From positions 1 through 64,000 of the forward strand of contig CAMDQN010000009.1 in the NCBI GenBank assembly GCA_945905925.1: DNA of 64,000 nt. Direction: 5' to 3'. The DNA is from Singulisphaera sp. GP187. GTDB lineage: Bacteria > Planctomycetota > Planctomycetia > Gemmatales > Gemmataceae. The translations under genes were made by a program, and so were the position numbers. Numbering within the stretch: position 1 is the stretch's first letter; every line of letters starts with the position of its first letter. The notes below the pieces were generated by a model that did no database searches, had not been told where the DNA came from, and saw only the letters and a program-made list of their open reading frames with translations. Shown here piece by piece: positions 1 to 64,000 of the stretch.

Positions 1-45
1 CATTGGTTGGCGATGCTCGGCTACCAGCCGTTCTCCCACAATTAG
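1..45 (+). CDS. C-terminal end of a truncated CDS
   Basis: In frame 1 the first 45 bases read HWLAMLGYQPFSHN and then a TAG stop, which could be the tail of a gene entering from the left. Codon use is compatible with coding but 14 residues are too few to name a family. Between here and base 365 I see no further gene; the stretch holds short GC-rich inverted repeats only. Confidence 0.3.
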   Translation, partial: HWLAMLGYQPFSHN

Positions 46-365
46 CACCGCTGCGGAACGGTCCCCCAAACTCGCTCCCGAAGCGAGCACGCCCAGGGTG
101 CGCGCGGATGCCTGCTGTTACCCAAAAAGTGGCCGTTTTGAACCATGCCCGAATGCGGGGGAAAGATAGAACGTGAAGCCAAAGTGTTGTTGAGGTGGAG
201 AACTCGTGCGGTAGAAATAAATCACACTCTTCACACTTCCACTACATACACCCAGCCACCCATCCTCCGCAACGAAATTGCCACGAGGCGTTCATTTTTC
301 ATTCACGCTTGGCCGGGCGCGACCAACCGGTATGGTAACGGCGTCCGACCACCGAGGGTACGCGA

Positions 366-824
366 ATGAACGTTGCCGAGTTCCGCGCCGCGCTGTTGAC
401 CGACCCGAACGCGGCGCTGCACCTGATGCTCCCCGATGGCGATTTCGTGCCCGCGCACTTTCATGTCACCGAGGTGGGTCGCGTGCAGAAGGACTTCATC
501 GACTGTGGCGGCACGACCCGCTCCGCGGTCACGTGTCTGCTTCAGGTCTGGGTCGCGAGTGATGTGGCACACCGGCTCACGGCGGGGAAGCTTGCGGGCG
601 TGTTGAAGCTCGCGGCCCCGCTGCTTGGTTCGGACGACCTGTCGGTGGAAGTGGAATACGAGCGCGACTGGGTTTCGCAACTACCGGTAATCGGTGCGGA
701 GGTCACGCCGATGGGCGTGCTGTTCCATTTGGGCAAAAAGCACACCGACTGCCTCGCGCCCGACAAGTGCGGCGTGAGTGGATGTGCCCCCGCGACGAAC
801 TGCTCAACACCGGGTTGTTGCTAA
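366..824 (+). CDS. DUF6428-like protein with Cys-rich tail
   Basis: A 152-residue cytoplasmic protein; the opening (NVAEFRAALLTDPNAALHLM) and the following 'LPDGDFVPAHFHVTEVGRV' region match the DUF6428 family, whose function is unknown. Members of this family are sometimes found beside ArsR regulators and arsenic genes (general knowledge, not visible here). The last 28 residues carry six cysteines, including GCAPATNC and a terminal GCC, which suggests thiol or metal binding. The start is the ATG at 366, the first in frame after a non-coding upstream stretch. No operon partner is visible: the next gene has its own promoter candidate. Function is inferred only at family level. Confidence 0.7.
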   Translation: MNVAEFRAALLTDPNAALHLMLPDGDFVPAHFHVTEVGRVQKDFIDCGGTTRSAVTCLLQVWVASDVAHRLTAGKLAGVLKLAAPLLGSDDLSVEVEYERDWVSQLPVIGAEVTPMGVLFHLGKKHTDCLAPDKCGVSGCAPATNCSTPGCC

Positions 825-881
825 CGCGAAGACCGTTGCGGCGCGATTGTGAGACGCGGATGTACGTTGGATCGTTTTTTC

Positions 882-911
882 TTGACAGCAGAGGATAAGG
901 AGGGGTCTAAT
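882..911 (+). promoter_or_regulatory. Candidate sigma-70 promoter
   Basis: A perfect TTGACA at 882-887 is followed, after 18 bases, by TCTAAT at 906-911, about 45 bases upstream of the DUF1559 start. A purine-rich GAGGAAG lies just before that ATG as ribosome binding site. Only the match to the consensus supports this. Confidence 0.4.
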
Positions 912-957
912 CCACAAGCACTTTCCTCATCCACTCTCCCGTTGAGGAAGAACTTCG

Positions 958-1977
958 ATGAATGCTCCACGAAGGTTGGCTTTCACGCTGATCGAACTCC
1001 TCGTCGTCATCGCGATTATTGCCATTCTGATTGGGCTGCTTCTCCCTGCGGTGCAGAAGGTGCGCGAAGCCGCGGCCCGCATGAAGTGCACGAACAACCT
1101 CAAGCAGATCGGGCTGGCGCTGCACAACTACCACGAAACCTACGGCCGCTTCCCGCCCGGAGCCGCCGCCGACGTCGCTCCGTGGAAGACGCCGCAAACG
1201 GCCGCCAACGCGAATTGGGGTAGCTCGTGGATGGTTTTCATTCTCGCGCATATGGAGCAGACGGCCGTCCTCGATCGGTGGCAATTCAGTGGTGAGAGCG
1301 GGTGGCAGAACGCGAACAACAACGCGACGATCAAGGGATTGCAGATCTCCAACTATCGGTGCCCGTCCACCAGTCTGCCGCTCATGAACCCGTACACAAC
1401 AGTCCTCCCCGGCGCGGGTGGGGTCGGCCTCATGTACACCAGTTACGTCGCCATTGGCGGTTCGGCCACCGACGTCGGGGTGGTGACCTACGTCACCAAC
1501 ATCGTCAGCAACAAGGGCATCCTCTTCCAACTCAGTCAGATCAAACTCACCGACGTCACCGACGGCACCAGCAGCACCATTATGGTGGGCGAACAGAGCA
1601 ACCACTTGCGAAACGCGAGCAATCAACCCGTCCTCGGCGGTGCGTTCGGCGGCCCCAGCCCGATCGCGGTCACCAGTGGTGGGCCGGACGGGTGGATTCA
1701 GGGTTGCCGTCAGAACCTCGCCTCGACCGGTGGCACCGACTACGTCTACAACTGCGCGACGATCCGATACAGCATCAACCAGATCGGTTTCACCACGAGC
1801 AGCGCTGGGTGCAGCGACAACGTCGGAAACAACATTCCACTCAGTTCGATGCACACGGGGGGGTGCAACCTCCTCTTCGGCGACGGCTCGGTCCGTTTCT
1901 GGTCGAACGCCACGCCGATTGCAACGCTGTCGGCCGCGGCCTCCCGCAACGACGGGTTGGTGTTCGCTGACCCGTGA
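958..1977 (+). CDS. DUF1559 pseudopilin-like protein (copy 1)
   Basis: A 339-residue protein of the planctomycete-expanded DUF1559 family. The N-terminus is a type III signal of the prepilin type ([20 protein letters not shown], residues about 9-28) with Glu at the +5-like position, followed by the [20 protein letters not shown] helix. Near the end the H-x9-DG motif (HTGGCNLLFGDG) is present. Such proteins are thought to be processed by a prepilin peptidase and exported by a type II-like secretion or pseudopilus system. A small lipoprotein follows 81 bases downstream, a frequent pairing in planctomycetes. Two more copies occur in this window (11687 and 38145). Family assignment is firm; individual role unknown. 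Confidence 0.93.
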   Translation: MNAPRRLAFTLIELLVVIAIIAILIGLLLPAVQKVREAAARMKCTNNLKQIGLALHNYHETYGRFPPGAAADVAPWKTPQTAANANWGSSWMVFILAHMEQTAVLDRWQFSGESGWQNANNNATIKGLQISNYRCPSTSLPLMNPYTTVLPGAGGVGLMYTSYVAIGGSATDVGVVTYVTNIVSNKGILFQLSQIKLTDVTDGTSSTIMVGEQSNHLRNASNQPVLGGAFGGPSPIAVTSGGPDGWIQGCRQNLASTGGTDYVYNCATIRYSINQIGFTTSSAGCSDNVGNNIPLSSMHTGGCNLLFGDGSVRFWSNATPIATLSAAASRNDGLVFADP

Positions 1978-2058
1978 TCGGCTTTAGCCAAGCGTCCCAA
2001 CCGGTCCGCTTAGCGGATCGGTCTGTTCGGCGGTTCCCACTTCGGATGGAATACCGTG

Positions 2059-2460
2059 ATGTCTCGCTCGTGCCTCGCGACGTGTGTCGTTCTCGCGCTC
2101 GTCGGGCACCCCGGCTGCGGTCCAGCAAAGCCGACCGCGGGCGCGGTCGCCAACGTCAGGGGAACCGTCAGCATCGACGGCAAATTGGTTCCCGCCGGCG
2201 AGATCCATTTCGGAATGCTCGGCGTCTCGCCCAAGATCCTCGAAATCCACAACGGCGCCTTCGCGGGAGAGGCGCCGGTCGGCAACAACCAGGTTGAGGT
2301 CTTCATCTACGTCGAGGGTCCGCCGGTCGAGAAGTACGGCGGCGCGCGCCAAAAACAGAACACCACCTTGCCCAAGTACTGGGGTCCGAACACGACCCTT
2401 TCGGCCGAGGTGAGCGCCAGCGGACCGAACGAGTTCAAGTTCGACATCACGTCGAAGTAA
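2059..2460 (+). CDS. Small secreted lipoprotein, downstream of DUF1559
   Basis: A 133-residue protein with a lipoprotein signal: SCLATCVVLALVGHPGC ends in a lipobox-like Cys near residue 20. The mature part reads as a beta-rich domain (VRGTVSIDGKLVPAGEIHFG), the pattern of planctomycete carboxypeptidase-regulatory-like lipoproteins that commonly follow DUF1559 genes. I chose the ATG at 2059; a GTG lies one codon upstream. The last 14 bases overlap the end of hemF on the other strand (tail to tail). The partner relation with the pseudopilin is inferred from context. Confidence 0.8.
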   Translation: MSRSCLATCVVLALVGHPGCGPAKPTAGAVANVRGTVSIDGKLVPAGEIHFGMLGVSPKILEIHNGAFAGEAPVGNNQVEVFIYVEGPPVEKYGGARQKQNTTLPKYWGPNTTLSAEVSASGPNEFKFDITSK

Positions 2461-3340
2461 CCGCCATCGCGGCCCAGTCGTTCGGCTTCAGCCAGTAGTC
2501 CGTCAGCTCCGCCTCCGGCGAGCCGGGCGCGGGCTTGTAGTCGTACACATACCGCACCACCGGCGGAAGACTCATCAGGATGCTCTCGGTGCGGCCGTCG
2601 GTCTTCAAACCGAACACCGTGCCGCGATCGTACACCAAATTGAACTCCACGTACCGCCCGCGACGGTACTCCTGAAAGAACCGCTGCTCCGGTGTGTAGC
2701 TCAACCCCTTTCGACGTTCCACGATGGGAAGGTACGCATCGAGAAACGCGTCGCCAGCGGCACGCACGAACGCGAACGCGTCTTCCGTCGCGTCCATGTA
2801 GTCGAAGAAGATGCCGCCCACGCCGCGCGCCTCGTTGCGGTGCTTGATGTGGAAATAGTTGTCGCAATCTTTCTTCATCTTCGCGTGGTCCGCGACGCCG
2901 GGGTGCGCATCGCATGCGCTCTTCCAGGTGCGGTGGAACTGGATCACGTCCTCTTTAAATGGGTAGTACGGTGTGAGGTCGCCGCCTCCGCCGAACCACT
3001 TCTTCGTGCCGTGTGTTAAGTAACGGAAGTTTGCGTGAACGGTCGGGATCAGCGGGCTTCGCGGGTGTAGCACGAGTGACACGCCGGCCGCGGTGAACGC
3101 CAAGCCGTTGCCCGGCATTTGTTTCGCGAATTCCGGTGCGAACTCGCCGAACACTTCCGAGAAGTTCACGCCGCCTTTCTCGAACACCGCGCCGTCTTCG
3201 ATCACGCGCGAGCGCCCGCCGCCACCGGCGGGTCGAACCCACGTGTCTTCGCGAAACTTCGCGCCGCCGTCGGCGCGTGTCACCGAGGCGCAAATGCGGT
3301 CTTGCAGTCCCTGGAAATACGCCACCGCTCGTTGGTGCAT
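2447..3340 (-). CDS. hemF: Aerobic coproporphyrinogen III oxidase
   Basis: A 297-residue protein, the usual length for HemF, which oxidatively decarboxylates coproporphyrinogen III to protoporphyrinogen IX in haem synthesis using O2. Family motifs are intact: GGGGDLTPYYPF (about 117-128), the HIKHRNEARGVGGIFFDY block, and VEFNLVYDRGTVFGLKTDGR near the C-terminus. The enzyme is cytoplasmic and acts as a homodimer in known members. It stands alone, convergent with the preceding lipoprotein gene and overlapping it by 14 bases, and divergent from the secreted-protein gene at 3457. Presence of the oxygen-dependent form implies aerobic haem synthesis. Confidence 0.96.
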   Translation of the reverse strand: MHQRAVAYFQGLQDRICASVTRADGGAKFREDTWVRPAGGGGRSRVIEDGAVFEKGGVNFSEVFGEFAPEFAKQMPGNGLAFTAAGVSLVLHPRSPLIPTVHANFRYLTHGTKKWFGGGGDLTPYYPFKEDVIQFHRTWKSACDAHPGVADHAKMKKDCDNYFHIKHRNEARGVGGIFFDYMDATEDAFAFVRAAGDAFLDAYLPIVERRKGLSYTPEQRFFQEYRRGRYVEFNLVYDRGTVFGLKTDGRTESILMSLPPVVRYVYDYKPAPGSPEAELTDYWLKPNDWAAMAVTST

Positions 3341-3456
3341 GATTGGTTCCTCGCTCGCCTGAAACGAAACCCTATGCGCCGGCGCGCCGGTTGCAACCCT
3401 TTACTCCGCGTGTATCCTGATTGGGCTGGTTCACATCACCTGTTCGGAGAACCCCG

Positions 3457-5118
3457 ATGCGCTACGCTCTGGTTCTAACAGCCGCGGCGCTCCTCGCGCC
3501 CGCCACCCTTCGCGCGGCCGACCCACCGATCACGTTCCAGACACAACCGGTCAATCGCGTACTCGACGACCTCCGCGCCGCGGCCGACCTCATCGGCGGC
3601 GAAAAAGCTGTCAAGGCGCTCAACGCGGGCCTGAAGGAGAAGTTCGGCGAGAAGGTGTTTCACGGGCTGGACCTCGAGCGCCCAATCATCGGCTACGTCA
3701 CGCTCGCATCGAAGCCGGAAGACATCGTGGCCGTGATCGCGTTCCCGTTCACCAACGAGAAAGACTTCCTCGCGCTGTGCGAGCGGTTCAACAACGGGAA
3801 GCCCAAAGACCTGGGCAACGGCATCTACGAACTCCCGCCGCTCGACCCGCGACACAAGGCTCGCATGAAGTTCAGCGAGCGATACGCGTACATCTCCTAC
3901 GGCGCGAAACCGGAACCGGCGCTCGACGCGAAGGCGCTCGTGCCGGCCAACAAGATCTACGACCCGGCGGACCAGGCCATCTTCACCGGGCGGTTCCACT
4001 TCGACCGGCTCACACTCGACGTCATCAAGGCCATCCCGACCTACGCCGAAGAGATCAAGAAAGAACTCGGGTTCGGCGAAGATGGGCGCGGACCGCTCGG
4101 GTTCGGCAAGCAAGAGATGGCGATCTTCAAGCCACTCTTCGAGGAAGTCGAGAAGATGTTCGGGCGGTACGTGCTGCTCCTCGGGGGCGGCGATACCGCC
4201 GCGGTGCGGCTCAACCTCGACGTGCCGACCGGCGAACTCAGTGTCGAAGCCTCACTGAAAGGCAAACCAGACACGGCGTTGTCGAAGGCGGTCGCGGGCT
4301 TCAAGCCGACCGGCAACAAGTTCGGCGGGTTGCTCACGCCGGACACGACCGCGGGTTTCAAAGCGAGGCTCCCGTTCTTCAACGACGAGCTGAAGAACGG
4401 CACCGTGAAGGCGCTCGAAGAGGGTCAGAAGGCCGTGGGGCCGGCCGGCAATGCGAAAGACCTCGTGGACGAACTGTTCAAGGGCTTGATCCGCACCGTG
4501 AAGACCGGCGAGGCGGACATCGTCGGCGCCGTGCGCGGGCCTAACAAAGACGGCGACTTCACGCTGGTCGCGGCGGTCGCGTTCGAGGACACCGCTAAGC
4601 TCGAAAAGGAGTTCAAAGCGTTCGTCGAGAAAGACGCGCCGCAGGACGAGCAGGACCGGTTCAAGTGGAGCACCGACAAACTGGAGAAGATCAACATCCA
4701 CACGTACAAGCCGCAGGCCGGCGGGTTTCTCGACATCACCAAGCCGTTTGGCGACGACAAGTGCGTGGTCGCGTTCGCGTTCGCGCCGACGGGCGTGTTC
4801 GTGGTCGTCGGACCGAACCCGGTGCCGGTTCTCAAAGAGGCACTCGCGGTGAAGCCTGCCGAGTCGCCGATGCTCGACGTGCTGGTGAACCCGGCGCGCA
4901 TCAAAAAACTGGTCGAGAAGACCGGTGGCCAGGGCGCGGACGTCGAGCGTGCGCTGGGCAACGAGGACAAACTCATCTCCGCGACGTCGCTGACCGTGAC
5001 CGGCGGGAAGGAACTGAAGGTGCGCTACGCGATCAACTTGCGGTTGCTCCCGCGCGCGTTGTTCTCAACCGGAGGGTTCGAGGGCGGCGACAAGGTTGAG
5101 CCGTTCGAGAAGAAGTAG
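3457..5118 (+). CDS. Large secreted protein of unknown function
   Basis: A 553-residue protein with a clear signal peptide (MRYALVLTAAALLAPATLRAAD). The start was set at the ATG at 3457 because the hydrophobic signal begins there; a TTG at 3421 would only add a non-signal extension. The mature protein is rich in charged residues and alternating short strands and helices, without transmembrane segments or recognisable catalytic motifs. The general style (paired repeats of 'GKPDTALSKAV..FKP' and 'VVVGPNPVPVLKEAL') resembles other planctomycete periplasmic proteins of unknown role. It ends just before a long palindrome (5123-5212) that probably acts as terminator. Confidence 0.7.
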   Translation: MRYALVLTAAALLAPATLRAADPPITFQTQPVNRVLDDLRAAADLIGGEKAVKALNAGLKEKFGEKVFHGLDLERPIIGYVTLASKPEDIVAVIAFPFTNEKDFLALCERFNNGKPKDLGNGIYELPPLDPRHKARMKFSERYAYISYGAKPEPALDAKALVPANKIYDPADQAIFTGRFHFDRLTLDVIKAIPTYAEEIKKELGFGEDGRGPLGFGKQEMAIFKPLFEEVEKMFGRYVLLLGGGDTAAVRLNLDVPTGELSVEASLKGKPDTALSKAVAGFKPTGNKFGGLLTPDTTAGFKARLPFFNDELKNGTVKALEEGQKAVGPAGNAKDLVDELFKGLIRTVKTGEADIVGAVRGPNKDGDFTLVAAVAFEDTAKLEKEFKAFVEKDAPQDEQDRFKWSTDKLEKINIHTYKPQAGGFLDITKPFGDDKCVVAFAFAPTGVFVVVGPNPVPVLKEALAVKPAESPMLDVLVNPARIKKLVEKTGGQGADVERALGNEDKLISATSLTVTGGKELKVRYAINLRLLPRALFSTGGFEGGDKVEPFEKK

Positions 5119-5122
5119 CTGG

Positions 5123-5212
5123 AAGGCGAGCGGGGGGCGTAAGCCCCCTGATAGATCCGACAGCCATTGAGATTGTCGGACCTATCAGGGGGCTTACGCC
5201 CCCGCTCGCCTT
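5123..5212. repeat. Palindromic element family A, full copy (A1)
   Basis: Left arm AAGGCGAGCGGGGGGCGTAA and the matching right arm ending CTCGCCTT enclose a second, inner inverted repeat (TCCGACA ... TGTCGGA). It starts five bases after the stop of the upstream secreted protein. Other full copies are at 24664, 53893 and 61281, half copies at 8147, 11186 and 42633. Confidence 0.9.
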
Positions 5213-5311
5213 CATTCACATTCGCGCGTCGCGGTTGACACGTGTCGCGCGGAAGTGGTAGAACCTCGCGCCGGACGGATTTCCCCGGCCGAACGACTGC
5301 AGGATGCGCTC

Positions 5312-6319
5312 ATGTTCCAGGTGCAGACCGCACCGCCCGAAGCCCGCGTTACGCGCCCGATCAAACCGGACGTGTCCGTGTGCATCGCCAACTGGAACTG
5401 CTCCGGCCTGCTCCGCTGCTGCCTCCAGTCACTCTTCGGCCAATCACAAGGCGTAAAGTTCGAAGTGGTGATCGCGGACAACGGCTCGACCGATGGCGCC
5501 GCGGAAATGATCGCGACCGAGTTCCCCCACGTGGTGCTGATCCGCAACGAGGACAACCGCGGGTTCGCGACGGCCAGCAACCAAGCCGCCGCCAGCGCCC
5601 GTGGTCGGTTCCTTTTCTTCCTGAACAACGACACTCTTGTTCCCGCGAACACGCTCAGGCAGTTCCTCGACCTCGCCGAAGCGAACCCCGAAGTGGGCAT
5701 GTTCGGCCCACGATTGCGCGGCGCCGATGGGGAGTCCCAAATTTCGTACCGGCAGCGCCCCACGCTCGCGGCGCTGTTGCACCGCGTCAGCCTACTCCGC
5801 TGGACCGGGCTGTTCCACAAGGCGTACTACCACTACCGCCGCGCCACCTTCGACCCGTCGCAGGGGCGCGCGGTCGAAGCACTGATGGGCGCCGCCGTGT
5901 TCCTGTCGCGCGAGGTGTTCGAGGCGTGCGGCCGGTGGGACGAAACCTACGGCTTCGGCGTCGAAGACATCGATCTTTCCACGCAAGTGAGCCGGCACGG
6001 TCCGGTAGTGTTCGTCTCACAGGTAGAGATCATCCACTACGGGCGCGCCGCCGGGCGAGCCAACGTCCACTTCGCGGCTCCGAACGTCGCGATCGGCTAC
6101 GTCCACTACTTCCGCAAAACCGGTTCGAGTCGCGGCGCGCTGTTCGCGTACAAGACGCTCGTGACCGCAGACGCGCCAGTCCAGATCGCGCAGAAGCTGG
6201 TTGAAGCCGCGTGGCGGTACGCGTCCGGGCAGCGTGTGAAAGCGCGAAAGAGCCTGCTCGCGGTCCGCGGGCTGTGGGCGTTCCTGCGGCACGAACTCGT
6301 TCGCTTCTGGAAGGCGTGA
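5312..6319 (+). CDS. Family 2 glycosyltransferase
   Basis: A cytoplasmic or membrane-associated GT2 enzyme of 335 residues, close in style to rhamnosyl transferases that work on lipid-linked precursors. GT-A hallmarks are visible: VSVCIANWNC at the first strand, the DNGSTDGA nucleotide-binding loop, the RNEDNRGFATASNQA segment, the FLNNDTLV metal-binding acidic motif, and the EDIDLSTQVSRHG acceptor-side motif. The ATG at 5312 is preferred; a GTG at 5255 would add 19 residues without similarity. The methyltransferase gene begins one base after its stop, so the two form an operon, likely for modification of a surface glycan. The exact sugar and acceptor cannot be told from sequence. Confidence 0.9.
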   Translation: MFQVQTAPPEARVTRPIKPDVSVCIANWNCSGLLRCCLQSLFGQSQGVKFEVVIADNGSTDGAAEMIATEFPHVVLIRNEDNRGFATASNQAAASARGRFLFFLNNDTLVPANTLRQFLDLAEANPEVGMFGPRLRGADGESQISYRQRPTLAALLHRVSLLRWTGLFHKAYYHYRRATFDPSQGRAVEALMGAAVFLSREVFEACGRWDETYGFGVEDIDLSTQVSRHGPVVFVSQVEIIHYGRAAGRANVHFAAPNVAIGYVHYFRKTGSSRGALFAYKTLVTADAPVQIAQKLVEAAWRYASGQRVKARKSLLAVRGLWAFLRHELVRFWKA

Positions 6320-6320
6320 C

Positions 6321-7172
6321 ATGCGAACCCGTCAGTTGCTCCGCCTGGTTCCCGGTCTGTCGAAGCTCGTCCGCGCGCTCGACTCGCGCGAGCGCGAGAG
6401 CAAACTGCTCACCGAAGAGTGCTGGCGCCTTGCGAACGAGAACCACCGCCTGAAAGCAGTTTCGCGAGAGGTTCACTCAAAGCGCGCGGCCACCACGGAA
6501 GACACACCGCTCCCGCCCGACGTGCTGCGACTCATGGTCGCGGGCACCGACGACGCGGACTGGTTCCTCACCGCCGGTCGGCGCGCGGCGGAATCGCTCA
6601 CCTCACTGTTGGCGAAAAACGGTATCGCGGTCGAGACATGCGACAGCATCCTCGATTTTGGGTGCGGCTGTGGGCGCGTGATCCGGCACCTGCGGCACTT
6701 GCCCGCCGAACTGCACGGGTGCGACTCGAACCCGGTCGCGGTGGACTGGTGCGCGGAGCATCTTCCGTTCGGCCGATTCGCCGTGAATGCGCTGGAATCG
6801 CCGCTCGACTACGACGCAGGTTCCTTCGATCTCGTCTACGCGTTCTCGGTGTTCACGCACCTGCCGCTCCGCCTGCAAACGCACTGGATGCACGAACTGC
6901 GTCGCGTGTTACAACCGGGCGGCGTGCTGGTGATCTCACTTCACGGCGACGCGATGCTCGGTCGTCTGGACCGCGCCGAACGCGCGGACTACCGCGCCGG
7001 GCGACTCGTCGTACGCGGGGGCGAACTCGCGGGGACGAACCACTGCGCGGTGTTCCACCCGCCCGCGTTCGTGCGCGGCGCGTTCTCGGCCGGTTTCGAG
7101 GTATTGGAGATGGCGCCCGAAGGCGCGAAGGGCAACCCGCCGCAAGACGCCTGGGTGCTGCGAAAGAAGTAG
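6321..7172 (+). CDS. Class I SAM-dependent methyltransferase
   Basis: A 283-residue protein. The first 60 residues are charged and helical (DSRERESKLLTEECWRLANE), probably a coiled coil, followed by a Rossmann methyltransferase domain: motif I ILDFGCGCGRVIRHL (about 110-124), the GCDSNPVAVDWC acidic loop, and the FDLVYAFSVFTHLP motif. The C-terminal part (HPPAFVRGAFSAGFEVLEM) is the usual end of type 11/25 methyltransferases. It lies one base downstream of the GT2 gene and is surely co-transcribed with it. Methylation of a glycan or its precursor is the likely job; the substrate is not known. Confidence 0.9.
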   Translation: MRTRQLLRLVPGLSKLVRALDSRERESKLLTEECWRLANENHRLKAVSREVHSKRAATTEDTPLPPDVLRLMVAGTDDADWFLTAGRRAAESLTSLLAKNGIAVETCDSILDFGCGCGRVIRHLRHLPAELHGCDSNPVAVDWCAEHLPFGRFAVNALESPLDYDAGSFDLVYAFSVFTHLPLRLQTHWMHELRRVLQPGGVLVISLHGDAMLGRLDRAERADYRAGRLVVRGGELAGTNHCAVFHPPAFVRGAFSAGFEVLEMAPEGAKGNPPQDAWVLRKK

Positions 7173-7178
7173 CGGCAC

Positions 7179-7955
7179 CTACGACGCGAAGTCGGTCCAG
7201 TTGTCGAGATACCGCCGGAGAACGGGCACGTCTTCCGCCTTGTCGTGGAGAAACGCCTTCGCGTTTGCGACACGTTCCGCTTCTTGCTCTGGACTCAAAT
7301 CGCCAGTCATCACGCGAGTGCGCAGAAACACGAAGTATGTGTCGAGCGCGTCACACAAACAGCGGTCGTTCGTTTCCAGAATCGTTTCGGCAACCGGTGC
7401 GGGATTCACGGTCTTTCCCAGCTTGCCGAGCAACTTCGCCAACACGTCCAACCCACCGGCGAGCGGAGCCGCGCCGAAGTTCGTGAACCAGTCTGTCAGG
7501 TCGATCGGTCCGCGATAGCGGTCGCGCGCCAGGTAGTAGTCACGCGCCTGGATGCCGTACCTGAACGCGGCCAGTTCCAGCAGCGGCAGGTCGAACCCGC
7601 GCCCGTTGAAGGTGACCAACCGCGCCTTGTAGTGCGTCACGCCGAACCAGAACTGATTGACGATCTCACGCGGCCGGAAATGCGGTTCGTCGAGGCACTT
7701 GAAGTTGAGCAGCGCGAAGTTCGGACCGACTCGCAACACGCACACGCTTTCCGGCACCTGAAAGCCCACCGGCATGGACCCGCTCTCGGCCCTGGCTCGC
7801 TGAATCGCGGCTTCGGGCGACAGGTTCTCGCCGGGGTATTTCACCGACGCGAGCAACCGCCCGTCGGGCGCGCTCGCACTCCTCACCACGAGGAACGCGG
7901 TGCGAGCCCCGGCGTCCGTGACCGTGGCGCGCGCGTTCGTTTCGGCGAGTGTCAT
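7179..7955 (-). CDS. PolB-type 3'-5' exonuclease-like protein lacking the first catalytic motif
   Basis: A 258-residue member of the DNA_pol_B_exo2-like (RNase H fold) family. Conserved blocks are easy to see: ARLVTFNGRGFDLPLLELAA, LTDWFTNFGA, and DRCLCDALDTYFVFLRTRVM. In the family the first strand normally carries a D-x-E pair (for example YLVFDIES); here the same position reads FLVVRSASAPDG, so both acidic residues are missing. The later Asp residues are retained. It may be an inactive nucleic-acid-binding protein, or use other residues. Start taken at the ATG at 7955; an upstream start at 7982 adds nine residues. It converges with the methyltransferase gene. Confidence 0.75.
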   Translation of the reverse strand: MTLAETNARATVTDAGARTAFLVVRSASAPDGRLLASVKYPGENLSPEAAIQRARAESGSMPVGFQVPESVCVLRVGPNFALLNFKCLDEPHFRPREIVNQFWFGVTHYKARLVTFNGRGFDLPLLELAAFRYGIQARDYYLARDRYRGPIDLTDWFTNFGAAPLAGGLDVLAKLLGKLGKTVNPAPVAETILETNDRCLCDALDTYFVFLRTRVMTGDLSPEQEAERVANAKAFLHDKAEDVPVLRRYLDNWTDFAS

Positions 7956-8116
7956 GCTTGTGATACCTAGACAGCGGTTCATCTAGCAATGTCGTCAGAA
8001 CTGGGACCGCGGTCAACGCCAACCAACTCAAACCAGGACCGAGGTGCAGTCGCGTCGCGCCGCGCGTACCGGCGGCGCGGACTGTGCGGGCGGCGCGGCG
8101 TCCGTATCTTCTCCGC

Positions 8117-9424
8117 ATGAATGACACTCCGCCGACAGCAAACCGACAGGGGGCTGACGCCCCCCATTCGCCTAAAAAGTCCGCGCTCTTGATCGTCTGG
8201 CTAGTCGTGTTCATCGACCTGCTCGGGTTCGGCATCGTCCTGCCGGTGCTACCACGCCAGGCAGAGCCATACCTCCAGGCGCTCGCGCTCGACGAAGTTA
8301 CGCGCGGGGTCGTGATCGGCGTGCTGTTCTCCGTGTTCTCGCTGATGCAGTTCGTGTTCTCGCCGATGTGGGGACGCGTCTCCGACCGCATCGGTCGGCG
8401 CCCGGTGCTGCTCATCAGTCTGTTGGGGTCGGTGGTCTTCTACGCGCTGTACGCGTTCGCGGTCACGCTACCGGATACGCAAGCGCCACTCGCGCTCGGT
8501 CTCATGCTCCTCTCGCGAATCGGCGCCGGCATCGCGGGCGCGAGCGTCGGTACCGCGGCGGCCGTGATCGCGGACTGCACCACGCCCGAGAAGCGCGCCA
8601 AAGGCATGGCACTGATCGGGATCGCGTTCGGAGCCGGGTTCACGTTCGGGCCGCTCATCGCGTATTTCGGGCTGGCGATCTTCCCACAGGAAGCCTGGGG
8701 CGTCGGCGCGCTCGCGTCCGGGCTGTCGCTCGTCGCGCTGATAATCGCGCTGCTCGTCTTCAAGGAAACACGCGACCCGAACAACAAAGCGGGTAAGGAG
8801 TTCTTCAGCCTCGCGAAGACGCGCGAAGTCCTCGCGATGCCGACCGTCGGCGCGCTGGTGCTGATCTACTTCCTCGCGATCTTCGCGTTCGCGAACTTCG
8901 AGGCCACGCTCGCGCTGCTCACGAAGTCCGCGTTCAACATGGCGGACAACGACAACTTCCTGGTGTTCGCGTTCGTGGGCGCGGTGCTGACGTTCGCGGG
9001 CGGCGCGTACCGACCGATGGTAAAGAAGCGCGGCGAAACGAAGTTGCTAGCCGCGGGCCTGGGAATGATGATCGTGGGCCTCGCGATGGTCGGAGCAGTG
9101 GCGCTCCTCACGTCGATGCCCGACACGCGCGGGGCGGGCTACCTGAAGGCGCTGTTCTACGTTGCGGTGTCGGTTTCCGTGATCGGCTTCGCGTTCGTGA
9201 ACCCGTCAGTATCGGCGCTCGTGTCGAAGCGGTCCGACCCGGCGCGGCAAGGCGAAGTACTCGGTGTAAATCAAGCGTTCGCGTCGCTCGGGCGCATCCT
9301 CGGGCCGTTCCTCGGATCGGTCTTGTTCCAGGCGGAACCGTCGCGCACACTACCGTACCTGGCGGCTGTGGTCACGCTGTTCGCAGTCGCGGCGCTGCTG
9401 CCAAAGATCAGAAGCAAGGATTAA
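8117..9424 (+). CDS. MFS transporter
   Basis: A 435-residue inner-membrane protein with about 12 hydrophobic helices, of the TetA/multidrug type of the major facilitator superfamily. The first helix carries VVFIDLLGFGIVLPVLP, and the loop between helices 2 and 3 has the family A motif as GRVSDRIGRRPVLL. Helix 5 shows the GAGFTFGPLIAYF motif of proton-linked exporters. Substrate unknown. Residues about 10-20 (NRQGADAPHSPKK) are encoded by a half copy of palindromic element A. The ATG at 8117 is the only sensible start. The stop codon lies inside the next inverted repeat. Confidence 0.9.
   Translation: MNDTPPTANRQGADAPHSPKKSALLIVWLVVFIDLLGFGIVLPVLPRQAEPYLQALALDEVTRGVVIGVLFSVFSLMQFVFSPMWGRVSDRIGRRPVLLISLLGSVVFYALYAFAVTLPDTQAPLALGLMLLSRIGAGIAGASVGTAAAVIADCTTPEKRAKGMALIGIAFGAGFTFGPLIAYFGLAIFPQEAWGVGALASGLSLVALIIALLVFKETRDPNNKAGKEFFSLAKTREVLAMPTVGALVLIYFLAIFAFANFEATLALLTKSAFNMADNDNFLVFAFVGAVLTFAGGAYRPMVKKRGETKLLAAGLGMMIVGLAMVGAVALLTSMPDTRGAGYLKALFYVAVSVSVIGFAFVNPSVSALVSKRSDPARQGEVLGVNQAFASLGRILGPFLGSVLFQAEPSRTLPYLAAVVTLFAVAALLPKIRSKD
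8147..8173. repeat. Element A, half copy inside the MFS gene (A2)
   Basis: The bases CAGGGGGCTGACGCCCCCC followed by ATTCGCCT match the right half of the full element with two or three changes. They are translated in frame as part of the cytoplasmic N-terminal tail of the transporter, ahead of the first membrane helix. Confidence 0.75.
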
Positions 9425-9535
9425 CCACAAAGGCACAAAGGACACAAAGAAAGCAAGATGAGGACAGTTCTTCAGAACAAGACTTCTCCTCCTTGTGTTT
9501 GGTCTTCTTTGTGTCCTTTGTGCCTTTGTGGTTAA
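9421..9535. repeat. Long inverted repeat between MFS and GT9 genes
   Basis: The arm TTAACCACAAAGGCACAAAG at 9421 is matched by its complement ending at 9535, enclosing a variable centre. The TAA stop of the MFS gene is within the first bases of the left arm. The repeat is AT-richer than its surroundings. It can act as a terminator, although transcription of the GT9 gene must start within or after it. Confidence 0.85.
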
Positions 9536-9564
9536 TCCTTCTTGGTCACCTCGGAAGGATTCCG

Positions 9565-10626
9565 ATGTCGCTGGACCGGATCGACGCGCGACGGATCGCG
9601 ATCATCAAGCCGAGCGCGCTGGGCGATATCGTTCATTCACTGCCGGTTCTCACCGCTCTGCGCACGCGGTTCCCAACCGCAAGCATCACCTGGGTTGTGA
9701 ACTCCGCTTACGAATCGCTTCTCACCGGCCACCCGGATTTAACCGACACGCTCCCCTTCGACCGCGGCGCGATGAAGGGCGTTCGCGCGATCGGCGCCGC
9801 GTGGTCGTTCGCGTCGGAGCTTCGCCGGCGCCGGTTCGATCTCGTCATCGATATGCAAGGACTGTTGCGAAGCGGCCTGATGGCGTGGGGGAGTGGCGCG
9901 CCGCGCCGCGTCGGATTCCGCAACGCGCGCGAAGGCAGCCGGTACACCTACACGCACAAACTGGCATCGCCGGCGTTCGGCGCGGCGCACGCGGTCGAGC
10001 GCATGTGGGCGGTCGCGGAGGCGTTCGGCGTCGGGCACTTACCGAAGGTGTTCCGCGTACCGCTCCAGCCAAGCGAAGTGGACGCCGCCCGGAATGCACT
10101 CGCCGCGCTGCCGCGCCCGTGGGTCGCGGTCGCGGTCGGCGCGAAGTGGCTCACGAAGCGCTGGCCCGCGACGCACTTCGCGGAGTTGCTCGGGCGCTCA
10201 CAATCGCGATTCGGCGGCTCGTGCGTCTTCATCGGAACCGGCGATGACACCGCGTTGTCACAGCAAGTCATCGCGAACCTTCGCGGCCCGGCGCTCGACC
10301 TCACGGGGAAGACCTCACTTCCGCGGCTCGCGGCCACGTTATCGCTCGTCGATGTGATGGTGGGCAACGACACCGGCCCGCTTCACCTCGCGGCGGCGCT
10401 CGGGCGCCCGGGCGTCGCGCCGTACACCTGCACGCGAGTCGCGCTTCACGGCCCGTACTTGCAAGCTTCCTCCTGCGTGGAAACAACCGTCGCGTGCGGC
10501 GGGAGCTACCTCAAGAAATGCGGTAACATGATCTGCATGCCGGAACTCACTCCTGACCGGCTCTGGCCCAAGTTGGCGGAGACACTCGACGCATGGCAAC
10601 GAACACACAGCTCCCGTTCCGCCTGA
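9565..10626 (+). CDS. Family 9 glycosyltransferase (heptosyltransferase type)
   Basis: A 353-residue protein of the ADP-heptose:LPS heptosyltransferase family, which transfers a sugar to lipopolysaccharide core on the cytoplasmic face. Diagnostic motifs are IAIIKPSALGDIVHSLPVL at the N-terminus, DLVIDMQGLLRSGL in the first Rossmann domain, and VMVGNDTGPLHLAAALGRP in the second. The ATG at 9565 is preceded by GGAAGGA at a good distance, which decides it against an upstream TTG. The 3' end overlaps the Maf gene by 34 bases. The presence of this enzyme fits the view that planctomycetes have an LPS-bearing outer membrane. Confidence 0.92.
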   Translation: MSLDRIDARRIAIIKPSALGDIVHSLPVLTALRTRFPTASITWVVNSAYESLLTGHPDLTDTLPFDRGAMKGVRAIGAAWSFASELRRRRFDLVIDMQGLLRSGLMAWGSGAPRRVGFRNAREGSRYTYTHKLASPAFGAAHAVERMWAVAEAFGVGHLPKVFRVPLQPSEVDAARNALAALPRPWVAVAVGAKWLTKRWPATHFAELLGRSQSRFGGSCVFIGTGDDTALSQQVIANLRGPALDLTGKTSLPRLAATLSLVDVMVGNDTGPLHLAAALGRPGVAPYTCTRVALHGPYLQASSCVETTVACGGSYLKKCGNMICMPELTPDRLWPKLAETLDAWQRTHSSRSA

Positions 10627-11204
10627 TCCTCGCGAGCGGTTCGTGGGGCCGCAAGTGGTTAATGGAACAGGCCGGTTACCCGTTTGAAATCAAGCCGTCG
10701 AACATCGACGAACCAACAGAAGCGAGGCTCGGCGACTGCCGGCACTACGTCGGCGAACTCGCGTGGCTCAAGGCCGAAGCCGTCGCGCTGAAGGAACCCG
10801 ACGGCCTCATCATCGCGGCGGACACGGTGGGCTGGTTGCACGGCAAGGTGATCGGCAAGCCGGAAGACGAAGCCGACGCGAAGCGCATCATTTCGTCGCT
10901 CTCCGGCACCGTTCACGAACTCTGGACCGGCGTGTGTCTGTGGCACCGCCCGACCGACTGGCAGTTCTGCTGGCAGGAGCGCAGCCTCGTGCGCATGAAA
11001 GCGTTCTCCGATGCCGAGATCGACGCCTATCTGAAGACGCGCAAGTGGGAAGGGTGCAGCGGTGCCTACGCGATCGAGTTCCCGCACGACCCGTATCTGA
11101 CGATTGAAGCCGGCAGCGTGAGCAACGTCGTCGGTCTCCCGATGGAGTCGTTGGAGAAGGCGCTGGTGTGGATGAGTACGGTTCTTGGCGAGCGTGGGGC
11201 GTAA
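10593..11204 (+). CDS. Maf-family nucleotide pyrophosphatase
   Basis: A 203-residue Maf-like protein. These cytoplasmic enzymes hydrolyse dTTP/UTP or modified nucleotides to monophosphates. Family signs are LILASGSWGRKWLMEQAG (canonical LASxSPRR is changed), IIAADTVGWLHGKVIGKP, and the SGTVHELWTGVCL block. The change of the S-P-R-R loop to SGSWGRKW puts it in a divergent subgroup often annotated only as Maf-like. The gene overlaps the GT9 gene by 34 bases. The last residues, LGERGA, and the stop codon are formed by a half copy of palindromic element A. Confidence 0.85.
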   Translation: MATNTQLPFRLILASGSWGRKWLMEQAGYPFEIKPSNIDEPTEARLGDCRHYVGELAWLKAEAVALKEPDGLIIAADTVGWLHGKVIGKPEDEADAKRIISSLSGTVHELWTGVCLWHRPTDWQFCWQERSLVRMKAFSDAEIDAYLKTRKWEGCSGAYAIEFPHDPYLTIEAGSVSNVVGLPMESLEKALVWMSTVLGERGA

Positions 11205-11210
11205 GCCCTG
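11186..11210. repeat. Element A, half copy at the end of the Maf gene (A3)
   Basis: TTGGCGAGCGTGGGGCGTAA followed by GCCCTG matches the left half of element A; the TAA supplies the stop codon of the Maf gene. Confidence 0.65.
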
Positions 11211-11686
11211 TTGGTTGTCGCAGCTCTGTTGAAATCATGGATTCAACTTGCTCTCTTCGCCCCGAATGGGAACTCTGTATTGGCGTGGTGCAGGCGGCCC
11301 GCCTGCATCGGTTCTGCAGGCGGGCCGCCTGCACCACGACAAAGACACCGGCACCCGGGTTCGCGTTCCCAGGGCTTTCGCCCTGGGCTATTATCCAACG
11401 CCCCTTCGGGGCGAAGAGACAAAGGTTTCAACACAGCAGGTTGTCGCTTCACCTTGGCACTTGGCTACGAACGGTGCGGCCCATCACCGCGTACATCGTC
11501 CCGGCGCCCGGAGCGTAACACGAATACGGAGCCGCGACGCGGCTCCGTATTCACGCAATCTACATCACACGTTCATCAATTGTTGACTTCACATATACCT
11601 CACGAAACCTTCTCCGAAGTCTGACCGACATTTCACCCGCGACGTGTACCCTTTCTCGGTCACCAACGTCACCAACCGAGGTTCTG
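11205..11686. other. Gene-free stretch with four palindromes
   Basis: No credible gene. It holds, in order, an inverted repeat at 11284-11338 (arms GTGGTGCAGGCGGCCCGCCT and complement), two hairpins at 11368-11387 (CCCAGGG-CTTTCG-CCCTGGG) and 11400-11412, and a perfect 14-base-arm hairpin at 11522-11552 (GAATACGGAGCCGC). The TAA stop of the Maf gene is followed directly by this array. The DUF1559 promoter should lie in the last 100 bases. Confidence 0.8.
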
Positions 11687-12619
11687 ATGAACAGTCGCCC
11701 GCGTCGCGGTTTCACGCTCATTGAGCTGCTGGTCGTAATCGCGATCATTGCGATCCTGATTGGCTTGCTCCTGCCGGCTGTGCAAAAGGTGCGCGAAGCG
11801 GCGGCCCGCATGTCGTGCCAGAACAACATGAAGCAGTTCGGTCTCGCGATGCACAACTACGCGAGCGCCAACGACAGTAAGCTGCCGTCCACGCGGGTCA
11901 ACACGCCGTCGAGCAAGTGGGCGTCGTGGACCGTTCTGGCGCTCTCCTACGTCGAACAGGACAACGTCGGCCGGTTGTGGGACAAGAACATCAAGTGGAA
12001 CGCGGGCGCGAACCTGACCAACGGGCAGGCGACGTTCAAGCTCTTCAAGTGTCCATCGGCGCCCGACGGGCGACTGGCCGCGACGAGCGGGGCCACGTCG
12101 GGGTTGACGATGGGCGCGATGGACTACATCGTGCCGCACGCGATCCGGCACCGGTACTACGCGAACATGGGCATCACCAACTTCGGGGGCACCACGGACA
12201 ATCCCGGTGCGCTCCAGAACGGAGCGGACACGCCCATTCTCGCGATCACCGACGGCACCTCGAACACGCTCATGATCATGGAAGCCGGCGGGCGCCCGAA
12301 CTACTACATCCTGGGACGCGCTCAGGGAACCACGATCCCGTCGGGCGAAGGCTACGGGTGGTCGGACCCGGACACCGGTTCGGGTAGCATTGACGGTTCC
12401 CACCCGACCACCGGGGCCGTGAACGCGAACACCACGCCGGTCGGCGGCACCTGTTCGTTCAACTGCACCAACGACAGCGAAGGGTACAGCTTCCACTCCG
12501 GCGGGATGAACATTTGCATGGCCGACGGCAGCGTCCGGTTCCTGCGCCAGAGCATAGCCCCGGTTTCGTTCGCGGCCCTCATCACCGCGAACGGTGGCGA
12601 AGTGGCTTCCACCGACTGA
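11687..12619 (+). CDS. DUF1559 pseudopilin-like protein (copy 2)
   Basis: A 310-residue DUF1559 protein: prepilin-type N-terminus ([20 protein letters not shown] at about 8-27), then [20 protein letters not shown], and the C-terminal [16 protein letters not shown] (H-x9-DG). [15 protein letters not shown] is the usual central motif. No small lipoprotein follows this copy, unlike copy 1. Exported, probably surface or periplasmic. Confidence 0.92.
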
Positions 12620-12667
12620 TCGCATATCACCTCACGCGACGCGCGGTTCGTCTGGGGCCGCGTCGTT

Positions 12668-12790
12668 TCAGCGGCCCAACACCACGGCGCACGCGAGCAG
12701 CGCGTACTGACGCCCGCTCGGCCGCACCCGCGACAGCTTCAACAGGTAGCGCGGGTTCGTCGCGGTGGGCCAGTTCTCTTCGTGCGAAAC
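12668..12790 (-). pseudogene. Decayed fragment of the Gemmata 'RKLRLLACACCRR' family
   Basis: On the minus strand about 40 codons read NPRYLLKLSRVRPSGRQYAL and then LACAVVLGR before a TGA. This aligns by eye with the N-terminal motif of the family seen complete at 51227-51904 ([20 protein letters not shown]...ACCRR). The fragment has no start codon of its own, stops early, and is cut off upstream by a palindrome (12813-12923). I read it as a gene remnant. Confidence 0.45.
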
Positions 12791-12812
12791 AAACATCGGA
12801 AACCTGTTCTTC

Positions 12813-12923
12813 CCTGGGACCGCGGGCGTCCCGCCCGCTGCTTCGCGAGGTGGAGCCGCAACGCGGTTCTTCGTGAAGCGACCCGCGCGGCGTCGCGGCG
12901 GGCGGGACGCCCGCGGTCCCAGG
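12813..12923. repeat. Inverted repeat upstream of the amidase gene
   Basis: Arm CCTGGGACCGCGGGCGTCCC at 12813 pairs with GGGACGCCCGCGGTCCCAGG ending at 12923. The centre holds another imperfect inverted repeat. It sits between the gene remnant and the amidase. Confidence 0.85.
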
Positions 12924-12999
12924 ATAAACAAGACGCGCCCCGGCGCCGCGGGTTCAGGTACAATCTTCTCCGATCGCGCACTCCACCGAGGAACTTCTC

Positions 13000-14676
13000 A
13001 TGTCAGCCGACGTTTCGCGCCGCGAACTGTTCGCCGCCGTTGCCGCGGTCGGTGTCGGTAGCGCCACGTTTCAGCGCGCGGTCGCCGCCGCTGCCGCACA
13101 ACCAAAGATCGAAACCGTCACCGCGGAAATGGTTCAAGGGGCCGAGTGGGTCGCGGGGATCACGCTCACCGACGCGGAGCGGAAGGCCGTCGCCACCTCG
13201 CTTACCAACACGTTGCGGAACGTCGCGGCGCTCAACAAACTCGAAATCACCAACGCGGTCGGACCCGCGATTCATTTCAACGCGACCCCGTGGGAAGCAC
13301 CGTCGAGGGAGGGTCGCGGGAAGACCGAGTTCAACCCGAAGCCTGCCGAACCGAAGCGGCCCGAGAAGGACGACGACCTCGCGTTCCTGCCGCTCACACG
13401 CCTCGCGCACATGATCCAGGCGCGAACCATCACCTCAACCGAACTCACGAAAGTCTACCTCGCGCGACTGAAGAAGTACGACCCCGCGTTGCTGTGCGTG
13501 GTGTCACTCACCGAAGAACTCGCGTTGAAGCAAGCGGGCGAAGCGGACCAGGACATCGCCGCGAAGAAGTATCGCGGACCGCTGCACGGCATCCCGTGGG
13601 CCGCGAAAGATCTGATCGCGTACCCGGGCTATCCAACCACCTGGGGCGCGGGCCACTTCAAGGAACAGAAGTTCGCGGAGAAGGCGACCGTCGCCGCGCG
13701 CCTCGACGACGCGGGCGCGGTACTCGCGTGCAAAACCACGCTCGGTTCACTCGCGTGGGGCGACGTGTGGTTCGGCGGCACGACGCGCAACCCGTGGAAC
13801 ATCAAACAAGGCAGCAGCGGTTCGTCGGCGGGCACCGCGTCGAGCGTCGCGGCCGGATTAGTCGGGTTCGGCCTCGGAAGCGAAACGCTCGGCAGCATCG
13901 TCTCGCCGAGTACGCGCTGCGGCGTTACCGGACTGAGGTCAACCTTCGGGCGCGTGAGCCGGCACGGATGCATGGCGCTGTGTTGGTCGCTCGACAAGAT
14001 CGGCCCGATGTGCCGCAGCGCCGAAGACTGCGCGCTGGTGTTCGGCGCGATCCACGGTTTCGACGGCAAGGATTCGACCGCTCAGGATCGGCCGTTCAAC
14101 TGGCCCGCGCGCGCGGACCTGAAAGAACTGCGTGTCGGCTACGTAGAAGCCGCGAGTCCGCCCGCGGACGACATGAAAGTGCTCAAAAACATGGGCGTGC
14201 AGATGGTTCCGATTGTGCTTCCACAACAGACCGCGAGCCGGATCGTGAGCATGATTCTGGACGTGGAATCGGCTTCGGCGTTCGAGGACATCACGCGCGA
14301 AGGTATCAAGGAAGGTATTGGAATGTGGGGGCCGACGTTCCGCCGCGGCCGGTTCGTGTCGGCCGTCGATTACCTGAAGGCTCAGCGAGCCCGCACGCTG
14401 TTGATGCATGAAATGGCGAAGGTGATGGAGAAGGTCGATCTGTACGTCGCCGGTAACGACCTGCAAATCACGAACCTGACCGGGCACCCGACGGTGTGCT
14501 TGCCGAACGGCTTCCGCGCCGGTTCGCCGACCGCTCTCACGTTTACCGGGAAGTTGTTCGGCGAAAGCACGCTGCTCGCGGTGGCGAAAGCGTATCAGGA
14601 CGCGACCGCCCACCACCAGAAGCGCCCGCCGCAAGACACATGGGTCGCGGAGAAGAAGGACGACAAGAAGGAGTGA
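13000..14676 (+). CDS. Secreted amidase-signature-family hydrolase
   Basis: A 558-residue amidase-signature enzyme, a group that hydrolyses C-N amide bonds with a Ser-cisSer-Lys triad. The catalytic Lys is in PWAAKDLIAYPG (Lys203), the Ser-rich loop is GSSGSSAGTASSVAAG (271-286), and the nucleophile Ser is in GLGSETLGSIV (Ser299). The N-terminus SRRELFAAVAAVGVGS looks like a Tat-type signal (two arginines followed by a hydrophobic run), so export in folded form is likely. A 100-residue pre-domain separates signal and catalytic core. Substrate unknown. It ends 240 bases before the next gene on the same strand. Confidence 0.88.
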   Translation: MSADVSRRELFAAVAAVGVGSATFQRAVAAAAAQPKIETVTAEMVQGAEWVAGITLTDAERKAVATSLTNTLRNVAALNKLEITNAVGPAIHFNATPWEAPSREGRGKTEFNPKPAEPKRPEKDDDLAFLPLTRLAHMIQARTITSTELTKVYLARLKKYDPALLCVVSLTEELALKQAGEADQDIAAKKYRGPLHGIPWAAKDLIAYPGYPTTWGAGHFKEQKFAEKATVAARLDDAGAVLACKTTLGSLAWGDVWFGGTTRNPWNIKQGSSGSSAGTASSVAAGLVGFGLGSETLGSIVSPSTRCGVTGLRSTFGRVSRHGCMALCWSLDKIGPMCRSAEDCALVFGAIHGFDGKDSTAQDRPFNWPARADLKELRVGYVEAASPPADDMKVLKNMGVQMVPIVLPQQTASRIVSMILDVESASAFEDITREGIKEGIGMWGPTFRRGRFVSAVDYLKAQRARTLLMHEMAKVMEKVDLYVAGNDLQITNLTGHPTVCLPNGFRAGSPTALTFTGKLFGESTLLAVAKAYQDATAHHQKRPPQDTWVAEKKDDKKE

Positions 14677-14915
14677 GGAACCAGGAGTTGTTCAGCCAGA
14701 ACAACTGACGCACGACCTTGCCCTTCGCGTCAGTGCCGCGCACTTCCACCGCGGTGCGGCCCACGATGCCCTTCGGCGCGGTTCTCGCGATCGTGCTGGT
14801 TCCGACGACTCACCACGCACCAGCGATTCGTGCGGCTCGCCTAAAGTTGGATAAGCCACATAAGGAATGCCGATTCCGGTGACACGTTGGATTCGGTCAA
14901 CACGGAGACGCAACA

Positions 14916-15437
14916 ATGGTGTGGAACTTCCGCCGGGCGTTCGCGCCCGGCTTCGCGGTGTTCGTGGTACTCGCGGGTGGGTCGGTCGCGTCGGCTGGTG
15001 ACCCGCCGCGTGAGATGCGCGATCTGGTGCGGATGCCGAAACACGAACTCGAAGCGCTGTACCTCGCGTCACCCCCGGCACCGGCACCGAGCGGGTTCTT
15101 ACCCGGGCGCGCGATCACGAACCCAGGCTCGCGGTTCACGGTGGTGAACTCGCGCGCGACGCGGCTTGCGTGGCAGGGCAAAATCTTCCGCGACGACGGC
15201 ACGATGATCAACCGTGTCTTCGGCTTTGGGAAGGTGATTCCCGCGGACGTGTACCACGGCGAAAGCCTGATCGACGGCCAGCCGTCGCTGATCCTCGATT
15301 ACTCAGCCTCGAAGTTGTGGCCCGACGTGCGCGACGAGATCCGCGAAGTGGCCCCGGGGCTATACCTCGGCGTGATGTACAAGGGAAAGGATCAGATGCA
15401 GCAGAAGATGTTCTTCACGCTCGACGCGCGGCGGTGA
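14916..15437 (+). CDS. Secreted protein of unknown function
   Basis: A 173-residue protein with a signal peptide (FAVFVVLAGGSVASAGD). The mature part begins with a charged helix (PREMRDLVRMPKHELEALYL) and continues as a beta-rich domain (WQGKIFRDDGTMINRVFGFG, SLILDYSASKLWPDVRDEIR, GLYLGVMYKGKD). The fold could be lipocalin-like but I do not recognise the family. It ends ahead of a strong hairpin at 15574-15623. Confidence 0.65.
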   Translation: MVWNFRRAFAPGFAVFVVLAGGSVASAGDPPREMRDLVRMPKHELEALYLASPPAPAPSGFLPGRAITNPGSRFTVVNSRATRLAWQGKIFRDDGTMINRVFGFGKVIPADVYHGESLIDGQPSLILDYSASKLWPDVRDEIREVAPGLYLGVMYKGKDQMQQKMFFTLDARR

Positions 15438-15573
15438 CCCCTACCGTCATTTGAGGTCGAGAAACACTTTCCACACGAAGCCGATTTCCCCATCAGCGCG
15501 GGCGACCTCGACCTGGACCTCATGCGGAGCGTGAGGACTGTGATCCCGACCCGCGACACCGTCCCTGAATACG

Positions 15574-15623
15574 CGTGAAACGACACGGCCCGCCGGAACA
15601 CCGGCGGGCCGTGTCGTTTCACG
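15574..15623. terminator. Bidirectional terminator hairpin
   Basis: A perfect stem of 23 bases (CGTGAAACGACACGGCCCGC and complement) with loop AACA lies between two convergent genes (ends at 15437 and 15636). Confidence 0.8.
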
Positions 15624-15635
15624 TTGAGCGGAGGG

Positions 15636-16904
15636 TTAGTTCTTCCCCTTGCTCCAGGGGTTGCCCTTTTCCTTGTCTTTCTTCTCCCGCTCCGGCTTGC
15701 TGGTGTCACCGGTCTTGCTGGTGTCACCGGTCTTGCTGGTGTCGCCGCCCTTGGTGAACCCGCCCCAACTGCCGGGACCGCCCTTACCCTTGGTCTCGCC
15801 GGTGCCGGGTGCGGGCGCCCCAATACCCCAGTTGGTGGGTCGGGTGCCGGTTTCTTCGTAGTTGGCGATCTTCGTGTCGATCGTCGACTGGCGCTTGAAC
15901 CGGAGGTACTCGTCGGCGGTCACGAACCCGTCGCCGTTCAAGTCCATACTGGTGAATTCGACCATGTCCCGGCGCGCGGCGCGCCACTCGTAGAGGCCGA
16001 TTTGCCCGTCCTTGTCGCTATCGTCCTTGTCGAACCACTCCGGCAGATCCTTGGGCAACTTGCCGTAGCGCATCGCGATCGGCTTCTCTTCCTCGGTTTC
16101 TTTCTTCTCGAAGTTTCGTTGGTCCCAACCGCCACCGCCGCCCCCGAACCCGCCGCCCCCGAACCCGCCGCCCCCGAACCCGCCGTTCGGGTCGAAGTTG
16201 CCGGGGCCGCGCCCGCGATCACCGCCCGGGCCACCGGGACCGTTGGAACCGGAAGCGGATGCACGAGCAGTTTCGTTCCGTGCGTGGTGGTCGAGGTACA
16301 TGGCCTTCGTCATGATGCCGCTATCGGGGAGCGCGATGCCGCCGCTCTTCTCGGCAGCGCTTCTCAGCCAGTCGCGCGTTTGCGGTGGGATCGCGCTCAG
16401 ATCCACCGTGTCGCCGCTGCTGTTGGTAAGCCGTTGGAGCATCGACCAACTGCGCTCCGGGTCTGCGCCCCCACGCCCACCACCAGGACCACCGCCACCA
16501 GGACCACCGCCCGGAGCGCTGAAGCCGCCACCGCCCGGACCACCACCGGGGGTTCCCATCCCGCCACTGGGAGCGCCGAATCCGCCGCCACTGGGAGCGC
16601 CGAATCCGCCACCACCGGGGCCACGGCTAAACCCGCCGCCACCCGGAGTGCCGGGGCCACCGCCAGGAGTGGTAACGATTGTCGGAGCACCGAACCCGCC
16701 GTCCTTCGTCTTCGTGCCGAAGCCACCCGGTTGCCCGAAGCCACCGCTCGGCGCACCTGTCCCGCCACCGGGCGGGGCGCCGAAGCCGCCCTTCCCGGAA
16801 TCGCCCCGACTGCCCTTGCCGCCCGGTTGAGCCGGCGTATGCGTCGGGTCAAGCATGACGATCAGGCCGAGCATACCGGAGAACGCGAGCCACTTTTTCC
16901 ACAT
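15636..16904 (-). CDS. Secreted Gly-rich protein with EF-hand pair
   Basis: A 422-residue exported protein. A hydrophobic signal (WLAFSGMLGLIVML) is followed by about 150 residues of Gly/Pro repeats (GGGFGAPSGGGFGAPSGG type) and a further GGGFGGGGFGGGG stretch near residue 270. Between and after them lie two calcium-binding EF-hand loops: DDSDKDGQIGLYEW (about 305) and DLNGDGFVTADEY (about 338). This calcium-dockerin-like arrangement is common in planctomycete exported proteins. The tail repeats KTGDTSKTGDTSKP are low-complexity. Likely a cell-envelope structural or calcium-binding protein; no catalytic domain seen. Confidence 0.8.
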   Translation of the reverse strand: MWKKWLAFSGMLGLIVMLDPTHTPAQPGGKGSRGDSGKGGFGAPPGGGTGAPSGGFGQPGGFGTKTKDGGFGAPTIVTTPGGGPGTPGGGGFSRGPGGGGFGAPSGGGFGAPSGGMGTPGGGPGGGGFSAPGGGPGGGGPGGGRGGADPERSWSMLQRLTNSSGDTVDLSAIPPQTRDWLRSAAEKSGGIALPDSGIMTKAMYLDHHARNETARASASGSNGPGGPGGDRGRGPGNFDPNGGFGGGGFGGGGFGGGGGGWDQRNFEKKETEEEKPIAMRYGKLPKDLPEWFDKDDSDKDGQIGLYEWRAARRDMVEFTSMDLNGDGFVTADEYLRFKRQSTIDTKIANYEETGTRPTNWGIGAPAPGTGETKGKGGPGSWGGFTKGGDTSKTGDTSKTGDTSKPEREKKDKEKGNPWSKGKN

Positions 16905-17229
16905 GGCAACACCCCGAGAGACGGGCGGAATATGTCAATGGTGATAGTAACCATAGTACAGTTAACAAGTCACGCGGCATTCCCGAAAGTCTCACCTTAC
17001 TTTCAGAAATGAAAACCCGCGCTTTGCCTACGTGCGGTGTCGTCGAATAGATAAACGCCAAACGCAGAACATTGCGGACAACACGAACCACCAAACCCGG
17101 GCGTGAACTTGGGCGGTCTCACCCGTCATTCCCTTTTGAACCCGCCGCGCCGGTCGGGTAAAGTGGATTGTGAAGCTCTCATGATCGACTACTGAAGCCG
17201 CCACCCTACCCGTTCAGGGCAGACACCCC
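16905..17229. other. Divergent intergenic region
   Basis: 325 bases between the divergent EF-hand protein and Tricorn genes. The stretch is relatively AT-rich around 16935-16980 and presumably holds both promoters; I see no gene or clear repeat. Confidence 0.6.
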
Positions 17230-20200
17230 ATGCGCTCACACCTCTGCGCCCTCGCCGCGACCCTCGCGGTTGCGTTCTTTGTTTCTCCGCTCTCCGCACA
17301 AGAACCGATCAGGTTCGCCCGCACGCCGGACATTTCGCCCGATGGCAAGACGGTCGCGTTCAGTTACCTCGGCGACATCTGGACTGTCGAAGCCATTGGC
17401 GGAGTCGCCCGCCCAGTCACGATGCACGAAGCGCACGACGTCAACCCGGTGTTCAGCCCGGACGGGAAGCACATCGCGTTCAGCTCGAACCGGTTCGGGC
17501 AGTACGACGTGTTCGTCGCGCCCGCCGTCGGCGGTAAGCCGAAGCGCCTCACGTTCGACCACGCGCCCGACATGGTGACCGGTTGGACGCCCGACGGCAA
17601 GAGCGTGGTGTACTCCTCGCCGCGCACGGCCGCGTACCCGTCGAACACCGAGTGCTTCACCGTCTCAGCCGAAGGCGGAGCGGAACGCAAACTGAACCTG
17701 TTCGAGGCGAAGGAAGCGTACTTCGCGCCGTCGGGGAACACGGTCGCGTTCGTTCGCGGACCGGGCACGTGGTACCGCCGCGGCTATCGCGGGTCGAGCA
17801 ACGATGACATCTGGATTAGCAACGCGGACGGCACGAACCCGAAGCAGATTACCACCTTCGACGGTCAAGATAGCTATCCGATGTTCAGCCCGAACGCGAG
17901 GAAGGTCTACTACGTCAGCGAGAAGGGCAGCAAGGACGGGTGCGGGAACATCGTGTGTCAGAACCTCGCGCCCGACTTCACGCCCGTCGGTCCGGTCAAG
18001 CGACTCACAACGCACGAAGACGACACTGTTCGCCGGGCGCGCGTTTCCGGTAACGGCGAGTGGATCGTCTACGAGTGCGGTGCGGATTTGTGGGTCGCGA
18101 ACACGAAGACCGACAGCCCGTCGCGCAAACTCGCGATCGAGGTGAACGCCGACGACAAGTCGAACACCGAGCGCACGGTTACCTACACCCGCGACGCGAC
18201 CGAGTACGCGCTGTCGCCGGACGAAACCCACGCAGTTCTGGTGATTCACGGGCAACTGTTCCTCGCGAAGATTCCGAACGGCGGCAAGTCCACGCGGCTC
18301 ACCGATCACGCGTTCGCGGACAGCAACCCGGCGTGGGCGCCGGACGGCAAGAAGATTCTGTTCGCTTCCGATCGCAGTGGCACCACCGACCTCTACGTGC
18401 TCGAAGCCGACGACCCTGAGCAGTCCGAACTCACGAAAGCAAACAAGTTCAAAACGACGCGGCTCACCAACACCACGGCGGAAGAGATCAGCGCCAGTTT
18501 CAGTCCGAAGGGCGACCGCATCGCGTTCGTGCGCTCCGGCAAACTGTGGCTGATGAAGCCGGACGGCACCGATCAGAAGGTGCTTGTGAGCGCGCAGAAG
18601 GTACTCGATTACGACTGGTCACCGGACGGGAAGCACATCGCGTACTGCCGCATGGACGGCTCGTTCTCCGCGGAAATCTACATCTCCGCGACTGACGGAA
18701 CGGGCACTCCGGTGAACGTGTCCAGGCACGCGACGTTCAACAGCGACGTGTCGTGGAGCCAAACGAACGGGAAGCTCTCGTTCGTGGGTCAACGCCGCAA
18801 CGTGTACGGCATTCACGTCGCCTCACTCCAGAAGCCGCTCGCCGACGGAACGACCAAACCGCCTGCGGACCAGATCGACTGGGACGACCTGCACCTGCGC
18901 GTCGAGCGGCCCACCACGATGAGCGCCGAATACGGCACCGTTTCGCCGGACGGGGCGCAGGTCGCGTTCCGCTCGCAGTCCAACGGCGACGACCTGTGGA
19001 TCGTGAGCAGCAACGGTGCATTGCTCACGCGCATGACCTCGGGCAGTCAGGTGCCGAGTTGGATCAAATGGTCGAAGAAGAACTTCGGCACGGTGTACTT
19101 CTTGAACGGCTCCGGCGAACTGCGGTACGTGCGCGGCTTCGGGTTCAGCCTGACACCCGGTACGATCCCGGAGCCTAACAAGGTCGCGTTCAGCGCGAAA
19201 ATGACCATCAGGCGCGAGGAGGAGTTCGCGGAGATGTTCGCGCAGTGCTGGCGGGGGCTGTCCGACAACTTCTACGACGCGAAGCACCACGGCTCCGACT
19301 GGACCGCGGTTCGCAACAAGTTCCTTCCGCTCGTCGCGCACACCGCGACCCGCGAAGACCTGTACGCGCTCGTCAGTTTGATGCTCGGCGAGTTGAACGC
19401 GTCGCACCTCGGAATCACCGGGAAGTTGCCGATACCAGACGAATGGACCGCCGAACTGGGTTTGATCTACGACGTCGCACACAAGGGACCGGGGCTGAAG
19501 ATCGCAGAGGTTCTGAAACGCGGTCCCGCAGATAAGCGCGGGCTGAACATCAAGCCCGGCGACATCGTGCTGAGTATTGATCGCGTGGAACTGACCGACA
19601 GCGTAAACGTCGCGAAGTTGCTCAACAACAAGATCGGCGAAGGCGTGCAGATCGAGATCGCGACCGACCCAAAAGACGCGAAGACGAAGCGCCGGGTCGA
19701 GATCACCGCGGCGAGCCGCAACCGGATTTCGCAACTCATGTACGAGCGGTGGGTGGAACAGAACGCCAACGCGGTCGCGAAAGTGAGCGACGGGAAGGTG
19801 GGTTACATCCACATTCCGAGCATGGACGAACCGGGTCTCGACACGTTCGTCCGCGCCCTCTACTCCGACCACTTCGACAAGGAAGCAATCGTCATCGACG
19901 TACGGTTCAACGGTGGCGGGTTCACGCACGATCAAGTGCTGAACTACCTCGCGGGGAAGGAACACACGTTCTTCAGACAGCGAGACGGCGGCGAAGGGTT
20001 GGTGCTTCGCAGCAGCGACCGGAAGTGGACGAAGCCGATGGTGGTGATGACGAACAACCGGTCGTACTCGGACGCGGAAATCTTCCCGCACGCGTTCCGC
20101 GCGATGGGGCTTGGCAAGGTGGTCGGACAGGCGACCGGTGGATTCGTGATCGGCACCGGCAGCACGCGGCTCATCGACGGTTCGTCGTTCCGGCTGCCGC

Positions 20201-20520
20201 GAATCGGCGTCTACACCAACAAGGGTATCAACATGGAGAAGCAGGGCGTGATGCCGGACGTGCCGGTGGAAATCACGCCCGCCGATTGGGTGAAAGGAAT
20301 CGACGGTCAGTTGCTCAAGGCGGTGGACGTGGTAGCGCTGGACGTGAAGGAGTGGAAGAAGGCGAAGACGGGCATCGCGGGCGGCACGATCGGAACGAAT
20401 CCGGCGCCGAAGGTGCCAGCGCCCGTCGCGCCGGCACCGATGCCGGTGGCGCCGGCGCCGCGCGGCCCGGCGACCCCGAGCATCCCGCCGGCGAATTTCA
20501 TTCCGATGGCAGACGAGTGA
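17230..20520 (+). CDS. Tricorn-type S41 protease
   Basis: A 1096-residue exported Tricorn homologue. After a signal peptide (ALAATLAVAFFVSPLSAQEP) come beta-propeller repeats of the TolB/WD type (ISPDGKTVAFSYLGDIWTVE, FSPDGKHIAFSS and more) over residues 25-600, then the helical core with NFYDAKHHGSDW (catalytic His region, about 685), a PDZ domain (GPGLKIAEVLKRGPADKRGL, about 755-830), and the S41 catalytic domain with DVRFNGGGFTHDQVL and the nucleophile loop NRSYSDAEIF (about 945). The Pro/Ala-rich tail is low-complexity. Tricorn degrades oligopeptides; in planctomycetes it is probably periplasmic. It is convergent with the gene at 20570. Confidence 0.94.
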   Translation: MRSHLCALAATLAVAFFVSPLSAQEPIRFARTPDISPDGKTVAFSYLGDIWTVEAIGGVARPVTMHEAHDVNPVFSPDGKHIAFSSNRFGQYDVFVAPAVGGKPKRLTFDHAPDMVTGWTPDGKSVVYSSPRTAAYPSNTECFTVSAEGGAERKLNLFEAKEAYFAPSGNTVAFVRGPGTWYRRGYRGSSNDDIWISNADGTNPKQITTFDGQDSYPMFSPNARKVYYVSEKGSKDGCGNIVCQNLAPDFTPVGPVKRLTTHEDDTVRRARVSGNGEWIVYECGADLWVANTKTDSPSRKLAIEVNADDKSNTERTVTYTRDATEYALSPDETHAVLVIHGQLFLAKIPNGGKSTRLTDHAFADSNPAWAPDGKKILFASDRSGTTDLYVLEADDPEQSELTKANKFKTTRLTNTTAEEISASFSPKGDRIAFVRSGKLWLMKPDGTDQKVLVSAQKVLDYDWSPDGKHIAYCRMDGSFSAEIYISATDGTGTPVNVSRHATFNSDVSWSQTNGKLSFVGQRRNVYGIHVASLQKPLADGTTKPPADQIDWDDLHLRVERPTTMSAEYGTVSPDGAQVAFRSQSNGDDLWIVSSNGALLTRMTSGSQVPSWIKWSKKNFGTVYFLNGSGELRYVRGFGFSLTPGTIPEPNKVAFSAKMTIRREEEFAEMFAQCWRGLSDNFYDAKHHGSDWTAVRNKFLPLVAHTATREDLYALVSLMLGELNASHLGITGKLPIPDEWTAELGLIYDVAHKGPGLKIAEVLKRGPADKRGLNIKPGDIVLSIDRVELTDSVNVAKLLNNKIGEGVQIEIATDPKDAKTKRRVEITAASRNRISQLMYERWVEQNANAVAKVSDGKVGYIHIPSMDEPGLDTFVRALYSDHFDKEAIVIDVRFNGGGFTHDQVLNYLAGKEHTFFRQRDGGEGLVLRSSDRKWTKPMVVMTNNRSYSDAEIFPHAFRAMGLGKVVGQATGGFVIGTGSTRLIDGSSFRLPRIGVYTNKGINMEKQGVMPDVPVEITPADWVKGIDGQLLKAVDVVALDVKEWKKAKTGIAGGTIGTNPAPKVPAPVAPAPMPVAPAPRGPATPSIPPANFIPMADE

Positions 20521-20569
20521 CCGAATGTGCTTTGCCGTTTGCGGCTTCGCGGGACCGCACCGGCGATTC

Positions 20570-21025
20570 CTATCCTAACTCGCGCCGGCGGCGCAACAAC
20601 CAAAACAGCGCCGACGCGCCGAGCAACCCGCCGACACCGACGGTCAGGCCGACGGCCTTGTTCAGCCGGTAGCCGGTGTAGGACACGGGCGGCGAGTCCT
20701 GCTCCGATGGACCGGCGACCGAGAACCTCACCGTCGCGACGTGTCCGATGCACTTCGCTGTGAGCAGGTACTCGCCCGGTCCCGGTGCCGGGAACGTCCA
20801 CCCCCCGTTCTCGTCGGTGGTTCCCGCGACGACCTCGGCCCCGGTCGCATCGGTCACACTCACCTTCGCGAACTCGGCCGGGAGGCCCTCCTCAAAGAAC
20901 ACCTCTGCGCGGACTCCATCCGCGCCGACCTGGACAGTTGCGTTCATGTCGTGCGCGCCGACGGTGCCGGGTGCGAGCACTGCGCCCGCAGTGATCGCTA
21001 GAACGATGAAGCGGACGGCATGCAT
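20570..21025 (-). CDS. Membrane-anchored periplasmic domain protein
   Basis: A 151-residue protein: signal peptide (FIVLAITAGAVLAPGTVGAH), an Ig-like regulatory beta domain (VSVTDATGAEVVAGTTDENG, GEYLLTAKCIGHVATVRF) and a C-terminal transmembrane helix (AVGLTVGVGGLLGASALFWL) ending in an RRRR stop-transfer. The layout resembles small accessory proteins of nickel/cobalt transporters and carboxypeptidase-regulatory-like domains, but no transporter is adjacent. Divergent from uppP with 53 bases between starts. Function unknown. Confidence 0.7.
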   Translation of the reverse strand: MHAVRFIVLAITAGAVLAPGTVGAHDMNATVQVGADGVRAEVFFEEGLPAEFAKVSVTDATGAEVVAGTTDENGGWTFPAPGPGEYLLTAKCIGHVATVRFSVAGPSEQDSPPVSYTGYRLNKAVGLTVGVGGLLGASALFWLLRRRRELG

Positions 21026-21078
21026 GGAAAGTTCCGAGTTAAGGGCGTCCGAACCATCTTACCGACAGGGGAGAAGGA

Positions 21079-21921
21079 ATGCCCATCTGGGAAGCCGCGT
21101 TGCTCGGCCTTATTCAAGGACTGACCGAATTCCTCCCGATCAGCAGCACGGCACACCTACTCGTCGCACGGCAGTTGCTCGGGCACCAGAAGCCAGAAGA
21201 CGCGTTCACGGTAGTAATCCAACTCGGTACGCTCGCGTCCGTGTTCGTGTACTTCCGCGCCGATATTGTGAAGATGCTGAATGGTCTGATCGCGGACGTC
21301 CGCGTGCGGCGGCTCGCGAGCACGTCCGACTCGCGCCTCGGGTGGCTCATCGTGCTCGGCACCGTGCCCGCCGTACTGCTCGGTTTCTTCGGCAAGAAGT
21401 GGCTGAAGGAAACGTTCTTCAACCCGACATCGGTCGCGATCGTGGCGATCGTGTTCGCGCTACTGATGGCCGCGTCGGAATGGTGGGCGAGGTCGCGCGC
21501 CGCTCGGAACGTACCGCCGCGTGAGGAATCCGAAATCGGTTGGCGCGACGCGATCTGGGTAGGTCTGTTCCAGGCGCTCGCGCTGATGCCGGGCGGGTCG
21601 CGGTCCGGTACGACGATCACCGCGGGGCTGTTCGCGGGGTTGGCGCGCCCGGTCGCGGCGAGGTTCTCGTTCCTGCTGTCGCTCCCGGTAATCCTCGGCG
21701 CCGGGCTGAAGGAAATGTACGACGAGCGCGCGTCGCTGTTCGCGACTGACCAAGTCACGCCGCTCGTGGTCGGGTTAATCGTATCGGCGGTGGTGGGCTA
21801 CCTCGCGATCGCGTTCCTGCTGAGTTTCCTGAAGCGGTACAGTATGGCGGTGTTCGTCGTGTACCGGCTCATTCTCGCGGCGACGATCTTCGCGCTGCTC
21901 GCGGCTGGCGTGCTGAAGTAG
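21079..21921 (+). CDS. uppP: Undecaprenyl-diphosphatase
   Basis: A 280-residue inner-membrane enzyme that dephosphorylates undecaprenyl pyrophosphate to recycle the lipid carrier for peptidoglycan and surface polysaccharides; overexpression gives bacitracin resistance in other bacteria. Both active-site motifs are present: LTEFLPISSTAHLLV (about 17-31) and MPGGSRSGTTI (about 172-182). Seven to eight hydrophobic segments are visible, as usual. It is the first gene of a same-strand run with pxpA and pxpC. The connection is probably only positional. Confidence 0.96.
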   Translation: MPIWEAALLGLIQGLTEFLPISSTAHLLVARQLLGHQKPEDAFTVVIQLGTLASVFVYFRADIVKMLNGLIADVRVRRLASTSDSRLGWLIVLGTVPAVLLGFFGKKWLKETFFNPTSVAIVAIVFALLMAASEWWARSRAARNVPPREESEIGWRDAIWVGLFQALALMPGGSRSGTTITAGLFAGLARPVAARFSFLLSLPVILGAGLKEMYDERASLFATDQVTPLVVGLIVSAVVGYLAIAFLLSFLKRYSMAVFVVYRLILAATIFALLAAGVLK

Positions 21922-21930
21922 GTGGGTGCT

Positions 21931-22632
21931 ATGGAAATCGACCTGAACGCGGACCTCGGCGAAGGCGCCGGCTTCGACGCCCAACTGATGCCGCTGATCA
22001 CGTCCGCGAACGTGTGCTGTGGCGCGCACGCGGGGTCGCCGAATGAATTGTGGGACACGCTCCAACTCGCGCAGAAACACGGCGTTGTGGTGGGCGCGCA
22101 TCCGGGATACGCAGACCGCGCGAACTTCGGCCGCGTCGAGCAGGTGGTCACATCGCACGACGTGTTCGTGCTGTGCCTTCAGCAACTCGGCGGGTTGTCC
22201 GCGCTCGCAACCGGAATGGGCTACGAACTCAGTTACGTGAAGCCGCACGGGGCGCTTTACAACCAAGCGTGTCGTGATGCGAACATCGCAGACAGCATCA
22301 TCGAAGTGGCAGAAGGGTTCAACGACCTACCCGTCGTCGGACTGCCAGGATCACAAATGGAAGAGGTCGCACGAGGACGCTACTACCCTTTCGTCCCCGA
22401 AGGGTTCGCGGACCGGCGCTACCGGCTGGATGGCTCGCTCGTGCCACGCACGGAACCGGACGCGTTCGTGCATGACCCTGACGAAGCCGTGAAGCAGGTG
22501 GAATGGCTGGTTCGTGAAAAGGGCGTGCGGACGATCTGCGTTCACGGCGACAACCCGGATGCCGTCGCGTTCACAAAGGCGGTTCGCGCCGCTCTGCTCG
22601 CGCGGGGGTTCACGCTCAAGGCGTTCGCATGA
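21931..22632 (+). CDS. pxpA: 5-oxoprolinase subunit A (LamB/YcsF family)
   Basis: A 233-residue protein of the LamB/YcsF family, subunit A of the ATP-dependent 5-oxoprolinase that opens pyroglutamate to glutamate. Typical blocks are IDLNADLGEGAGFD, SANVCCGAHAGSP, VGAHPGYADRANFGR, VKPHGALYNQA, and ICVHGDNPDAVAF near the end. I chose the ATG at 21931; a GTG nine bases upstream is possible. It starts nine bases after uppP ends and overlaps pxpC by four bases (ATGA), so it is translationally coupled to pxpC. Subunit B is not present next to it. Confidence 0.93.
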   Translation: MEIDLNADLGEGAGFDAQLMPLITSANVCCGAHAGSPNELWDTLQLAQKHGVVVGAHPGYADRANFGRVEQVVTSHDVFVLCLQQLGGLSALATGMGYELSYVKPHGALYNQACRDANIADSIIEVAEGFNDLPVVGLPGSQMEEVARGRYYPFVPEGFADRRYRLDGSLVPRTEPDAFVHDPDEAVKQVEWLVREKGVRTICVHGDNPDAVAFTKAVRAALLARGFTLKAFA

Positions 22633-23624
22633 GCCTGATTGTTCGCGAACCCGGGTTACAATCGCTGCTCGTCGATTTCGGCCGCGAGCGGTCGCGAGCC
22701 TTGGGCGTGCCGGTTGGCGGTGCGGCGGATCGCGCAGCGCTCGCGCTCGGTAACGCGCTCGTGGGCAACACGCCGAACGCGGTCGCGCTCGAAGCCGCGT
22801 TCGCGGGGCCGACCGTCGAGGCACTTCACCAGACCGCGTGCGTGATCTTCGGCGCACCGTTTCAGGCCAGCGTGAACGGGAACCCGATTACAGTCGGCAC
22901 CACACTCACGCTCCAACCCGGTGACGTACTTCGCGTGGGGGGAACGCTCACCGGGGCGAGGGCGTACCTGTGCGTCGCAGGTGGTTTTGACGCGCCGGAG
23001 CTTTTGGGGAGCCGCTCGGCACTCGAACCACTTCGCACCGGGGACACGCTTGCGTGCATCGCGAGCCGAACGGAGGCAAGAGGGCTACCGTTCGCGTGGT
23101 GTGAAGAACCTCTCCCCCCAACCCCCTCCCCTAAGAAGGGAGGGGGAGCCGGAGTCGAAAGCCCCTCCCTTCTTAGGGGAGGGGTTGGGGAGGGGTTGCA
23201 TCTCCTTCGCGTACTCGACGGTCCTCAGCACGACTGGTTCACCGACGACAACTTCTTCGCGCAAGAGTACGAAGTCTCGCCCGCGAGCAACCGCATGGGC
23301 CTCCGGTTGAAGGGCACGCCGCTGCCGCGGGTGCCGGGTGAACTCGTCTCGGAAGCGGTCGCGCCCGGCGCGGTGCAGGTCACTAACGATGGCCTCCCCA
23401 TCGTGCTCGGCGTAGACGGCCAGACCATCGGCGGCTACCCAAAAGTCGCGCACGTGATTCGCGCCGATCTCGACCTTCTCGCGCAACTCCGACCCGGCGA
23501 CCGCGTGTCGTTCATTCGCGTTACCGCGGAAGAAGCGGAAGACGTGGCCCGCGAGCGTGCCGGATTCCTGCGCGAGTGGCTCACACGTCTCCAGATCGCC
23601 GAGCGCCGGCCCGTTCTCGGTTGA
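22629..23624 (+). CDS. pxpC: 5-oxoprolinase subunit C with in-frame repeat insertion
   Basis: A 331-residue PxpC/KipA-type protein (biotin-dependent carboxyltransferase-like family). Family hallmarks: LLVDFGRERSRALGVPVGGA at the N-terminus, CVAGGFDAPELLGSRSAL, the NRMGLRLKG motif and the GVDGQTIGGYPKVAHVI block. Between residues 160 and 190 about 30 residues (LPPTPSPKKGGGAGVESPSL...) come from palindromic element B and match nothing in the family; they fall in the linker between the two halves. The reading frame stays open, so activity may be kept. Coupled to pxpA by an ATGA overlap. PxpB, normally required, is absent from the neighbourhood. Confidence 0.9.
   Translation: MSLIVREPGLQSLLVDFGRERSRALGVPVGGAADRAALALGNALVGNTPNAVALEAAFAGPTVEALHQTACVIFGAPFQASVNGNPITVGTTLTLQPGDVLRVGGTLTGARAYLCVAGGFDAPELLGSRSALEPLRTGDTLACIASRTEARGLPFAWCEEPLPPTPSPKKGGGAGVESPSLLRGGVGEGLHLLRVLDGPQHDWFTDDNFFAQEYEVSPASNRMGLRLKGTPLPRVPGELVSEAVAPGAVQVTNDGLPIVLGVDGQTIGGYPKVAHVIRADLDLLAQLRPGDRVSFIRVTAEEAEDVARERAGFLREWLTRLQIAERRPVLG
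23107..23197. repeat. Palindromic element family B inside pxpC (B1)
   Basis: Imperfect inverted repeat with core CTAAGAAGGGAGGGGG at the left and CCCCTCCCTTCTTAGGGG at the right, arms rich in CCCCAACCCC. It is translated in frame inside PxpC. Other copies: 39570-39687 and 43056-43194. Confidence 0.9.
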
Positions 23625-23687
23625 CCTTGCCCCAACGCCCGCCCGCCGCTATTTCCGCCCGCGTTTCTCCGAACGCGAGGATCAATC

Positions 23688-24026
23688 ATGCGGAAGCTAA
23701 TACTGATTAGCACGCTGGGGACGCTGGCGGGCTACGCGGTCGTTCACTTCGCGTTCTTTGCGAAGCCGGCACCGGTTCCACAAACCCCGGTTGTGTCAGC
23801 ACCCGCGGAACCGGTCGTGTTAGCACACGTCGTCGAGGTTACGGATACCGACCCGCTGCTCGACCCGCTCCCGGGCCAATCGGTCGGCCTGCCCTTCGAT
23901 ACCGAACCGGACGCACCAGTCAATCGCCTTCATGACTACTACGGCGGGTACAGCGGCCCCATCGGGGCAGGTGTCAAATCGTTCGTGCCGGCCGCGGGAA
24001 CCCCAATCCCGCACGCGGCGGATTGA
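23688..24026 (+). CDS. Small membrane-anchored hypothetical protein
   Basis: A 112-residue protein with one N-terminal hydrophobic helix (LILISTLGTLAGYAVVHFAF), then a Pro/Val-rich linker and an acidic tail with a YYGGYSGP motif. No family recognised. An export signal or membrane anchor is likely. Nearby genes give no clue; the next gene is 80 bases downstream on the same strand. Confidence 0.55.
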   Translation: MRKLILISTLGTLAGYAVVHFAFFAKPAPVPQTPVVSAPAEPVVLAHVVEVTDTDPLLDPLPGQSVGLPFDTEPDAPVNRLHDYYGGYSGPIGAGVKSFVPAAGTPIPHAAD

Positions 24027-24106
24027 ACCGCGCCCGGTGCGCCTCCCCGTGTAGAATGTCCCCGAGGTTTCGGAACTCGGTGTTTCTTCTCGGGGAGATG
24101 TTTGCC

Positions 24107-24655
24107 ATGCGTATGCTGTTCGCTTCCGTGTTGACTGCGGTCGTCGCGGTCGGCGCGAGCGCCCAAGACAAGGGCGTCGCGGTCCAGTGGGGTAACGTGA
24201 AGTCCACCACCCCGGCCGGGTGGAAGGAAGAGACGCCGTCGAACACGATGCGGCTGGCCCAGTTCAAACTGGCAAAGGAAAAGGGCGACCCCGAAGACGC
24301 CGAACTCGCGCTGTTCGTCTCGCCCGGCGGCGGCACCATCGACGCCAACCTCGAGCGCCAGGTGAAGAAGTTCGAGTTGGGCAAGGACGCGAAGCCGGCC
24401 ATGTCGAAGCTCAAGATCGTCAAGGAAGAAGCCACCTATCAGGACATCACCGGCACGCTGCTGAAGAAGTTCCCACCGTTCGATCCGAACGCGAAGATCA
24501 CGCGGGTCGAGAACTACCGTCAGATCTACGTCATCTTCGAGGGCAAGGACGCGCAGGGTAAGGACGCGGTGCTGTCGCTCACGCTTCTCGGTCCCGCGAA
24601 GACCATTGAGAAGCACAAGAAGAGCTTCGACGAGTGGTTGAAGAACTTCAAATAA
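24107..24655 (+). CDS. Secreted hypothetical protein
   Basis: A 182-residue exported protein. I place the start at the ATG at 24107, preceded by GGGGAG, since the signal peptide (MRMLFASVLTAVVAVGASAQ) begins there. The mature domain (VKSTTPAGWKEETPSNTMRL..., ENYRQIYVIFEGKD, AVLSLTLLGPAKTIEKHKKS) resembles small alpha-beta PsbP/DUF1795-like folds, where a hydrolysed 'P-x-GW' near the start is common, but this is a guess. Followed directly by palindrome A4. Confidence 0.7.
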   Translation: MRMLFASVLTAVVAVGASAQDKGVAVQWGNVKSTTPAGWKEETPSNTMRLAQFKLAKEKGDPEDAELALFVSPGGGTIDANLERQVKKFELGKDAKPAMSKLKIVKEEATYQDITGTLLKKFPPFDPNAKITRVENYRQIYVIFEGKDAQGKDAVLSLTLLGPAKTIEKHKKSFDEWLKNFK

Positions 24656-24663
24656 TCGTCCTG

Positions 24664-24746
24664 GGCGAGCGGGGGCGGAAGCCCTGTTTCTTCTCTTTGG
24701 TTCTCCTCGTTGCGATTCAACAGGGGGCTTACGCCCCCCGCTCGCC
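24664..24746. repeat. Palindromic element family A, full copy (A4)
   Basis: Left arm GGCGAGCGGGGGCGGAAGCC at 24664 and right arm GGGGGCTTACGCCCCCCGCT ending in CGCC at 24746, with a 40-base AT-richer loop. It lies between the secreted protein and queA; queA starts 12 bases later. Confidence 0.9.
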
Positions 24747-24757
24747 AAATCACTTTG

Positions 24758-25786
24758 ATGACCTCCTTCTTCGACTACCATCTGCTCGAACACCTGATCG
24801 CACAGCACCCGGCGGCCGAGCGCGACGCGGCCCGGCTGCTCGTCGTGCGTCGCACCGCGCGCGCGCTCGAACACCGCACGTTCCGCGACTTGCCCGACCT
24901 GCTCAGCTCTGGCGACCTCGTCGTGTTGAACGACACGCGTGTGCTTCCGGCGAGGCTCGTGGGTCGGCGCGAATCGACCGGCGGGAAGTGGGAAAGCTTG
25001 TTCCTGCGCGTCGTCGAAAGCGGACTGTGGGAGATGCTTGCACAAACGCGCAGTTACCCCGAACTCGGCACCACGTTCGTCACTGACACGAACTTGCGAT
25101 TGGTGCTTCGCGGGCGCACGACAGATCGACACTGGCTCATGGAGCCGCAAGAGAGCGGCACCCCGCCAGAGTTGCTTGCGCGATACGGTCACATTCCGCT
25201 TCCGCCGTACATCCGTAAGGGGCAGGAAGAAGACTCCGACCGCGAGCGCTACCAGACCGTGTACGCGAACGCGACCGGTTCGGTCGCTGCGCCGACGGCC
25301 GGGTTGCACTTCACGCCAAGTGTGTTCGAGAGGCTTGCCGCGAGGGGGATCGGCACGGCTCGCGTCACGCTGCACGTGGGGTTGGGTACGTTCGCACCGG
25401 TGAAGGCCGATGACCCGACGAAGCACGTGATTCACGCGGAATGGTGTGAGGTGACGCAGAGCGCAGTCGATGCGATTCGCGCGACGAAGGAGAGGGGCGG
25501 TCGCGTGGTCGCGATCGGCACGACCACGACCCGCACACTCGAAAGCGCGGCGAGGCCGGATTCGCTTCGCCCGTTTTGCGGCGAAACCGCTCTCTTCATC
25601 CACGAACCGTTCGAGTTCCGCGTGGTTGATGCGCTCGTAACCAACTTCCACCTGCCGCGGACCACGCTCCTGCTGCTCGTGGGTGCGCTCGCGGGCAGCG
25701 AGTTGTTGCACCAAGCCTACGCCGAAGCCGTGTTGCGCGAGTACCGGTTCTTCAGCTACGGTGACGCGATGTTGGTGCTGGGATGA
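24758..25786 (+). CDS. queA: tRNA preQ1(34) S-adenosylmethionine ribosyltransferase-isomerase
   Basis: A 342-residue QueA, which transfers the ribosyl part of SAM to preQ1 at tRNA wobble position 34 in queuosine synthesis. Clear motifs: FDYHLLEHLIAQHPAAERDA at the start, LVVLNDTRVLPARLVGR, the YQTVYANATGSVAAPTAGLH block and the ALVTNFHLPRTTLLLLV end. The ATG at 24758 is preferred; upstream codons belong to palindrome A4. It overlaps the next gene by four bases (ATGA). The rest of the queuosine pathway is not in this window, although four of the nearby tRNA genes are Asn, a queuosine substrate type, or others. Confidence 0.96.
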   Translation: MTSFFDYHLLEHLIAQHPAAERDAARLLVVRRTARALEHRTFRDLPDLLSSGDLVVLNDTRVLPARLVGRRESTGGKWESLFLRVVESGLWEMLAQTRSYPELGTTFVTDTNLRLVLRGRTTDRHWLMEPQESGTPPELLARYGHIPLPPYIRKGQEEDSDRERYQTVYANATGSVAAPTAGLHFTPSVFERLAARGIGTARVTLHVGLGTFAPVKADDPTKHVIHAEWCEVTQSAVDAIRATKERGGRVVAIGTTTTRTLESAARPDSLRPFCGETALFIHEPFEFRVVDALVTNFHLPRTTLLLLVGALAGSELLHQAYAEAVLREYRFFSYGDAMLVLG

Positions 25787-26124
25787 AAATTCTGTCGATA
25801 CGAACGGAACCGGTGCGGTGTTCGCAGGCCGCGGCGGAGATCCTGTTTCACGTTGAACTGAACGGCCCCGCTTCGGAGTGCGAACTCCACGGGCGCGCCG
25901 TCGGCCCGCGGTGCGCCACCATCTCGACCGTTGAAGTGGCGTACCCATTCACGGTGTCGGAAGTGAGTGACAACGCGGTGTCACTGCGGTGCGTGATCCC
26001 CGAACCGAACCTGTGGTCGCGCGAAGCGCCGTTCGGCTACGTGACCTCATTCGAGGTCCGCGTGGCTGGCATGCTCACCGACTCACGGGGCGGAAGCATT
26101 GCACTCGGACCCGCAAAACATTAA
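25783..26124 (+). CDS. Hypothetical protein coupled to queA
   Basis: A 113-residue cytoplasmic protein with no signal or membrane helix. The sequence is beta-rich (ILFHVELNGPASECELHGRA, VSEVSDNAVSLRCVIPEPNL, WSREAPFGYVTSFEVRV). The PEPNLWSREAPFGY motif is like the Ig-like sugar-binding domain of GH2 glycosidases ('P-x-LWSPExP'), so an Ig-fold is likely, but that is inference. It overlaps queA by four bases and precedes an SDR gene by 23 bases; all three form an operon. Confidence 0.6.
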   Translation: MKILSIRTEPVRCSQAAAEILFHVELNGPASECELHGRAVGPRCATISTVEVAYPFTVSEVSDNAVSLRCVIPEPNLWSREAPFGYVTSFEVRVAGMLTDSRGGSIALGPAKH

Positions 26125-26147
26125 CACCCCATTTAGAGGAATGGCCG

Positions 26148-26939
26148 ATGAACCTGGGATTGAAGGATACCACCGCAATCGTGGTCGGCGGCGCACGCGG
26201 GATCGGGCGCGCAATCGCAAGTACGTTTGCGGAGGAAGGGTGTCGGGTCGGGGTGTGGGACGTGTCGCCGGACGTTCACACCGCCGCGACCGAACTCAGT
26301 GGCACCGGCTGGCAAGTGGACGTAACCGACAACACTGCCGTGCGAACGGCCGCGACCGAAACGTGGGCGAAGTTCGGCGTGGTGGATCATATTGTGTTCG
26401 CGGTGGGCATCGGCTCCGGCAAGTTCGGGTTCCCGTTCTGGCAACTCGACCCGACCGATTGGGACCGGGTGCTGCGCGTGAACCTCATCGGCGCTGCGAG
26501 TGTGGCGCACGCGTTCGCACCGAAGTTCGCGGAGCGCCGCTGCGGCACGATGCTGTTCCTCGCGTCGGTCGCCGGTCAGATCGGCTCGCAGACCGATCCG
26601 CCTTACAGCGCTTCAAAGGCGGGCCTCATCAACTTCGCACAGTGCGCCGCGAAAGACTTGGCTCCCTTCGGTGTGCGCGTGAATTGCCTGTGCCCGGGGA
26701 TGATCAAGACGCCGCTAAACCGGTCCGTGTGGCAGGCGTGGGCGGATCGTCAACCGCCCGAGGCACGCACGGAGTACGAAGCGTGGGCCGCGGAGAAGAT
26801 CGCGAAGATCGTACCGCTGAACCGGTGGCAAACGCCCGAAGACATCGCCGCGATGGTGGTGTTCCTCGCGAGCGACCGCGCCGCGAACGTCACCGGGCAA
26901 ACGATCAACGTGGACGGCGGGTATGTGATGCATTGGTGA
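26148..26939 (+). CDS. SDR-family oxidoreductase
   Basis: A 263-residue classical short-chain dehydrogenase/reductase. The NAD(P)-binding motif is VVGGARGIGRAIAS, the catalytic Ser is in LFLASVAGQIGS, and Tyr and Lys in PPYSASKAG. The C-terminal end (DRAANVTGQTINVDGGYV) is typical of FabG-like members. The start at 26148 is preceded by AGAGGA. Third gene of the queA operon. Substrate unknown; 3-oxoacyl or sugar alcohol oxidation are both possible. Confidence 0.93.
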   Translation: MNLGLKDTTAIVVGGARGIGRAIASTFAEEGCRVGVWDVSPDVHTAATELSGTGWQVDVTDNTAVRTAATETWAKFGVVDHIVFAVGIGSGKFGFPFWQLDPTDWDRVLRVNLIGAASVAHAFAPKFAERRCGTMLFLASVAGQIGSQTDPPYSASKAGLINFAQCAAKDLAPFGVRVNCLCPGMIKTPLNRSVWQAWADRQPPEARTEYEAWAAEKIAKIVPLNRWQTPEDIAAMVVFLASDRAANVTGQTINVDGGYVMHW

Positions 26940-27018
26940 AACGCGCAGGTTGGAATGAATCTCGCACTGCATCGCGGTGTCCGTGCGGAGTTCACGTCCC
27001 ACTCTCACCGAGCCAATC

Positions 27019-27186
27019 GTGGCGAGCGACAAGAAACCGAAGAAAGCGAACAAGAGCAAATACGTGGACCCGAAGACCGGCGAGTGCCGGCACCGCGGCG
27101 GGGCCAGCGCGAAAGACGTGGTCAAGCACAAGCGGCGCACGCACGAATACGGCGGTCTTCCGCCCGAAGTGCCACCGGCCGAGTAG
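27019..27186 (+). CDS. Small basic protein
   Basis: A 55-residue Lys-rich protein (start GTG at 27019; ASDKKPKKANKSKYVDPKTG ... AKDVVKHKRRTHEYGGLPPE). High proportion of Lys and Arg and no hydrophobic core point to nucleic-acid binding, but no family is recognised. Codon use and composition fit coding. Upstream codons to 26977 are open but not protein-like. A small-ORF call only. Confidence 0.45.
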   Translation: MASDKKPKKANKSKYVDPKTGECRHRGGASAKDVVKHKRRTHEYGGLPPEVPPAE

Positions 27187-27266
27187 TTACGCTCCGCCCG
27201 CAGTCGCGGTCGTATCATGCCCTCAGCCCGGCGAGTTTGTCGGGCCTACACCACCGGAGCTACCCC

Positions 27267-27689
27267 ATGCTGCGTTTCGTTCGTGCCGCCGCGTTTGCGG
27301 TCGCTGCTGCCGCTCTCACGCTCTCTGCGGTTGCCCAGGAGAAAAAGCCGGACGACAAGACAGAAGAAAAGAAGGGCGAGGTGCTGAAGACGGTCATCGA
27401 CGTGACCCACGAGTTCGACAAGGACAAGAAGTTGACCGTGAACGCGATCGGCCAGGTTCCGACGGGCGGATGGAGCAGCGCGAAACTGACCCCACGCGCG
27501 ACAAAGGAAGCCCCGAAGGACGGCATCTACGAGTATGACCTGACCGCGGTGCGCCCGACCGGCATCGTGACACAGGCGCTCTCGAAAGTGAAGGCGAGCC
27601 ATACATGGGGCAACCCGCCGGCCGACATCAAGGGCGTGAAGGTGTACGGTACCGGCAACGGCGCGAAGACGATCAAGTTCGACAAATGA
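27267..27689 (+). CDS. Secreted hypothetical protein
   Basis: A 140-residue exported protein: signal peptide (FVRAAAFAVAAAALTLSAVAQ), a short charged linker (KKPDDKTEEKKGE), then a compact beta-rich domain (VIDVTHEFDKDKKLTVNAIG, IYEYDLTAVRPTGIVTQALS, KVYGTGNGAKTIKFDK). No family named. Transcription stops at the hairpin 27692-27744. Confidence 0.7.
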   Translation: MLRFVRAAAFAVAAAALTLSAVAQEKKPDDKTEEKKGEVLKTVIDVTHEFDKDKKLTVNAIGQVPTGGWSSAKLTPRATKEAPKDGIYEYDLTAVRPTGIVTQALSKVKASHTWGNPPADIKGVKVYGTGNGAKTIKFDK

Positions 27690-27691
27690 CA

Positions 27692-27744
27692 GGAGTCGAG
27701 TATTGTTTTCACCCCTTCGGGGCTGAAAACAATACTCGACTTCC
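27692..27744. terminator. Bidirectional terminator hairpin
   Basis: Stem GTCGAGTATTGTTTTCACCC with loop TTCG and its complement, between convergent genes ending at 27689 and 27752. Confidence 0.85.
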
Positions 27745-27751
27745 TTTACCC

Positions 27752-29149
27752 TCACTCCTTCACAATCTCCAGCGCCTTCTCCTCGGCGATCTCCAGTTGC
27801 ACCGAGCCGGACTTGTTCACTTCGATCTTCCCGGTCGCGCGGACCGTCTTGCCCACGAACGTGTCCGCACCGGCCTTCGCCCACATTCCCGCTTGCAGTT
27901 TCACCGGCAGCACCACCGCGAAGTTGTCCTTCGCCATGAAGCTCTTCTGCGAATTCAGGTACAGGTTCGCTTTGCCGCCGACGGACTGCACCACGAACTG
28001 CACCTTCACCGTCTCACCGACCTTCTTGGCCGCGTCCGCTGGCGACAGCACGCCGTCGGGCAGTTTCACCGCGACCACCGGACCGGTGCCCTTCAGCGTG
28101 CTGAGCCGTACCTTGAAGCCGCAGGTCGCGTCGCCGTCCTCGTCGCGGATCTGAACGCCGACGCGGGGGTCGTCACCGGTCCAGTCGATCGTGATGAACC
28201 CGAAGTTGTCGCCGAATGGCATCGCAGCGACGCGCTTCGCGTTCGGTTCGGGGGCGCGCCAGTTCTTCGACGCCTGGTTGAAGCCGCTACTCGTGATGTC
28301 GTACAGGGGGTAGCCGCTCGACTTCGTATCGACGCTAATGTCCGCGAGGTGCCGGTCGCCGCTGAGGATCATCACGCCGTTCGCCCCGGTGCTGTTGAGC
28401 AGCGCATACAGTTTCTCACGTTCCTTCGGAATGGTCATCCACTTCTCGAACGGGTGTTCGTCGGAAACGACCTGAACGCTCGACACGAGCAACCGCACTT
28501 CGGCGGGCTTCTTCAACTGCGCTTCGAGCCACTTCCACTGGTCCGCGCCGAGCATGGTCGCGTTCGGGTCGGTGTTCGGAATGTACGCGGCGATGCGAGT
28601 CTTCGGGTCGAACGGCAGTTTCTTCAGCGGACTGCGGAAGTACCGCGTGTCGAGCATGATTACCTGCACGCGCTTACCAGGGGTGCCGTAAATCTCCGCG
28701 TGATAGATGCCCTTTTGCGTGCGCCGTGGATCGTCCTTGGCGACGCCGAAGAAGTCGAGGAACTCTTTTTGCGCCGCGTCTTTGTGTTCCCAATCCGCGC
28801 CCGCGTCGTTCTTGCCGTAGTCGTGATCGTCCCACGTGCCGAGCATCGGGCACGTCGCCTTGAGTTTGATGAACCCCGGCAGTTTCGCGACCTGTTGGTA
28901 CTTGTCGCGAATCACGTCCGGTGTGACCTTCAACTTCCGGTCGAGGTCCGCGTACATGTTGTCGCCGATCATGAGAAGCAGGTCGGGCTTGGCGGCGGCC
29001 ATCGTGTCGAAGATCGGCACCGGTTTGTCCTGATCGACGCACGAGCCGAACGCGATCTTGGTGATAACCTTAGGGTCGTCGGCGCGTGCCGTGGGTGAGA
29101 ATGTGAGGGCCACCGCGAGCAAAAACCCGGCGAAGAAGCGAGATCGCAT
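27752..29149 (-). CDS. PhoD-like alkaline phosphatase/phosphodiesterase with C-terminal OB-like domain
   Basis: A 465-residue exported metallophosphatase of the PhoD family. After the signal peptide (FFAGFLLAVALTFSPTARAD) come IAFGSCVDQDKPVPIF (PhoD Cys motif), LLMIGDNMYAD, GTWDDHDYGKNDAG and SGDRHLADIS, the metal ligands and catalytic residues. After residue 340 a separate beta domain contains VGETVKVQFVVQSVGG and GKTVRATGKIEVNKSG, an OB-fold-like pattern often found in planctomycete envelope proteins. Phosphate release from esters in the periplasm is the likely role. The ATG at 29149 is chosen because the signal starts there. Confidence 0.88.
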   Translation of the reverse strand: MRSRFFAGFLLAVALTFSPTARADDPKVITKIAFGSCVDQDKPVPIFDTMAAAKPDLLLMIGDNMYADLDRKLKVTPDVIRDKYQQVAKLPGFIKLKATCPMLGTWDDHDYGKNDAGADWEHKDAAQKEFLDFFGVAKDDPRRTQKGIYHAEIYGTPGKRVQVIMLDTRYFRSPLKKLPFDPKTRIAAYIPNTDPNATMLGADQWKWLEAQLKKPAEVRLLVSSVQVVSDEHPFEKWMTIPKEREKLYALLNSTGANGVMILSGDRHLADISVDTKSSGYPLYDITSSGFNQASKNWRAPEPNAKRVAAMPFGDNFGFITIDWTGDDPRVGVQIRDEDGDATCGFKVRLSTLKGTGPVVAVKLPDGVLSPADAAKKVGETVKVQFVVQSVGGKANLYLNSQKSFMAKDNFAVVLPVKLQAGMWAKAGADTFVGKTVRATGKIEVNKSGSVQLEIAEEKALEIVKE

Positions 29150-29212
29150 GATTGGGAACTCGTGAGACGCGAGGAGCGGCATCGCGTCTATTCTCAGTGT
29201 GAGTCGAAGGTT

Positions 29213-29283
29213 GACCAGCCCGCTGTGCGAGCAAGGGCTTTACTGTGAAGCCGAAAGACCCTTGCTCGCACGGCGGGCTGGTC
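29213..29283. repeat. Inverted repeat between PhoD-like and lipoprotein genes
   Basis: Left arm GACCAGCCCGCTGTGCGAGC and the complement ending at 29283 (GCGGGCTGGTC), with CAAGGG...CCCTTG inside. It lies between two same-strand genes and could terminate the lipoprotein transcript. Confidence 0.8.
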
Positions 29284-29290
29284 CTGGGAC

Positions 29291-29665
29291 TCACTCCTTG
29301 ACCGCCTTCTTGAGATCGTCGAGCGCAGCGTTGGCTTCCTTGTTCACGGCCTCCCACTTGTCGGCCGTGGCCTTCTCCAACTCTTCGAGCTTCTTCTTGG
29401 CCGCGCCGCGATTCGCGATCGCGTCTTTGAGCTTTGCGTCGAGCTTGGTCTTGTCGTCACCGGTGGCCTTGTCCGCTTTCGTCTTCAGGTCGTCCACCTG
29501 CTTTTCGAGAACGCCCAACTGCGACTTGTACGCGGTCACCGCTTCGTCCTTCTTCGTCGGCACGGGCTTCGTGTCTTTCGACAGGTTGCACCCGACCGTC
29601 AGACTTACGATGCCACCCAGTGCGCAGCAGATCACACATGTCCGTAACATGGAACGAACCCTCAT
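29291..29665 (-). CDS. Coiled-coil lipoprotein
   Basis: A 124-residue protein with a lipoprotein signal (VICCALGGIVSLTVGC; lipidated Cys at about 26), followed by a fully helical, Lys/Glu/Ala-rich sequence with heptad character (VLEKQVDDLKTKADKATGDD, KLDAKLKDAIANRGAAKKKL). It looks like an Lpp-type envelope spacer or an apolipoprotein-like helix bundle. A short palindrome follows at the 3' end. Confidence 0.75.
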   Translation of the reverse strand: MRVRSMLRTCVICCALGGIVSLTVGCNLSKDTKPVPTKKDEAVTAYKSQLGVLEKQVDDLKTKADKATGDDKTKLDAKLKDAIANRGAAKKKLEELEKATADKWEAVNKEANAALDDLKKAVKE

Positions 29666-29859
29666 CAGTTGAGATGTGGAATTGTTAAGAGCGCGAATCA
29701 GACGTGACCGGTCGTTGAGATTCAACCGCGCTCGTTGTTGCTTCTCAATAGATGAGATGCCGAGGCGCGGAGAATATTCCCCCAACATTTCCGATTGGTG
29801 ATTTGTGATTGACGAGTGAAAGACATTGACAATGGGAGCGAATTGCTGCTTTTCAATAG

Positions 29860-30939
29860 TCAATCGCAAATCGTCCATGCACGTTCGATCCAGCCGCCGC
29901 CGAGGACGCGGGTGCCGGCGTAGAACGCGACCGCTTGCCCCGGCGTCACGGCCGGTTGCGGCGCGTCGAAGCGAACCTCCGCGCCGTTGCTCGTTGCGGT
30001 CACGGTCGCGGGAACGCCCGCGTGCCGGTAGCGGATCTTCGCGGTGCAAGCGAACGGCTCCGTCGGCGCGTCGATGAGCCAATTCACTTCGCTCGCGATC
30101 AAGCCCGAAGCGAGCAAATCAATCTCGTCGCCGACCACAACGGTGTTCGTTTCTGGTAGCAGTTCCAGCACGAATCGCTTCTTCCCGCCGCCGATTTTCA
30201 AGCCCTTGCGCTGACCGATCGTGAACCGGTCGATGCCGTCGTGTTCGCCCAGAAGCGTGCCGTTCCTCTCAGTGATAACGCCGGCGTGTGCGACCTCCGG
30301 CCGGCGCGAGCGAACGACATCGGTGTGATCGCCGCTCGGCACGAAGCAGATTTCCACGCTATCGGGTTTCTCCGCGACGCCCGCTAATCCAGCTTCTCGC
30401 GCGAACTCGCGGATTTGCAGTTTCGTGTACCCGCCGACCGGGAACAACAGGTGCGACAGCACTTCGCGCTTGATGCCGTGCAGCACGTAGCTCTGATCCT
30501 TGTCGCTATCAACACCTTTGTGAAGGTCGCCGTTGATCGCCTGCGCGTAGTGGCCGGTGGCGATGAAGTCGGCGCCGAGCTTCTTACCGAACGCCCAGAG
30601 TTGACCGAACTTCAGCCAGTTGTTGCACACCACGCACGGGTTCGGCGTACGACCCTTCGCGTACTCGTTCGCGAAGTAGTCGATAATCTGGTTAAACTCT
30701 TTCTCAAAATCGAGCGCGTAGAACGGGATGTCGAGCTTATCCGCGACGCGTCTCGCATCGCCAGCGTCGATCGCGGAGCAGCAGCCCTTCTTGCGGTCGG
30801 ATCGTTCATCGGGTTGGTCGTGGCCGTGCGTGCCGGTGCGCATGAACAGGCCGATCACGTCGTAGCCTTGCCGCTTCAGCAGCACGGCCGACGCCGAACT
30901 ATCCACTCCGCCACTCATCGCCAGCACGACCCGTGACAT
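29860..30939 (-). CDS. mnmA: tRNA-specific 2-thiouridylase
   Basis: A 359-residue MnmA, which thiolates U34 of Glu, Gln and Lys tRNAs using sulfur relayed from a cysteine desulfurase. The PP-loop motif is LAMSGGVDSSASAVLL (7-22); the two catalytic cysteines are in NPCVVCNNWLKFG and EICFVPSGDH. The C-terminal domain carries GQRKGLKIGG and the barrel end AVTPGQAVAFYAGTRVLGGG. The true start is the ATG at 30939 (SRVVLAMSGG), since the upstream codons lack similarity. The tRNA array in this window includes Gln and Lys tRNAs, which are its substrates. Confidence 0.95.
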   Translation of the reverse strand: MSRVVLAMSGGVDSSASAVLLKRQGYDVIGLFMRTGTHGHDQPDERSDRKKGCCSAIDAGDARRVADKLDIPFYALDFEKEFNQIIDYFANEYAKGRTPNPCVVCNNWLKFGQLWAFGKKLGADFIATGHYAQAINGDLHKGVDSDKDQSYVLHGIKREVLSHLLFPVGGYTKLQIREFAREAGLAGVAEKPDSVEICFVPSGDHTDVVRSRRPEVAHAGVITERNGTLLGEHDGIDRFTIGQRKGLKIGGGKKRFVLELLPETNTVVVGDEIDLLASGLIASEVNWLIDAPTEPFACTAKIRYRHAGVPATVTATSNGAEVRFDAPQPAVTPGQAVAFYAGTRVLGGGWIERAWTICD

Positions 30940-31244
30940 ACGACGACCTCTGTTCGCGAACTCACCTTTCCAGTATAGAGGCGGGCGCGAGAGAAATGTT
31001 CGTGCTTCAGAGTGGTCCGCTCGCTCCGCGAGCGGTTCGCGTTGCGTTGCGATGGCATTTGGGAGCGATTCCGAGCAACTTTGACCGCTCGCGGACCCCA
31101 CTCACGGGGTGTTACCACGTCCGCCGAGTTGCCGGGCTGTCACCGCTACCTGAACCGCATTGCGCCGCCGCCGTGGGTCCCGGTGCGGCTCGATCAAGCC
31201 GTTCGTATGATGGAGTATCGTCCGCTTCCGTCCCGGGATCACGC
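30940..31244. other. Divergent intergenic region
   Basis: 305 bases between the divergent mnmA and zinc-ribbon genes; both promoters must lie here. I see no gene or strong repeat in it. Confidence 0.5.
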
Positions 31245-32432
31245 ATGAGCATCCGGTTATCGTGTCCGTCGTGTAACTCCGCGTTCGCGCTGGCCGCGCT
31301 GCCGGATTCCCGCCGCGCGACGTGCCCGCGCTGCGGCGACGTCTTCCCGATTCGCACCTACACCGAAGAAACGGATGACGGCCCGCAATCGCCTGCAACC
31401 AGCGCCGGCGCGAAGAACGCCTCCCGAACGCAAGGTGAGGGGCGCCGTATGCTCGGCGTCCTGGTTGCGGCAGCGTTTCTTATCTTGCTCGCCGGCTTCC
31501 CTCCCTTTCTCGCACTCCTCAAGCCACCAAAGAACAAGCCGCAGCCACCGGTTCCGCTCTCCGCGACCGCGAAGTCACCTTCGCAACTCAGCGCGCTCGG
31601 CTACCTGCGCGCAGACTGCAACATCGTGTTCGCGGTGCAACCCGGCCCGCTGCTCGCATACGCCGAACGCACCAAGCAACAGCCGCGAGACGTTCTTGCG
31701 CAAACCGGATTGCCCGATGCCGCGCGGAACACCATCGAACAACTCGGCGTCGAACTCGCGCAAATCGACCACATCGCCGGTGGCGTTACTCTCGGTGAAG
31801 GTGAAGATGCGTTTCGGCTCGCGCTGGTACTCGTACTGAAGCAACCGCTCGCGAACGAAGACGAGTTTCTGACGAAGCTCAAGGCGAAACCGGTCGCGGG
31901 GAAGAAGTCGCATCACGACGTTCTGGTGGGCAAAATCCCGCTTTTGCTCACACGCGTTTCGCCAACGGTGTGGGTGTTCGGCTTCAACGACAAGGATTTG
32001 GACGCGGTCGATAAAGGTGGCCACGGTCCCGGCGGAACGCACCTTCGCGGCCTCCAAACGATGCTCGCGGCGGTTCCGCCGGACGCCTCGGTGTGGCTCG
32101 CGGCCGACGACGAACGCGACTGGACACAGAAGCCGGTCATGAAGCTCGTTGGCCAATCAGCGGAAGCGAAGAAGTGGCTGCCCGCGGTGAAGGACGGTCG
32201 CGGTGGGCTGGTCGCGGTGAGCCTTGGCGAACAACCGCGAGTGAAGGTGCAGGTGCGTGCGGCGGATGACAAAACCGGCGACCGCGTGCGTGCGTATTTC
32301 GCGGCGAGCGCCACCGAAACCGCGTCGGCCACCTCCGGCGGCAGCGGGACGATCGCGCACTTCGAAGCGCCGTTCGACGGAGCGAACAGCGGGAAGTTGC
32401 TTCAGCGATTCTTGAGTGACGCGGGGAATTGA
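31245..32432 (+). CDS. Zinc-ribbon membrane protein, unknown function
   Basis: A 395-residue protein. The N-terminus has a zinc ribbon: CPSCNSAFALAALPDSRRAT followed by CPRCGDVFPI (MJ0042-type). After a polar linker a transmembrane helix (LGVLVAAAFLILLAGFPPFL, about residues 70-89) is followed by a long extracytoplasmic domain with a repeated pattern of 'TLGEGEDAFRLALVLVLKQP' strands and charged helices, ending in SGKLLQRFLSDAGN. Domain order (zinc ribbon, TM, periplasmic domain) is common in planctomycetes. No catalytic residue recognised. Confidence 0.75.
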   Translation: MSIRLSCPSCNSAFALAALPDSRRATCPRCGDVFPIRTYTEETDDGPQSPATSAGAKNASRTQGEGRRMLGVLVAAAFLILLAGFPPFLALLKPPKNKPQPPVPLSATAKSPSQLSALGYLRADCNIVFAVQPGPLLAYAERTKQQPRDVLAQTGLPDAARNTIEQLGVELAQIDHIAGGVTLGEGEDAFRLALVLVLKQPLANEDEFLTKLKAKPVAGKKSHHDVLVGKIPLLLTRVSPTVWVFGFNDKDLDAVDKGGHGPGGTHLRGLQTMLAAVPPDASVWLAADDERDWTQKPVMKLVGQSAEAKKWLPAVKDGRGGLVAVSLGEQPRVKVQVRAADDKTGDRVRAYFAASATETASATSGGSGTIAHFEAPFDGANSGKLLQRFLSDAGN

Positions 32433-32459
32433 AGCCGCGAGCGGAAAAATGGACGAGAG

Positions 32460-33335
32460 TCAGCGCGGCCCTTCCAGTTCCTGAAGCGCCTCGATGAACA
32501 GGTCCGGCGGGTCGATCACGGAGTCGCCGTTCTTCAGCGTGATGAACGGGTGCCACATCCCCTGCCACACCCAGAACACGTCGTCGGTAATCGGGTACGC
32601 ATGCTCGCGAAAGTTTTCCGTCGCGAACAGGTGCAAGCCGTGAACGTCCTTGATCGCGGGGAACGACACCGGCCACACGGCCAGTTCCTCGCGACTCGGG
32701 ATCGCCACCCAGAACCCCGCCGGCGAGTCCGGCATCAGTTCTTCCACCAACAGCGCACGAGTCGCGTCGTAGCCGTCGCCGGTGTGCCCGATGTAGATGT
32801 CGTGGTCCGGCGACGCGCGGTCGAAGAAATCGGGTGGTGTGGACGCGCGAAGGTTCTCGATTGCCACGTCGAGCAGGTCTTCACCGCGCTTGCGGCTTCG
32901 CTTCAACATCTCGTCGGTGACGAACGCCATCGTGTGCGGGAAGTCCACCACGAGCGTGATTTCCAGCCCGGTGCCGGGCAGCGCGATGCCCCACGGGTGC
33001 GCCGCGCTACGGTCGAACGGTCGTCCCAAACGCGGGCGCAGGCGCTCGGTGATCGTGGTCAGGTCGTGCGGAATGTCCGGTGCGCTGACAGCCTTCGCGA
33101 GCCGTTCGAGGAATGCGCCGATCATTTCTGGCCATTCTGCAATGTCCGCGGCGCGCACGCGGCGGTGAAGATTCGCCAGTCCGATGTACTGTTCGTCTAA
33201 CCCGCCCGGCGGGCACACGTTCACACCGTTCTGCTCCCAAACGACGATGGTATATCCACCGGCCACGAGTCGCGTGGTGATGGCGGTGCGGAAATCGGTG
33301 GGAAACTGGGACGCGGGTTCGTCATCAGCGGACAC
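32460..33335 (-). CDS. DUF1444 (YtpQ-like) protein
   Basis: A 291-residue protein. The C-terminal half matches the DUF1444 family: LLDVAIENLRA, the DIYIGHTGDGYDATRALLVE block, GFWVAIPSREELAVWPV and HLFATENFREHAYPITDDVFW. Function of the family is unknown. I set the start at a GTG (33335) because AGGAGG precedes it by seven bases; longer starts run into sequence without similarity. Convergent with the zinc-ribbon gene. Confidence 0.7.
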   Translation of the reverse strand: MSADDEPASQFPTDFRTAITTRLVAGGYTIVVWEQNGVNVCPPGGLDEQYIGLANLHRRVRAADIAEWPEMIGAFLERLAKAVSAPDIPHDLTTITERLRPRLGRPFDRSAAHPWGIALPGTGLEITLVVDFPHTMAFVTDEMLKRSRKRGEDLLDVAIENLRASTPPDFFDRASPDHDIYIGHTGDGYDATRALLVEELMPDSPAGFWVAIPSREELAVWPVSFPAIKDVHGLHLFATENFREHAYPITDDVFWVWQGMWHPFITLKNGDSVIDPPDLFIEALQELEGPR

Positions 33336-33875
33336 GGAAACGCCTCCTGCGGTCAAGTCCAGGCGGTCGTGGTCGGCCGCTCCGCCTCGGCCACGCGCGT
33401 TGGCAGTTTCACCACGAACATGCACCGCGCGGTACGCGCGGTTGGGCAACGCGGTCTCCGACCGCCGTTCCTATCGTACCAACGGAATCGGGCGAAGGAA
33501 GTCGGGAAGTGTGTTGAGGGGCGGTCCGTGAAGGGAAGTGCGCGCGGCGGATCGTCAGCCGACGGCGACACCGGCGAGCGCGTCGAGGATCATTTGCAAC
33601 GGGTCCAGATTGCGTTTCTTCAACGTCCGGCATACGCCCAATCAACACGCCGCGTGTCCACGCCCGCTGCGCTCTGGTTCCCGTAACTCGGCTTCCGCAC
33701 GAAATACTAACCGATATCATCGTAAGTGCCATTAGGCGGGACGCCTGCGCTCGGCGGAGAATACCCATCTTCGCTCGCTTCCCGTGGCGCGGGGCGTTCG
33801 CGATTCCGTTTAATCCGCTCGGTCCATTTGTGCCGATTACAACGCCTGTGTTCATACACGGGCGGAGACGCGGTC
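33336..33875. other. Gene-free stretch with possible transposase remnant
   Basis: 540 bases without a credible complete gene. The minus-strand fragment at 33555-33638 is described separately. The rest is GC-rich sequence with no clear repeats. Confidence 0.5.
33555..33638 (-). pseudogene. Possible transposase C-terminal remnant
   Basis: Minus-strand codons CRTLKKRNLDPLQMILDALA and then GVAVG plus a stop read like the end of an IS66-type transposase, but the frame is closed about four codons upstream of that segment. Evidence is one short match by memory only. Confidence 0.2.
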
Positions 33876-35168
33876 ATGCGGAACCGGTTGCTCACGGTTG
33901 CGGCGACGCTCGGTCTTCTGGTCGCAGGCGCTCGTGCTCAAGAACCCGCGGCGCCGTCGCGGGGGCTACCGCCCTCGAACACCGACCCTTTCAGCGCGCC
34001 GTTCTTCAAACCGTTGGGCACTCCAGACGTGACGCTCGCCGACGCGGTCGCGGTGAACGACCCGCGCGGTGTGGCGATCCCGTCAGAAGTACTTGACGCG
34101 TGCGACCCCGGCTTCAGAACGTGGACCACGGCCGAACTGCTGATCGGTCGCACCCGGGGACCGAGCGTGGCCCCAGTCGTGACCACCGGACCGGTGCAAT
34201 CCGGCGCACTCGCCGGCGCGATCGGGCAACCGACCACGCTCCCGCTGTTCGGCGGGAAGCGCATCCTCGACGACTGGCGCAGCGGTCTGCGTGTGGAAGT
34301 CGGCGCGTGGCTGGACGACGAACGCACACTCGGCATCGGCGCCAGGTTCTACTCGCTGTTCTCCACCAGTGAACAGTTCCGCGCGATTCCCAACGGCGCA
34401 ACCGTTATCAACGTGCCACAGATCGTCAACGTCGGCGCGGTCCCGGTGCAAATCCCGGCGTTCGTGGGCTTCCCAGGTGTGACGACCGGGCACGTCGCGA
34501 CCAGCGCGCAAACGACGTTCATGGGCGGCGATCTGAACTGGCGACTCACGCTCGGGCGCACCGAGCGGATGGGCGTGGAACTGCTGGCGGGCTACCGCCA
34601 GTTGTACCTCACCGACGAACTCAACGCGAACTTCACCGTCTCGCCGCTCGGCACCAACGTGCTGGTCACGCCGCTCACGGGCGGCGACAGCGTGCGCACG
34701 CGCAACAACTTCTACGGACCACAACTGGGCCTGTCCGCTTCGACCGGTGGCGACCGGTTCTGGGTCGAGGGGCATGCGGCGTCCGCGCTCGGCGTGACCG
34801 CCAGCACGCTCGACTTCTCACGCTCGCGCACCGGCGGAACAGGGGCGAACCCGGCAGCGGTGCTCGCGGCGATCGGCCTCCCGGCCACGCCCGCGAACCT
34901 CGCGATCGCGACCGCCGCCGGTCAGATTCCGCTGGGACAAACGAACGTGGCGAGTCGGCTGTCGTACTTCGGCGTGGTGGGCGAAGGCGGCGTGCGATTG
35001 AACTGGCGCGCGACGGAACACGTCCGCGTCACAGCCGGGTACGGCTTCCTCTACTGGAACAACGTGCGACGCGCGCAAGAGATGTTCGTGCTAGCCCCGG
35101 TGCTGCGCCCGCAGGCGATCGACTTCACCACGCACTTGTTCAGCGTCGGATTGGACCTGCGATTTTGA
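33876..35168 (+). CDS. BBP7-family outer membrane beta-barrel protein
   Basis: A 430-residue exported protein of the planctomycete BBP7 barrel group. Signal peptide LLTVAATLGLLVAGARAQEP; conserved starts of the family are FRTWTTAELLIGRTRGPSVA, followed by LPLFGGKRILDDWRSGLRVE and GAWLDDERTLGIGARFYSLF. Further strands of alternating pattern (MGGDLNWRLTLGRTERMGVE, LLAGYRQLYL, VRVTAGYGFLYWNNV) give a barrel, ending LFSVGLDLRF with the aromatic C-terminus of outer-membrane proteins. Its stop codon is the first base triplet of a perfect palindrome. Likely a surface pore or structural protein. Confidence 0.85.
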   Translation: MRNRLLTVAATLGLLVAGARAQEPAAPSRGLPPSNTDPFSAPFFKPLGTPDVTLADAVAVNDPRGVAIPSEVLDACDPGFRTWTTAELLIGRTRGPSVAPVVTTGPVQSGALAGAIGQPTTLPLFGGKRILDDWRSGLRVEVGAWLDDERTLGIGARFYSLFSTSEQFRAIPNGATVINVPQIVNVGAVPVQIPAFVGFPGVTTGHVATSAQTTFMGGDLNWRLTLGRTERMGVELLAGYRQLYLTDELNANFTVSPLGTNVLVTPLTGGDSVRTRNNFYGPQLGLSASTGGDRFWVEGHAASALGVTASTLDFSRSRTGGTGANPAAVLAAIGLPATPANLAIATAAGQIPLGQTNVASRLSYFGVVGEGGVRLNWRATEHVRVTAGYGFLYWNNVRRAQEMFVLAPVLRPQAIDFTTHLFSVGLDLRF

Positions 35169-35247
35169 GAAGAGTGATGAGTAAAAGGCAGAGGACCGGA
35201 AGCGTGCTTGCCTCTGGTCCTCTGCCTTTTACTCATCACTCTTCTCA
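35166..35247. terminator. Palindrome that contains both convergent stop codons
   Basis: The arm TGAGAAGAGTGATGAGTAAA begins at 35166 with the stop codon of the BBP7 gene and ends at 35247 with the complement, whose last three bases are the stop codon of the PDZ gene on the other strand. The stem is about 33 bases and nearly perfect, with a 12-base centre. Confidence 0.9.
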
Positions 35248-36942
35248 GCGGCTGACCATCTTCAGCAGGCGTTCGACCGCGGGGCGGTGGGCATCGGGCA
35301 CCTTCTTGAGATCGTCGGTCTCGGTCGTCTTGTCGCCGTCCTTGATGATGATCTTCGGGGCAACGGTCGCGTCGGCGGTGCCGGTGACGGTGTAGGTCAC
35401 GTCGCCTCGACGAGCCTTGATGGTGAAGTTGCCGTTCGAGATTGTGATGGACGTGCCGTTGAAGTCGCCGCCGTTGATGACGATACCGCCACCAGGGCGC
35501 CGGAATGGCGGCACCGGTTCCGGTTTCGGCGGTTCCGGGGGCTTGGGCCGCTCGTACTCGCGCCCGGTGATGGCTTTCTCGACCAGCGCGAGTTCCTTTG
35601 CGATGGCTTCCACGTTCTCGCCCTTCTTCGCGGCGCTCTCGACGGCCGTGCGCAGCGCGGTCAGTTCCGGCGGTGCCTCGCCGGGCTTTGCGGCGTTCTT
35701 CGCCAACGCCTTCTCCAGAGCCGCGAACGCTTCGGAAATCGCCCTGACGTTCTCGCCGCGTTTGTTCGCGGTGGCGATCGCGTCACGCAAGTCACCGAGG
35801 TCCGGCTTCGCGGTCTTCGGTTCGTCGGCGTTGGCGCGAACCGGGGAGTCGATCACTCGCTCGGGAATCGGCGGCACCAGACCCGGGAGCGGCTGACCGT
35901 TGGGCAGTTCCGGCAGCAAACCGGGAAGTGGCAGCACCGGCGGCAGCGCTGGTCGCGCCGGTCGCGGAACCGGGCGCGGCGCGGCGCCCACGTCCGGCAG
36001 CACCACGCCCTTCACGTCCAGTTTCTTGCCCTTGCGCACCACCACGAGGTCGATCTTCTCGCCGCTCTTCGCCGCGTTCACCTGGCGAATGAAGTCCTCG
36101 GTGTCGTCGCTGACCGCTTTGCCGGCGAACTCCAGAATGATGTCGTGAACCTTCAAGCCGGCCCTCTCCGCGACCGAACCGGGAACGACCGCGGTGACCG
36201 CGATGCCGACGTTCGCGTCGATGCCCAGTTGCTCTGCGGTGATCGGATTGACCTTCTCCAGACGGATGCCGAACCGGGCGCGTTCCGGGACGCGACCGAC
36301 GTCGGGGAACTCCGGGAACAAGGGCATGACGTTGGCACCGGCGCCGGGCATCAGCGCCTTCATCATCAAGCGGTCGGCCTCAGCAGACAACTTCAGCGCC
36401 TCGGGGTCGCGCGGGTTTGCCTTCAACAGTTCGAGCGCCTTCACGCGCAGGTCCATCGCCTTCTGGAACGCCTCCACGTCGATCCTGGCGCCGGGTTTAG
36501 CGGGGAACGGGACGACCGGGAATGGCACCAGCGGGTTTGGTGGCACGTCGGGGCGCACTTCCGGTCGCGGCTTGGCGAGCGTCCGACCCGCGACTGCCAT
36601 TTCCACCGCGACGAGTTCCTTCGCGATGGCTTCGACGTTCTCGCCCTTCTTCGCGGCGGCATCGACCGCGTCGCGGAGAGTTTGCAGTTCAGCCGGCACG
36701 CGAGCCGCCCTGACGGTGGGCTTCGCCTTCTCGAACGCGTCGAGCGCCTTGCGGATCTCATCCACGTTCTCACCGCGCTTGCCGGCGGTATCGACGGCCT
36801 CGCGCAGCGCGCTCAGATCAACGGGTTTGGCGTCGTCGGCACCGACCGCCGGCTTCGGCTCTTGTGCGATGAGTGCGAACCCGCCCCACACGGACGCAAC
36901 TGCGAGCGCGACGGCAAAGAGCCATTTCCCGGAACGGAACAT
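35245..36942 (-). CDS. Secreted PDZ protein with four helical repeats
   Basis: A 565-residue exported protein. After a signal (LFAVALAVASVWGGFALIAQ) there are two copies of a 31-35-residue helical repeat with motif 'LR-A(V/I)--A-K(K/R)GENV' (residues 43-73 and 85-117), a Pro-rich linker, a PDZ domain (about 223-315, GSVAERAGLKVHDIILEFAG), another Pro-rich linker, and two more copies of the repeat (382-413, 427-459). The C-terminus has a beta-rich part (IVINGGDFNGTSITISNGNF). PDZ domains usually bind C-termini of partner proteins. No protease domain is present. Likely an envelope scaffold. Confidence 0.85.
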   Translation of the reverse strand: MFRSGKWLFAVALAVASVWGGFALIAQEPKPAVGADDAKPVDLSALREAVDTAGKRGENVDEIRKALDAFEKAKPTVRAARVPAELQTLRDAVDAAAKKGENVEAIAKELVAVEMAVAGRTLAKPRPEVRPDVPPNPLVPFPVVPFPAKPGARIDVEAFQKAMDLRVKALELLKANPRDPEALKLSAEADRLMMKALMPGAGANVMPLFPEFPDVGRVPERARFGIRLEKVNPITAEQLGIDANVGIAVTAVVPGSVAERAGLKVHDIILEFAGKAVSDDTEDFIRQVNAAKSGEKIDLVVVRKGKKLDVKGVVLPDVGAAPRPVPRPARPALPPVLPLPGLLPELPNGQPLPGLVPPIPERVIDSPVRANADEPKTAKPDLGDLRDAIATANKRGENVRAISEAFAALEKALAKNAAKPGEAPPELTALRTAVESAAKKGENVEAIAKELALVEKAITGREYERPKPPEPPKPEPVPPFRRPGGGIVINGGDFNGTSITISNGNFTIKARRGDVTYTVTGTADATVAPKIIIKDGDKTTETDDLKKVPDAHRPAVERLLKMVSR

Positions 36943-37036
36943 GATGCGACTCCTGAACGACTGCTATAACGCACTCTGTAGTTGAACACGGCCCGTCCAG
37001 AGAAGCAAGTCCGGCGCGAAGAAGTTACAATCGATC

Positions 37037-37744
37037 TCAGCAGCCGGCGTGCTTACGCTTCTTCCCGACGCGACCCATCTTCTCGATCTTTGCGATGTAC
37101 TCCCACGCATCCGGCACTTTGCAAGACGTGTCGCCCACGTCCACTTCGACCACCCCGATCGCCTTCGCGGTGGCCTTTGCCTTCGCGGTCAGCGGCGCGA
37201 CGTAACCGCCGACAGAGATCACGAAATTGTTCATCGCGGATCGGACGCGGTTCGCGGCACTGCCGATTTCCGCCTTCACTCGCCCGAGCAACTTCTCGAT
37301 CTCCGCAAGGTCGAGGTCCGCGTCCGGCTTGATCGAGAGAATGCTACCGTAGGTTGACCAACCAGCGTTCGCGATCTGTTCGGCGTCGCTGTCGATCCAG
37401 TCGAGAGCGAGTTCACGCCCGAACCTCGACTCCGACGCGACCCACGCCACCGTACACCCACTGATCATGTGCCAGTACGCGCCCTTCACCCACTTCTGGA
37501 GTTGTGCCTTCGTGAACGTGTCGGGGTCGGCGATCATGCCCGCGAGGTACATCGCGTCCGAGTTGCCGGTGTCGTAAAGTTCGAGCGCGAGTGCGTGGTC
37601 CGTTTTGATCTGCTTCTGAAGCACCTTCAAGTCCGCGATCTTCACGCCGAAGAACGGCTCCTTCGCTCCGTGGCGCATGAGGGTCTTCTTGGTCTGCTCG
37701 CTGCCGAGTTTCTTGAGTTGAGCGAGTACATCCTTCGCGGTCAT
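37037..37744 (-). CDS. DNA alkylation repair protein (AlkD-like)
   Basis: A 235-residue HEAT-like repeat protein of the AlkD family, glycosylases that remove alkylated bases. The beginning MTAKDVLAQLKKLGSEQTKK and the segments TDHALALELYDTGNSDAMYL, WVKGAYWHMISG and ANRVRSAMNNFVISVGGYVA match. Known catalytic residues (Trp, Asp, Trp in AlkD) cannot be confirmed in detail, although the YWHMISGCTVAWVASES region contains candidate Trp residues. A Lys-rich C-terminus. It lies alone between the PDZ gene and a small lipoprotein. Confidence 0.88.
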   Translation of the reverse strand: MTAKDVLAQLKKLGSEQTKKTLMRHGAKEPFFGVKIADLKVLQKQIKTDHALALELYDTGNSDAMYLAGMIADPDTFTKAQLQKWVKGAYWHMISGCTVAWVASESRFGRELALDWIDSDAEQIANAGWSTYGSILSIKPDADLDLAEIEKLLGRVKAEIGSAANRVRSAMNNFVISVGGYVAPLTAKAKATAKAIGVVEVDVGDTSCKVPDAWEYIAKIEKMGRVGKKRKHAGC

Positions 37745-37900
37745 GATAACTCCTTAAAGTGACGCCGACGGCGACACCACCAGCGCAAAGAATGTCGCGG
37801 CGTGAGAGGAGAGAAATGGGCACGGCGGGAATCGGCCGGAGTCAATGGGAAGTAGGTCAGCGAAGATTATCGCCCGCGAGCGCGGGTTTCGCAACCCGGC

Positions 37901-38077
37901 TCACTGCTTGGTTTTGGTGTTCTTCCATTCTTCCTTGCGCTGTTCATTCAAGTCCTTCACCTGCTGCTTCTCCTTGTCGTTCAGCTCCTCTTTCGGCCCG
38001 GTCGGTTCCGAGGGGCCGCACCCACCCGCGAACAACACGGTAACCGCGAACAGTGCGAAACAAAAGGTGCGAAACAT
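37901..38077 (-). CDS. Small lipoprotein
   Basis: A 58-residue lipoprotein: signal FCFALFAVTVLFAGGC, then a short hydrophilic helix (EELNDKEKQQVKDLNEQRKE). The start at 38077 is chosen from the signal. No family known. It is downstream of a DUF1559 gene on the same strand, repeating the DUF1559-lipoprotein pairing seen at 958-2460. Confidence 0.7.
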   Translation of the reverse strand: MFRTFCFALFAVTVLFAGGCGPSEPTGPKEELNDKEKQQVKDLNEQRKEEWKNTKTKQ

Positions 38078-38144
38078 GACGTGACCTCGTGAAGCGTAGG
38101 AATCGGGCACCTGGGGGCTTGCGCCCACAGGTGCCCGACGGGCA

Positions 38145-39173
38145 TCAGTTCAGCGGGAGGGATTCGCCTCCGGCCCTGGAACCGGCTGCGGTCCAGGCGT
38201 CGGGGTTAACGGAATCGGTGATGAACCGGATGGACCCGTCGGCCATGGACACGTTGACGCCGCCACTGTGGTAACTGCTCGCCGGGGTGACCAGTTGCCA
38301 CCACTCGCCGCTGTTGGGCCGGTAGCAGGGCTTGTTCGGCGGGAGGATGGTGTTGAACCCGTTCCGCCAGATCGACCCTTCGCGCCACGGGTAGCCGCGC
38401 CAGTTCCAGCCGAGCGTCGCTGCGGTCTGCATGTTCAGCCCGAGCAGGTAGTTCCGAACCGTCGTCGGGTTGTTAGTGTTGAGGGGAATGGCGCCACCGT
38501 CGAAACAGTCGCGCCGGGCGTCGCGCGGGGTTGGCGACCCTCCGTTGGCCCCGTTGGCGACCTCAGCGAACGACACCGTGTTGCTGGTCCCATCCGTGAT
38601 GACGACGATCGTTGTCGCGGGCATCGCGGGTACGCTCCCGTAGGGAACGAAGTTCGTTCCGAACACGCCATCCCACTTGCTCTCGAGGCCGACCCACCGC
38701 CCGTAGTTGGTGTGGTAGTTGGTGAACCCGTACACCTGGCCGGCGAACGTATTCGGGTCGGCCGGGCACGTGAACACCTTCGGCCGAGCTGTCGAGCCGG
38801 CTTCGTGGTTAGTCACGGGCGCCCCGGTCCCGCCCTGGGCGCTGGCCCCATGCGCGAAGGACTGCGTCATCAGGGCGTGGACGTTTCCCTGTTCGATCAC
38901 CGGCAGGAGGTACGCGTGCGGCGACGGCCCCCAAGTGGCCGAGTTCTCCGAGCCGGACGGGAACTTCCCGAAGGCGTCGTGGAAAGTGTGTGCGGCCAGA
39001 CCGATCTGCTTGAGGTTGTTCGAACACTGCGTTCGCGCGGCGGCCTCACGGACCTTCTGAACGGCGGGCAGCAACAACCCGATGAGGATCGCAATAATGG
39101 CGATCACCACCAACAACTCGATCAGCGTGAAACCACCCCGCACAAAACGCGGGGAACAATAAAATCGACACAT
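38145..39173 (-). CDS. DUF1559 pseudopilin-like protein (copy 3)
   Basis: A 342-residue DUF1559 protein with the prepilin motif [20 protein letters not shown] (12-31), [40 protein letters not shown], and the end motif [16 protein letters not shown] (H-x9-DG). Followed by a small lipoprotein gene in the same direction, with 67 bases between. Exported by a type II-like route. Confidence 0.92.
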
Positions 39174-39324
39174 GACATCCTCCAGTCGAGAAATGAGAGG
39201 AATCGACCGCTGCGAATCAGTCCAGCGCGACCGAACGGCCTGCGAGGAGAAAGTTGAGTATCTCCCAACCCGCGAACGGTCGCAAGTACATTCCGCGAAT
39301 CCGCGACCGTGTTAAGATGGAACG

Positions 39325-40545
39325 ATGCGACCAATCTACCTCGACCACAATGCGACCACGCCACTGTTGCCAGGTGTGTGGGATGCGATGCGCCCGCTAA
39401 TGGAGCAAACCTACGGCAACCCGTCGTCGGCGCACGCGATCGGGCGCAAGGCGCGGCAGGCACTCGAAGACGCGCGCGAGAAGATCGCGGTGTTGTTGGG
39501 CGCGCAGCCGGACGAAGTGACGTTCACCAGCGGCGCGACCGAGGCGAACAACCTCGCGGTGTTTGGATTGCAAAGGCAACCTAACCCCCCAACCCCCTTC
39601 CCTAAGAAGGAAGGGGGAGCAAGAACCGGAGTGTCTTCTCCCCCTTCCTTCTTAGGGAAGGGGGTTGGGGGGTTAGGTTGCCTTTGCGTCGCCTCCCTCC
39701 TCGAACACCCGTGCGTGATCGAACCGCTTCGCCACCTCGAATCGCTCGGCGTTCCGGTCGAATGGCTCCCCGTGAACACCCGCGGCGTGATCGAGTGGCG
39801 CGCCTCGGCCGGAAACGCGGACCTCGTGTGCGTGATGCTCGCGAACCACGAAACCGGTGCGGTTCAGCCGGTAAGTGACATCGCGTTGTCACTCCCTAAG
39901 AACGCACGCTTGCACTGCGACGCGGTTCAAGCCGTGGGAAAACTCGCGGTGAGTTTCCGCGAACTCGGTGCAACCACACTCACCGCGAGCGCGCACAAGT
40001 TCGGCGGACCGAAAGGGGTTGGCGTGCTTCTGACGAAACGCGGCACGCACCTGTCGCCGCGCGTGTTCGGCGGACACCAACAAAGCGGTCGGCGACCGGG
40101 CACGGAACCGGTTTCGCTCGCGGTCGGAATGGCGGCCGCGCTAGAACTCGCGGTGCGGAACCTGGACAAAAACCGCACGCAACTCGAATCCCTCCGCTTG
40201 CGATTCTGGAACGCGCTGGAACGCGAATGCGCACCGGTCGTACTGAACGGCCCGGAGATCGGCGCGCCGGACGTGGTGCCGACCACGTTCAACGTATCGT
40301 TCCTGGGCTGCCGCGCGGACCTACTCCTGATGGCGCTCGACCTGGCAGGCATCGCGTGTTCGACCGGGTCCGCGTGTTCGAGCGGTAGCTTACTTCCAAG
40401 TCCGGTGCTGCGCGCGATGAGCGTTTCGGACGAGGTGCTGCGGTCGGCGCTGCGGTTCAGTTTCTCGCCGAGCCAATCGGTTGAAGAGATCGACGAGGCC
40501 GCGGCGCGCATTGCCCATTGCGTGCGGACGCTGCGCGCCGGATGA
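39325..40545 (+). CDS. Cysteine desulfurase with in-frame repeat insertion
   Basis: A 406-residue PLP enzyme of the NifS/IscS class, which releases sulfur from cysteine for Fe-S clusters and thiolated tRNA. Visible landmarks are YLDHNATTPLLPGV at the start, the SGATEANNLAVFG phosphate-loop segment, the PLP Lys in TASAHKFGGPKGVGVL, and the catalytic Cys loop CSTGSACSSGSL. Residues about 84-121 (QPNPPTPFPKKEGGARTGVS...GGLGCLC) correspond to palindromic element B and lie just before the conserved LLEHPCVIEP, so they are an insertion in a surface loop. The frame is open. It could supply sulfur to MnmA (30 kb). Confidence 0.9.
   Translation: MRPIYLDHNATTPLLPGVWDAMRPLMEQTYGNPSSAHAIGRKARQALEDAREKIAVLLGAQPDEVTFTSGATEANNLAVFGLQRQPNPPTPFPKKEGGARTGVSSPPSFLGKGVGGLGCLCVASLLEHPCVIEPLRHLESLGVPVEWLPVNTRGVIEWRASAGNADLVCVMLANHETGAVQPVSDIALSLPKNARLHCDAVQAVGKLAVSFRELGATTLTASAHKFGGPKGVGVLLTKRGTHLSPRVFGGHQQSGRRPGTEPVSLAVGMAAALELAVRNLDKNRTQLESLRLRFWNALERECAPVVLNGPEIGAPDVVPTTFNVSFLGCRADLLLMALDLAGIACSTGSACSSGSLLPSPVLRAMSVSDEVLRSALRFSFSPSQSVEEIDEAAARIAHCVRTLRAG
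39570..39687. repeat. Palindromic element family B inside the cysteine desulfurase gene (B2)
   Basis: Nearly perfect inverted repeat: left arm GCAAAGGCAACCTAACCCCC, inner core CTAAGAAGGAAGGGGGAGC, and the complement ending at 39687. The arms include flanking sequence (GCAAAGG/CCTTTGC), showing that duplication or inversion extended past the core. It is translated in frame. Confidence 0.92.
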
Positions 40546-40547
40546 GT

Positions 40548-41333
40548 TTACTTCGGACTCACGTCGAAATCAGTCGGCTTCATCTCCATCGTCTTGGCGC
40601 CTTGCGGGAGCGCGATCTCGATCACGTCGCCGGCGCGGCCCTTCGCGCCGCCGCGAACGCCGTTCTCGTGCCAGTACACGACGCGGAACTTACCGGCCGG
40701 TGCGTTCGCGATCGAAAACTTCCCGTCCTCGTCCGTTACCGCGTAATACGGGTGATCGAAGATCCGCACGTAACCGGTCATCCACGGGTGAATCGTGCAC
40801 TTGTATTGGATCGGCGCACTCTCCTTCTTGAGCGCCGGCAGTTTAAAGTCCATTTGCTTGGGAATGGTCGGGTTGTGCGAGCCGTTCTCGGCGCTCTCCC
40901 AGAAGAAGTTGTGCGCGATCGCGGCCGGGTTCTTCACGACGATCGTGTCACCGACGCGCGCAGTCGTGATGCGATTCACGAACATGCAACACGGTTGATC
41001 GATCACCACCTCTTCAGCTTTGCGCTTCGCGTCGTTGGGGTGAATCTGCTCCTTCGCGAACACGGCCTTCAGGTCGTTGTCGTCCGGGCGCAGGTACACC
41101 ACCACGTTTTTGATCCCGCGGTTCTTCGCGTTCACCAAAACCGATTCGTCGAGGATCGCGCCTTTCGCGAGGCACGCGACCGCGTCGGGACCGACCACCT
41201 TGAGTTCGGCGCGCTTCGGAATGTCCTTGTCGGCCGGGAACACCACCTGTCCTTTGACTGTCACCCACTTGTCTTGCGCGGTCACGATGGATGCGAGCGC
41301 GCAGCAGCACACGCACGACAACAGTAGTCGCAT
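40548..41333 (-). CDS. Secreted cupredoxin-like protein with intact copper ligands
   Basis: A 261-residue exported protein. Signal LLLSCVCCCALASIVTAQ, then a carboxypeptidase-regulatory-like beta domain and a cupredoxin fold. A complete type-1-copper-like ligand set is visible: His141 in IAHNFFW, Cys179, His182 and Met185 in YKCTIHPWMTGY. The end repeats AVTDEDGKFSIANAPAGKFR (regulatory beta domain). It is 33 bases downstream of the sigma-factor fusion (41367-42983), and its sequence is closely paralogous to the C-terminal half of that fusion. Electron transfer or copper binding in the periplasm is likely. Confidence 0.85.
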   Translation of the reverse strand: MRLLLSCVCCCALASIVTAQDKWVTVKGQVVFPADKDIPKRAELKVVGPDAVACLAKGAILDESVLVNAKNRGIKNVVVYLRPDDNDLKAVFAKEQIHPNDAKRKAEEVVIDQPCCMFVNRITTARVGDTIVVKNPAAIAHNFFWESAENGSHNPTIPKQMDFKLPALKKESAPIQYKCTIHPWMTGYVRIFDHPYYAVTDEDGKFSIANAPAGKFRVVYWHENGVRGGAKGRAGDVIEIALPQGAKTMEMKPTDFDVSPK

Positions 41334-41366
41334 GGAAACACCTTGAGGTAATGGAACCAGGGAACG

Positions 41367-42983
41367 TTACCGAGAGGCCCAGCTATCACTCTTGAACGGA
41401 AGCAAGTCGAGTTCCTGCTTCCCGGTGCGGCTTTCGGGGATCGTCACCTTCTCACCGAGTTTGCCGGGCGCACCGTCGCGGTAGCCAACGGTTTCGTGCC
41501 ACACGACGAGCCGCCACTTGCCCGCGGGCGCGTTCGCGATCGAAAACTTACCGTTGGCATCCGTGACCGCGAAGTACGGGTGATCGAACGCCCACACGTA
41601 GCCCTTCATCCACGGGTAGATGTTCGACGTGTATGCGTCGGGCGAGCGCATCGCCGGGAGCGGTTTCGCGGTGTGCGACATGCCCTTGCCGATCAGCACG
41701 TTGAACTCGCGCCTGGCTCCGTTGTCGAGTTGGAACGCGGTGTAAAGCACGTTCGTCGGGACCGGTAAGCGGTTATCGAAGACGACGTTGTCGCCGGCCC
41801 GCGCCGCGAGCACCCGCGGCATGAACTGTCCGCGAACCGCGAGGACCGTGTGTTCTTGCGCTTCCGGCTTTGCGAGGCCGGGGTGAATTCTCTCCGCGGG
41901 GAAGTCGGCTTTTTTGTCGTCCGAATCCGGGCGTAGCCACACCACCGCGTTCGCGATGCCGCGGTTCTGCGCGTGAACCAGTACGTCCTCGTGCAGCAGC
42001 GGCGCGAACGGCTTCCACACGTCCACGTCCTTGACGCCGTCGGTGACGCTCTTCACATCAGGAATCGCCTGATCCTTCGGGAACACCACACGCCCCGACA
42101 CGGTCACCCACGGTTTCAGCACGACCGCGCGGGGTGCCGGCTCGAACGCGGGCTTCGGTTGCGCCGCGTGCGCGGTAATCGGAACGGGAAGCGAGTTCTC
42201 CGCCGCTTCGTTCGCGAGTCCAAACGCGATGCCGCCGACCACGATCGCGACCACGGCAACCGCGGACGCGAGCTTCGCACTGATGCCGCGCCGGAGCGCC
42301 TCGGCAGCGAGCGCGGCACTTGCGGGTGAAGACGCGAGTGCGGGGACCGCGGCGCGAGCCGGGGACGCGAGCGCCCCGGTGAGCAACCCCAACCCGAGCG
42401 TCACACCGCGACGGGCCAATCGCGAGCGCAGAAGTTCCTTCCCGCGATCGAGCCGACGGCGCAGCGTGCTGAGACTCCAGCCGAGTTCGCGTGCGGCTTC
42501 GTCGTGCGTGCGCTCTTCGAGAAAGCACGCGACCAGCGCCGCGCGAAGTTCCTCGGGCATCGCACCGAGTTCTTCGTCGAGTACGCGAAGGAGATCATCG
42601 AAATCTGCGGAGGGTGGCGTGTCTTCGCACTTCATCAGGGGGCTTACGCCCCCCGCTCGCCCGGATCGCTTCGCGCGGCGCTGTTCGTGGCGGCGCGCCG
42701 CGAGACCGACGCGCCGCGCGACACCGAACAGCCACCCGCCCACCGAAGTCGCTTCCGTCGCGCCTTTCGGGTTGCGGGCCAGCACGAGAAACACCGCCTG
42801 GAATGCGTCTTCCGCGAGGTGCGCGTCGCGAACGACCCGCCGACACACGCTAAAGACGAGCCGGCCGTGTCGCTTCACGAGTTGTTCAAATGCCAGTTGG
42901 TCGTGTTGTTCGACGAAACGGCTCAACAGCGCGCGATCATCGAGCGAGGCGAGCGGGTTTGGCAGTCGAACGCGAACGGACAT
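41367..42983 (-). CDS. ECF sigma factor fused to a membrane-anchored pseudo-cupredoxin domain
   Basis: A 538-residue protein. Residues 10-105 are an ECF region 2 (LVKRHGRLVFSVCRRVVRDA, AEDAFQAVFLVLARNP, GGWLFGVARRVGLAARR) and 130-190 a region 4 (MPEELRAALVACFLEERTHD, AARELGWSLSTLRRRLDRGK). Between them a half copy of element A adds SGRAGGVSPLMKCE. Residues 238-256 form a membrane helix (LASAVAVVAIVVGGIAFGLA), so residues from 260 on are outside. That part is paralogous to the neighbour 40548-41333, but the copper ligands are changed: His141 to Thr410, Cys179 to Ser453, His182 to Tyr456; only Met is kept. Start at ATG 42983, preceded by GGAG. Confidence 0.9.
   Translation of the reverse strand: MSVRVRLPNPLASLDDRALLSRFVEQHDQLAFEQLVKRHGRLVFSVCRRVVRDAHLAEDAFQAVFLVLARNPKGATEATSVGGWLFGVARRVGLAARRHEQRRAKRSGRAGGVSPLMKCEDTPPSADFDDLLRVLDEELGAMPEELRAALVACFLEERTHDEAARELGWSLSTLRRRLDRGKELLRSRLARRGVTLGLGLLTGALASPARAAVPALASSPASAALAAEALRRGISAKLASAVAVVAIVVGGIAFGLANEAAENSLPVPITAHAAQPKPAFEPAPRAVVLKPWVTVSGRVVFPKDQAIPDVKSVTDGVKDVDVWKPFAPLLHEDVLVHAQNRGIANAVVWLRPDSDDKKADFPAERIHPGLAKPEAQEHTVLAVRGQFMPRVLAARAGDNVVFDNRLPVPTNVLYTAFQLDNGARREFNVLIGKGMSHTAKPLPAMRSPDAYTSNIYPWMKGYVWAFDHPYFAVTDANGKFSIANAPAGKWRLVVWHETVGYRDGAPGKLGEKVTIPESRTGKQELDLLPFKSDSWASR
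42633..42662. repeat. Element A, half copy inside the sigma-factor gene (A5)
   Basis: CAGGGGGCTTACGCCCCCCG followed by CTCGCCC is the right half of element A. It encodes part of the linker between sigma regions 2 and 4 (minus-strand reading SGRAGGVSPLM). Confidence 0.8.
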
Positions 42984-43055
42984 CGGCAGCACTCCGCAAG
43001 AGCGTCTACCTGTATCATGTCCGGCCGCACGGTGAAATGTTCAGAAAAAGTGGAG

Positions 43056-43194
43056 AAGAACCTACCCCCCGGCCCCCTCCCTGAAGGGAAGGGGAGCAGC
43101 GCTCGCTCCGCTCGCGGGATCGACGCGTTTCCTCCGCGATCGCAGCGAGCAGTCTTCCCCTTCCCTTCAGGGAGGGGGTTGGGGGGTAGGTTCT
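43056..43194. repeat. Palindromic element family B, intergenic copy (B3)
   Basis: Arm AGAACCTACCCCCCGGCCCC with CCTGAAGGGAAGGGG, and its complement ending at 43194, between the sigma-factor fusion (start 42983) and the end of manA at 43195. Loop about 55 bases. Confidence 0.9.
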
Positions 43195-44193
43195 TCACTC
43201 GCTCGGCAGGCCGCATTCGAGCAGCGTGAGTTCAGTCGCGGGCAGCGCGATCGCGCTTCCGACTTCCGCCGGGAGCAAGTACACGTCGCCCGCGCGGAGT
43301 ACATACCGCACGCCGGCCGATTCGAGTTCACCGCTTCCAGAGACACACACGATCGCGCGACACTGGCTCGCGGCACCCACGCGGAACGGCACCGCGCTCG
43401 TGAGCCGCTCCAACGTGAAGTAGTTGCACGTCACCAGGCTTTCGTGTCGCACGCCGTCGCGCACCGCGACCGCCGGGCGAACCGGGTGGCACGGGCCGCG
43501 CCCGAAGTCCGCACACGCCAGCCCTTCGTCGATGTGAAGTTGTCGCGGCAACTTCGTCTTCGCGTCCACGCGGTCCCAGTCGTAGAGCCGATAGGTGATG
43601 TCGCTCGTCTGCTGCACTTCAAACAACAGCAGGTTCGAGCCGATCGCGTGAATGGTGCCGGCTTCGAGAAACACGCAGTCGCCCGCGTTCGGTGTGAAAC
43701 TGTGCAGCGTGCCGGGCGTGGTCTTCGACGCGAGCGCCGCGCGGAAGTCAGCGGCGCCGACGCCCTCCGCGAACCCGGCGTAGAGGCGGCTCGTCGCGGG
43801 ATCGCGGTCGAGAACCACCCACGCTTCCGTTTTGCCGAACTTCCCCGGACCGAGCAGCGCGGCTTGCGCGTCGTTCGGGTGAACCTGAACGGAGAGTTCC
43901 TGGCGCGCGTCGAGGAACTTCAGCAACAGCGGGAACCGGCCCTGCGGCGTCTTCGCCGCACCGACGATTCGCGCCGGGTTGGGTGCGAGCAGTTCGCGAA
44001 GCGTGGCCCCCGCGAGCGGGCCGTCCGCGACGCGACTCAGGCTCCCGTCCACGTCACTCAACACCCACGCTTCGCCGACGGGATCGTCATGCGCGACGGT
44101 TCGGTTCAGGTACGCGGGGAGCCGCCGCCCACCCCACAGGTTGGTCGTGAAGAGCGGGTCGAACCGTAACGGGTACAACGGGGCACGCGCCAT
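43195..44193 (-). CDS. manA: Mannose-6-phosphate isomerase, class I
   Basis: A 332-residue type I phosphomannose isomerase, zinc dependent, linking fructose-6-phosphate and mannose-6-phosphate. The zinc ligands are in ELSVQVHPNDAQA (Gln, His), FGKTEAWVVL (Glu) and FLEAGTIHAIGSN (His). The first residues ARAPLYPLRFDPLFTTNLWG match the family start, so ATG 44193 is preferred over 44310. It supplies mannose units for surface polysaccharide and glycoprotein. The stop codon abuts element B3. Confidence 0.95.
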   Translation of the reverse strand: MARAPLYPLRFDPLFTTNLWGGRRLPAYLNRTVAHDDPVGEAWVLSDVDGSLSRVADGPLAGATLRELLAPNPARIVGAAKTPQGRFPLLLKFLDARQELSVQVHPNDAQAALLGPGKFGKTEAWVVLDRDPATSRLYAGFAEGVGAADFRAALASKTTPGTLHSFTPNAGDCVFLEAGTIHAIGSNLLLFEVQQTSDITYRLYDWDRVDAKTKLPRQLHIDEGLACADFGRGPCHPVRPAVAVRDGVRHESLVTCNYFTLERLTSAVPFRVGAASQCRAIVCVSGSGELESAGVRYVLRAGDVYLLPAEVGSAIALPATELTLLECGLPSE

Positions 44194-44448
44194 TCGTGGC
44201 TTCTTTCCAACTGCGGGCAACGGTGTGCGGGTCGTATCATCCCGATCCCTTGGGATGGCAGTCAATTCCATGTTTCCGATTCCTTCGGCGTGCATCGCAA
44301 TCCCCGACACAATACGCGTCCGGGAATTTCTTCACAAACTGTAGGGCGCAAGTCGGCAATCCGGCGCCATTACTTGAGTGCAACTGGCGGGTGAAGGAAA
44401 CCGCCAGACAACCCAAGCTTCTGACGGGGGTCAGGTATGGAGATAACG
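44194..44448. other. Divergent intergenic region
   Basis: 255 bases between divergent manA and the small secreted protein gene. No gene seen; should hold both promoters. Confidence 0.4.
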
Positions 44449-44745
44449 ATGATCCGCAAGTTGGTTCTCGGCGCGGCGGCGGTGGCAATCGGGTTCGGCG
44501 GGCAGGCGGCTATGGCCGGCGATTCGCTCCGCGGGTTGGGTGGTGGACCGAACGGCAGGTTCGTCCCGCGTGAGCAACTGCGGCACGATCACGACTACGT
44601 GGTGTACGTGCGGCACAACGGGCACTGGGACCAGTACGGGCGGTTCGAGACGTGGCGCGAGGCCGAACGCGTCGCATGCTGTCTGGAAGATCGCGGACCG
44701 CGGGTGCGTGTCGAAGTGGTCGAGGATCGCTGCCGCCAGTGGTAA
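44449..44745 (+). CDS. Small secreted hypothetical protein
   Basis: A 98-residue protein with a signal peptide (LVLGAAAVAIGFGGQAAMAG) and a compact charged mature part (DHDYVVYVRHNGHWDQYGRF, ETWREAERVACCLEDRGPRV). The tandem CC and the many Arg/His residues are noticeable. The ATG at 44449 is preferred: GGAG ends six bases upstream. No family recognised. Confidence 0.65.
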   Translation: MIRKLVLGAAAVAIGFGGQAAMAGDSLRGLGGGPNGRFVPREQLRHDHDYVVYVRHNGHWDQYGRFETWREAERVACCLEDRGPRVRVEVVEDRCRQW

Positions 44746-44855
44746 GCGAAACCGCGAACGAAGAATTTGAAACTAAATCGGCGCACACCGCGAACCATTG
44801 GGTGTGCGCCGCGTCTGTAGGTGTGACGACTTCACATTTGAAGTAGGAACAAGCC

Positions 44856-44999
44856 ATGACCGGGTTCATTAAACAGCCGCGTAACCCCCAACGACCGCAA
44901 CCGCAACAGCGCGGGTTCCGGTTCGGGTTCGGGCCGTTTAATCGACCCAACCAATTCCCGAATCAGTTCCGCATCCAGATTCGCATCCAGACCGGATGA
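44856..44999 (+). CDS. Tiny Arg/Gln/Phe-rich ORF
   Basis: A 47-residue ORF: MTGFIKQPRNPQRPQPQQRG then FRFGFGPFNRPNQFPNQFRI and QIRIQTG. The preceding AAGTAGGAAC could serve for ribosome binding. Low complexity and no family; moderately likely real because of its amphipathic, repeat-like end (NQFRIQIRIQ). Confidence 0.4.
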   Translation: MTGFIKQPRNPQRPQPQQRGFRFGFGPFNRPNQFPNQFRIQIRIQTG

Positions 45000-45081
45000 C
45001 GCCACACCGAACAGGGTTCAGCACCCATCGGCCTGGTGTCTCCGCAACGAGATGCCAGGCCGATGGTGTTTTTTCACATAC

Positions 45082-45153
45082 AGCGGTGTGGCCGAATGGT
45101 AAGGCGGCGCCCTGTTAAGGCGTATTGTGTAGGTTCGATTCCTACTACCGCTG
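45082..45153 (+). tRNA. tRNA-Asn (GTT), first copy
   Basis: Acceptor arms AGCGGTG/TACCGCT, D stem GCC...GGC, anticodon loop CTGTTAA (GTT), T arm GTAGG-TTCGATT-CCTAC. CCA is not encoded. Confidence 0.9.
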
Positions 45154-45191
45154 CTGTATATCCGCTCATTGATAATTGGCGTTGGTTCTAT

Positions 45192-45266
45192 TGCCGGGGA
45201 TTCAGTGTTGGTACTGAAGCCACCCTCTGAAGGTGGAGGACGCTGGTTCGATTCCAGCCTCGGCAA
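45192..45266 (+). tRNA. tRNA-Gln (CTG)
   Basis: Acceptor TGCCGGG/CTCGGCA, anticodon loop CTCTGAA (CTG), T arm GCTGG-TTCGATT-CCAGC. Nearly identical in body to the next gene. Confidence 0.88.
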
Positions 45267-45322
45267 CTTGGTGAGTGTTCAGGAATGGTTCGCGTCGGAC
45301 CCGGAGGGTCCGGGCCAACAAA

Positions 45323-45399
45323 TTCCGGGGGATTCAGTGTTGGCACTGAAGCCACCCTTTGAAGGTGGAGGACGCTGGTTCGATTCCAGCCCCCGGAAC
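45323..45399 (+). tRNA. tRNA-Gln (TTG)
   Basis: Acceptor TTCCGGG/CCCGGAA, anticodon loop CTTTGAA (TTG), T arm GCTGG-TTCGATT-CCAGC. The D arm and anticodon arm match the CTG copy almost base for base, so the two arose by duplication. Confidence 0.9.
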
Positions 45400-45409
45400 T
45401 CGGAGTGAT

Positions 45410-45482
45410 ACCTCGCACGCTTCAATGGCGAAGCCGCCGGCTTTTAACCGGCAGACGCAGGGTTCGATCCCCTGGCGAGGTA
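45410..45482 (+). tRNA. tRNA-Lys (TTT)
   Basis: Acceptor ACCTCGC/GCGAGGT, anticodon loop CTTTTAA (TTT), T arm CAGGG-TTCGATC-CCCTG. Confidence 0.9.
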
Positions 45483-45498
45483 CTGGTGTCGTTTGTTC

Positions 45499-45571
45499 CC
45501 CGGTGAAGCTAACACGGTTGAAGCACTGCGCTGAAAACGCGGAGGAGCTGGTTCGACTCCAGCCGCCGGGA
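45499..45571 (+). tRNA. tRNA-Phe (GAA)
   Basis: Acceptor CCCGGTG/CGCCGGG, anticodon loop CTGAAAA (GAA), T arm GCTGG-TTCGACT-CCAGC. Anticodon stem has one T-G pair. Confidence 0.85.
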
Positions 45572-45580
45572 CTGCGAGCA

Positions 45581-45690
45581 AGGGTGAAGTTTGAAGGATG
45601 AAGGATGAATTGAAGACAAGATAACGCAGAGTGCGACGCCGGGTTTCTGCGTTTGATTCATCCTTCTTCCTTCATCTTTCAACCTTCATC
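45581..45690. repeat. Inverted repeat within the tRNA array
   Basis: TGAAGTTTGAAGGATGAAGG and its complement (ending CAACCTTCATC) flank an inner pair AACGCAG/CTGCGTT. It sits between tRNA-Phe and tRNA-Pro and is AT-richer than the tRNAs. Confidence 0.75.
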
Positions 45691-45699
45691 CCTTTTGCT

Positions 45700-45771
45700 C
45701 AGGATGTGGGCCATTGGTTGGCCGCGAGTCTTGGGAACTCGTTCAAGTAGGTTCGATTCCTGCCATCCTGA
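45700..45771 (+). tRNA. tRNA-Pro (TGG)
   Basis: Acceptor CAGGATG/CATCCTG, anticodon loop CTTGGGA (TGG), T arm GTAGG-TTCGATT-CCTGC with one T-G pair. The D arm (GGCCATTGGTTGGCC) is atypical for bacterial Pro tRNA. Confidence 0.8.
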
Positions 45772-45775
45772 CTGC

Positions 45776-45844
45776 GCACCATCCGACGGCCGCGGCATTG
45801 GGCCTCCGAAGCTTGGTTGGCTGGTTCGACTCCAGCATGGTGTA
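45776..45844 (+). tRNA. tRNA-Arg (CCG), weak anticodon stem
   Basis: Acceptor GCACCAT/ATGGTGT, anticodon loop CTCCGAA (CCG), T arm GCTGG-TTCGACT-CCAGC. The anticodon stem TGGGC/GCTTG has three T-G type pairs and the gene is only 69 bases, so it may be degenerate. Confidence 0.65.
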
Positions 45845-45852
45845 CTGTTTTT

Positions 45853-45925
45853 GGGTCGGAAGCTGATACGGAATAGCAGCGGGTTGTTAACCCGCGTGTA
45901 GTGGGTTCGATTCCCACCCGGCCCT
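45853..45925 (+). tRNA. tRNA-Asn (GTT), second copy
   Basis: Acceptor GGGTCGG/CCGGCCC, anticodon loop TTGTTAA (GTT), T arm GTGGG-TTCGATT-CCCAC. The body differs strongly from the first Asn gene, so it is not a recent duplicate. Confidence 0.9.
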
Positions 45926-45981
45926 CTGATTCTCTTGCTCGATGTTTGTTATTTGCGATTTGAGATTTGTTATTTGAACAC

Positions 45982-46053
45982 GCCCCGTCCGACGGCACTG
46001 CGGCGCTGGGTCTACGAAACCCGGTTGCGAAGGTTCGACTCCTTCACGGGGCA
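45982..46053 (+). tRNA. tRNA-Arg (ACG)
   Basis: Acceptor GCCCCGT/ACGGGGC, anticodon stem TGGGT/ACCCG with loop CTACGAA (ACG), T arm GAAGG-TTCGACT-CCTTC. Its last ten bases overlap the end of the convergent amidohydrolase gene. Confidence 0.88.
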
Positions 46054-47267
46054 CTTCTCCACTGTCCGCGAAACATCGTGCAGCGTTCTCCTGCGTGATC
46101 CGCGAGCAGTAATTCGTGCGGATCGGGAGCGTCCGCGTTCGGCAACGGCACCACCACGAAGTCGGCGCTCTTGCCGGCTTCGAGGCTCCCGGTTTCGTCG
46201 GCCCAACCGAGCGATTCGGCGCCGGAGAGCGTGACCATTCGCAAGAGTTGGTCGACCGGGAAGTCGGGGTAGCGCAACCGCACGAAGCGCGCTTCGCTGA
46301 GGATGTCGAGATCGGGGTTGGACGCGAGGCTATCGGTACCGAGACAAACCCGAACGCCTCGCGCGAGGAATTCGCGAAACGGGTGCGGCGGGTGACCGAA
46401 CGCCGCGTGCGTTCGTGGGCAGTAGACGATTGTGTGAGCCGGCGCAAGTGGGGCGTCCGTCGGCAGGTAGTTACAGTGGACGTAGAGGATCGGCGGTGCC
46501 GCTTTCGGGTACGCAACGAAGAAGTCGCGCAGCCCGGCGGTGAACGCGGAGGCATTCCACACACCCAGTTGCTTCAGAAAGTCAACGAACGGTCCGGTTT
46601 TGGAAGCCAGGAGTTCGATCTCGGCGGGTGATTCGGCGAAGTGAATCGCCGCGTTGCCCAAGTAGAGTTGGCCGCGAGCACAATCGTGGTTCGCGCTGTA
46701 CGGTGCGTGCGGAGATGTCGCCCACCGGCAGGACGGCGTGGCGGGATATATTCCTGGTGGCGCGTCGGGATCCCACGACCCCCCGATTGTGGCGCCAATT
46801 TCCGATAGCGTCGCGTTGTACTTGTCCTCGCTCAACCCGATGACTTCCCAAAACAAGACGGCGCGAACGAAGGCTCTCGCGATGGCCGGATAACTCACCC
46901 CGCCGGAAGTGATGTCGCCGATGAGCGTGGTGCCGTGGCGAAGGCATTCGGCCAGGCCGTCGCGGATGTTGGCTTGCACCTGCTCCGCAGTTCGCGTGCG
47001 CCGGTATGCGATCACGCCGCGCAGCCAGTCAGTGAAGTGGTTAGGGTCGGTTGGTGGGATCAGTCCGCGAGCGCCACTCAAGTCGAGGTGTGTGTGCGGG
47101 TTCACCAGACCGGGAATGATTGCGGCGTTGCCGAAGTCGACATCCGCGATGCGCTCGCCGTGCGTCAGCACCGCTTCGATGCGGTCGTCGCGAACGGTAA
47201 CGGTGCCGTTCGCGAGCGGTGGCCCGCTGACAGGAAACACATAACGCGCGGTGTATGTTCGCGACAT
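46044..47267 (-). CDS. Amidohydrolase (cytosine deaminase/chlorohydrolase type)
   Basis: A 407-residue metal-dependent hydrolase of the guanine deaminase/MtaD/SsnA group. Ligand motifs: VNPHTHLDLSGARGL (HxH), WATSPHAPYSA (His), ILYVHCNYLP (His) and VCLGTDSLASNPDL (Asp). The first strands carry the small beta domain (TVTVRDDRIEAVLT, GKSADFVVVPLP). The start at 47267 is chosen from the family; upstream codons run into tRNA-Ile. The stop codon lies inside the acceptor stem of tRNA-Arg(ACG). Futalosine/aminofutalosine deaminase (menaquinone) is one possibility; substrate not determined. Confidence 0.88.
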   Translation of the reverse strand: MSRTYTARYVFPVSGPPLANGTVTVRDDRIEAVLTHGERIADVDFGNAAIIPGLVNPHTHLDLSGARGLIPPTDPNHFTDWLRGVIAYRRTRTAEQVQANIRDGLAECLRHGTTLIGDITSGGVSYPAIARAFVRAVLFWEVIGLSEDKYNATLSEIGATIGGSWDPDAPPGIYPATPSCRWATSPHAPYSANHDCARGQLYLGNAAIHFAESPAEIELLASKTGPFVDFLKQLGVWNASAFTAGLRDFFVAYPKAAPPILYVHCNYLPTDAPLAPAHTIVYCPRTHAAFGHPPHPFREFLARGVRVCLGTDSLASNPDLDILSEARFVRLRYPDFPVDQLLRMVTLSGAESLGWADETGSLEAGKSADFVVVPLPNADAPDPHELLLADHAGERCTMFRGQWRSAP

Positions 47268-47280
47268 GAAGGTGCAATAC

Positions 47281-47352
47281 AGGTCGGTAGCCAAGTGGTA
47301 AGGCGTGTGTCTGATAAGCACACAATCGCGGGTTCGATTCCCGCCCGACCTA
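47281..47352 (+). tRNA. tRNA-Ile (GAT)
   Basis: Acceptor AGGTCGG/CCGACCT, anticodon loop CTGATAA (GAT), T arm GCGGG-TTCGATT-CCCGC. Divergent from the amidohydrolase start by 13 bases. It stands outside an rRNA operon. Confidence 0.92.
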
Positions 47353-47379
47353 TCTTTCTCTTTTCTCTCAAACAGTAAT

Positions 47380-47464
47380 GTAACAGGTAAAAAGTAACAG
47401 GTAACAATGGATGAGAAGACAGCGTCAGTCTGTTGCCTTGTCATCCATTGTTACCTGTTACATC
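47380..47464. repeat. Inverted repeat before the GNAT gene end
   Basis: TGTAACAGGTAA and AGTAACAGGTAACAATGGAT on the left pair with ATCCATTGTTACCTGTTAC (ending at 47461). The GNAT stop codon (47463-47465) adjoins the right arm. Confidence 0.8.
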
Positions 47465-48281
47465 ACTTCGCTACCTCGCCGCGTTCGCTCTTGCGAACGC
47501 CTGCGGCCCGTGCGGGGCGCAGACGCGGTTCGCATTCCGGTGGCAGCGTGCGATCGTGCATCGGCGTGCCGGGCAGGTTGTGGTAGACGCGCTCGTGCAA
47601 TCCGCCCACCACTTCGCGCAACCGCTCCGGCGTGAACGCGGACTCTGGCGTGTCCAGCGGCTTCACGAACAACTGCAGCGGCACCGGTGGTGCTTCATCG
47701 TCGTCCTCATCGGCCGCGAAGTTCGGCGAGAGGAAATCCACACCATCCACCCACTGCCCGCCGACGCGGTCGAACAGGCGAGTGCGCGCCGTCCAATTCT
47801 CCCAGTCACTCGCATCCGCGAGCGGGTCCGGGCGGTGGCTCTCCCAGATCACGAACGGCAGCGACTCTCCCAGTTCCCCCGCAGCGACACGAAGTACCTT
47901 GAAGAACTGATCGTAGAGCCGCCCACCGACGCCCATACGCCGCGCCCAATCGGCGACACCAACGTAACAGAGGTAGCCGCCGTAGCCTGGCAGCAGCGCA
48001 CCGTACACGTAACCCGCGAGCGCGGCAGGATCGTCCTGCCGACCTTCGGGAGCCGCCAACAGAAGGTGACGGCTCCAGCCGTCCGGTCGCGGTTTGCTCT
48101 TGGTCCGGTCCTGAACGGACTGCTCGATCCACATCCACGGAATCCGCTCGTCCGCTGCCAGCGTCTGCTCGTAAAGTTTGGCGGCGGCTTGCGTCATGGC
48201 GTCTGCCGCGTCGAACGCCTCCCACACAACGACTTTCTGCACGACCAGTGTTTTTACCGGCGCAGTTTGCTGTAACTGCAC
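47463..48281 (-). CDS. GNAT-family acetyltransferase
   Basis: A 272-residue protein with the GNAT fold: GYLCYVGVADWARRMGVGGR (acetyl-CoA binding R-x-x-G-x-G) and YDQFFKVLRVAAGEL. The segments before and after (VVVWEAFDAADAMTQAAAKL, PFVIWESHRPDPLADASDWE) are not typical, so the acceptor is unknown. The start is a GTG at 48281 with AAGGAG nine bases upstream. Divergent from the NUDIX gene. Confidence 0.75.
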   Translation of the reverse strand: MQLQQTAPVKTLVVQKVVVWEAFDAADAMTQAAAKLYEQTLAADERIPWMWIEQSVQDRTKSKPRPDGWSRHLLLAAPEGRQDDPAALAGYVYGALLPGYGGYLCYVGVADWARRMGVGGRLYDQFFKVLRVAAGELGESLPFVIWESHRPDPLADASDWENWTARTRLFDRVGGQWVDGVDFLSPNFAADEDDDEAPPVPLQLFVKPLDTPESAFTPERLREVVGGLHERVYHNLPGTPMHDRTLPPECEPRLRPARAAGVRKSERGEVAK

Positions 48282-48510
48282 AAAGCACCTCTCCTTACGC
48301 TCTTCCCTGAGTAACTCGCGAAGCCGCGAGCGGCTTGAGACTTGGGGTTTGGTTTGATATTTCGCGCGATTCCTACACGCCCAAAGAAGCACACTCATTG
48401 TACCAGGAGGTTCGATTTTCGCGCGGTTGGCAGACGGTCGGAGAGCAGCTAAGTTACTCAAGGCGGTGCGCGAATGTTGCCATAAGGTCATGGCCTGGAG
48501 AGGGCTTGAA

Positions 48511-48969
48511 ATGTCCACGAGTGACGGTCAGAAGCACAGTTACGAATACCCGCGACCGGCCTTGACAGTAGATGTGGCGATCGTGACCCGCGAGGCCCGG
48601 CCGCGTGTCCTTCTGATCCAGCGCAAGAAAGATCCGTTCGCCGGAAGTTGGTCACTACCAGGAGGTTTCGTCGAGGAGAACGAGCGTCTCGCGGACGCCG
48701 CGAGGCGGGAACTGGTCGAAGAGACCGGGGTCGTCGCGACCGAGTTGGAACAACTCTACACAGCGGGCGATCCGGGGCGCGATCCGCGCGCCTGGACGGT
48801 CAGCGTGGTGTATCTGGCACAGGTGGACCCGGACGCGGTGAAGCCGGTCGCGGCCGACGACGCGAGCGCGGTCGGGTGGTTCGCGCTGGAGGAGTTGCCG
48901 CCGCTTGCGTTCGATCACGCGATGTTGTTGAGTCGCGTCCGGGCGCGCTTGACGGATCGGATGGTCTGA
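48511..48969 (+). CDS. NUDIX hydrolase
   Basis: A 152-residue NUDIX hydrolase; the box GGFVEENERLADAARRELVE plus ETGV is complete (G-x5-E-x7-REUxEExGU). DVAIVTREARPRVLLIQRKK is the usual first strand. The group of short NUDIX with QRKKDPFAGSWSLPGGF is typical of ADP-ribose pyrophosphatases. The ATG at 48511 is chosen (GGAGAGGG upstream). Converges with the nicotinamidase gene, one base apart, which together suggest NAD turnover. Confidence 0.88.
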   Translation: MSTSDGQKHSYEYPRPALTVDVAIVTREARPRVLLIQRKKDPFAGSWSLPGGFVEENERLADAARRELVEETGVVATELEQLYTAGDPGRDPRAWTVSVVYLAQVDPDAVKPVAADDASAVGWFALEELPPLAFDHAMLLSRVRARLTDRMV

Positions 48970-48970
48970 T

Positions 48971-49570
48971 TCACATCCGCAGTGCGTCCGTTACTTCCGC
49001 GACGGTGCAATATCGCACGCCGAGCGCCAAACCCTCTTCCTTCGCTTTCGCCTGAAAGAGTCCCGCGACTGGCACGTCGATACCGGCACTCGCGTCCTCC
49101 GCGAGCCACACGTCGAAGCCGGCGCGGCGCAGGTCGCGTGCCGCGAAGAAGCAACAGATGTTCGTCGCGATGCCGCAAACCACGACAGCCGTGATACCGG
49201 ACGCGGTCAGAAACGCGGCGAACGCTGGGTGTTGTGCTGTGATCGCGTAGGCTTCAAAGTCGGGGTCGTAACCTTTGCGCCAGATCGCGTTGAAGCGGTC
49301 CGCATGCAGACCGGGAAGGAACTCCGCGCCCGGCGTGTTCATCACGCAATGCGGCGGGTAGAGGTTGTCCGCTTTTCCGAGAAACGACCGGTGATCCGCG
49401 GGATGCCAGTCTTGCGTCGCATCAACACGCGCGAACGGGAGCGAAAGCAGCGCGTTCACTTGAGGCACGATCACGACCCCGCCCGGCACGGGTAGTTCCG
49501 CCGGGCACAGTTCGGTGAAGCCCCGCTGTGCGTCCACGACGAGCAGCGAGGTGGAAGTGGAGTTGAGCAT
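48971..49570 (-). CDS. Nicotinamidase / isochorismatase-family hydrolase
   Basis: A 199-residue cysteine hydrolase. The catalytic Asp is in LLVVDAQRGF, Lys in FNAIWRKGYD and Cys in VVVCGIATNICCFFAARDL (second Cys of NICC is the likely nucleophile). The metal-binding DWHPADHRSF block (DxHxxxH) supports nicotinamidase (PncA), which converts nicotinamide to nicotinate for NAD salvage. One base separates its end from the NUDIX gene end. Confidence 0.85.
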   Translation of the reverse strand: MLNSTSTSLLVVDAQRGFTELCPAELPVPGGVVIVPQVNALLSLPFARVDATQDWHPADHRSFLGKADNLYPPHCVMNTPGAEFLPGLHADRFNAIWRKGYDPDFEAYAITAQHPAFAAFLTASGITAVVVCGIATNICCFFAARDLRRAGFDVWLAEDASAGIDVPVAGLFQAKAKEEGLALGVRYCTVAEVTDALRM

Positions 49571-49878
49571 GAGGTGAAGTGTATTGGGTCACTTCTTGAT
49601 GTAACTACGGTGGATGACTCGGACTGCTTGGCGTTTTTACACGCGACCAGTGGTGAAGAGGGCAAAAGTGGTCTCTTCATAAGTAATTTCGGGACAGAGA
49701 ATTACTCCAATCTGATTGAATGCCAACCGTCATCGTGCGTAAGCCGCGGCGTGGCCTCTCGTGAATATTTTCGCTCCTGTTGCGGTTTCGCTCCAGATTC
49801 GGGCAGCGTACAATCGAGCCAAATGGCATCAGCGGAACACCAGGCCATTCCGACGGAGGTTCGAGGAGGACCGAAGCG
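49571..49878. other. Intergenic, upstream of Tyr/Gly-rich protein
   Basis: 308 bases between divergent genes. AT-richer parts near 49680-49770. No gene or clear repeat; holds both promoters. Confidence 0.5.
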
Positions 49879-50541
49879 ATGATTTGGACCACTTGTAAAG
49901 CGGCACTCGCGCTGGGCGCGGTGCTGGCGGTGAGCGGTGCCGCGGGCGCCGACGACCGCGACACGCTGCGCACGGCTGGCGGAGGGCCCAGCACGACGAT
50001 GACGCTTGGTGGAAAGGGCACTGCGGAACAGGCCGCGACCGAGGACAACGAGTTGGCCCGCGGCTACCGTCACTACGGCGGTTACCGCGGTTGGGGCGGT
50101 GGGTACGGTGGCTATCGCGGGTACTACGGCGGTGGCTACTACACCGGCTACCGGAGCTACAACGTCGGGTACTACCGTCCCGCGTACTATTACCCCCCAC
50201 GCGTGTACTACCCGACGTACCCGGTGTACCCGACGTACTACAACGGGTGCAGCACGGGCACCGGCTTCACGCTCGGCATCGGCGGCAACTCGGCGCCGAC
50301 GGTGACGCTCAGTTCGGGCCTTTCGCGCCCGGTCCCGCAACCGATGGCGCAGCCCACAGCGCCCGGTGATGGCACGTTCCGTTACGACGGCGGCCCGGCG
50401 AACCCGGTGCCAATGCCAAAAGCCGACCCGCAGCAAATCCCGCCCGCCGGCACGTCATCGGCGGCCACCGACCTGCCTGTGTCGCTGAAACCGAAGACCA
50501 CAACCTCGCCCTACAAGTACAAGGCTTACGGCGAGAAGTAG
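49879..50541 (+). CDS. Secreted Tyr/Gly-rich protein
   Basis: A 220-residue exported protein. Signal CKAALALGAVLAVSGAAGAD, then a Tyr/Gly-rich centre (YRHYGGYRGWGGGYGGYRGY, YYGGGYYTGYRSYNVGYY) and a YPTYPVYPTYYNGCSTG repeat. The C-terminal part has Pro-rich linkers. The composition is like envelope or matrix structural proteins. The start has GAGGAGGA upstream. Not assigned to a family. Confidence 0.75.
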   Translation: MIWTTCKAALALGAVLAVSGAAGADDRDTLRTAGGGPSTTMTLGGKGTAEQAATEDNELARGYRHYGGYRGWGGGYGGYRGYYGGGYYTGYRSYNVGYYRPAYYYPPRVYYPTYPVYPTYYNGCSTGTGFTLGIGGNSAPTVTLSSGLSRPVPQPMAQPTAPGDGTFRYDGGPANPVPMPKADPQQIPPAGTSSAATDLPVSLKPKTTTSPYKYKAYGEK

Positions 50542-50567
50542 TGGATGAGTGGAGAACAGTGTTAGCC

Positions 50568-50601
50568 GCGAGCCGAAGGCGAGTAAGCGCCTCCGGCTCG
50601 C
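50568..50601. terminator. Hairpin between convergent genes
   Basis: GCGAGCCG-AAGGCG / GCGCCTC-CGGCTCGC around the loop AGTAA, between genes ending at 50541 and 50608. Confidence 0.75.
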
Positions 50602-50607
50602 TTCGTT

Positions 50608-51198
50608 TCACGGCAACAGATCGCTCACCAGAATGGACGCATTCGGCGCGGCGAGCGGTGAGACGTGATCCGTGGACGCGAGCGTGAGGTGCGTGCGGTA
50701 CGCGGTCGCAGCGAGATCGGGAGGAAGCGGGAGCGGCTGCGGGTCGAGGAAGACGTGGAGCTGCCGGTTATCGACATCGAGCACCCAGTATTCGGGCACG
50801 TTCGCGGTCGCGTACAGTTCGGCCTTCGTGGTCAGGTCATAGGAGAGCGTCGCGTCGGCCACTTCGACCAGAAGGGCCGCAACGGTCGGGTGGTCGGTGT
50901 AGTCAGACCGCGCGCCCAGTGTGACGGACACATCCGGTTGCGGTTCCGATCCGGGCTTCCCACCGAGCACCGCGAACGGTTGCTGGACATCGACGAAGAA
51001 GCCAACTGCGAACGCTTGTTCGAGGGCGTCGGCAGCGCGGCCTGTCCCGACCCGATGGAGCCAGCCGATCGGGCTCATCTCAATCACCTCGCCGTAGATG
51101 AGTTCGACCCGCTTGCCGTCGAAGAGGCCGAGTCGACCGAGTTCGTAATACTGCTCGCGGGTCAATCGTGGTGGGACCGAGGGTGGCTTGGCGGTCAT
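50608..51198 (-). CDS. Uma2-family protein (DUF820, PD-(D/E)xK nuclease fold)
   Basis: A 196-residue Uma2-family protein. Motifs are the LTREQYYELGRLGLFDGKRV start, VELIYGEVIEMSPIG, PQPDVSVTL, LLVEVADATLSYD with the acidic E-V-A-D, and KAELYATANVPEYWVLDVDN. The fold is that of restriction-type nucleases; the biological role is unknown. These genes are abundant in cyanobacteria and planctomycetes. Downstream of 51227-51904 on the same strand. Confidence 0.85.
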   Translation of the reverse strand: MTAKPPSVPPRLTREQYYELGRLGLFDGKRVELIYGEVIEMSPIGWLHRVGTGRAADALEQAFAVGFFVDVQQPFAVLGGKPGSEPQPDVSVTLGARSDYTDHPTVAALLVEVADATLSYDLTTKAELYATANVPEYWVLDVDNRQLHVFLDPQPLPLPPDLAATAYRTHLTLASTDHVSPLAAPNASILVSDLLP

Positions 51199-51226
51199 GG
51201 GTGTTCCTCCTGTTGCAAGTTTAGCG

Positions 51227-51904
51227 TCACTCTTTGCCCAACACCAGATCGACGACCCAGCACCCGCGCACGTGAACCTGCTTCACGTCTCGGCAGTGGC
51301 TCAGGATGCGCGCGTTATCGCAGCCCGCGTCCTGGAGCGCGTCCGCGAGAATTGGCATCGCGCTGAAGTCACGCGATTCGTACATCTGGCGCGCGATGGC
51401 GAGAGCAGTGTCGGTGCGCCACTCTGGAGAGAAGTCGGCAGGACGGAATGGGTTCCCGAAGATGTCGCGCACGAGGGCGCATTGTTCCCAGAGGTCGGGT
51501 CGAGAGCGCGTCGTACCACCCGTCGCGTGAAAGACACGAGTTACGAGAAACGAACGTGGTGGATAGCAGAGTAGGACGACATCATCGGAGCAAGCCCACA
51601 TGTCACGACAAACCAAGTGACTGCCCATCCGTATAAGCTTTTCTTGACGAGCGGAAAATGCCGCGTCAAGGGCAGCCCGCAACTGCTCTTCATCGACAAG
51701 GCCATCCGCGAATCGTTCGGCCACGTCGAGCGTCTGAACCCAGAGCTGTTTATCCTGAAGCCACTTCCATATGTGTTTTTTTTCTGGCTGTCGTCGGCAA
51801 CACGCAACGCCGAGCAGTCGGAGCTTTCTCCCGCTGGCGTCCGAACCCAGATGTTCGACCAGACGGTACGGGGTTTTCACAGTCAACCAACTTCGCTGGT
51901 TCAT
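51227..51904 (-). CDS. Gemmata 'RKLRLLACCRR' family protein
   Basis: A 225-residue protein with the pattern [14 protein letters not shown] early (26-39), a region [40 protein letters not shown] (154-173) and the ending [20 protein letters not shown] ... [15 protein letters not shown]. It belongs to the family often carried by TIGR02996 proteins of Gemmata; the TIGR02996 part itself is missing here. Function unknown. It overlaps the upstream xylonate-dehydratase gene by four bases (ATGA), so both are translated together. The remnant at 12668 is related. Confidence 0.75.
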
Positions 51905-53877
51905 CGCTCGCTCCCTTGACCTGAAACCACCGCGAGCTTCGCCGCGATCAGGTCGGGGTCGTACACGCAGCCGCCCCAGACGCCGCCGCTTGCGTGCTGG
52001 AGCGCGGCCCAGAGGCGCGTGTCCGCGGGCAGCGCCGGGTCCGGGGCGAGGTCCGCTCGCGCCGAACGCTGCTCCAGTTCCGCGCTGCCCCACAGCGCGC
52101 CGTGATTGCCGGTCGAATCGCCCACCAAATCTACCGTGCCTTCCAACTTGTTGCGGTCGATCACGATTTGAATCAGGTCGCCGTCGCGGAGCTTGCCAAT
52201 CGGACCACCGGCAAGCGCTTCCGGCGAAACGTGACCGATGCACGCACCCGTTGATACGCCGCTGAACCGGGCGTCCGTGATCACCGCGACCTGCTTCCCC
52301 CACTTCAGATGCTTCAGCGCGCTGGTCACCTGATAGGTTTCTTCCATCCCGCTGCCCAGCGGCCCGCGACAGCACAACACCAGCACGTCACCCGGCACAA
52401 CCTTGCGGTCACCTTCGCCCTTGATCGCCTTGATCGCGGCCTTCTCGGTGATGAACACCTTCGCCGGGCCGAGCTTTCTGTAAATGCCGTCCCGGTCCAC
52501 AACCGAAGGGTCGATCGCCGTTGATTTGATGACGCAACCATCCGGCGCGAGGTTCCCAAGCGGGAACGTGACCGTGCTCGTCAAGCCTCGCTTGCGGGCA
52601 ACTTCTGGCGACATGATGACCATGTCGGGATCGACCTTGTCGCGCGTTTTGAGCAACTCGCGAAGCCGCAAGCGGCGTTCGGACTTCGCCCACCAGTCGA
52701 GGTTCGCACCGAGTGTGTCGCCAGAGACAGTGAGGGCATCGAGTTCGAGCAGACCGAGTTCGCGCAGGTGGAGCATCACCTCCGGCACGCCGCCGGCGAG
52801 GAACACACGCATCGTCGGGTGGTTCATCGGGCCGTTCGGGAGCGCATCAACGAGACGCGGCACACGGCGGTTGTAGAACGTCCAGTCTTCGATTGTGGGG
52901 CGCCGAACACCCGCGTGAAACGCGATCGCGGGCGTGTGCAACAGCAGGTTCGTGCTCCCACCGAACGCCGCGAACACCGCGAGCGCATTCTTGAACGCCG
53001 CTTCCGTCAGGATGTTGGGCGTGCGGATGCCGCGATTCGTCATGTTGAACAGCGCGCGTGCGGATCGCACCGCGAGGTCGAGCCAGATGGGTTGGCCCGA
53101 CGGCGCGAGTGCCGAATGCGGTAGGCTCAGCCCGAGCGCTTCACCGATGACCTGAGAGGTAGCCGCGGTGCCGAGGAACTGACACCCGCCGCCGGGACTC
53201 GCGCACGCGTGGCAACCCGCGTCCGCCGCCTCCCCGATGCTCATTTCGCCGTGAACGTACCGCGCGCCGATCGTCTGCACCTTCCCGGTGTCTTCGTGTT
53301 CGGCTTCGCCCGCGAGCATCACGCCGCCGGGAACGAGAATCGTCGGGTGGTCATGCTGCGACGCGAGCGCCATCATCATCGCGGGCAAGCCCTTGTCGCA
53401 CGTCGCAACGCCCATCACGCCGGCTCGCGTCGGGTGGCTGCGCATCAAGCGGCGCATCACCATCGACGAATCGTTGCGGTACGGGAGGCTGTCGTACATG
53501 CCGACGGTGCCCTGTGTGCGGCCGTCGCACGGGTCGGTGATCGCGCCCGCGAACGGGATGCACCGCAAGCGCGCGAACTCCTCGGCCGCAGCCTTCACGA
53601 GCAACCCGACTTCCCAGTGCCCCGAGTGAAAGCCTAGCGCGATGGGCGTACCGTCTTCGGCGCGCAGCCCTCCGTGTGTGCTGAGAATGGTGAACTCTTT
53701 GCCGCCCATGAGGGCCGGGTTCCAGCCCATGCCGACGTTCTGCGTCCAGCCGAACAGGTTGCCGCTCGGCGAGTGCCGGAGTAGCTCGTCGGTGAGCGGC
53801 AGCGCACCGGACGGCCCGCTTCCGGTGGTGACGATTTGGTACGCGGACTCGGGTGTGTCGAGAACGTCGGAGAGCAT
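51901..53877 (-). CDS. YjhG/YagF-type D-xylonate dehydratase (IlvD/Edd family)
   Basis: A 658-residue member of the IlvD/Edd dehydratase group. The overall sequence follows Escherichia coli YjhG/YagF from start to end ([24 protein letters not shown]-like [73 protein letters not shown]). Cysteines in DPCDGR, TCDKG and ACAS/GCQF are the iron-sulfur candidates. It dehydrates D-xylonate to 2-keto-3-deoxy-xylonate. Start at ATG 53877, the upstream codons belong to element A6. Coupled to the next gene by ATGA. Confidence 0.88.
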
Positions 53878-53892
53878 GGTTGATTCCTTCTT

Positions 53893-53980
53893 GGCGAGCG
53901 GGGGCGTAAGCCCCCCTGATGGTTTCAAGTGCGTGAACGATGAGCGTAACAATCAGGGGGCTCACGCCCCCCGCTCGCCT
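53893..53980. repeat. Palindromic element family A, full copy (A6)
   Basis: Left arm GGCGAGCGGGGGCGTAAGCC, right arm GGGGGCTCACGCCCCCCGCT ending CGCCT, loop about 43 bases. It lies between the divergent xylonate-dehydratase and galactose-mutarotase genes. Confidence 0.9.
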
Positions 53981-54034
53981 TAGATTACACGCTCGGATAC
54001 CATGTCCCCACCCTATCCCGCTTCAGGAGCATTC

Positions 54035-55210
54035 ATGCGCGCTCTCCCCGCAATCGCCGTCACGCTCGCGCTGACCACCAGCGCGCTCGCGCAACCGCGA
54101 CCCGGCACCGGACCGTCGTTCGAGGAAACCAAGTATGGCGTCATGCCCCGGCCCGTGGACCCCAAGGACAAGAAGGGACCGGCCACGCTCAACGTCTACC
54201 AGTACACGCTCATCAACAAGAACGGCGTGACGCTGAAGTGCATCGACTACGGCGCGATCATCACCGAACTGCACGTGCCGGACAAGGACGGCAAGTTCGC
54301 AGACGTGGTGCTTGGTTTTGACAAACTCGAAGGCTACTTGGGAGGCCATCCGTACTTTGGCACGAACGCGGGGCGGTGCGGGAACCGTATCGCGAAGGGA
54401 AAGTTCACGCTCGACGGCAAAGAGTACACGCTCGCCACGAACAACGACGCGAACCACCTGCACGGCGGCAAAGAGGGCTTCGACAAGAAGTTTTGGCAGG
54501 GCAAACCGTCGCTCACCGCGACCGGCCCGAGCGTCACTTTCAAACGAACTAGCGCTGATGGCGAAGAAGGCTACCCGGGCGCGCTCGCGGTCGAAGTGAC
54601 GTACACGCTCACCGACAATAACGAACTCGTGATCGACTTCCGCGCGACGACGAGCAAGACAACGATCTGCAATCTCGCGCACCACAGTTACTTCAACCTC
54701 GCGGGTCACAACGCGGGCGACATCAAGGGCCACGAGGTCATCATCGCCGCGAAGAACTACACCCCGGCCGACGACACGCTCATCCCGACGGGCAAGATTG
54801 CACCGGTCGCGAATACCGCGTTCGACTTCGTTAAGGCGAAGGCGATCGGCACCGATCTGGAGAAGGCCGGCGGCAAGCCGATCGGCTTCGATCTAAACTA
54901 CGTGTTAGATAAAGGCACATCGGCGCGGCCGGAACTCGCGGCTCGCGTCACCGACCCGAAGAGCGGTCGCGTGCTGGAAGTGCTGACCACCGAACCCGGC
55001 TTGCAGTTCTACTCGGGCAACTTCCTCGATGGAACGAACAAGGGTAAGGGCGGCGCGGTGTACAAGCAGTACAACGGGTTCTGCATGGAACCGCAGAAGT
55101 TCCCCGATTCGATCAACAAGCCGGAGTGGAAAGACAAGTCGAACGTGATCCTGAAGCAAGGCGAGACCTACAAGCAGACGACGGTGTACCAGTTCAGCGT
55201 CGCGAAGTGA
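54035..55210 (+). CDS. Secreted aldose 1-epimerase (galactose mutarotase)
   Basis: A 391-residue exported GalM-type enzyme that interconverts alpha and beta anomers of aldoses. Signal ALPAIAVTLALTTSALAQPR, then YGAIITELHVPDKDGKFADV, NAGRCGNRIAKGKFTL, the catalytic His motif LAHHSYFNLAG and the Glu region MEPQKFPDSINKPEW. The start ATG 54035 has CAGGAGC upstream. Being exported, it would work on extracellular sugars. Divergent from the xylonate-dehydratase gene, across element A6, which suggests shared sugar-related regulation. Confidence 0.92.
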   Translation: MRALPAIAVTLALTTSALAQPRPGTGPSFEETKYGVMPRPVDPKDKKGPATLNVYQYTLINKNGVTLKCIDYGAIITELHVPDKDGKFADVVLGFDKLEGYLGGHPYFGTNAGRCGNRIAKGKFTLDGKEYTLATNNDANHLHGGKEGFDKKFWQGKPSLTATGPSVTFKRTSADGEEGYPGALAVEVTYTLTDNNELVIDFRATTSKTTICNLAHHSYFNLAGHNAGDIKGHEVIIAAKNYTPADDTLIPTGKIAPVANTAFDFVKAKAIGTDLEKAGGKPIGFDLNYVLDKGTSARPELAARVTDPKSGRVLEVLTTEPGLQFYSGNFLDGTNKGKGGAVYKQYNGFCMEPQKFPDSINKPEWKDKSNVILKQGETYKQTTVYQFSVAK

Positions 55211-55218
55211 GTGCTGTC

Positions 55219-55326
55219 GTAGGTGCCGCTTGCCGAGCGGCACTGCTTTGCGTGTGTTGTCGCTTCAGGAGTGTTCGTCTCGCACCAACGAAGGCTACCC
55301 CGTGCCGCTCGGCAAGCGGCACCTAC
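55219..55326. repeat. Inverted repeat after the mutarotase gene
   Basis: GTAGGTGCCGCTTGCCGAGC at 55219 and its complement GCTCGGCAAGCGGCACCTAC ending 55326. The right arm holds the stop codon (CTA on plus) of the convergent gene 55323-55730. Confidence 0.88.
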
Positions 55327-55730
55327 TTCGGTTCCGTCACGTCCCAGAAAAGTTCGCGGCCCGCGGCGTAGACCTCGCTCGCGCGGAAGTCGAACACCTG
55401 CGCCATTTCGCTCGATTCCAGGCCCACCGAGTCGAGCGTCACGAAGAACAGCCCGTTGTGGTAACCAATGCGGGCGTCGGTGATCTTCGCTTTCGGTTGC
55501 GACGGGCGCATCTGGAAGCGGAACTCCTCCACACCGTCGAGCCGCAACCGGAGTTTCACATATCGCGGGTCTTTGCCCAGGTCGCTAATCGCTTCGCGCA
55601 CACGCGTGCGGAACTCCACCGCGACCACGCGACCACCCTTGTGAACCACCTTCACCGCGCGCAGTCGTCCGCCGATCAGCCGGTACAACCGGAGGAACTT
55701 CGCGATTTCGTGCGGTTGCACGCGGTTCAT
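55323..55730 (-). CDS. Hypothetical protein
   Basis: A 135-residue cytoplasmic protein, basic at the N-terminus (MNRVQPHEIAKFLRLYRLIG, GRLRAVKVVHKGGRVVAVEF) and beta-rich in the centre (KLRLRLDGVEEFRFQMRPSQ, DARIGYHNGLFFVTLDSVGL). No family known to me. Stop codon inside an inverted repeat, start just before another (55741). Confidence 0.6.
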   Translation of the reverse strand: MNRVQPHEIAKFLRLYRLIGGRLRAVKVVHKGGRVVAVEFRTRVREAISDLGKDPRYVKLRLRLDGVEEFRFQMRPSQPKAKITDARIGYHNGLFFVTLDSVGLESSEMAQVFDFRASEVYAAGRELFWDVTEPK

Positions 55731-55740
55731 AGCGGTGTCT

Positions 55741-55831
55741 TGTAGGGTAGGTCAAGGCTTTGCGCAGGCCCACCGTCTTCGTGGTTGGTATTGCGTGGTG
55801 GGCCTGCGCAAAGCCCTGACCCACCCTACAA
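55741..55831. repeat. Inverted repeat family C (C1)
   Basis: GGTCAAGGCTTTGCGCAGGC near the left end and its complement CCTGCGCAAAGCCCTGACCC near the right end, with CACC in the loop. The second copy is at 58565. Confidence 0.9.
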
Positions 55832-55844
55832 AACCAGCAACCCG

Positions 55845-56159
55845 TCACACTAGTGAGTCGAACACGCGAACCCCGGCCCAGTTCGGCTTGTTCTCGTCGA
55901 TGAACTTGTTGTGCGTCGCGTCGTCCTGGTACGCGTCGTGGCTCGCTTTATCCACGAACACCAGATGCAACCCGACGTGCCAGTCGCGGTCGTTCACCTC
56001 GCGGTCGAGTTCCGCACACAGCGCACCGGCCGCGAAGAACACGATGCCCGGTTGCACGTTCAGGTACTTCTTGCACGCGTCGATCAGCTCTTGCACTTTC
56101 GCGGGCGAAGCGTCCTTCAGTTTGAAGAACACGTTGTGGGCCAGTCGGGGAGAGGACAT
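55845..56159 (-). CDS. Dabb-domain protein (stress-responsive A/B barrel)
   Basis: A 104-residue protein with the dimeric alpha-beta barrel pattern: RLAHNVFFKLKDASPAKVQE, GIVFFAAGALCAELDREVND, WHVGLHLVFVDKASHDAYQD, ATHNKFIDENKPNW. Such small proteins act in stress responses or bind small ligands. The ATG at 56159 is chosen from this alignment. Divergent from the lipoate ligase gene. Confidence 0.85.
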   Translation of the reverse strand: MSSPRLAHNVFFKLKDASPAKVQELIDACKKYLNVQPGIVFFAAGALCAELDREVNDRDWHVGLHLVFVDKASHDAYQDDATHNKFIDENKPNWAGVRVFDSLV

Positions 56160-56238
56160 CGTCGGATACCTCGCGGTTCGCGTTCGCGTACAACAACGGT
56201 GTTGGAATACGCTTCCCTTAATTGCCGTCAACGCCTGA

Positions 56239-56952
56239 ATGAAACTGCTCGATTATACGCTGCCCGATCCCGCGACGAACCTCGCGCTCGATGAATCGCT
56301 GCTCGTCGCTGCCGAAGCCGACACCGGCGGCGAAGTCCTGCGTCTCTGGGAACTGCACAGTTACGCGGTTGTCGTCGGCTCCGGTGGCTCGGTCGTTATC
56401 GACGTGAACCTGCAAGCGTGCGCCCGGGACGGCGTGCCGGTGTTGCGCCGCGCTAGCGGCGGCGGAACCGTTCTCCTCGGTCCGGGGTGCCTCTGTTTCA
56501 GCCTCGTACTCAGTTACGATCACGCGCCACGACTGAACGAAATCCCCGCGTCCAACCGGTACATCCTCGCGCGCGTCGTGAACGCACTCGCACCAGTCGT
56601 CGCGTCGGCGGTCGAAGGAACAAGTGACCTCGCGGTGAACGGCGTGAAGTTTTCGGGTAACGCGCAACAACGGAAACGACGGTTCTTCCTTCACCACGGC
56701 ACGCTGCTCTGCGGTTTCGATGTCGCGCTCGTAGCGAAGTACCTCAACCCGCCCGAGCGCCAGCCGGAATACCGGCGTGAGCGCACGCACTCGGAGTTCG
56801 TCGCGAATTTGCCCATTCGTGTGGAGGAAGCGAAGCGGTTGCTCATCGAAGAGTGGCGGTCCGAAAGCGATTACGCGCCGGTGCCGCTGGAGAAGGCGCG
56901 CGAGTTGCTCGCCGAGAAGTACGCCCGCGACGAGTGGAACCGGCGACGATAA
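56239..56952 (+). CDS. Lipoate--protein ligase family protein
   Basis: A 237-residue enzyme of the biotin/lipoate A/B ligase family. Signs: NLALDESLLVAAEADTGGEV, WELHSYAVVVGSGGSV, the RRASGGGTVLLGPGCLCFSL nucleotide loop, and SDLAVNGVKFSGNAQQRKRR with the catalytic Lys, followed by HHGTLLCGFD. It would attach lipoate or octanoate to dehydrogenase lipoyl domains. The stop is 147 bases before the peroxidase gene. Confidence 0.85.
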   Translation: MKLLDYTLPDPATNLALDESLLVAAEADTGGEVLRLWELHSYAVVVGSGGSVVIDVNLQACARDGVPVLRRASGGGTVLLGPGCLCFSLVLSYDHAPRLNEIPASNRYILARVVNALAPVVASAVEGTSDLAVNGVKFSGNAQQRKRRFFLHHGTLLCGFDVALVAKYLNPPERQPEYRRERTHSEFVANLPIRVEEAKRLLIEEWRSESDYAPVPLEKARELLAEKYARDEWNRRR

Positions 56953-57098
56953 CCTCCGGCGCATATCGCGGCCCTATCGTTCACGTTGGAAGTTGGCGTG
57001 TTCACCACATCCGCGATCCGTGGTACAACTCGCGTCAGGTTCGCGGGTCGGCCGACGCGGTGCCGGTCGAACTCCTTCACCTCTCCGAGGAATCATCC

Positions 57099-58553
57099 AT
57101 GAGTCGCGTTCGTAACACCAACTGGCCGCTGCCGGCGCTCGCCGTCGGCGGTCTGATCGCGCTCGCGGCGTGGCAACTGGTGCCCGCCGGCGCGCCTGCG
57201 GGAGCGCAGCCCGTCGATCCGCCTCCCGTTGTCGCGCAGCCCGTCGCGGCGCAGCCGGCCGCCGCCCAGCCACCCGCGGCCAACGAATTCGCCGCGATGA
57301 TGGCGAAGATGAAAGCCGCGAAAGCGGATCAGGCGAAGAAGCACATGGCGCTGCTCGCCGAACGCTACGACCTCGCCGCGCGCGCCGCGGCCGACGGCAA
57401 GATGACGCGCGGCAAAGCCGTGCAACAAGGCCCGCGCGCGAAGCTCCCCGCCGGTACAACGTGGGCCGCGCTCGCGGGCATGTCGCCAAACGACATCCGC
57501 GAGAAGGGGCTGTTCCCCGGCGGGTTCTTGCCGCTGCCGCACGCGAACCACTTTGAAGGCGGGATGCTGTTCCCCAAATCCACTATCGACGAAATCAAGA
57601 AGCAAGAAGGACGCGACCTCACGCGATTCGATCTCGACTACGACCTGCCGGACCACTTCCTGCCGGAGTTCCCGCCACCAATGTACCTGACCACGCGGCT
57701 CGACCTCGGCGACGTGTCGAAGGGCAAACTCGTCACCGGTGATAACTTCGAGGAACTGTTCAAGGACATTCTGAACCCGAAACAGCTCGAAGGGCTTCGG
57801 TTGCTCGTGACGCCGTTCCCGCAGGCGCAGTTCAACGCGACCGCGGACCGGCGCAGCGAGAAGGCGCATCGTGGCGTGACGTGCTTCGACTGTCACGTGA
57901 ACGGGCACACCAACGCCGCGACGCACAACGTCGGCGACATCCGCCCGCACGAATTCCGGCACCGCATCGACGTGCCGTCGCTTCGCGGCGTGAACGTGCA
58001 GCGCATCTTCGGCTCGCAGCGCTCACTGCGGAGCATTGAGGACTTCACCGAGTTCGAGCAGCGCGCCGCGTACTTCGACGGCGACCCCGGCGCCGCGACC
58101 CGCAAGGGCGTGAGCATCCTCGAACGCGGCAGTCAGGTTCACTTCATGGGCGAGTTTCAGTCGCTGCTCGACTTCCCGCCCGCGCCGAAACTGGACATCT
58201 TCGGCAAACTCAACGCGACAGCAACCGAAAGCGAGAAGCGCGGTGAAGTGTTGTTCAGCGGCAAGGCGAAGTGCGCGACGTGCCACCCGGCGCCGTACTA
58301 CACCGACAACACGATGCACAACCTCCAGACCGAGCGGTTCTTCAAACCGATCACGGTCATGGGTCGTTCGGCGAACATGGACGGCCCAATCAAGACGTTC
58401 CCGCTGCGCGGCATCAAGGACAGCCCGCCGTACCTGCACGACGGTCGCTTGCTCACGCTGGAAGACGTGGTCGAGTTCTTCAACCTGGTGCTGGAAACGA
58501 AGCTGACCGACGACGAGAAGAAGGACTTGGTCGCGTTCCTGAAGTGCCTGTGA
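57099..58553 (+). CDS. Di-heme cytochrome c peroxidase/MauG-like protein
   Basis: A 484-residue exported protein of the cytochrome c peroxidase/MauG family. After a signal (LPALAVGGLIALAAWQLVPA) comes an Ala/Pro-rich linker, then two c-type heme sites: CFDCH (262-266) and CATCH (392-396). The MxxGRSxNMDGPIK and LRGIKDSPPYLHDGRLLTLE segments are the usual end. It likely reduces peroxides with electrons from small cytochromes in the periplasm. Start at ATG 57099 (CGAGGA upstream). Confidence 0.88.
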   Translation: MSRVRNTNWPLPALAVGGLIALAAWQLVPAGAPAGAQPVDPPPVVAQPVAAQPAAAQPPAANEFAAMMAKMKAAKADQAKKHMALLAERYDLAARAAADGKMTRGKAVQQGPRAKLPAGTTWAALAGMSPNDIREKGLFPGGFLPLPHANHFEGGMLFPKSTIDEIKKQEGRDLTRFDLDYDLPDHFLPEFPPPMYLTTRLDLGDVSKGKLVTGDNFEELFKDILNPKQLEGLRLLVTPFPQAQFNATADRRSEKAHRGVTCFDCHVNGHTNAATHNVGDIRPHEFRHRIDVPSLRGVNVQRIFGSQRSLRSIEDFTEFEQRAAYFDGDPGAATRKGVSILERGSQVHFMGEFQSLLDFPPAPKLDIFGKLNATATESEKRGEVLFSGKAKCATCHPAPYYTDNTMHNLQTERFFKPITVMGRSANMDGPIKTFPLRGIKDSPPYLHDGRLLTLEDVVEFFNLVLETKLTDDEKKDLVAFLKCL

Positions 58554-58564
58554 TTTGTGTCCTT

Positions 58565-58703
58565 CTTGTAGGGTGGGTCAAGGCTTTGCGCAGGCGCACC
58601 AGGTGACACCAGGCGCCAGAGCGAAAAACGGTGGCTGCGATCTTCCGCTCTGGCGCTTGGTGACGCTGGTGGGCCTGCGCAAAGCCTTGACCCACCCTAC
58701 AAG
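58565..58703. repeat. Inverted repeat family C with an inner palindrome (C2)
   Basis: Outer arms CTTGTAGGGTGGGTCAAGGC and the complement ending CTACAAG, as in C1. In place of the C1 loop there is another inverted repeat at about 58597-58672 (CACCAGGCGCCAGAGCG and complement). Confidence 0.88.
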
Positions 58704-58705
58704 AA

Positions 58706-60433
58706 TCACCCCGTGGCACCCGCAACGGCCGCGGGCGTGCCGTTGGCGCTTGGCGGTGCGGGCGTGTCGCCGGTGAGCTTCACGAGGTACTCCGGCACCT
58801 CCACGCCGCCGATGTCCTTCATCACTTGCATCATCGGCGGCATCATCCGGGCCATGTCCTTGAGGAACGCCGCGGTGCTCGACGTGCCGTTCGCGTTCCC
58901 GCCGCCTTCCCACACTACCACCTTGTCGAACTTGATGTTCGAGATGGCCTTCGCGCTGGCCTCCGCGAGCGCGTCCATGTGTTCGAGCATCAGCAACTGG
59001 AATGCGGCCTGTGGGCTGCCGCACGCGTCGATGATCTTCTTCAACCCTTCGCCCTTCTTCGCCAGAATCTCGTACTGGCCGCGAGCCTCGGCTTCGAGCT
59101 TCGCGTAGATCGTTGCGGCGGCGGCTTGCGCTTCGAGCTTCACCCGCTCCGCGGCGGCTTCCGCGTCCACGATGATCTTCGCTTTCTGCGCCTTCGCCGG
59201 CGCTTCGAGCGCCGCCCGCTGTTCAGCTTCGATCTTCTCCGCCTGTGCCAGCGCGGCCCGCGCCATTGCCTTGTTCTGCGCTTCGAGAACCGCGGCTTCG
59301 GCTTCTCGCTTTTTCGTTTCAGAAAGCTGATACGCCTCGGCGTTCTTCACCGCGAGCGTGGCCTGCGCCCCAGCGATGATGGCTTGTGATGTCGTTTCGC
59401 CGCCGATTGCGGTCGCGTTTGCTTCGGCCAACCGCACGCGCTTGTCGCGGTCGGCTTCGGCGATGCGTGATTCGCGCTCGAACGCGGCCTGTTGCTCGCC
59501 GACCTTCTGGTCACGGTCGAGTTCGGCAATGCGAATCGCCTGTTGTCGCTGCGATTCCTTGATGAGCGTTCCCTGTTCGAGCAGCGCAGTCTGTTCGCCG
59601 ACCTGCCGGTCCTTGTCGAGTTGGGCGACCTTGATCGCCTGTTCGCGGGTCGCTTCGCGTGTGCCGATCTCGCGAACCTTCGTCGCGTTCGCTACCGAGA
59701 TGGCACGCTCTCGCTCGGCTTCCGCCACACCGATCTGACCCTTCTTCTCTTGCTCCGCCACGTCGATCTTGGCCTGCTGAATCGCGACTGCGGCGGCCTT
59801 CCGCCCGATGGCCTCGATGTACCCGCTCTCGTCCGTGATGTCGGTGATATTCACGTTGATGAGCACGAGGCCGATTTTCTTCAGTTCCGGTTCCAGAGAC
59901 TGCTGAATGCTTTCCAGGAACTGGTCGCGGTTGCGGTTGATGTCCTCGATCTTCATCGACGCGATGACCTGACGCAACTGTCCGAAGATGATGTCGCCGG
60001 CCTGCTGCTTGATGTCGTTGGTGTCCAACCCGAGGAGGTGGATCGCGGCGTTCTGCATGGTCTGCGGGTCGGTGCCGATGGCGACCGTGAACACGCTGGG
60101 CACGTTGACGCGAATGTTCTCGATCGAGAGCGCGCCCTTGAGCGGCACCTCGATTTGGATCGGGTCGAGGTTCAGGTACGCGTAGTCCTGGATCAGCGGC
60201 CAGACCATAGCCGCGCCACCGTGAACGCACTTGGCCGCGTTTCCGCCGCCGGTCTTGCCGTAGATCACCATCACGCGGTTACTGGGGCACCGCTTGTACC
60301 TATTGACGAGTAACAACACGAAGCTGAACAGCACCACCGCTATCGCGATGGCGGCGATCACGAACCAGAGGTTGCTATTGTCGTCGGCACTGGACTGCGA
60401 TTTGGACTGTGCGAACAGGGTGAGCGAGAACAT
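58706..60433 (-). CDS. Flotillin/SPFH-domain protein
   Basis: A 575-residue protein. After a short polar start a transmembrane helix (LWFVIAAIAIAVVLFSFVLL, about 23-42), then an SPFH domain (VMVIYGKTGGGNAAKCVHGG ... MKIEDINRNRDQFLESIQQS), then a long Ala/Glu-rich coiled coil (IGVAEAERERAISVANATKV ... EAEQRAALEAPAKAQKAKII) to about 500. YqiK-type bacterial flotillins have this layout. It would form membrane microdomains. Co-directional with the NfeD-like gene 57 bases upstream, its usual partner. Its stop is three bases after repeat C2. Confidence 0.92.
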   Translation of the reverse strand: MFSLTLFAQSKSQSSADDNSNLWFVIAAIAIAVVLFSFVLLLVNRYKRCPSNRVMVIYGKTGGGNAAKCVHGGAAMVWPLIQDYAYLNLDPIQIEVPLKGALSIENIRVNVPSVFTVAIGTDPQTMQNAAIHLLGLDTNDIKQQAGDIIFGQLRQVIASMKIEDINRNRDQFLESIQQSLEPELKKIGLVLINVNITDITDESGYIEAIGRKAAAVAIQQAKIDVAEQEKKGQIGVAEAERERAISVANATKVREIGTREATREQAIKVAQLDKDRQVGEQTALLEQGTLIKESQRQQAIRIAELDRDQKVGEQQAAFERESRIAEADRDKRVRLAEANATAIGGETTSQAIIAGAQATLAVKNAEAYQLSETKKREAEAAVLEAQNKAMARAALAQAEKIEAEQRAALEAPAKAQKAKIIVDAEAAAERVKLEAQAAAATIYAKLEAEARGQYEILAKKGEGLKKIIDACGSPQAAFQLLMLEHMDALAEASAKAISNIKFDKVVVWEGGGNANGTSSTAAFLKDMARMMPPMMQVMKDIGGVEVPEYLVKLTGDTPAPPSANGTPAAVAGATG

Positions 60434-60489
60434 GGGGGAGACTCCGGGTGTGTGACATGGAAATGACAGATACGATGGGACAACCCGCG

Positions 60490-61041
60490 TCACGCGAGTT
60501 CGACCTCGACCGTGTCGGCGTTGACGACCGCGATGACCTTGACTTGCGCCCCGGTCGGCAGTTCGCGACCCGGCGTGATCGCCTGGTACTCGACGGTGCG
60601 GTTCTGAAGGTTCAGGTGGACCTTCCCGGCCCCGGCCCGCTCGCCGGGAATGCGAAGGTAGACCGTCGCGGGGGAACCAACGGATCGCTCGATGCGGGCG
60701 GTCCCGTCGGCCTTCAATTTGTGCAGCGACCGGACCAGCGCCGCGACTAGATACAAAGCGACGACTCCAGCCCCAACCGCGACCCCGAGTGCCGCCATCT
60801 CGGTCGCCCCGGCGTTGAGGGCGATTTTCCCGCCGATCCCGAAGAACGTGAGCGCCGCGGTCGCGGTCTTGATGGTCAGAACGCCGAGGAACCAGTCGCT
60901 CCCGTGAGCGTCGGTCCCGTGACCGCCGTCGCCCCCGTGGTCGAAGTCGTGGTCGCCCCCGAACCCAATCAGGGTGCCGATGAGTTGAATTACGAGTAGC
61001 GTGCCACCGAGAGTTGCGCAGACCAGGAACGTCGTTTCCAT
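60490..61041 (-). CDS. NfeD/YqiJ-like membrane protein
   Basis: A 183-residue protein, with helices LVCATLGGTLLVIQLIGTLI and two more, and a C-terminal OB-fold (GSPATVYLRIPGERAGAGKV ... VKVIAVVNADTVEVELA). The His/Gly/Asp-rich loop (GGDHDFDHGGDGGHGTDAHG) after the first helix is notable and may bind metal. Genes of this sort (NfeD, YqiJ) are paired with flotillins; the OB domain binds partner proteins. Forms an operon with the flotillin gene. Confidence 0.85.
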   Translation of the reverse strand: METTFLVCATLGGTLLVIQLIGTLIGFGGDHDFDHGGDGGHGTDAHGSDWFLGVLTIKTATAALTFFGIGGKIALNAGATEMAALGVAVGAGVVALYLVAALVRSLHKLKADGTARIERSVGSPATVYLRIPGERAGAGKVHLNLQNRTVEYQAITPGRELPTGAQVKVIAVVNADTVEVELA

Positions 61042-61235
61042 AGCGCCTCCTGAAGGGCAAACGTCTGGAACGGCCCCGTGCCGGACATGGAGCCGCCTGT
61101 TACCTGGAGTTCGTCGGGATCATCCGATCATTTGTGTAACACTCTCTGATGTCAATAGGGTGCGCGCAACATTCCCTCCCCCTTTCCTGATCAGGAAAAG
61201 CGGCAACATCGGGAGCGGCGACGCAACCGGCTCAA

Positions 61236-61718
61236 TCAAACTTCGGGAATTTCGATGTCTTCGAGGGGATCGATTGCTTGAGGCGAGCGGGGGGCGTCAG
61301 CCACCTGATGTGACGAAGAATCAGCGGGCTGACGCTCCCCGCTCGCCTTGATGAGCGCCGCGACCTCATTCCAATCGACCGCAGCGAAGATCTCTTCCAG
61401 GTGGCGCACCACGCCAAGCAAACTCGCGGAAGCCATCTCGAAATTGGTGTGAGGAGAGAACTCTTTGAAGTGGTCGCGGAAATACTCCGCGGCACGGCGG
61501 AGTTTCGGCAGTTTGCCTTTCAAGCGACGGAGGAAATCGCCGAGATCGCCGCGCTGGAACGCGGGTTCGACGGCGCGGATGCTGTCGTAAAGCGTCCGCG
61601 GCACGTCGAGCATGTCTTCGTTCTCCTGGATCTCGTCCGCGTGTTTCAGGAACGTGCGGATCATCCAGGCGTGCGCGAGGACCGTGTTGAGTCGCGTTAC
61701 AGCTTCTTCGGGGCTCAT
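61236..61718 (-). CDS. Hypothetical protein with in-frame element A near the C-terminus
   Basis: A 160-residue mostly helical protein (EAVTRLNTVLAHAWMIRTFL, YDSIRAVEPAFQRGDLGDFL, GKLPKLRRAAEYFRDHFKEF). No named family. Residues from about 125 (SGERQPADSSSHQVADAPRS) are encoded by a full copy of palindromic element A; the normal end then continues as QAIDPLEDIEIPEV. It overlaps the next gene upstream by four bases (ATGA), giving a two-gene operon. Confidence 0.6.
   Translation of the reverse strand: MSPEEAVTRLNTVLAHAWMIRTFLKHADEIQENEDMLDVPRTLYDSIRAVEPAFQRGDLGDFLRRLKGKLPKLRRAAEYFRDHFKEFSPHTNFEMASASLLGVVRHLEEIFAAVDWNEVAALIKASGERQPADSSSHQVADAPRSPQAIDPLEDIEIPEV
61281..61348. repeat. Palindromic element family A, full copy inside a gene (A7)
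   Basis: AGGCGAGCGGGGGGCGTCAG to the left and CGGGCTGACGCTCCCCGCTC to the right; both arms are read in frame in the gene 61236-61718. Confidence 0.85.
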
Positions 61719-62359
61719 GGTGCGGGCGCGGGTTTAGGCCCTGTGCCGTCGGTCGGCGCCGGGGGTGGCGTTGGCGGTTTGGCTTTCGACGCTTCTGCAT
61801 CTTCTTTCGACTTCAGCACGAGGAACGTGCCGACCGCGACGAGCGCGACCCCGACCCACAACTTCCACCCCGGCATGTCGAAGTGAAAGACGGCCCACTC
61901 ACCCGTCTTCGCGTTCGGGTGCCAGACAAGGCTGAGGAGCGTGTTGATGAGCGGCGCGAGGCAGAAGATGAGCGGTGCGATGTAGACGCGATACGTCGCC
62001 GGGTTCACGCCATCCAACTTGGCTTCATCGACCGCGGCCTTACTGGCGAAGATGACGCAAATCGCGCCGATCGCGCCGGCCATGCCCGCGAGACCGCTGA
62101 ACACCAAGCCAACCGTGCGCCAGTCCGGACGGGCGTCGTCGCGGGTCGCCATCAGGGCAACCGGAATCGCCACTGCCATCACGGTGTACGCGACCCCGAC
62201 CGACAGAATGGACGCGAGGCGCCCGCCGATGCCGACCACCTGCCCCTGCGGGCCGAGGGGACTGAGCATCTGCCCGCCGAAGAAAATGAGGGGTACGTAG
62301 GTGCCCCACGCCAGCCCGGCGAGGATAACGTACACGGCCCACATCGGGAGACCGAACAT
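61715..62359 (-). CDS. Multi-pass membrane protein (EamA/GRP-like)
   Basis: A 214-residue protein with about six hydrophobic helices, starting MWAVYVILAGLAWGTYVPLI; the GLAWGTYVPL motif is like drug/metabolite or glucose/ribose porters. Other helices: GGRLASILSVGVAYTVMAVA, LVFSGLAGMAGAIGAICVIF, YIAPLIFCLAPLINTLLSLV, LWVGVALVAVGTFLVL. The C-terminal Pro-rich tail is cytoplasmic. Overlaps the downstream gene by four bases. Confidence 0.75.
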   Translation of the reverse strand: MFGLPMWAVYVILAGLAWGTYVPLIFFGGQMLSPLGPQGQVVGIGGRLASILSVGVAYTVMAVAIPVALMATRDDARPDWRTVGLVFSGLAGMAGAIGAICVIFASKAAVDEAKLDGVNPATYRVYIAPLIFCLAPLINTLLSLVWHPNAKTGEWAVFHFDMPGWKLWVGVALVAVGTFLVLKSKEDAEASKAKPPTPPPAPTDGTGPKPAPAP

Positions 62360-62377
62360 TGAGAAACCCCTATGGAA

Positions 62378-62404
62378 AAGCCCACGGACTTGGTCCGTGG
62401 GCTT
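62378..62404. terminator. Hairpin upstream of the membrane-protein gene
   Basis: AAGCCCACGGAC-TTG-GTCCGTGGGCTT, a perfect 12-base stem with short loop. It separates the right-end region from the operon. Confidence 0.75.
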
Positions 62405-62414
62405 GGGGAACGAG

Positions 62415-62594
62415 GTGACCCTATGGAGATTCGAACATACATCGAAACCCCCTGAGGAAACCAGCTTCCGCGACACGGGCGGCGCGGAATCCGGCGCCCT
62501 CGCCCGCGTCGTCGATGCGTGGGACACGCTCCCCGAACACATCAAGGACGCGATTGCCACTCTAGTGAAATCCGGCACAACCGACCGGCGCTAG
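62415..62594 (+). pseudogene. Possible recombinase C-terminal remnant
   Basis: Codons from 62415 to a TAG at 62594 read TLWRFEHTSKPPEE ... and end LARVVDAWDTLPEHIKDAIA-TLVKSG. The pattern 'VV-AW-xLP--IK--I-xLV' resembles the C-terminal tail of planctomycete tyrosine recombinases. The rest of such a gene is not present, so I treat it as a remnant. Recognition is by memory only. Confidence 0.35.
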
Positions 62595-63083
62595 TGGGTG
62601 GTACGGGTTGTTATTCTCCGACCTCGACATGAAAAGACCATATGCCCCCGGAGAGAAATATTCAAGCAGTTTTCAGAATGATTCAAAGGGGATACAACCG
62701 TCACAACGCAATGACCCCGACCGGAACCGCCGCGTGAAAAGTCAGCCTACCCCTACCCTGTAGAACGTCACTCAACGTCACTGCATAATCGGAACCACCT
62801 CTGAAGTGCTTGAAATACTAGCGTTCTAGAGAGAGATTCCGATTATTCATGGTCACTGCCCATGTCACTGGAACGGTACTGGCGCGGCACTCCGACGTCA
62901 CTTTCGACGTCACTCACGCGGCGCCGCGGCACAAGAATATCGCGACTCCGCCCGCCGGTGCGCCGATGGTGCTTACGTCGGGTGGTGTGCGGTCTTGCTC
63001 TCCGTATGCCCAACGCGGTCGTGCCGGCGCCTTTCGTACCCTGAGGGCGCCGGTTCGACCGGCCCGCGCCAAGGGTACACACC
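62595..63083. other. Gene-free stretch with spaced ACGTCACT repeats
   Basis: ACGTCACT occurs at 62765, 62775, 62895 and 62907 and the shorter GTCACT at 62852 and 62864. Spacing within the pairs is 10-12 bases, as for one helical turn. The local sequence is AT-richer at 62640-62700. No gene; possible operator or iteron region for the following gene. Confidence 0.5.
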
Positions 63084-64000
63084 ATGACACTAGACCCGTT
63101 CGCGGGCGTGTCCGCACTTCGTTCGCTACAAGCCTTCCTCGACGACCTGACGCGCGAGTTCCGCGAGAAGCGCAAGCCTTTCGACGAATCGATAACGTCG
63201 CTGTTGCTCGCGTGGGATTGCGGCTTTTCGGCCGAAGCGCTCGCGCCACTGTTCGAGGACGCTAGCGCGGCCGCCATCGCTGCCAAATGCCCGCCAGGTT
63301 GCACCAGTGGCACCGGGTTCCCCGCCGCGCTCGCGTCCGCACTTCTGAGCGCCGACGGCAGTGGTGCCCTTACGCTGCTCAACAAGCTGTTCAGTGAGCA
63401 TCCCGCCGAAGCACCGGCCGTGCGTGCCGCACTGGAACGACACGCCGAACGCGTCCTGTCCGCGTGGTGCGTGCGTCACGCTGCCGACTTTCCGGCGCGC
63501 CTGAAGGCTGAAGCCGAACGTCTGGGCGTTGATCCCGCCGCGCTGTCGGAATGGTGTCACCGCCCGCAACCGGACGATGTCGCGGCCGCGCTGGTGTTCG
63601 CGGCGGAGTACCGACAACCGTTCGCGGTCGGGCTACTGTATGACGCGCCGCACCTCGACGCGACCGCACCTGTCGGGGGCGAACCGGATCCGGCTGACGA
63701 TGCGGCGAAACCCGTCGAGATGAAGCCCACCCCGAAGCGCCGCATACCAGCGGCCGAAGCCAACGTTCTCGTTCGTGAGTATCTCGCGGCGCACGCCCGC
63801 GCGAATCCTGACGCCATGACCGTGCGAGGTATCGCAAAAGTCATTGGCGCATCGGAAGGCGGCGTGTCGGAGTCTGACGCGTGGCGGACGTTCTCGGAAG
63901 CGCGCCAGAAACTACGGCCCGGTTCGGTCAGAACCGTTCGGCTAACGGACACGATGCTTTCCGCAATCCCCGACCGGGACGAACTCGCGCGCCTGATCGC
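63084..64000 (+). CDS. Incomplete hypothetical protein
   Basis: The frame opened by ATG 63084 stays open to the window end (305 codons). The first third is helical and acidic (ALRSLQAFLDDLTREFREKR, AWDCGFSAEALAPLFEDAS), with a CPPGC motif, followed by more helices (ALERHAERVLSAWCVRHAAD), then a basic linker (PVEMKPTPKRRIPAA) and a helix-turn-helix-like part (VRGIAKVIGASEGGVSESDA, WRTFSEARQKLRPG). Possibly a DNA-binding or replication/mobility protein. No family recognised. Confidence 0.65.
   Translation, partial: MTLDPFAGVSALRSLQAFLDDLTREFREKRKPFDESITSLLLAWDCGFSAEALAPLFEDASAAAIAAKCPPGCTSGTGFPAALASALLSADGSGALTLLNKLFSEHPAEAPAVRAALERHAERVLSAWCVRHAADFPARLKAEAERLGVDPAALSEWCHRPQPDDVAAALVFAAEYRQPFAVGLLYDAPHLDATAPVGGEPDPADDAAKPVEMKPTPKRRIPAAEANVLVREYLAAHARANPDAMTVRGIAKVIGASEGGVSESDAWRTFSEARQKLRPGSVRTVRLTDTMLSAIPDRDELARLI

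Follow-up and report, generated by a model that had tools for sequence, protein, structure and literature searches.

A predicted membrane-anchored ECF sigma factor with a ligandless cupredoxin extension and its co-encoded, ligand-bearing secreted paralogue in a planctomycete

Introduction

A kind of ECF sigma factor with a long C-terminal extension has been described in planctomycetes as ECF57 (PMC8999054), and the Gemmataceae have an expanded set of ECF paralogues (PMC8567305). Members of ECF57 have two conserved cysteines, in sigma2 and sigma4, and WD40-like repeats are prevalent but not universal in their extensions (PMC8999054). A link between a sigma factor's own extension and copper is known from CorE of Myxococcus xanthus, a copper-responsive sigma factor with a Cys-rich extension (PMC3107203); CorE and CorE2 are placed in ECF44, now ECF238 (PMC3107203, PMC8999054). 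Membrane tethering is known from IutY (ECF243), for which proteolytic release has been shown, and from the fused anti-sigma types ECF48, ECF52 and ECF53, which are thought to be freed by proteolysis (PMC8999054).

Here we analyse a two-gene locus in a 64,000-nucleotide stretch of planctomycete DNA (the window), where P0001, an ECF sigma factor with a predicted membrane helix and a cupredoxin-type extension devoid of copper ligands, is encoded beside P0002, a predicted secreted paralogue that has kept them. Gemmata-type bacteria possess tens of long-extension sigma factors, and the locus bears on how such factors receive their signals.

Results

The gene for P0001 (538 aa) occupies positions 41367..42983 on the minus strand and is separated by 33 bases from the gene for P0002 (261 aa), which lies on the same strand at 40548..41333; coordinates and reading frames of both agree with the original prediction. 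Pfam, TIGR02937 and structure concordantly define P0001 as an ECF sigma factor consisting of sigma2 and sigma4 only: region 2 covers residues 35-103 (42675..42881, minus strand; PF04542, E 2.9e-10), region 4 covers residues 133-185 (42429..42587, minus strand; PF08281, E 3.8e-10), and the TIGR02937 match is above cut-off. The model of region 2 superposed on E. coli sigmaE with Z 12.7 and 1.6 A over 91 residues, the structural matches of P0001 to sigmaE ranging overall from Z 12.1 to 12.7.

The C-terminal extension comprises residues 196-538 and contains no Cys. Its residues 238-256 (42216..42272, minus strand) are the most hydrophobic 19-residue segment of the whole protein (Kyte-Doolittle 2.49), and the equivalent segment ranked highest in 18 of the 19 fused homologues scanned and second in the other, which upholds the single membrane helix originally proposed there. 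A second helix at residues 197-215, directly after region 4, would place the following domain inside the cell; this candidate was rejected because its hydrophobicity scores were clearly non-spanning. With one helix and the sigma part inside, the outer part is predicted to lie outside the cell, in agreement with the signal peptide predicted on P0002. No anti-sigma or zinc-finger domain was recognisable by Pfam between region 4 and the helix. The genome encodes four further ECF sigma factors with a hydrophobic segment (L174, L175, L179, L180), each with a different C-terminal extension.

The predicted extracytoplasmic extension, residues 292-538 (41370..42110, minus strand), amounts to about 245 residues, rather than the roughly 280 first assumed. 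BLASTP aligned 242 residues of P0001 with P0002 at 43% identity (E 5e-56), far beyond chance, and the ligand columns were aligned as well. Both proteins adopt a cupredoxin fold in their AlphaFold models. In P0002 (mean pLDDT 91.6), the fold was located by structural alignment at residues 104-193 (40755..41024, minus strand), which matched Cupredoxin_1 4hcf with Z 13.1 and 1.6 A over 84 residues and amicyanin 4p5r with Z 11.9 at 26% identity, within an overall range of Z 11.9-13.2; a profile of the P0002 family matched amicyanin in the PDB with E 4.6e-7 and the H-C-H-M ligand columns in register. In P0001, the fold spans residues 375-466 (41586-41861), which matched plastocyanin 2gim and amicyanin 1sf3 with Z 11.9; pLDDT, taken in blocks of ten, is about 77-96 over most of the outer part and under 50 in the linker and helix. 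The type-1 copper ligand set His/Cys/His/Met is present in P0002 as H141/C179/H182/M185, making it a candidate type-1 copper protein by fold and ligand set. Opposite these residues P0001 has T410/S453/Y456/M459, of which M459 is the sole ligand kept, and it also lacks equivalents of the conserved Cys pair of P0002, C54 and C116, the latter invariant in the secreted family. The paralogy, the common fold and the contrast of a dead and a live ligand set, all put forward in the original prediction, were thus borne out. So the fused copy has, as modelled, retained the fold and lost the ligands, and it cannot hold type-1 copper in the usual way. The C-terminus of P0002 gave a weak CarboxypepD_reg-like match. 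Elsewhere, the genome encodes another secreted cupredoxin with 70% identity to P0002 (L055:9121-9954); the genes around it (contig 80) offered no functional clue.

The domain was present in 87 of 95 genomes of the family and the sigma-fused ligandless copy in 16 of 19 genomes of the genus, although the sigma half was lost to the contig end in three of these 16. All 16 encode a ligand-bearing secreted copy downstream on the same strand, with gaps of 32 to 315 bases. The first His and the Cys of the type-1 set are missing in every ligandless copy, and the replacement residues follow the subclades (T/S/Y or H/M, F/D/H/V, plus a few others). Hence the conserved pairing and the non-random ligand change that the original prediction depended on were both found, and an artefact of one strain can be rejected, as the arrangement occurs in 16 genomes, some of them assembled in one to four contigs. 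The fused copy was not found in the genus genomes G022 and G024. In G017, the start of the orthologous sigma gene and its promoter were detected (L202:5946-6626), and the contig ends before the extension.

Ligand-bearing counterparts exist: H-C-H-M is kept in the sigma-fused copies of six genomes from five genera (G092, G051, G006, G044, G047 and G032) and, with few exceptions, in a set of more than 100 secreted relatives drawn from several phyla. Among the relatives that have names, Gemmata sp. IIL30 is ligandless and Limnoglobus roseus PX52 bears the ligands. The fusion of G092 is accompanied by a downstream partner; no partner copy was seen within the stretch read around each of the other five. 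Among the best three candidates from each of 392 genomes phylum-wide, the full fusion was recovered from this genome only, a slight hint that it may be restricted to the family.

Comparison of 14 loci showed that the pair is what they all have in common, which agrees with the proposed lack of a separate anti-sigma gene. The flanking genes vary by subclade (manA or uppP upstream) and the pair itself remains together. No copper-transport or copper-related gene was noticed as a conserved neighbour among the neighbours listed for these loci. In Fimbriiglobus sp. 339R, two tandem unfused cupredoxins are encoded at L052:7374-9331, the second with altered ligands (I/C/H/L), representing another changed copy adjoining an intact one.

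The ligandless copies form one clade (support 97), inside a clade (support 100) that also includes the ligand-bearing fusion of G092. Since fused copies outside the ligandless clade, from other genera, keep all ligands, the loss in the fused domain is, as judged from the sequences, a derived event. Pairing probably preceded it, because G092, which clusters with the ligandless clade, has an intact fusion as well as a partner; this order is the one expected if metal binding shifted to the partner. As the co-occurrence is phylogenetically nested and the ligandless copies are one clade, pairing and ligand loss together amount to roughly a single event in evolution. In comparisons of related genomes, dN/dS (NG86) was 0.12-0.28 for the ligandless domain, 0.15-0.28 for the partner and 0.11-0.18 for the sigma part. 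These estimates indicate that purifying selection maintains the ligandless domain. Moreover, the ligandless copies gained the clade-specific conserved residues F326, D333, D449 and W464. Random decay of the domain was rejected on the grounds of dN/dS, clade structure and these residues. The fusion of G032 (L066:4737-6530), with intact ligands, has a sigma half that groups with paralogues of its own genome (85/85). This suggests that sigma-cupredoxin fusions arose more than once, G032 alone looking independent in a sigma-half tree whose resolution is poor outside the genus clade.

Thirty bases upstream of the sigma gene lies a 30-base ECF-type promoter-like element, TGAACA-N15-CGGACATGAT (43014..43043, minus strand). 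Aligned upstream regions of 14 orthologous sigma genes contain TGARCA-N15-SGGACATGAT with invariant spacing, and a pattern with a spacer one base longer missed every sigma-gene site, a sign that the spacing is strict. When up to three mismatches were allowed in six genomes (G000, G009-G013), with a reversed pattern as control, the sigma-gene site was the only one with at most two mismatches in each genome; the remaining sites all had three and occurred at about the control rate. In G009, about 70 sigma genes of this type coexist with one such site. An exact-pattern search of the 19 genus genomes, in which loose spacing admitted a few other sites, gave no match in G022 and G024. Because the element is unique to the sigma-gene locus in the six genomes tested, a self-controlled operon is suggested: in the simplest reading, the sigma factor would read its own promoter and its regulon would be its own operon, with weaker sites possible.

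Discussion

We propose that P0001 and P0002 form a two-gene, self-controlled signalling unit in which the outer domain serves as receptor, contact with P0002 being its most likely input; we assign this reading a probability of roughly 45%. The single helix would hold the sigma factor at the inner face of the membrane, and the outer cupredoxin fold, carrying no type-1 copper, would serve as a receptor that senses the condition of the cell envelope, most likely through contact with P0002, whether loaded with metal or apo, oxidised or reduced. Once this contact changes, the sigma part would be freed or activated, with proteolysis of the IutY kind as the probable route, and the sigma factor would in turn transcribe its own operon from 43014-43043, yielding more P0002 and more sigma factor. 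P0002 would thereby be the output and possibly a co-sensor of the ligandless receptor. Reading of this promoter by P0001 is a step that we infer from the uniqueness of the element, and the conserved promoter could also be read by another sigma factor; the contact between the two proteins, copper as the signal and release by proteolysis are suggested with less support. M50 (site-2-type) proteases, which are ordinary for bacteria, are encoded and could be candidates for cutting the helix. That the sigma gene and its partner belong to one unit is supported by flanking genes that change while the pair stays together, and the partner model by the occurrence of pairing in 16 of 16 ligandless genomes versus none seen at five intact fusions. 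That the locus senses copper or redox state is our hypothesis. Its most specific form, a closed one-operon circuit in which the ligandless receptor responds to its secreted paralogue according to the latter's copper or redox state, the sensing chemistry having passed from the receptor to a diffusible partner in the course of evolution, is conceivable and rather doubtful.

The evidence for the pair can be read differently. The outer domain might sense something else on its own, such as a small molecule, an envelope fragment or a copper-free redox signal, with P0002 merely a target. Cupredoxin folds are reusable, the new conserved residues are common to the ligandless copies, and the operon position of P0002 alone would equally fit a pure output role; this possibility leaves unexplained, however, why, apart from the sigma gene, the domain's own paralogue is the one target recognised, and why five ligand-bearing fusions elsewhere do without the partner. 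We consider it a possible but somewhat unlikely account.

Markedly less probable is that the domain persists as a leftover anchor or stabiliser of an ancestral copper-sensing fusion, activity being set by expression level or by proteins encoded elsewhere. A single loss of the copper ligands, with replacements that then varied (T/S/Y or H/M versus F/D/H/V), would be consistent with such a remnant, but purifying selection across the full domain, the retained fold, its presence in 16 of 19 genomes and the new clade-specific conserved residues argue against it. We give slightly less weight still to the idea that the fused domain is itself the sensor and holds a metal with a different set of ligands, such as Cu(I) via M459 and a His or Tyr at 456: most of the 16 copies still have the Met, and several have His at the third position, yet no copper-capable residue set is constant, the FDHV clade has neither Cys nor Met, and the extra Cys pair of the family (C54 and C116 in P0002) has been lost too.

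For one of the long-extension sigma factors, the locus offers an outer fold that can be recognised, a candidate ligand encoded alongside and a defined promoter apparently serving one operon, and the ligand-bearing and ligandless fusions provide natural before-and-after variants, so that signal input and output could be tested with few constructs. In a literature search that reached few of the subscription journals, no earlier description of a sigma-cupredoxin fusion was found; new here are the cupredoxin extension, the loss of ligands throughout a clade next to an intact partner, and a promoter dedicated to the locus.

Compared with described systems, P0001 looks like a member of the ECF57 kind, judged by its described features rather than by an ECF57 model or tree: it has regions 2 and 4, a long C-terminal extension and a planctomycete host, and its C47 (region 2) and C153 (region 4) are invariant in 13 homologues. 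It differs in that the extension, which gave no Pfam match to WD40-like repeats, contains a cupredoxin fold and has a secreted paralogue encoded beside it. With CorE it has in common that the sigma factor's own C-terminal extension relates to copper and that there is no separate anti-sigma factor. In CorE, however, the domain is Cys-rich and 38 residues long, and no membrane part has been reported, whereas P0001 is predicted to be membrane-anchored, with a cupredoxin-type extension lacking copper ligands, and its sequence contains neither a C-terminal Cys-rich domain nor a CXC between sigma2 and sigma4. The helix after sigma4, as predicted from hydrophobicity, resembles the arrangement in IutY and ECF48/52/53, from which P0001 is set apart by the lack of a Pfam-recognisable anti-sigma domain before the helix. 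P0002 shares with amicyanin the fold and the short C-X2-H-X2-M ligand loop and departs from amicyanin and Cupredoxin_1 (4p5r, 4hcf) in its extra flanking parts and conserved Cys pair, while the fused copy departs from them in having no ligands. P0001 and P0002 present a clear example of a regulator that has lost a metal site which its paired paralogue retains.
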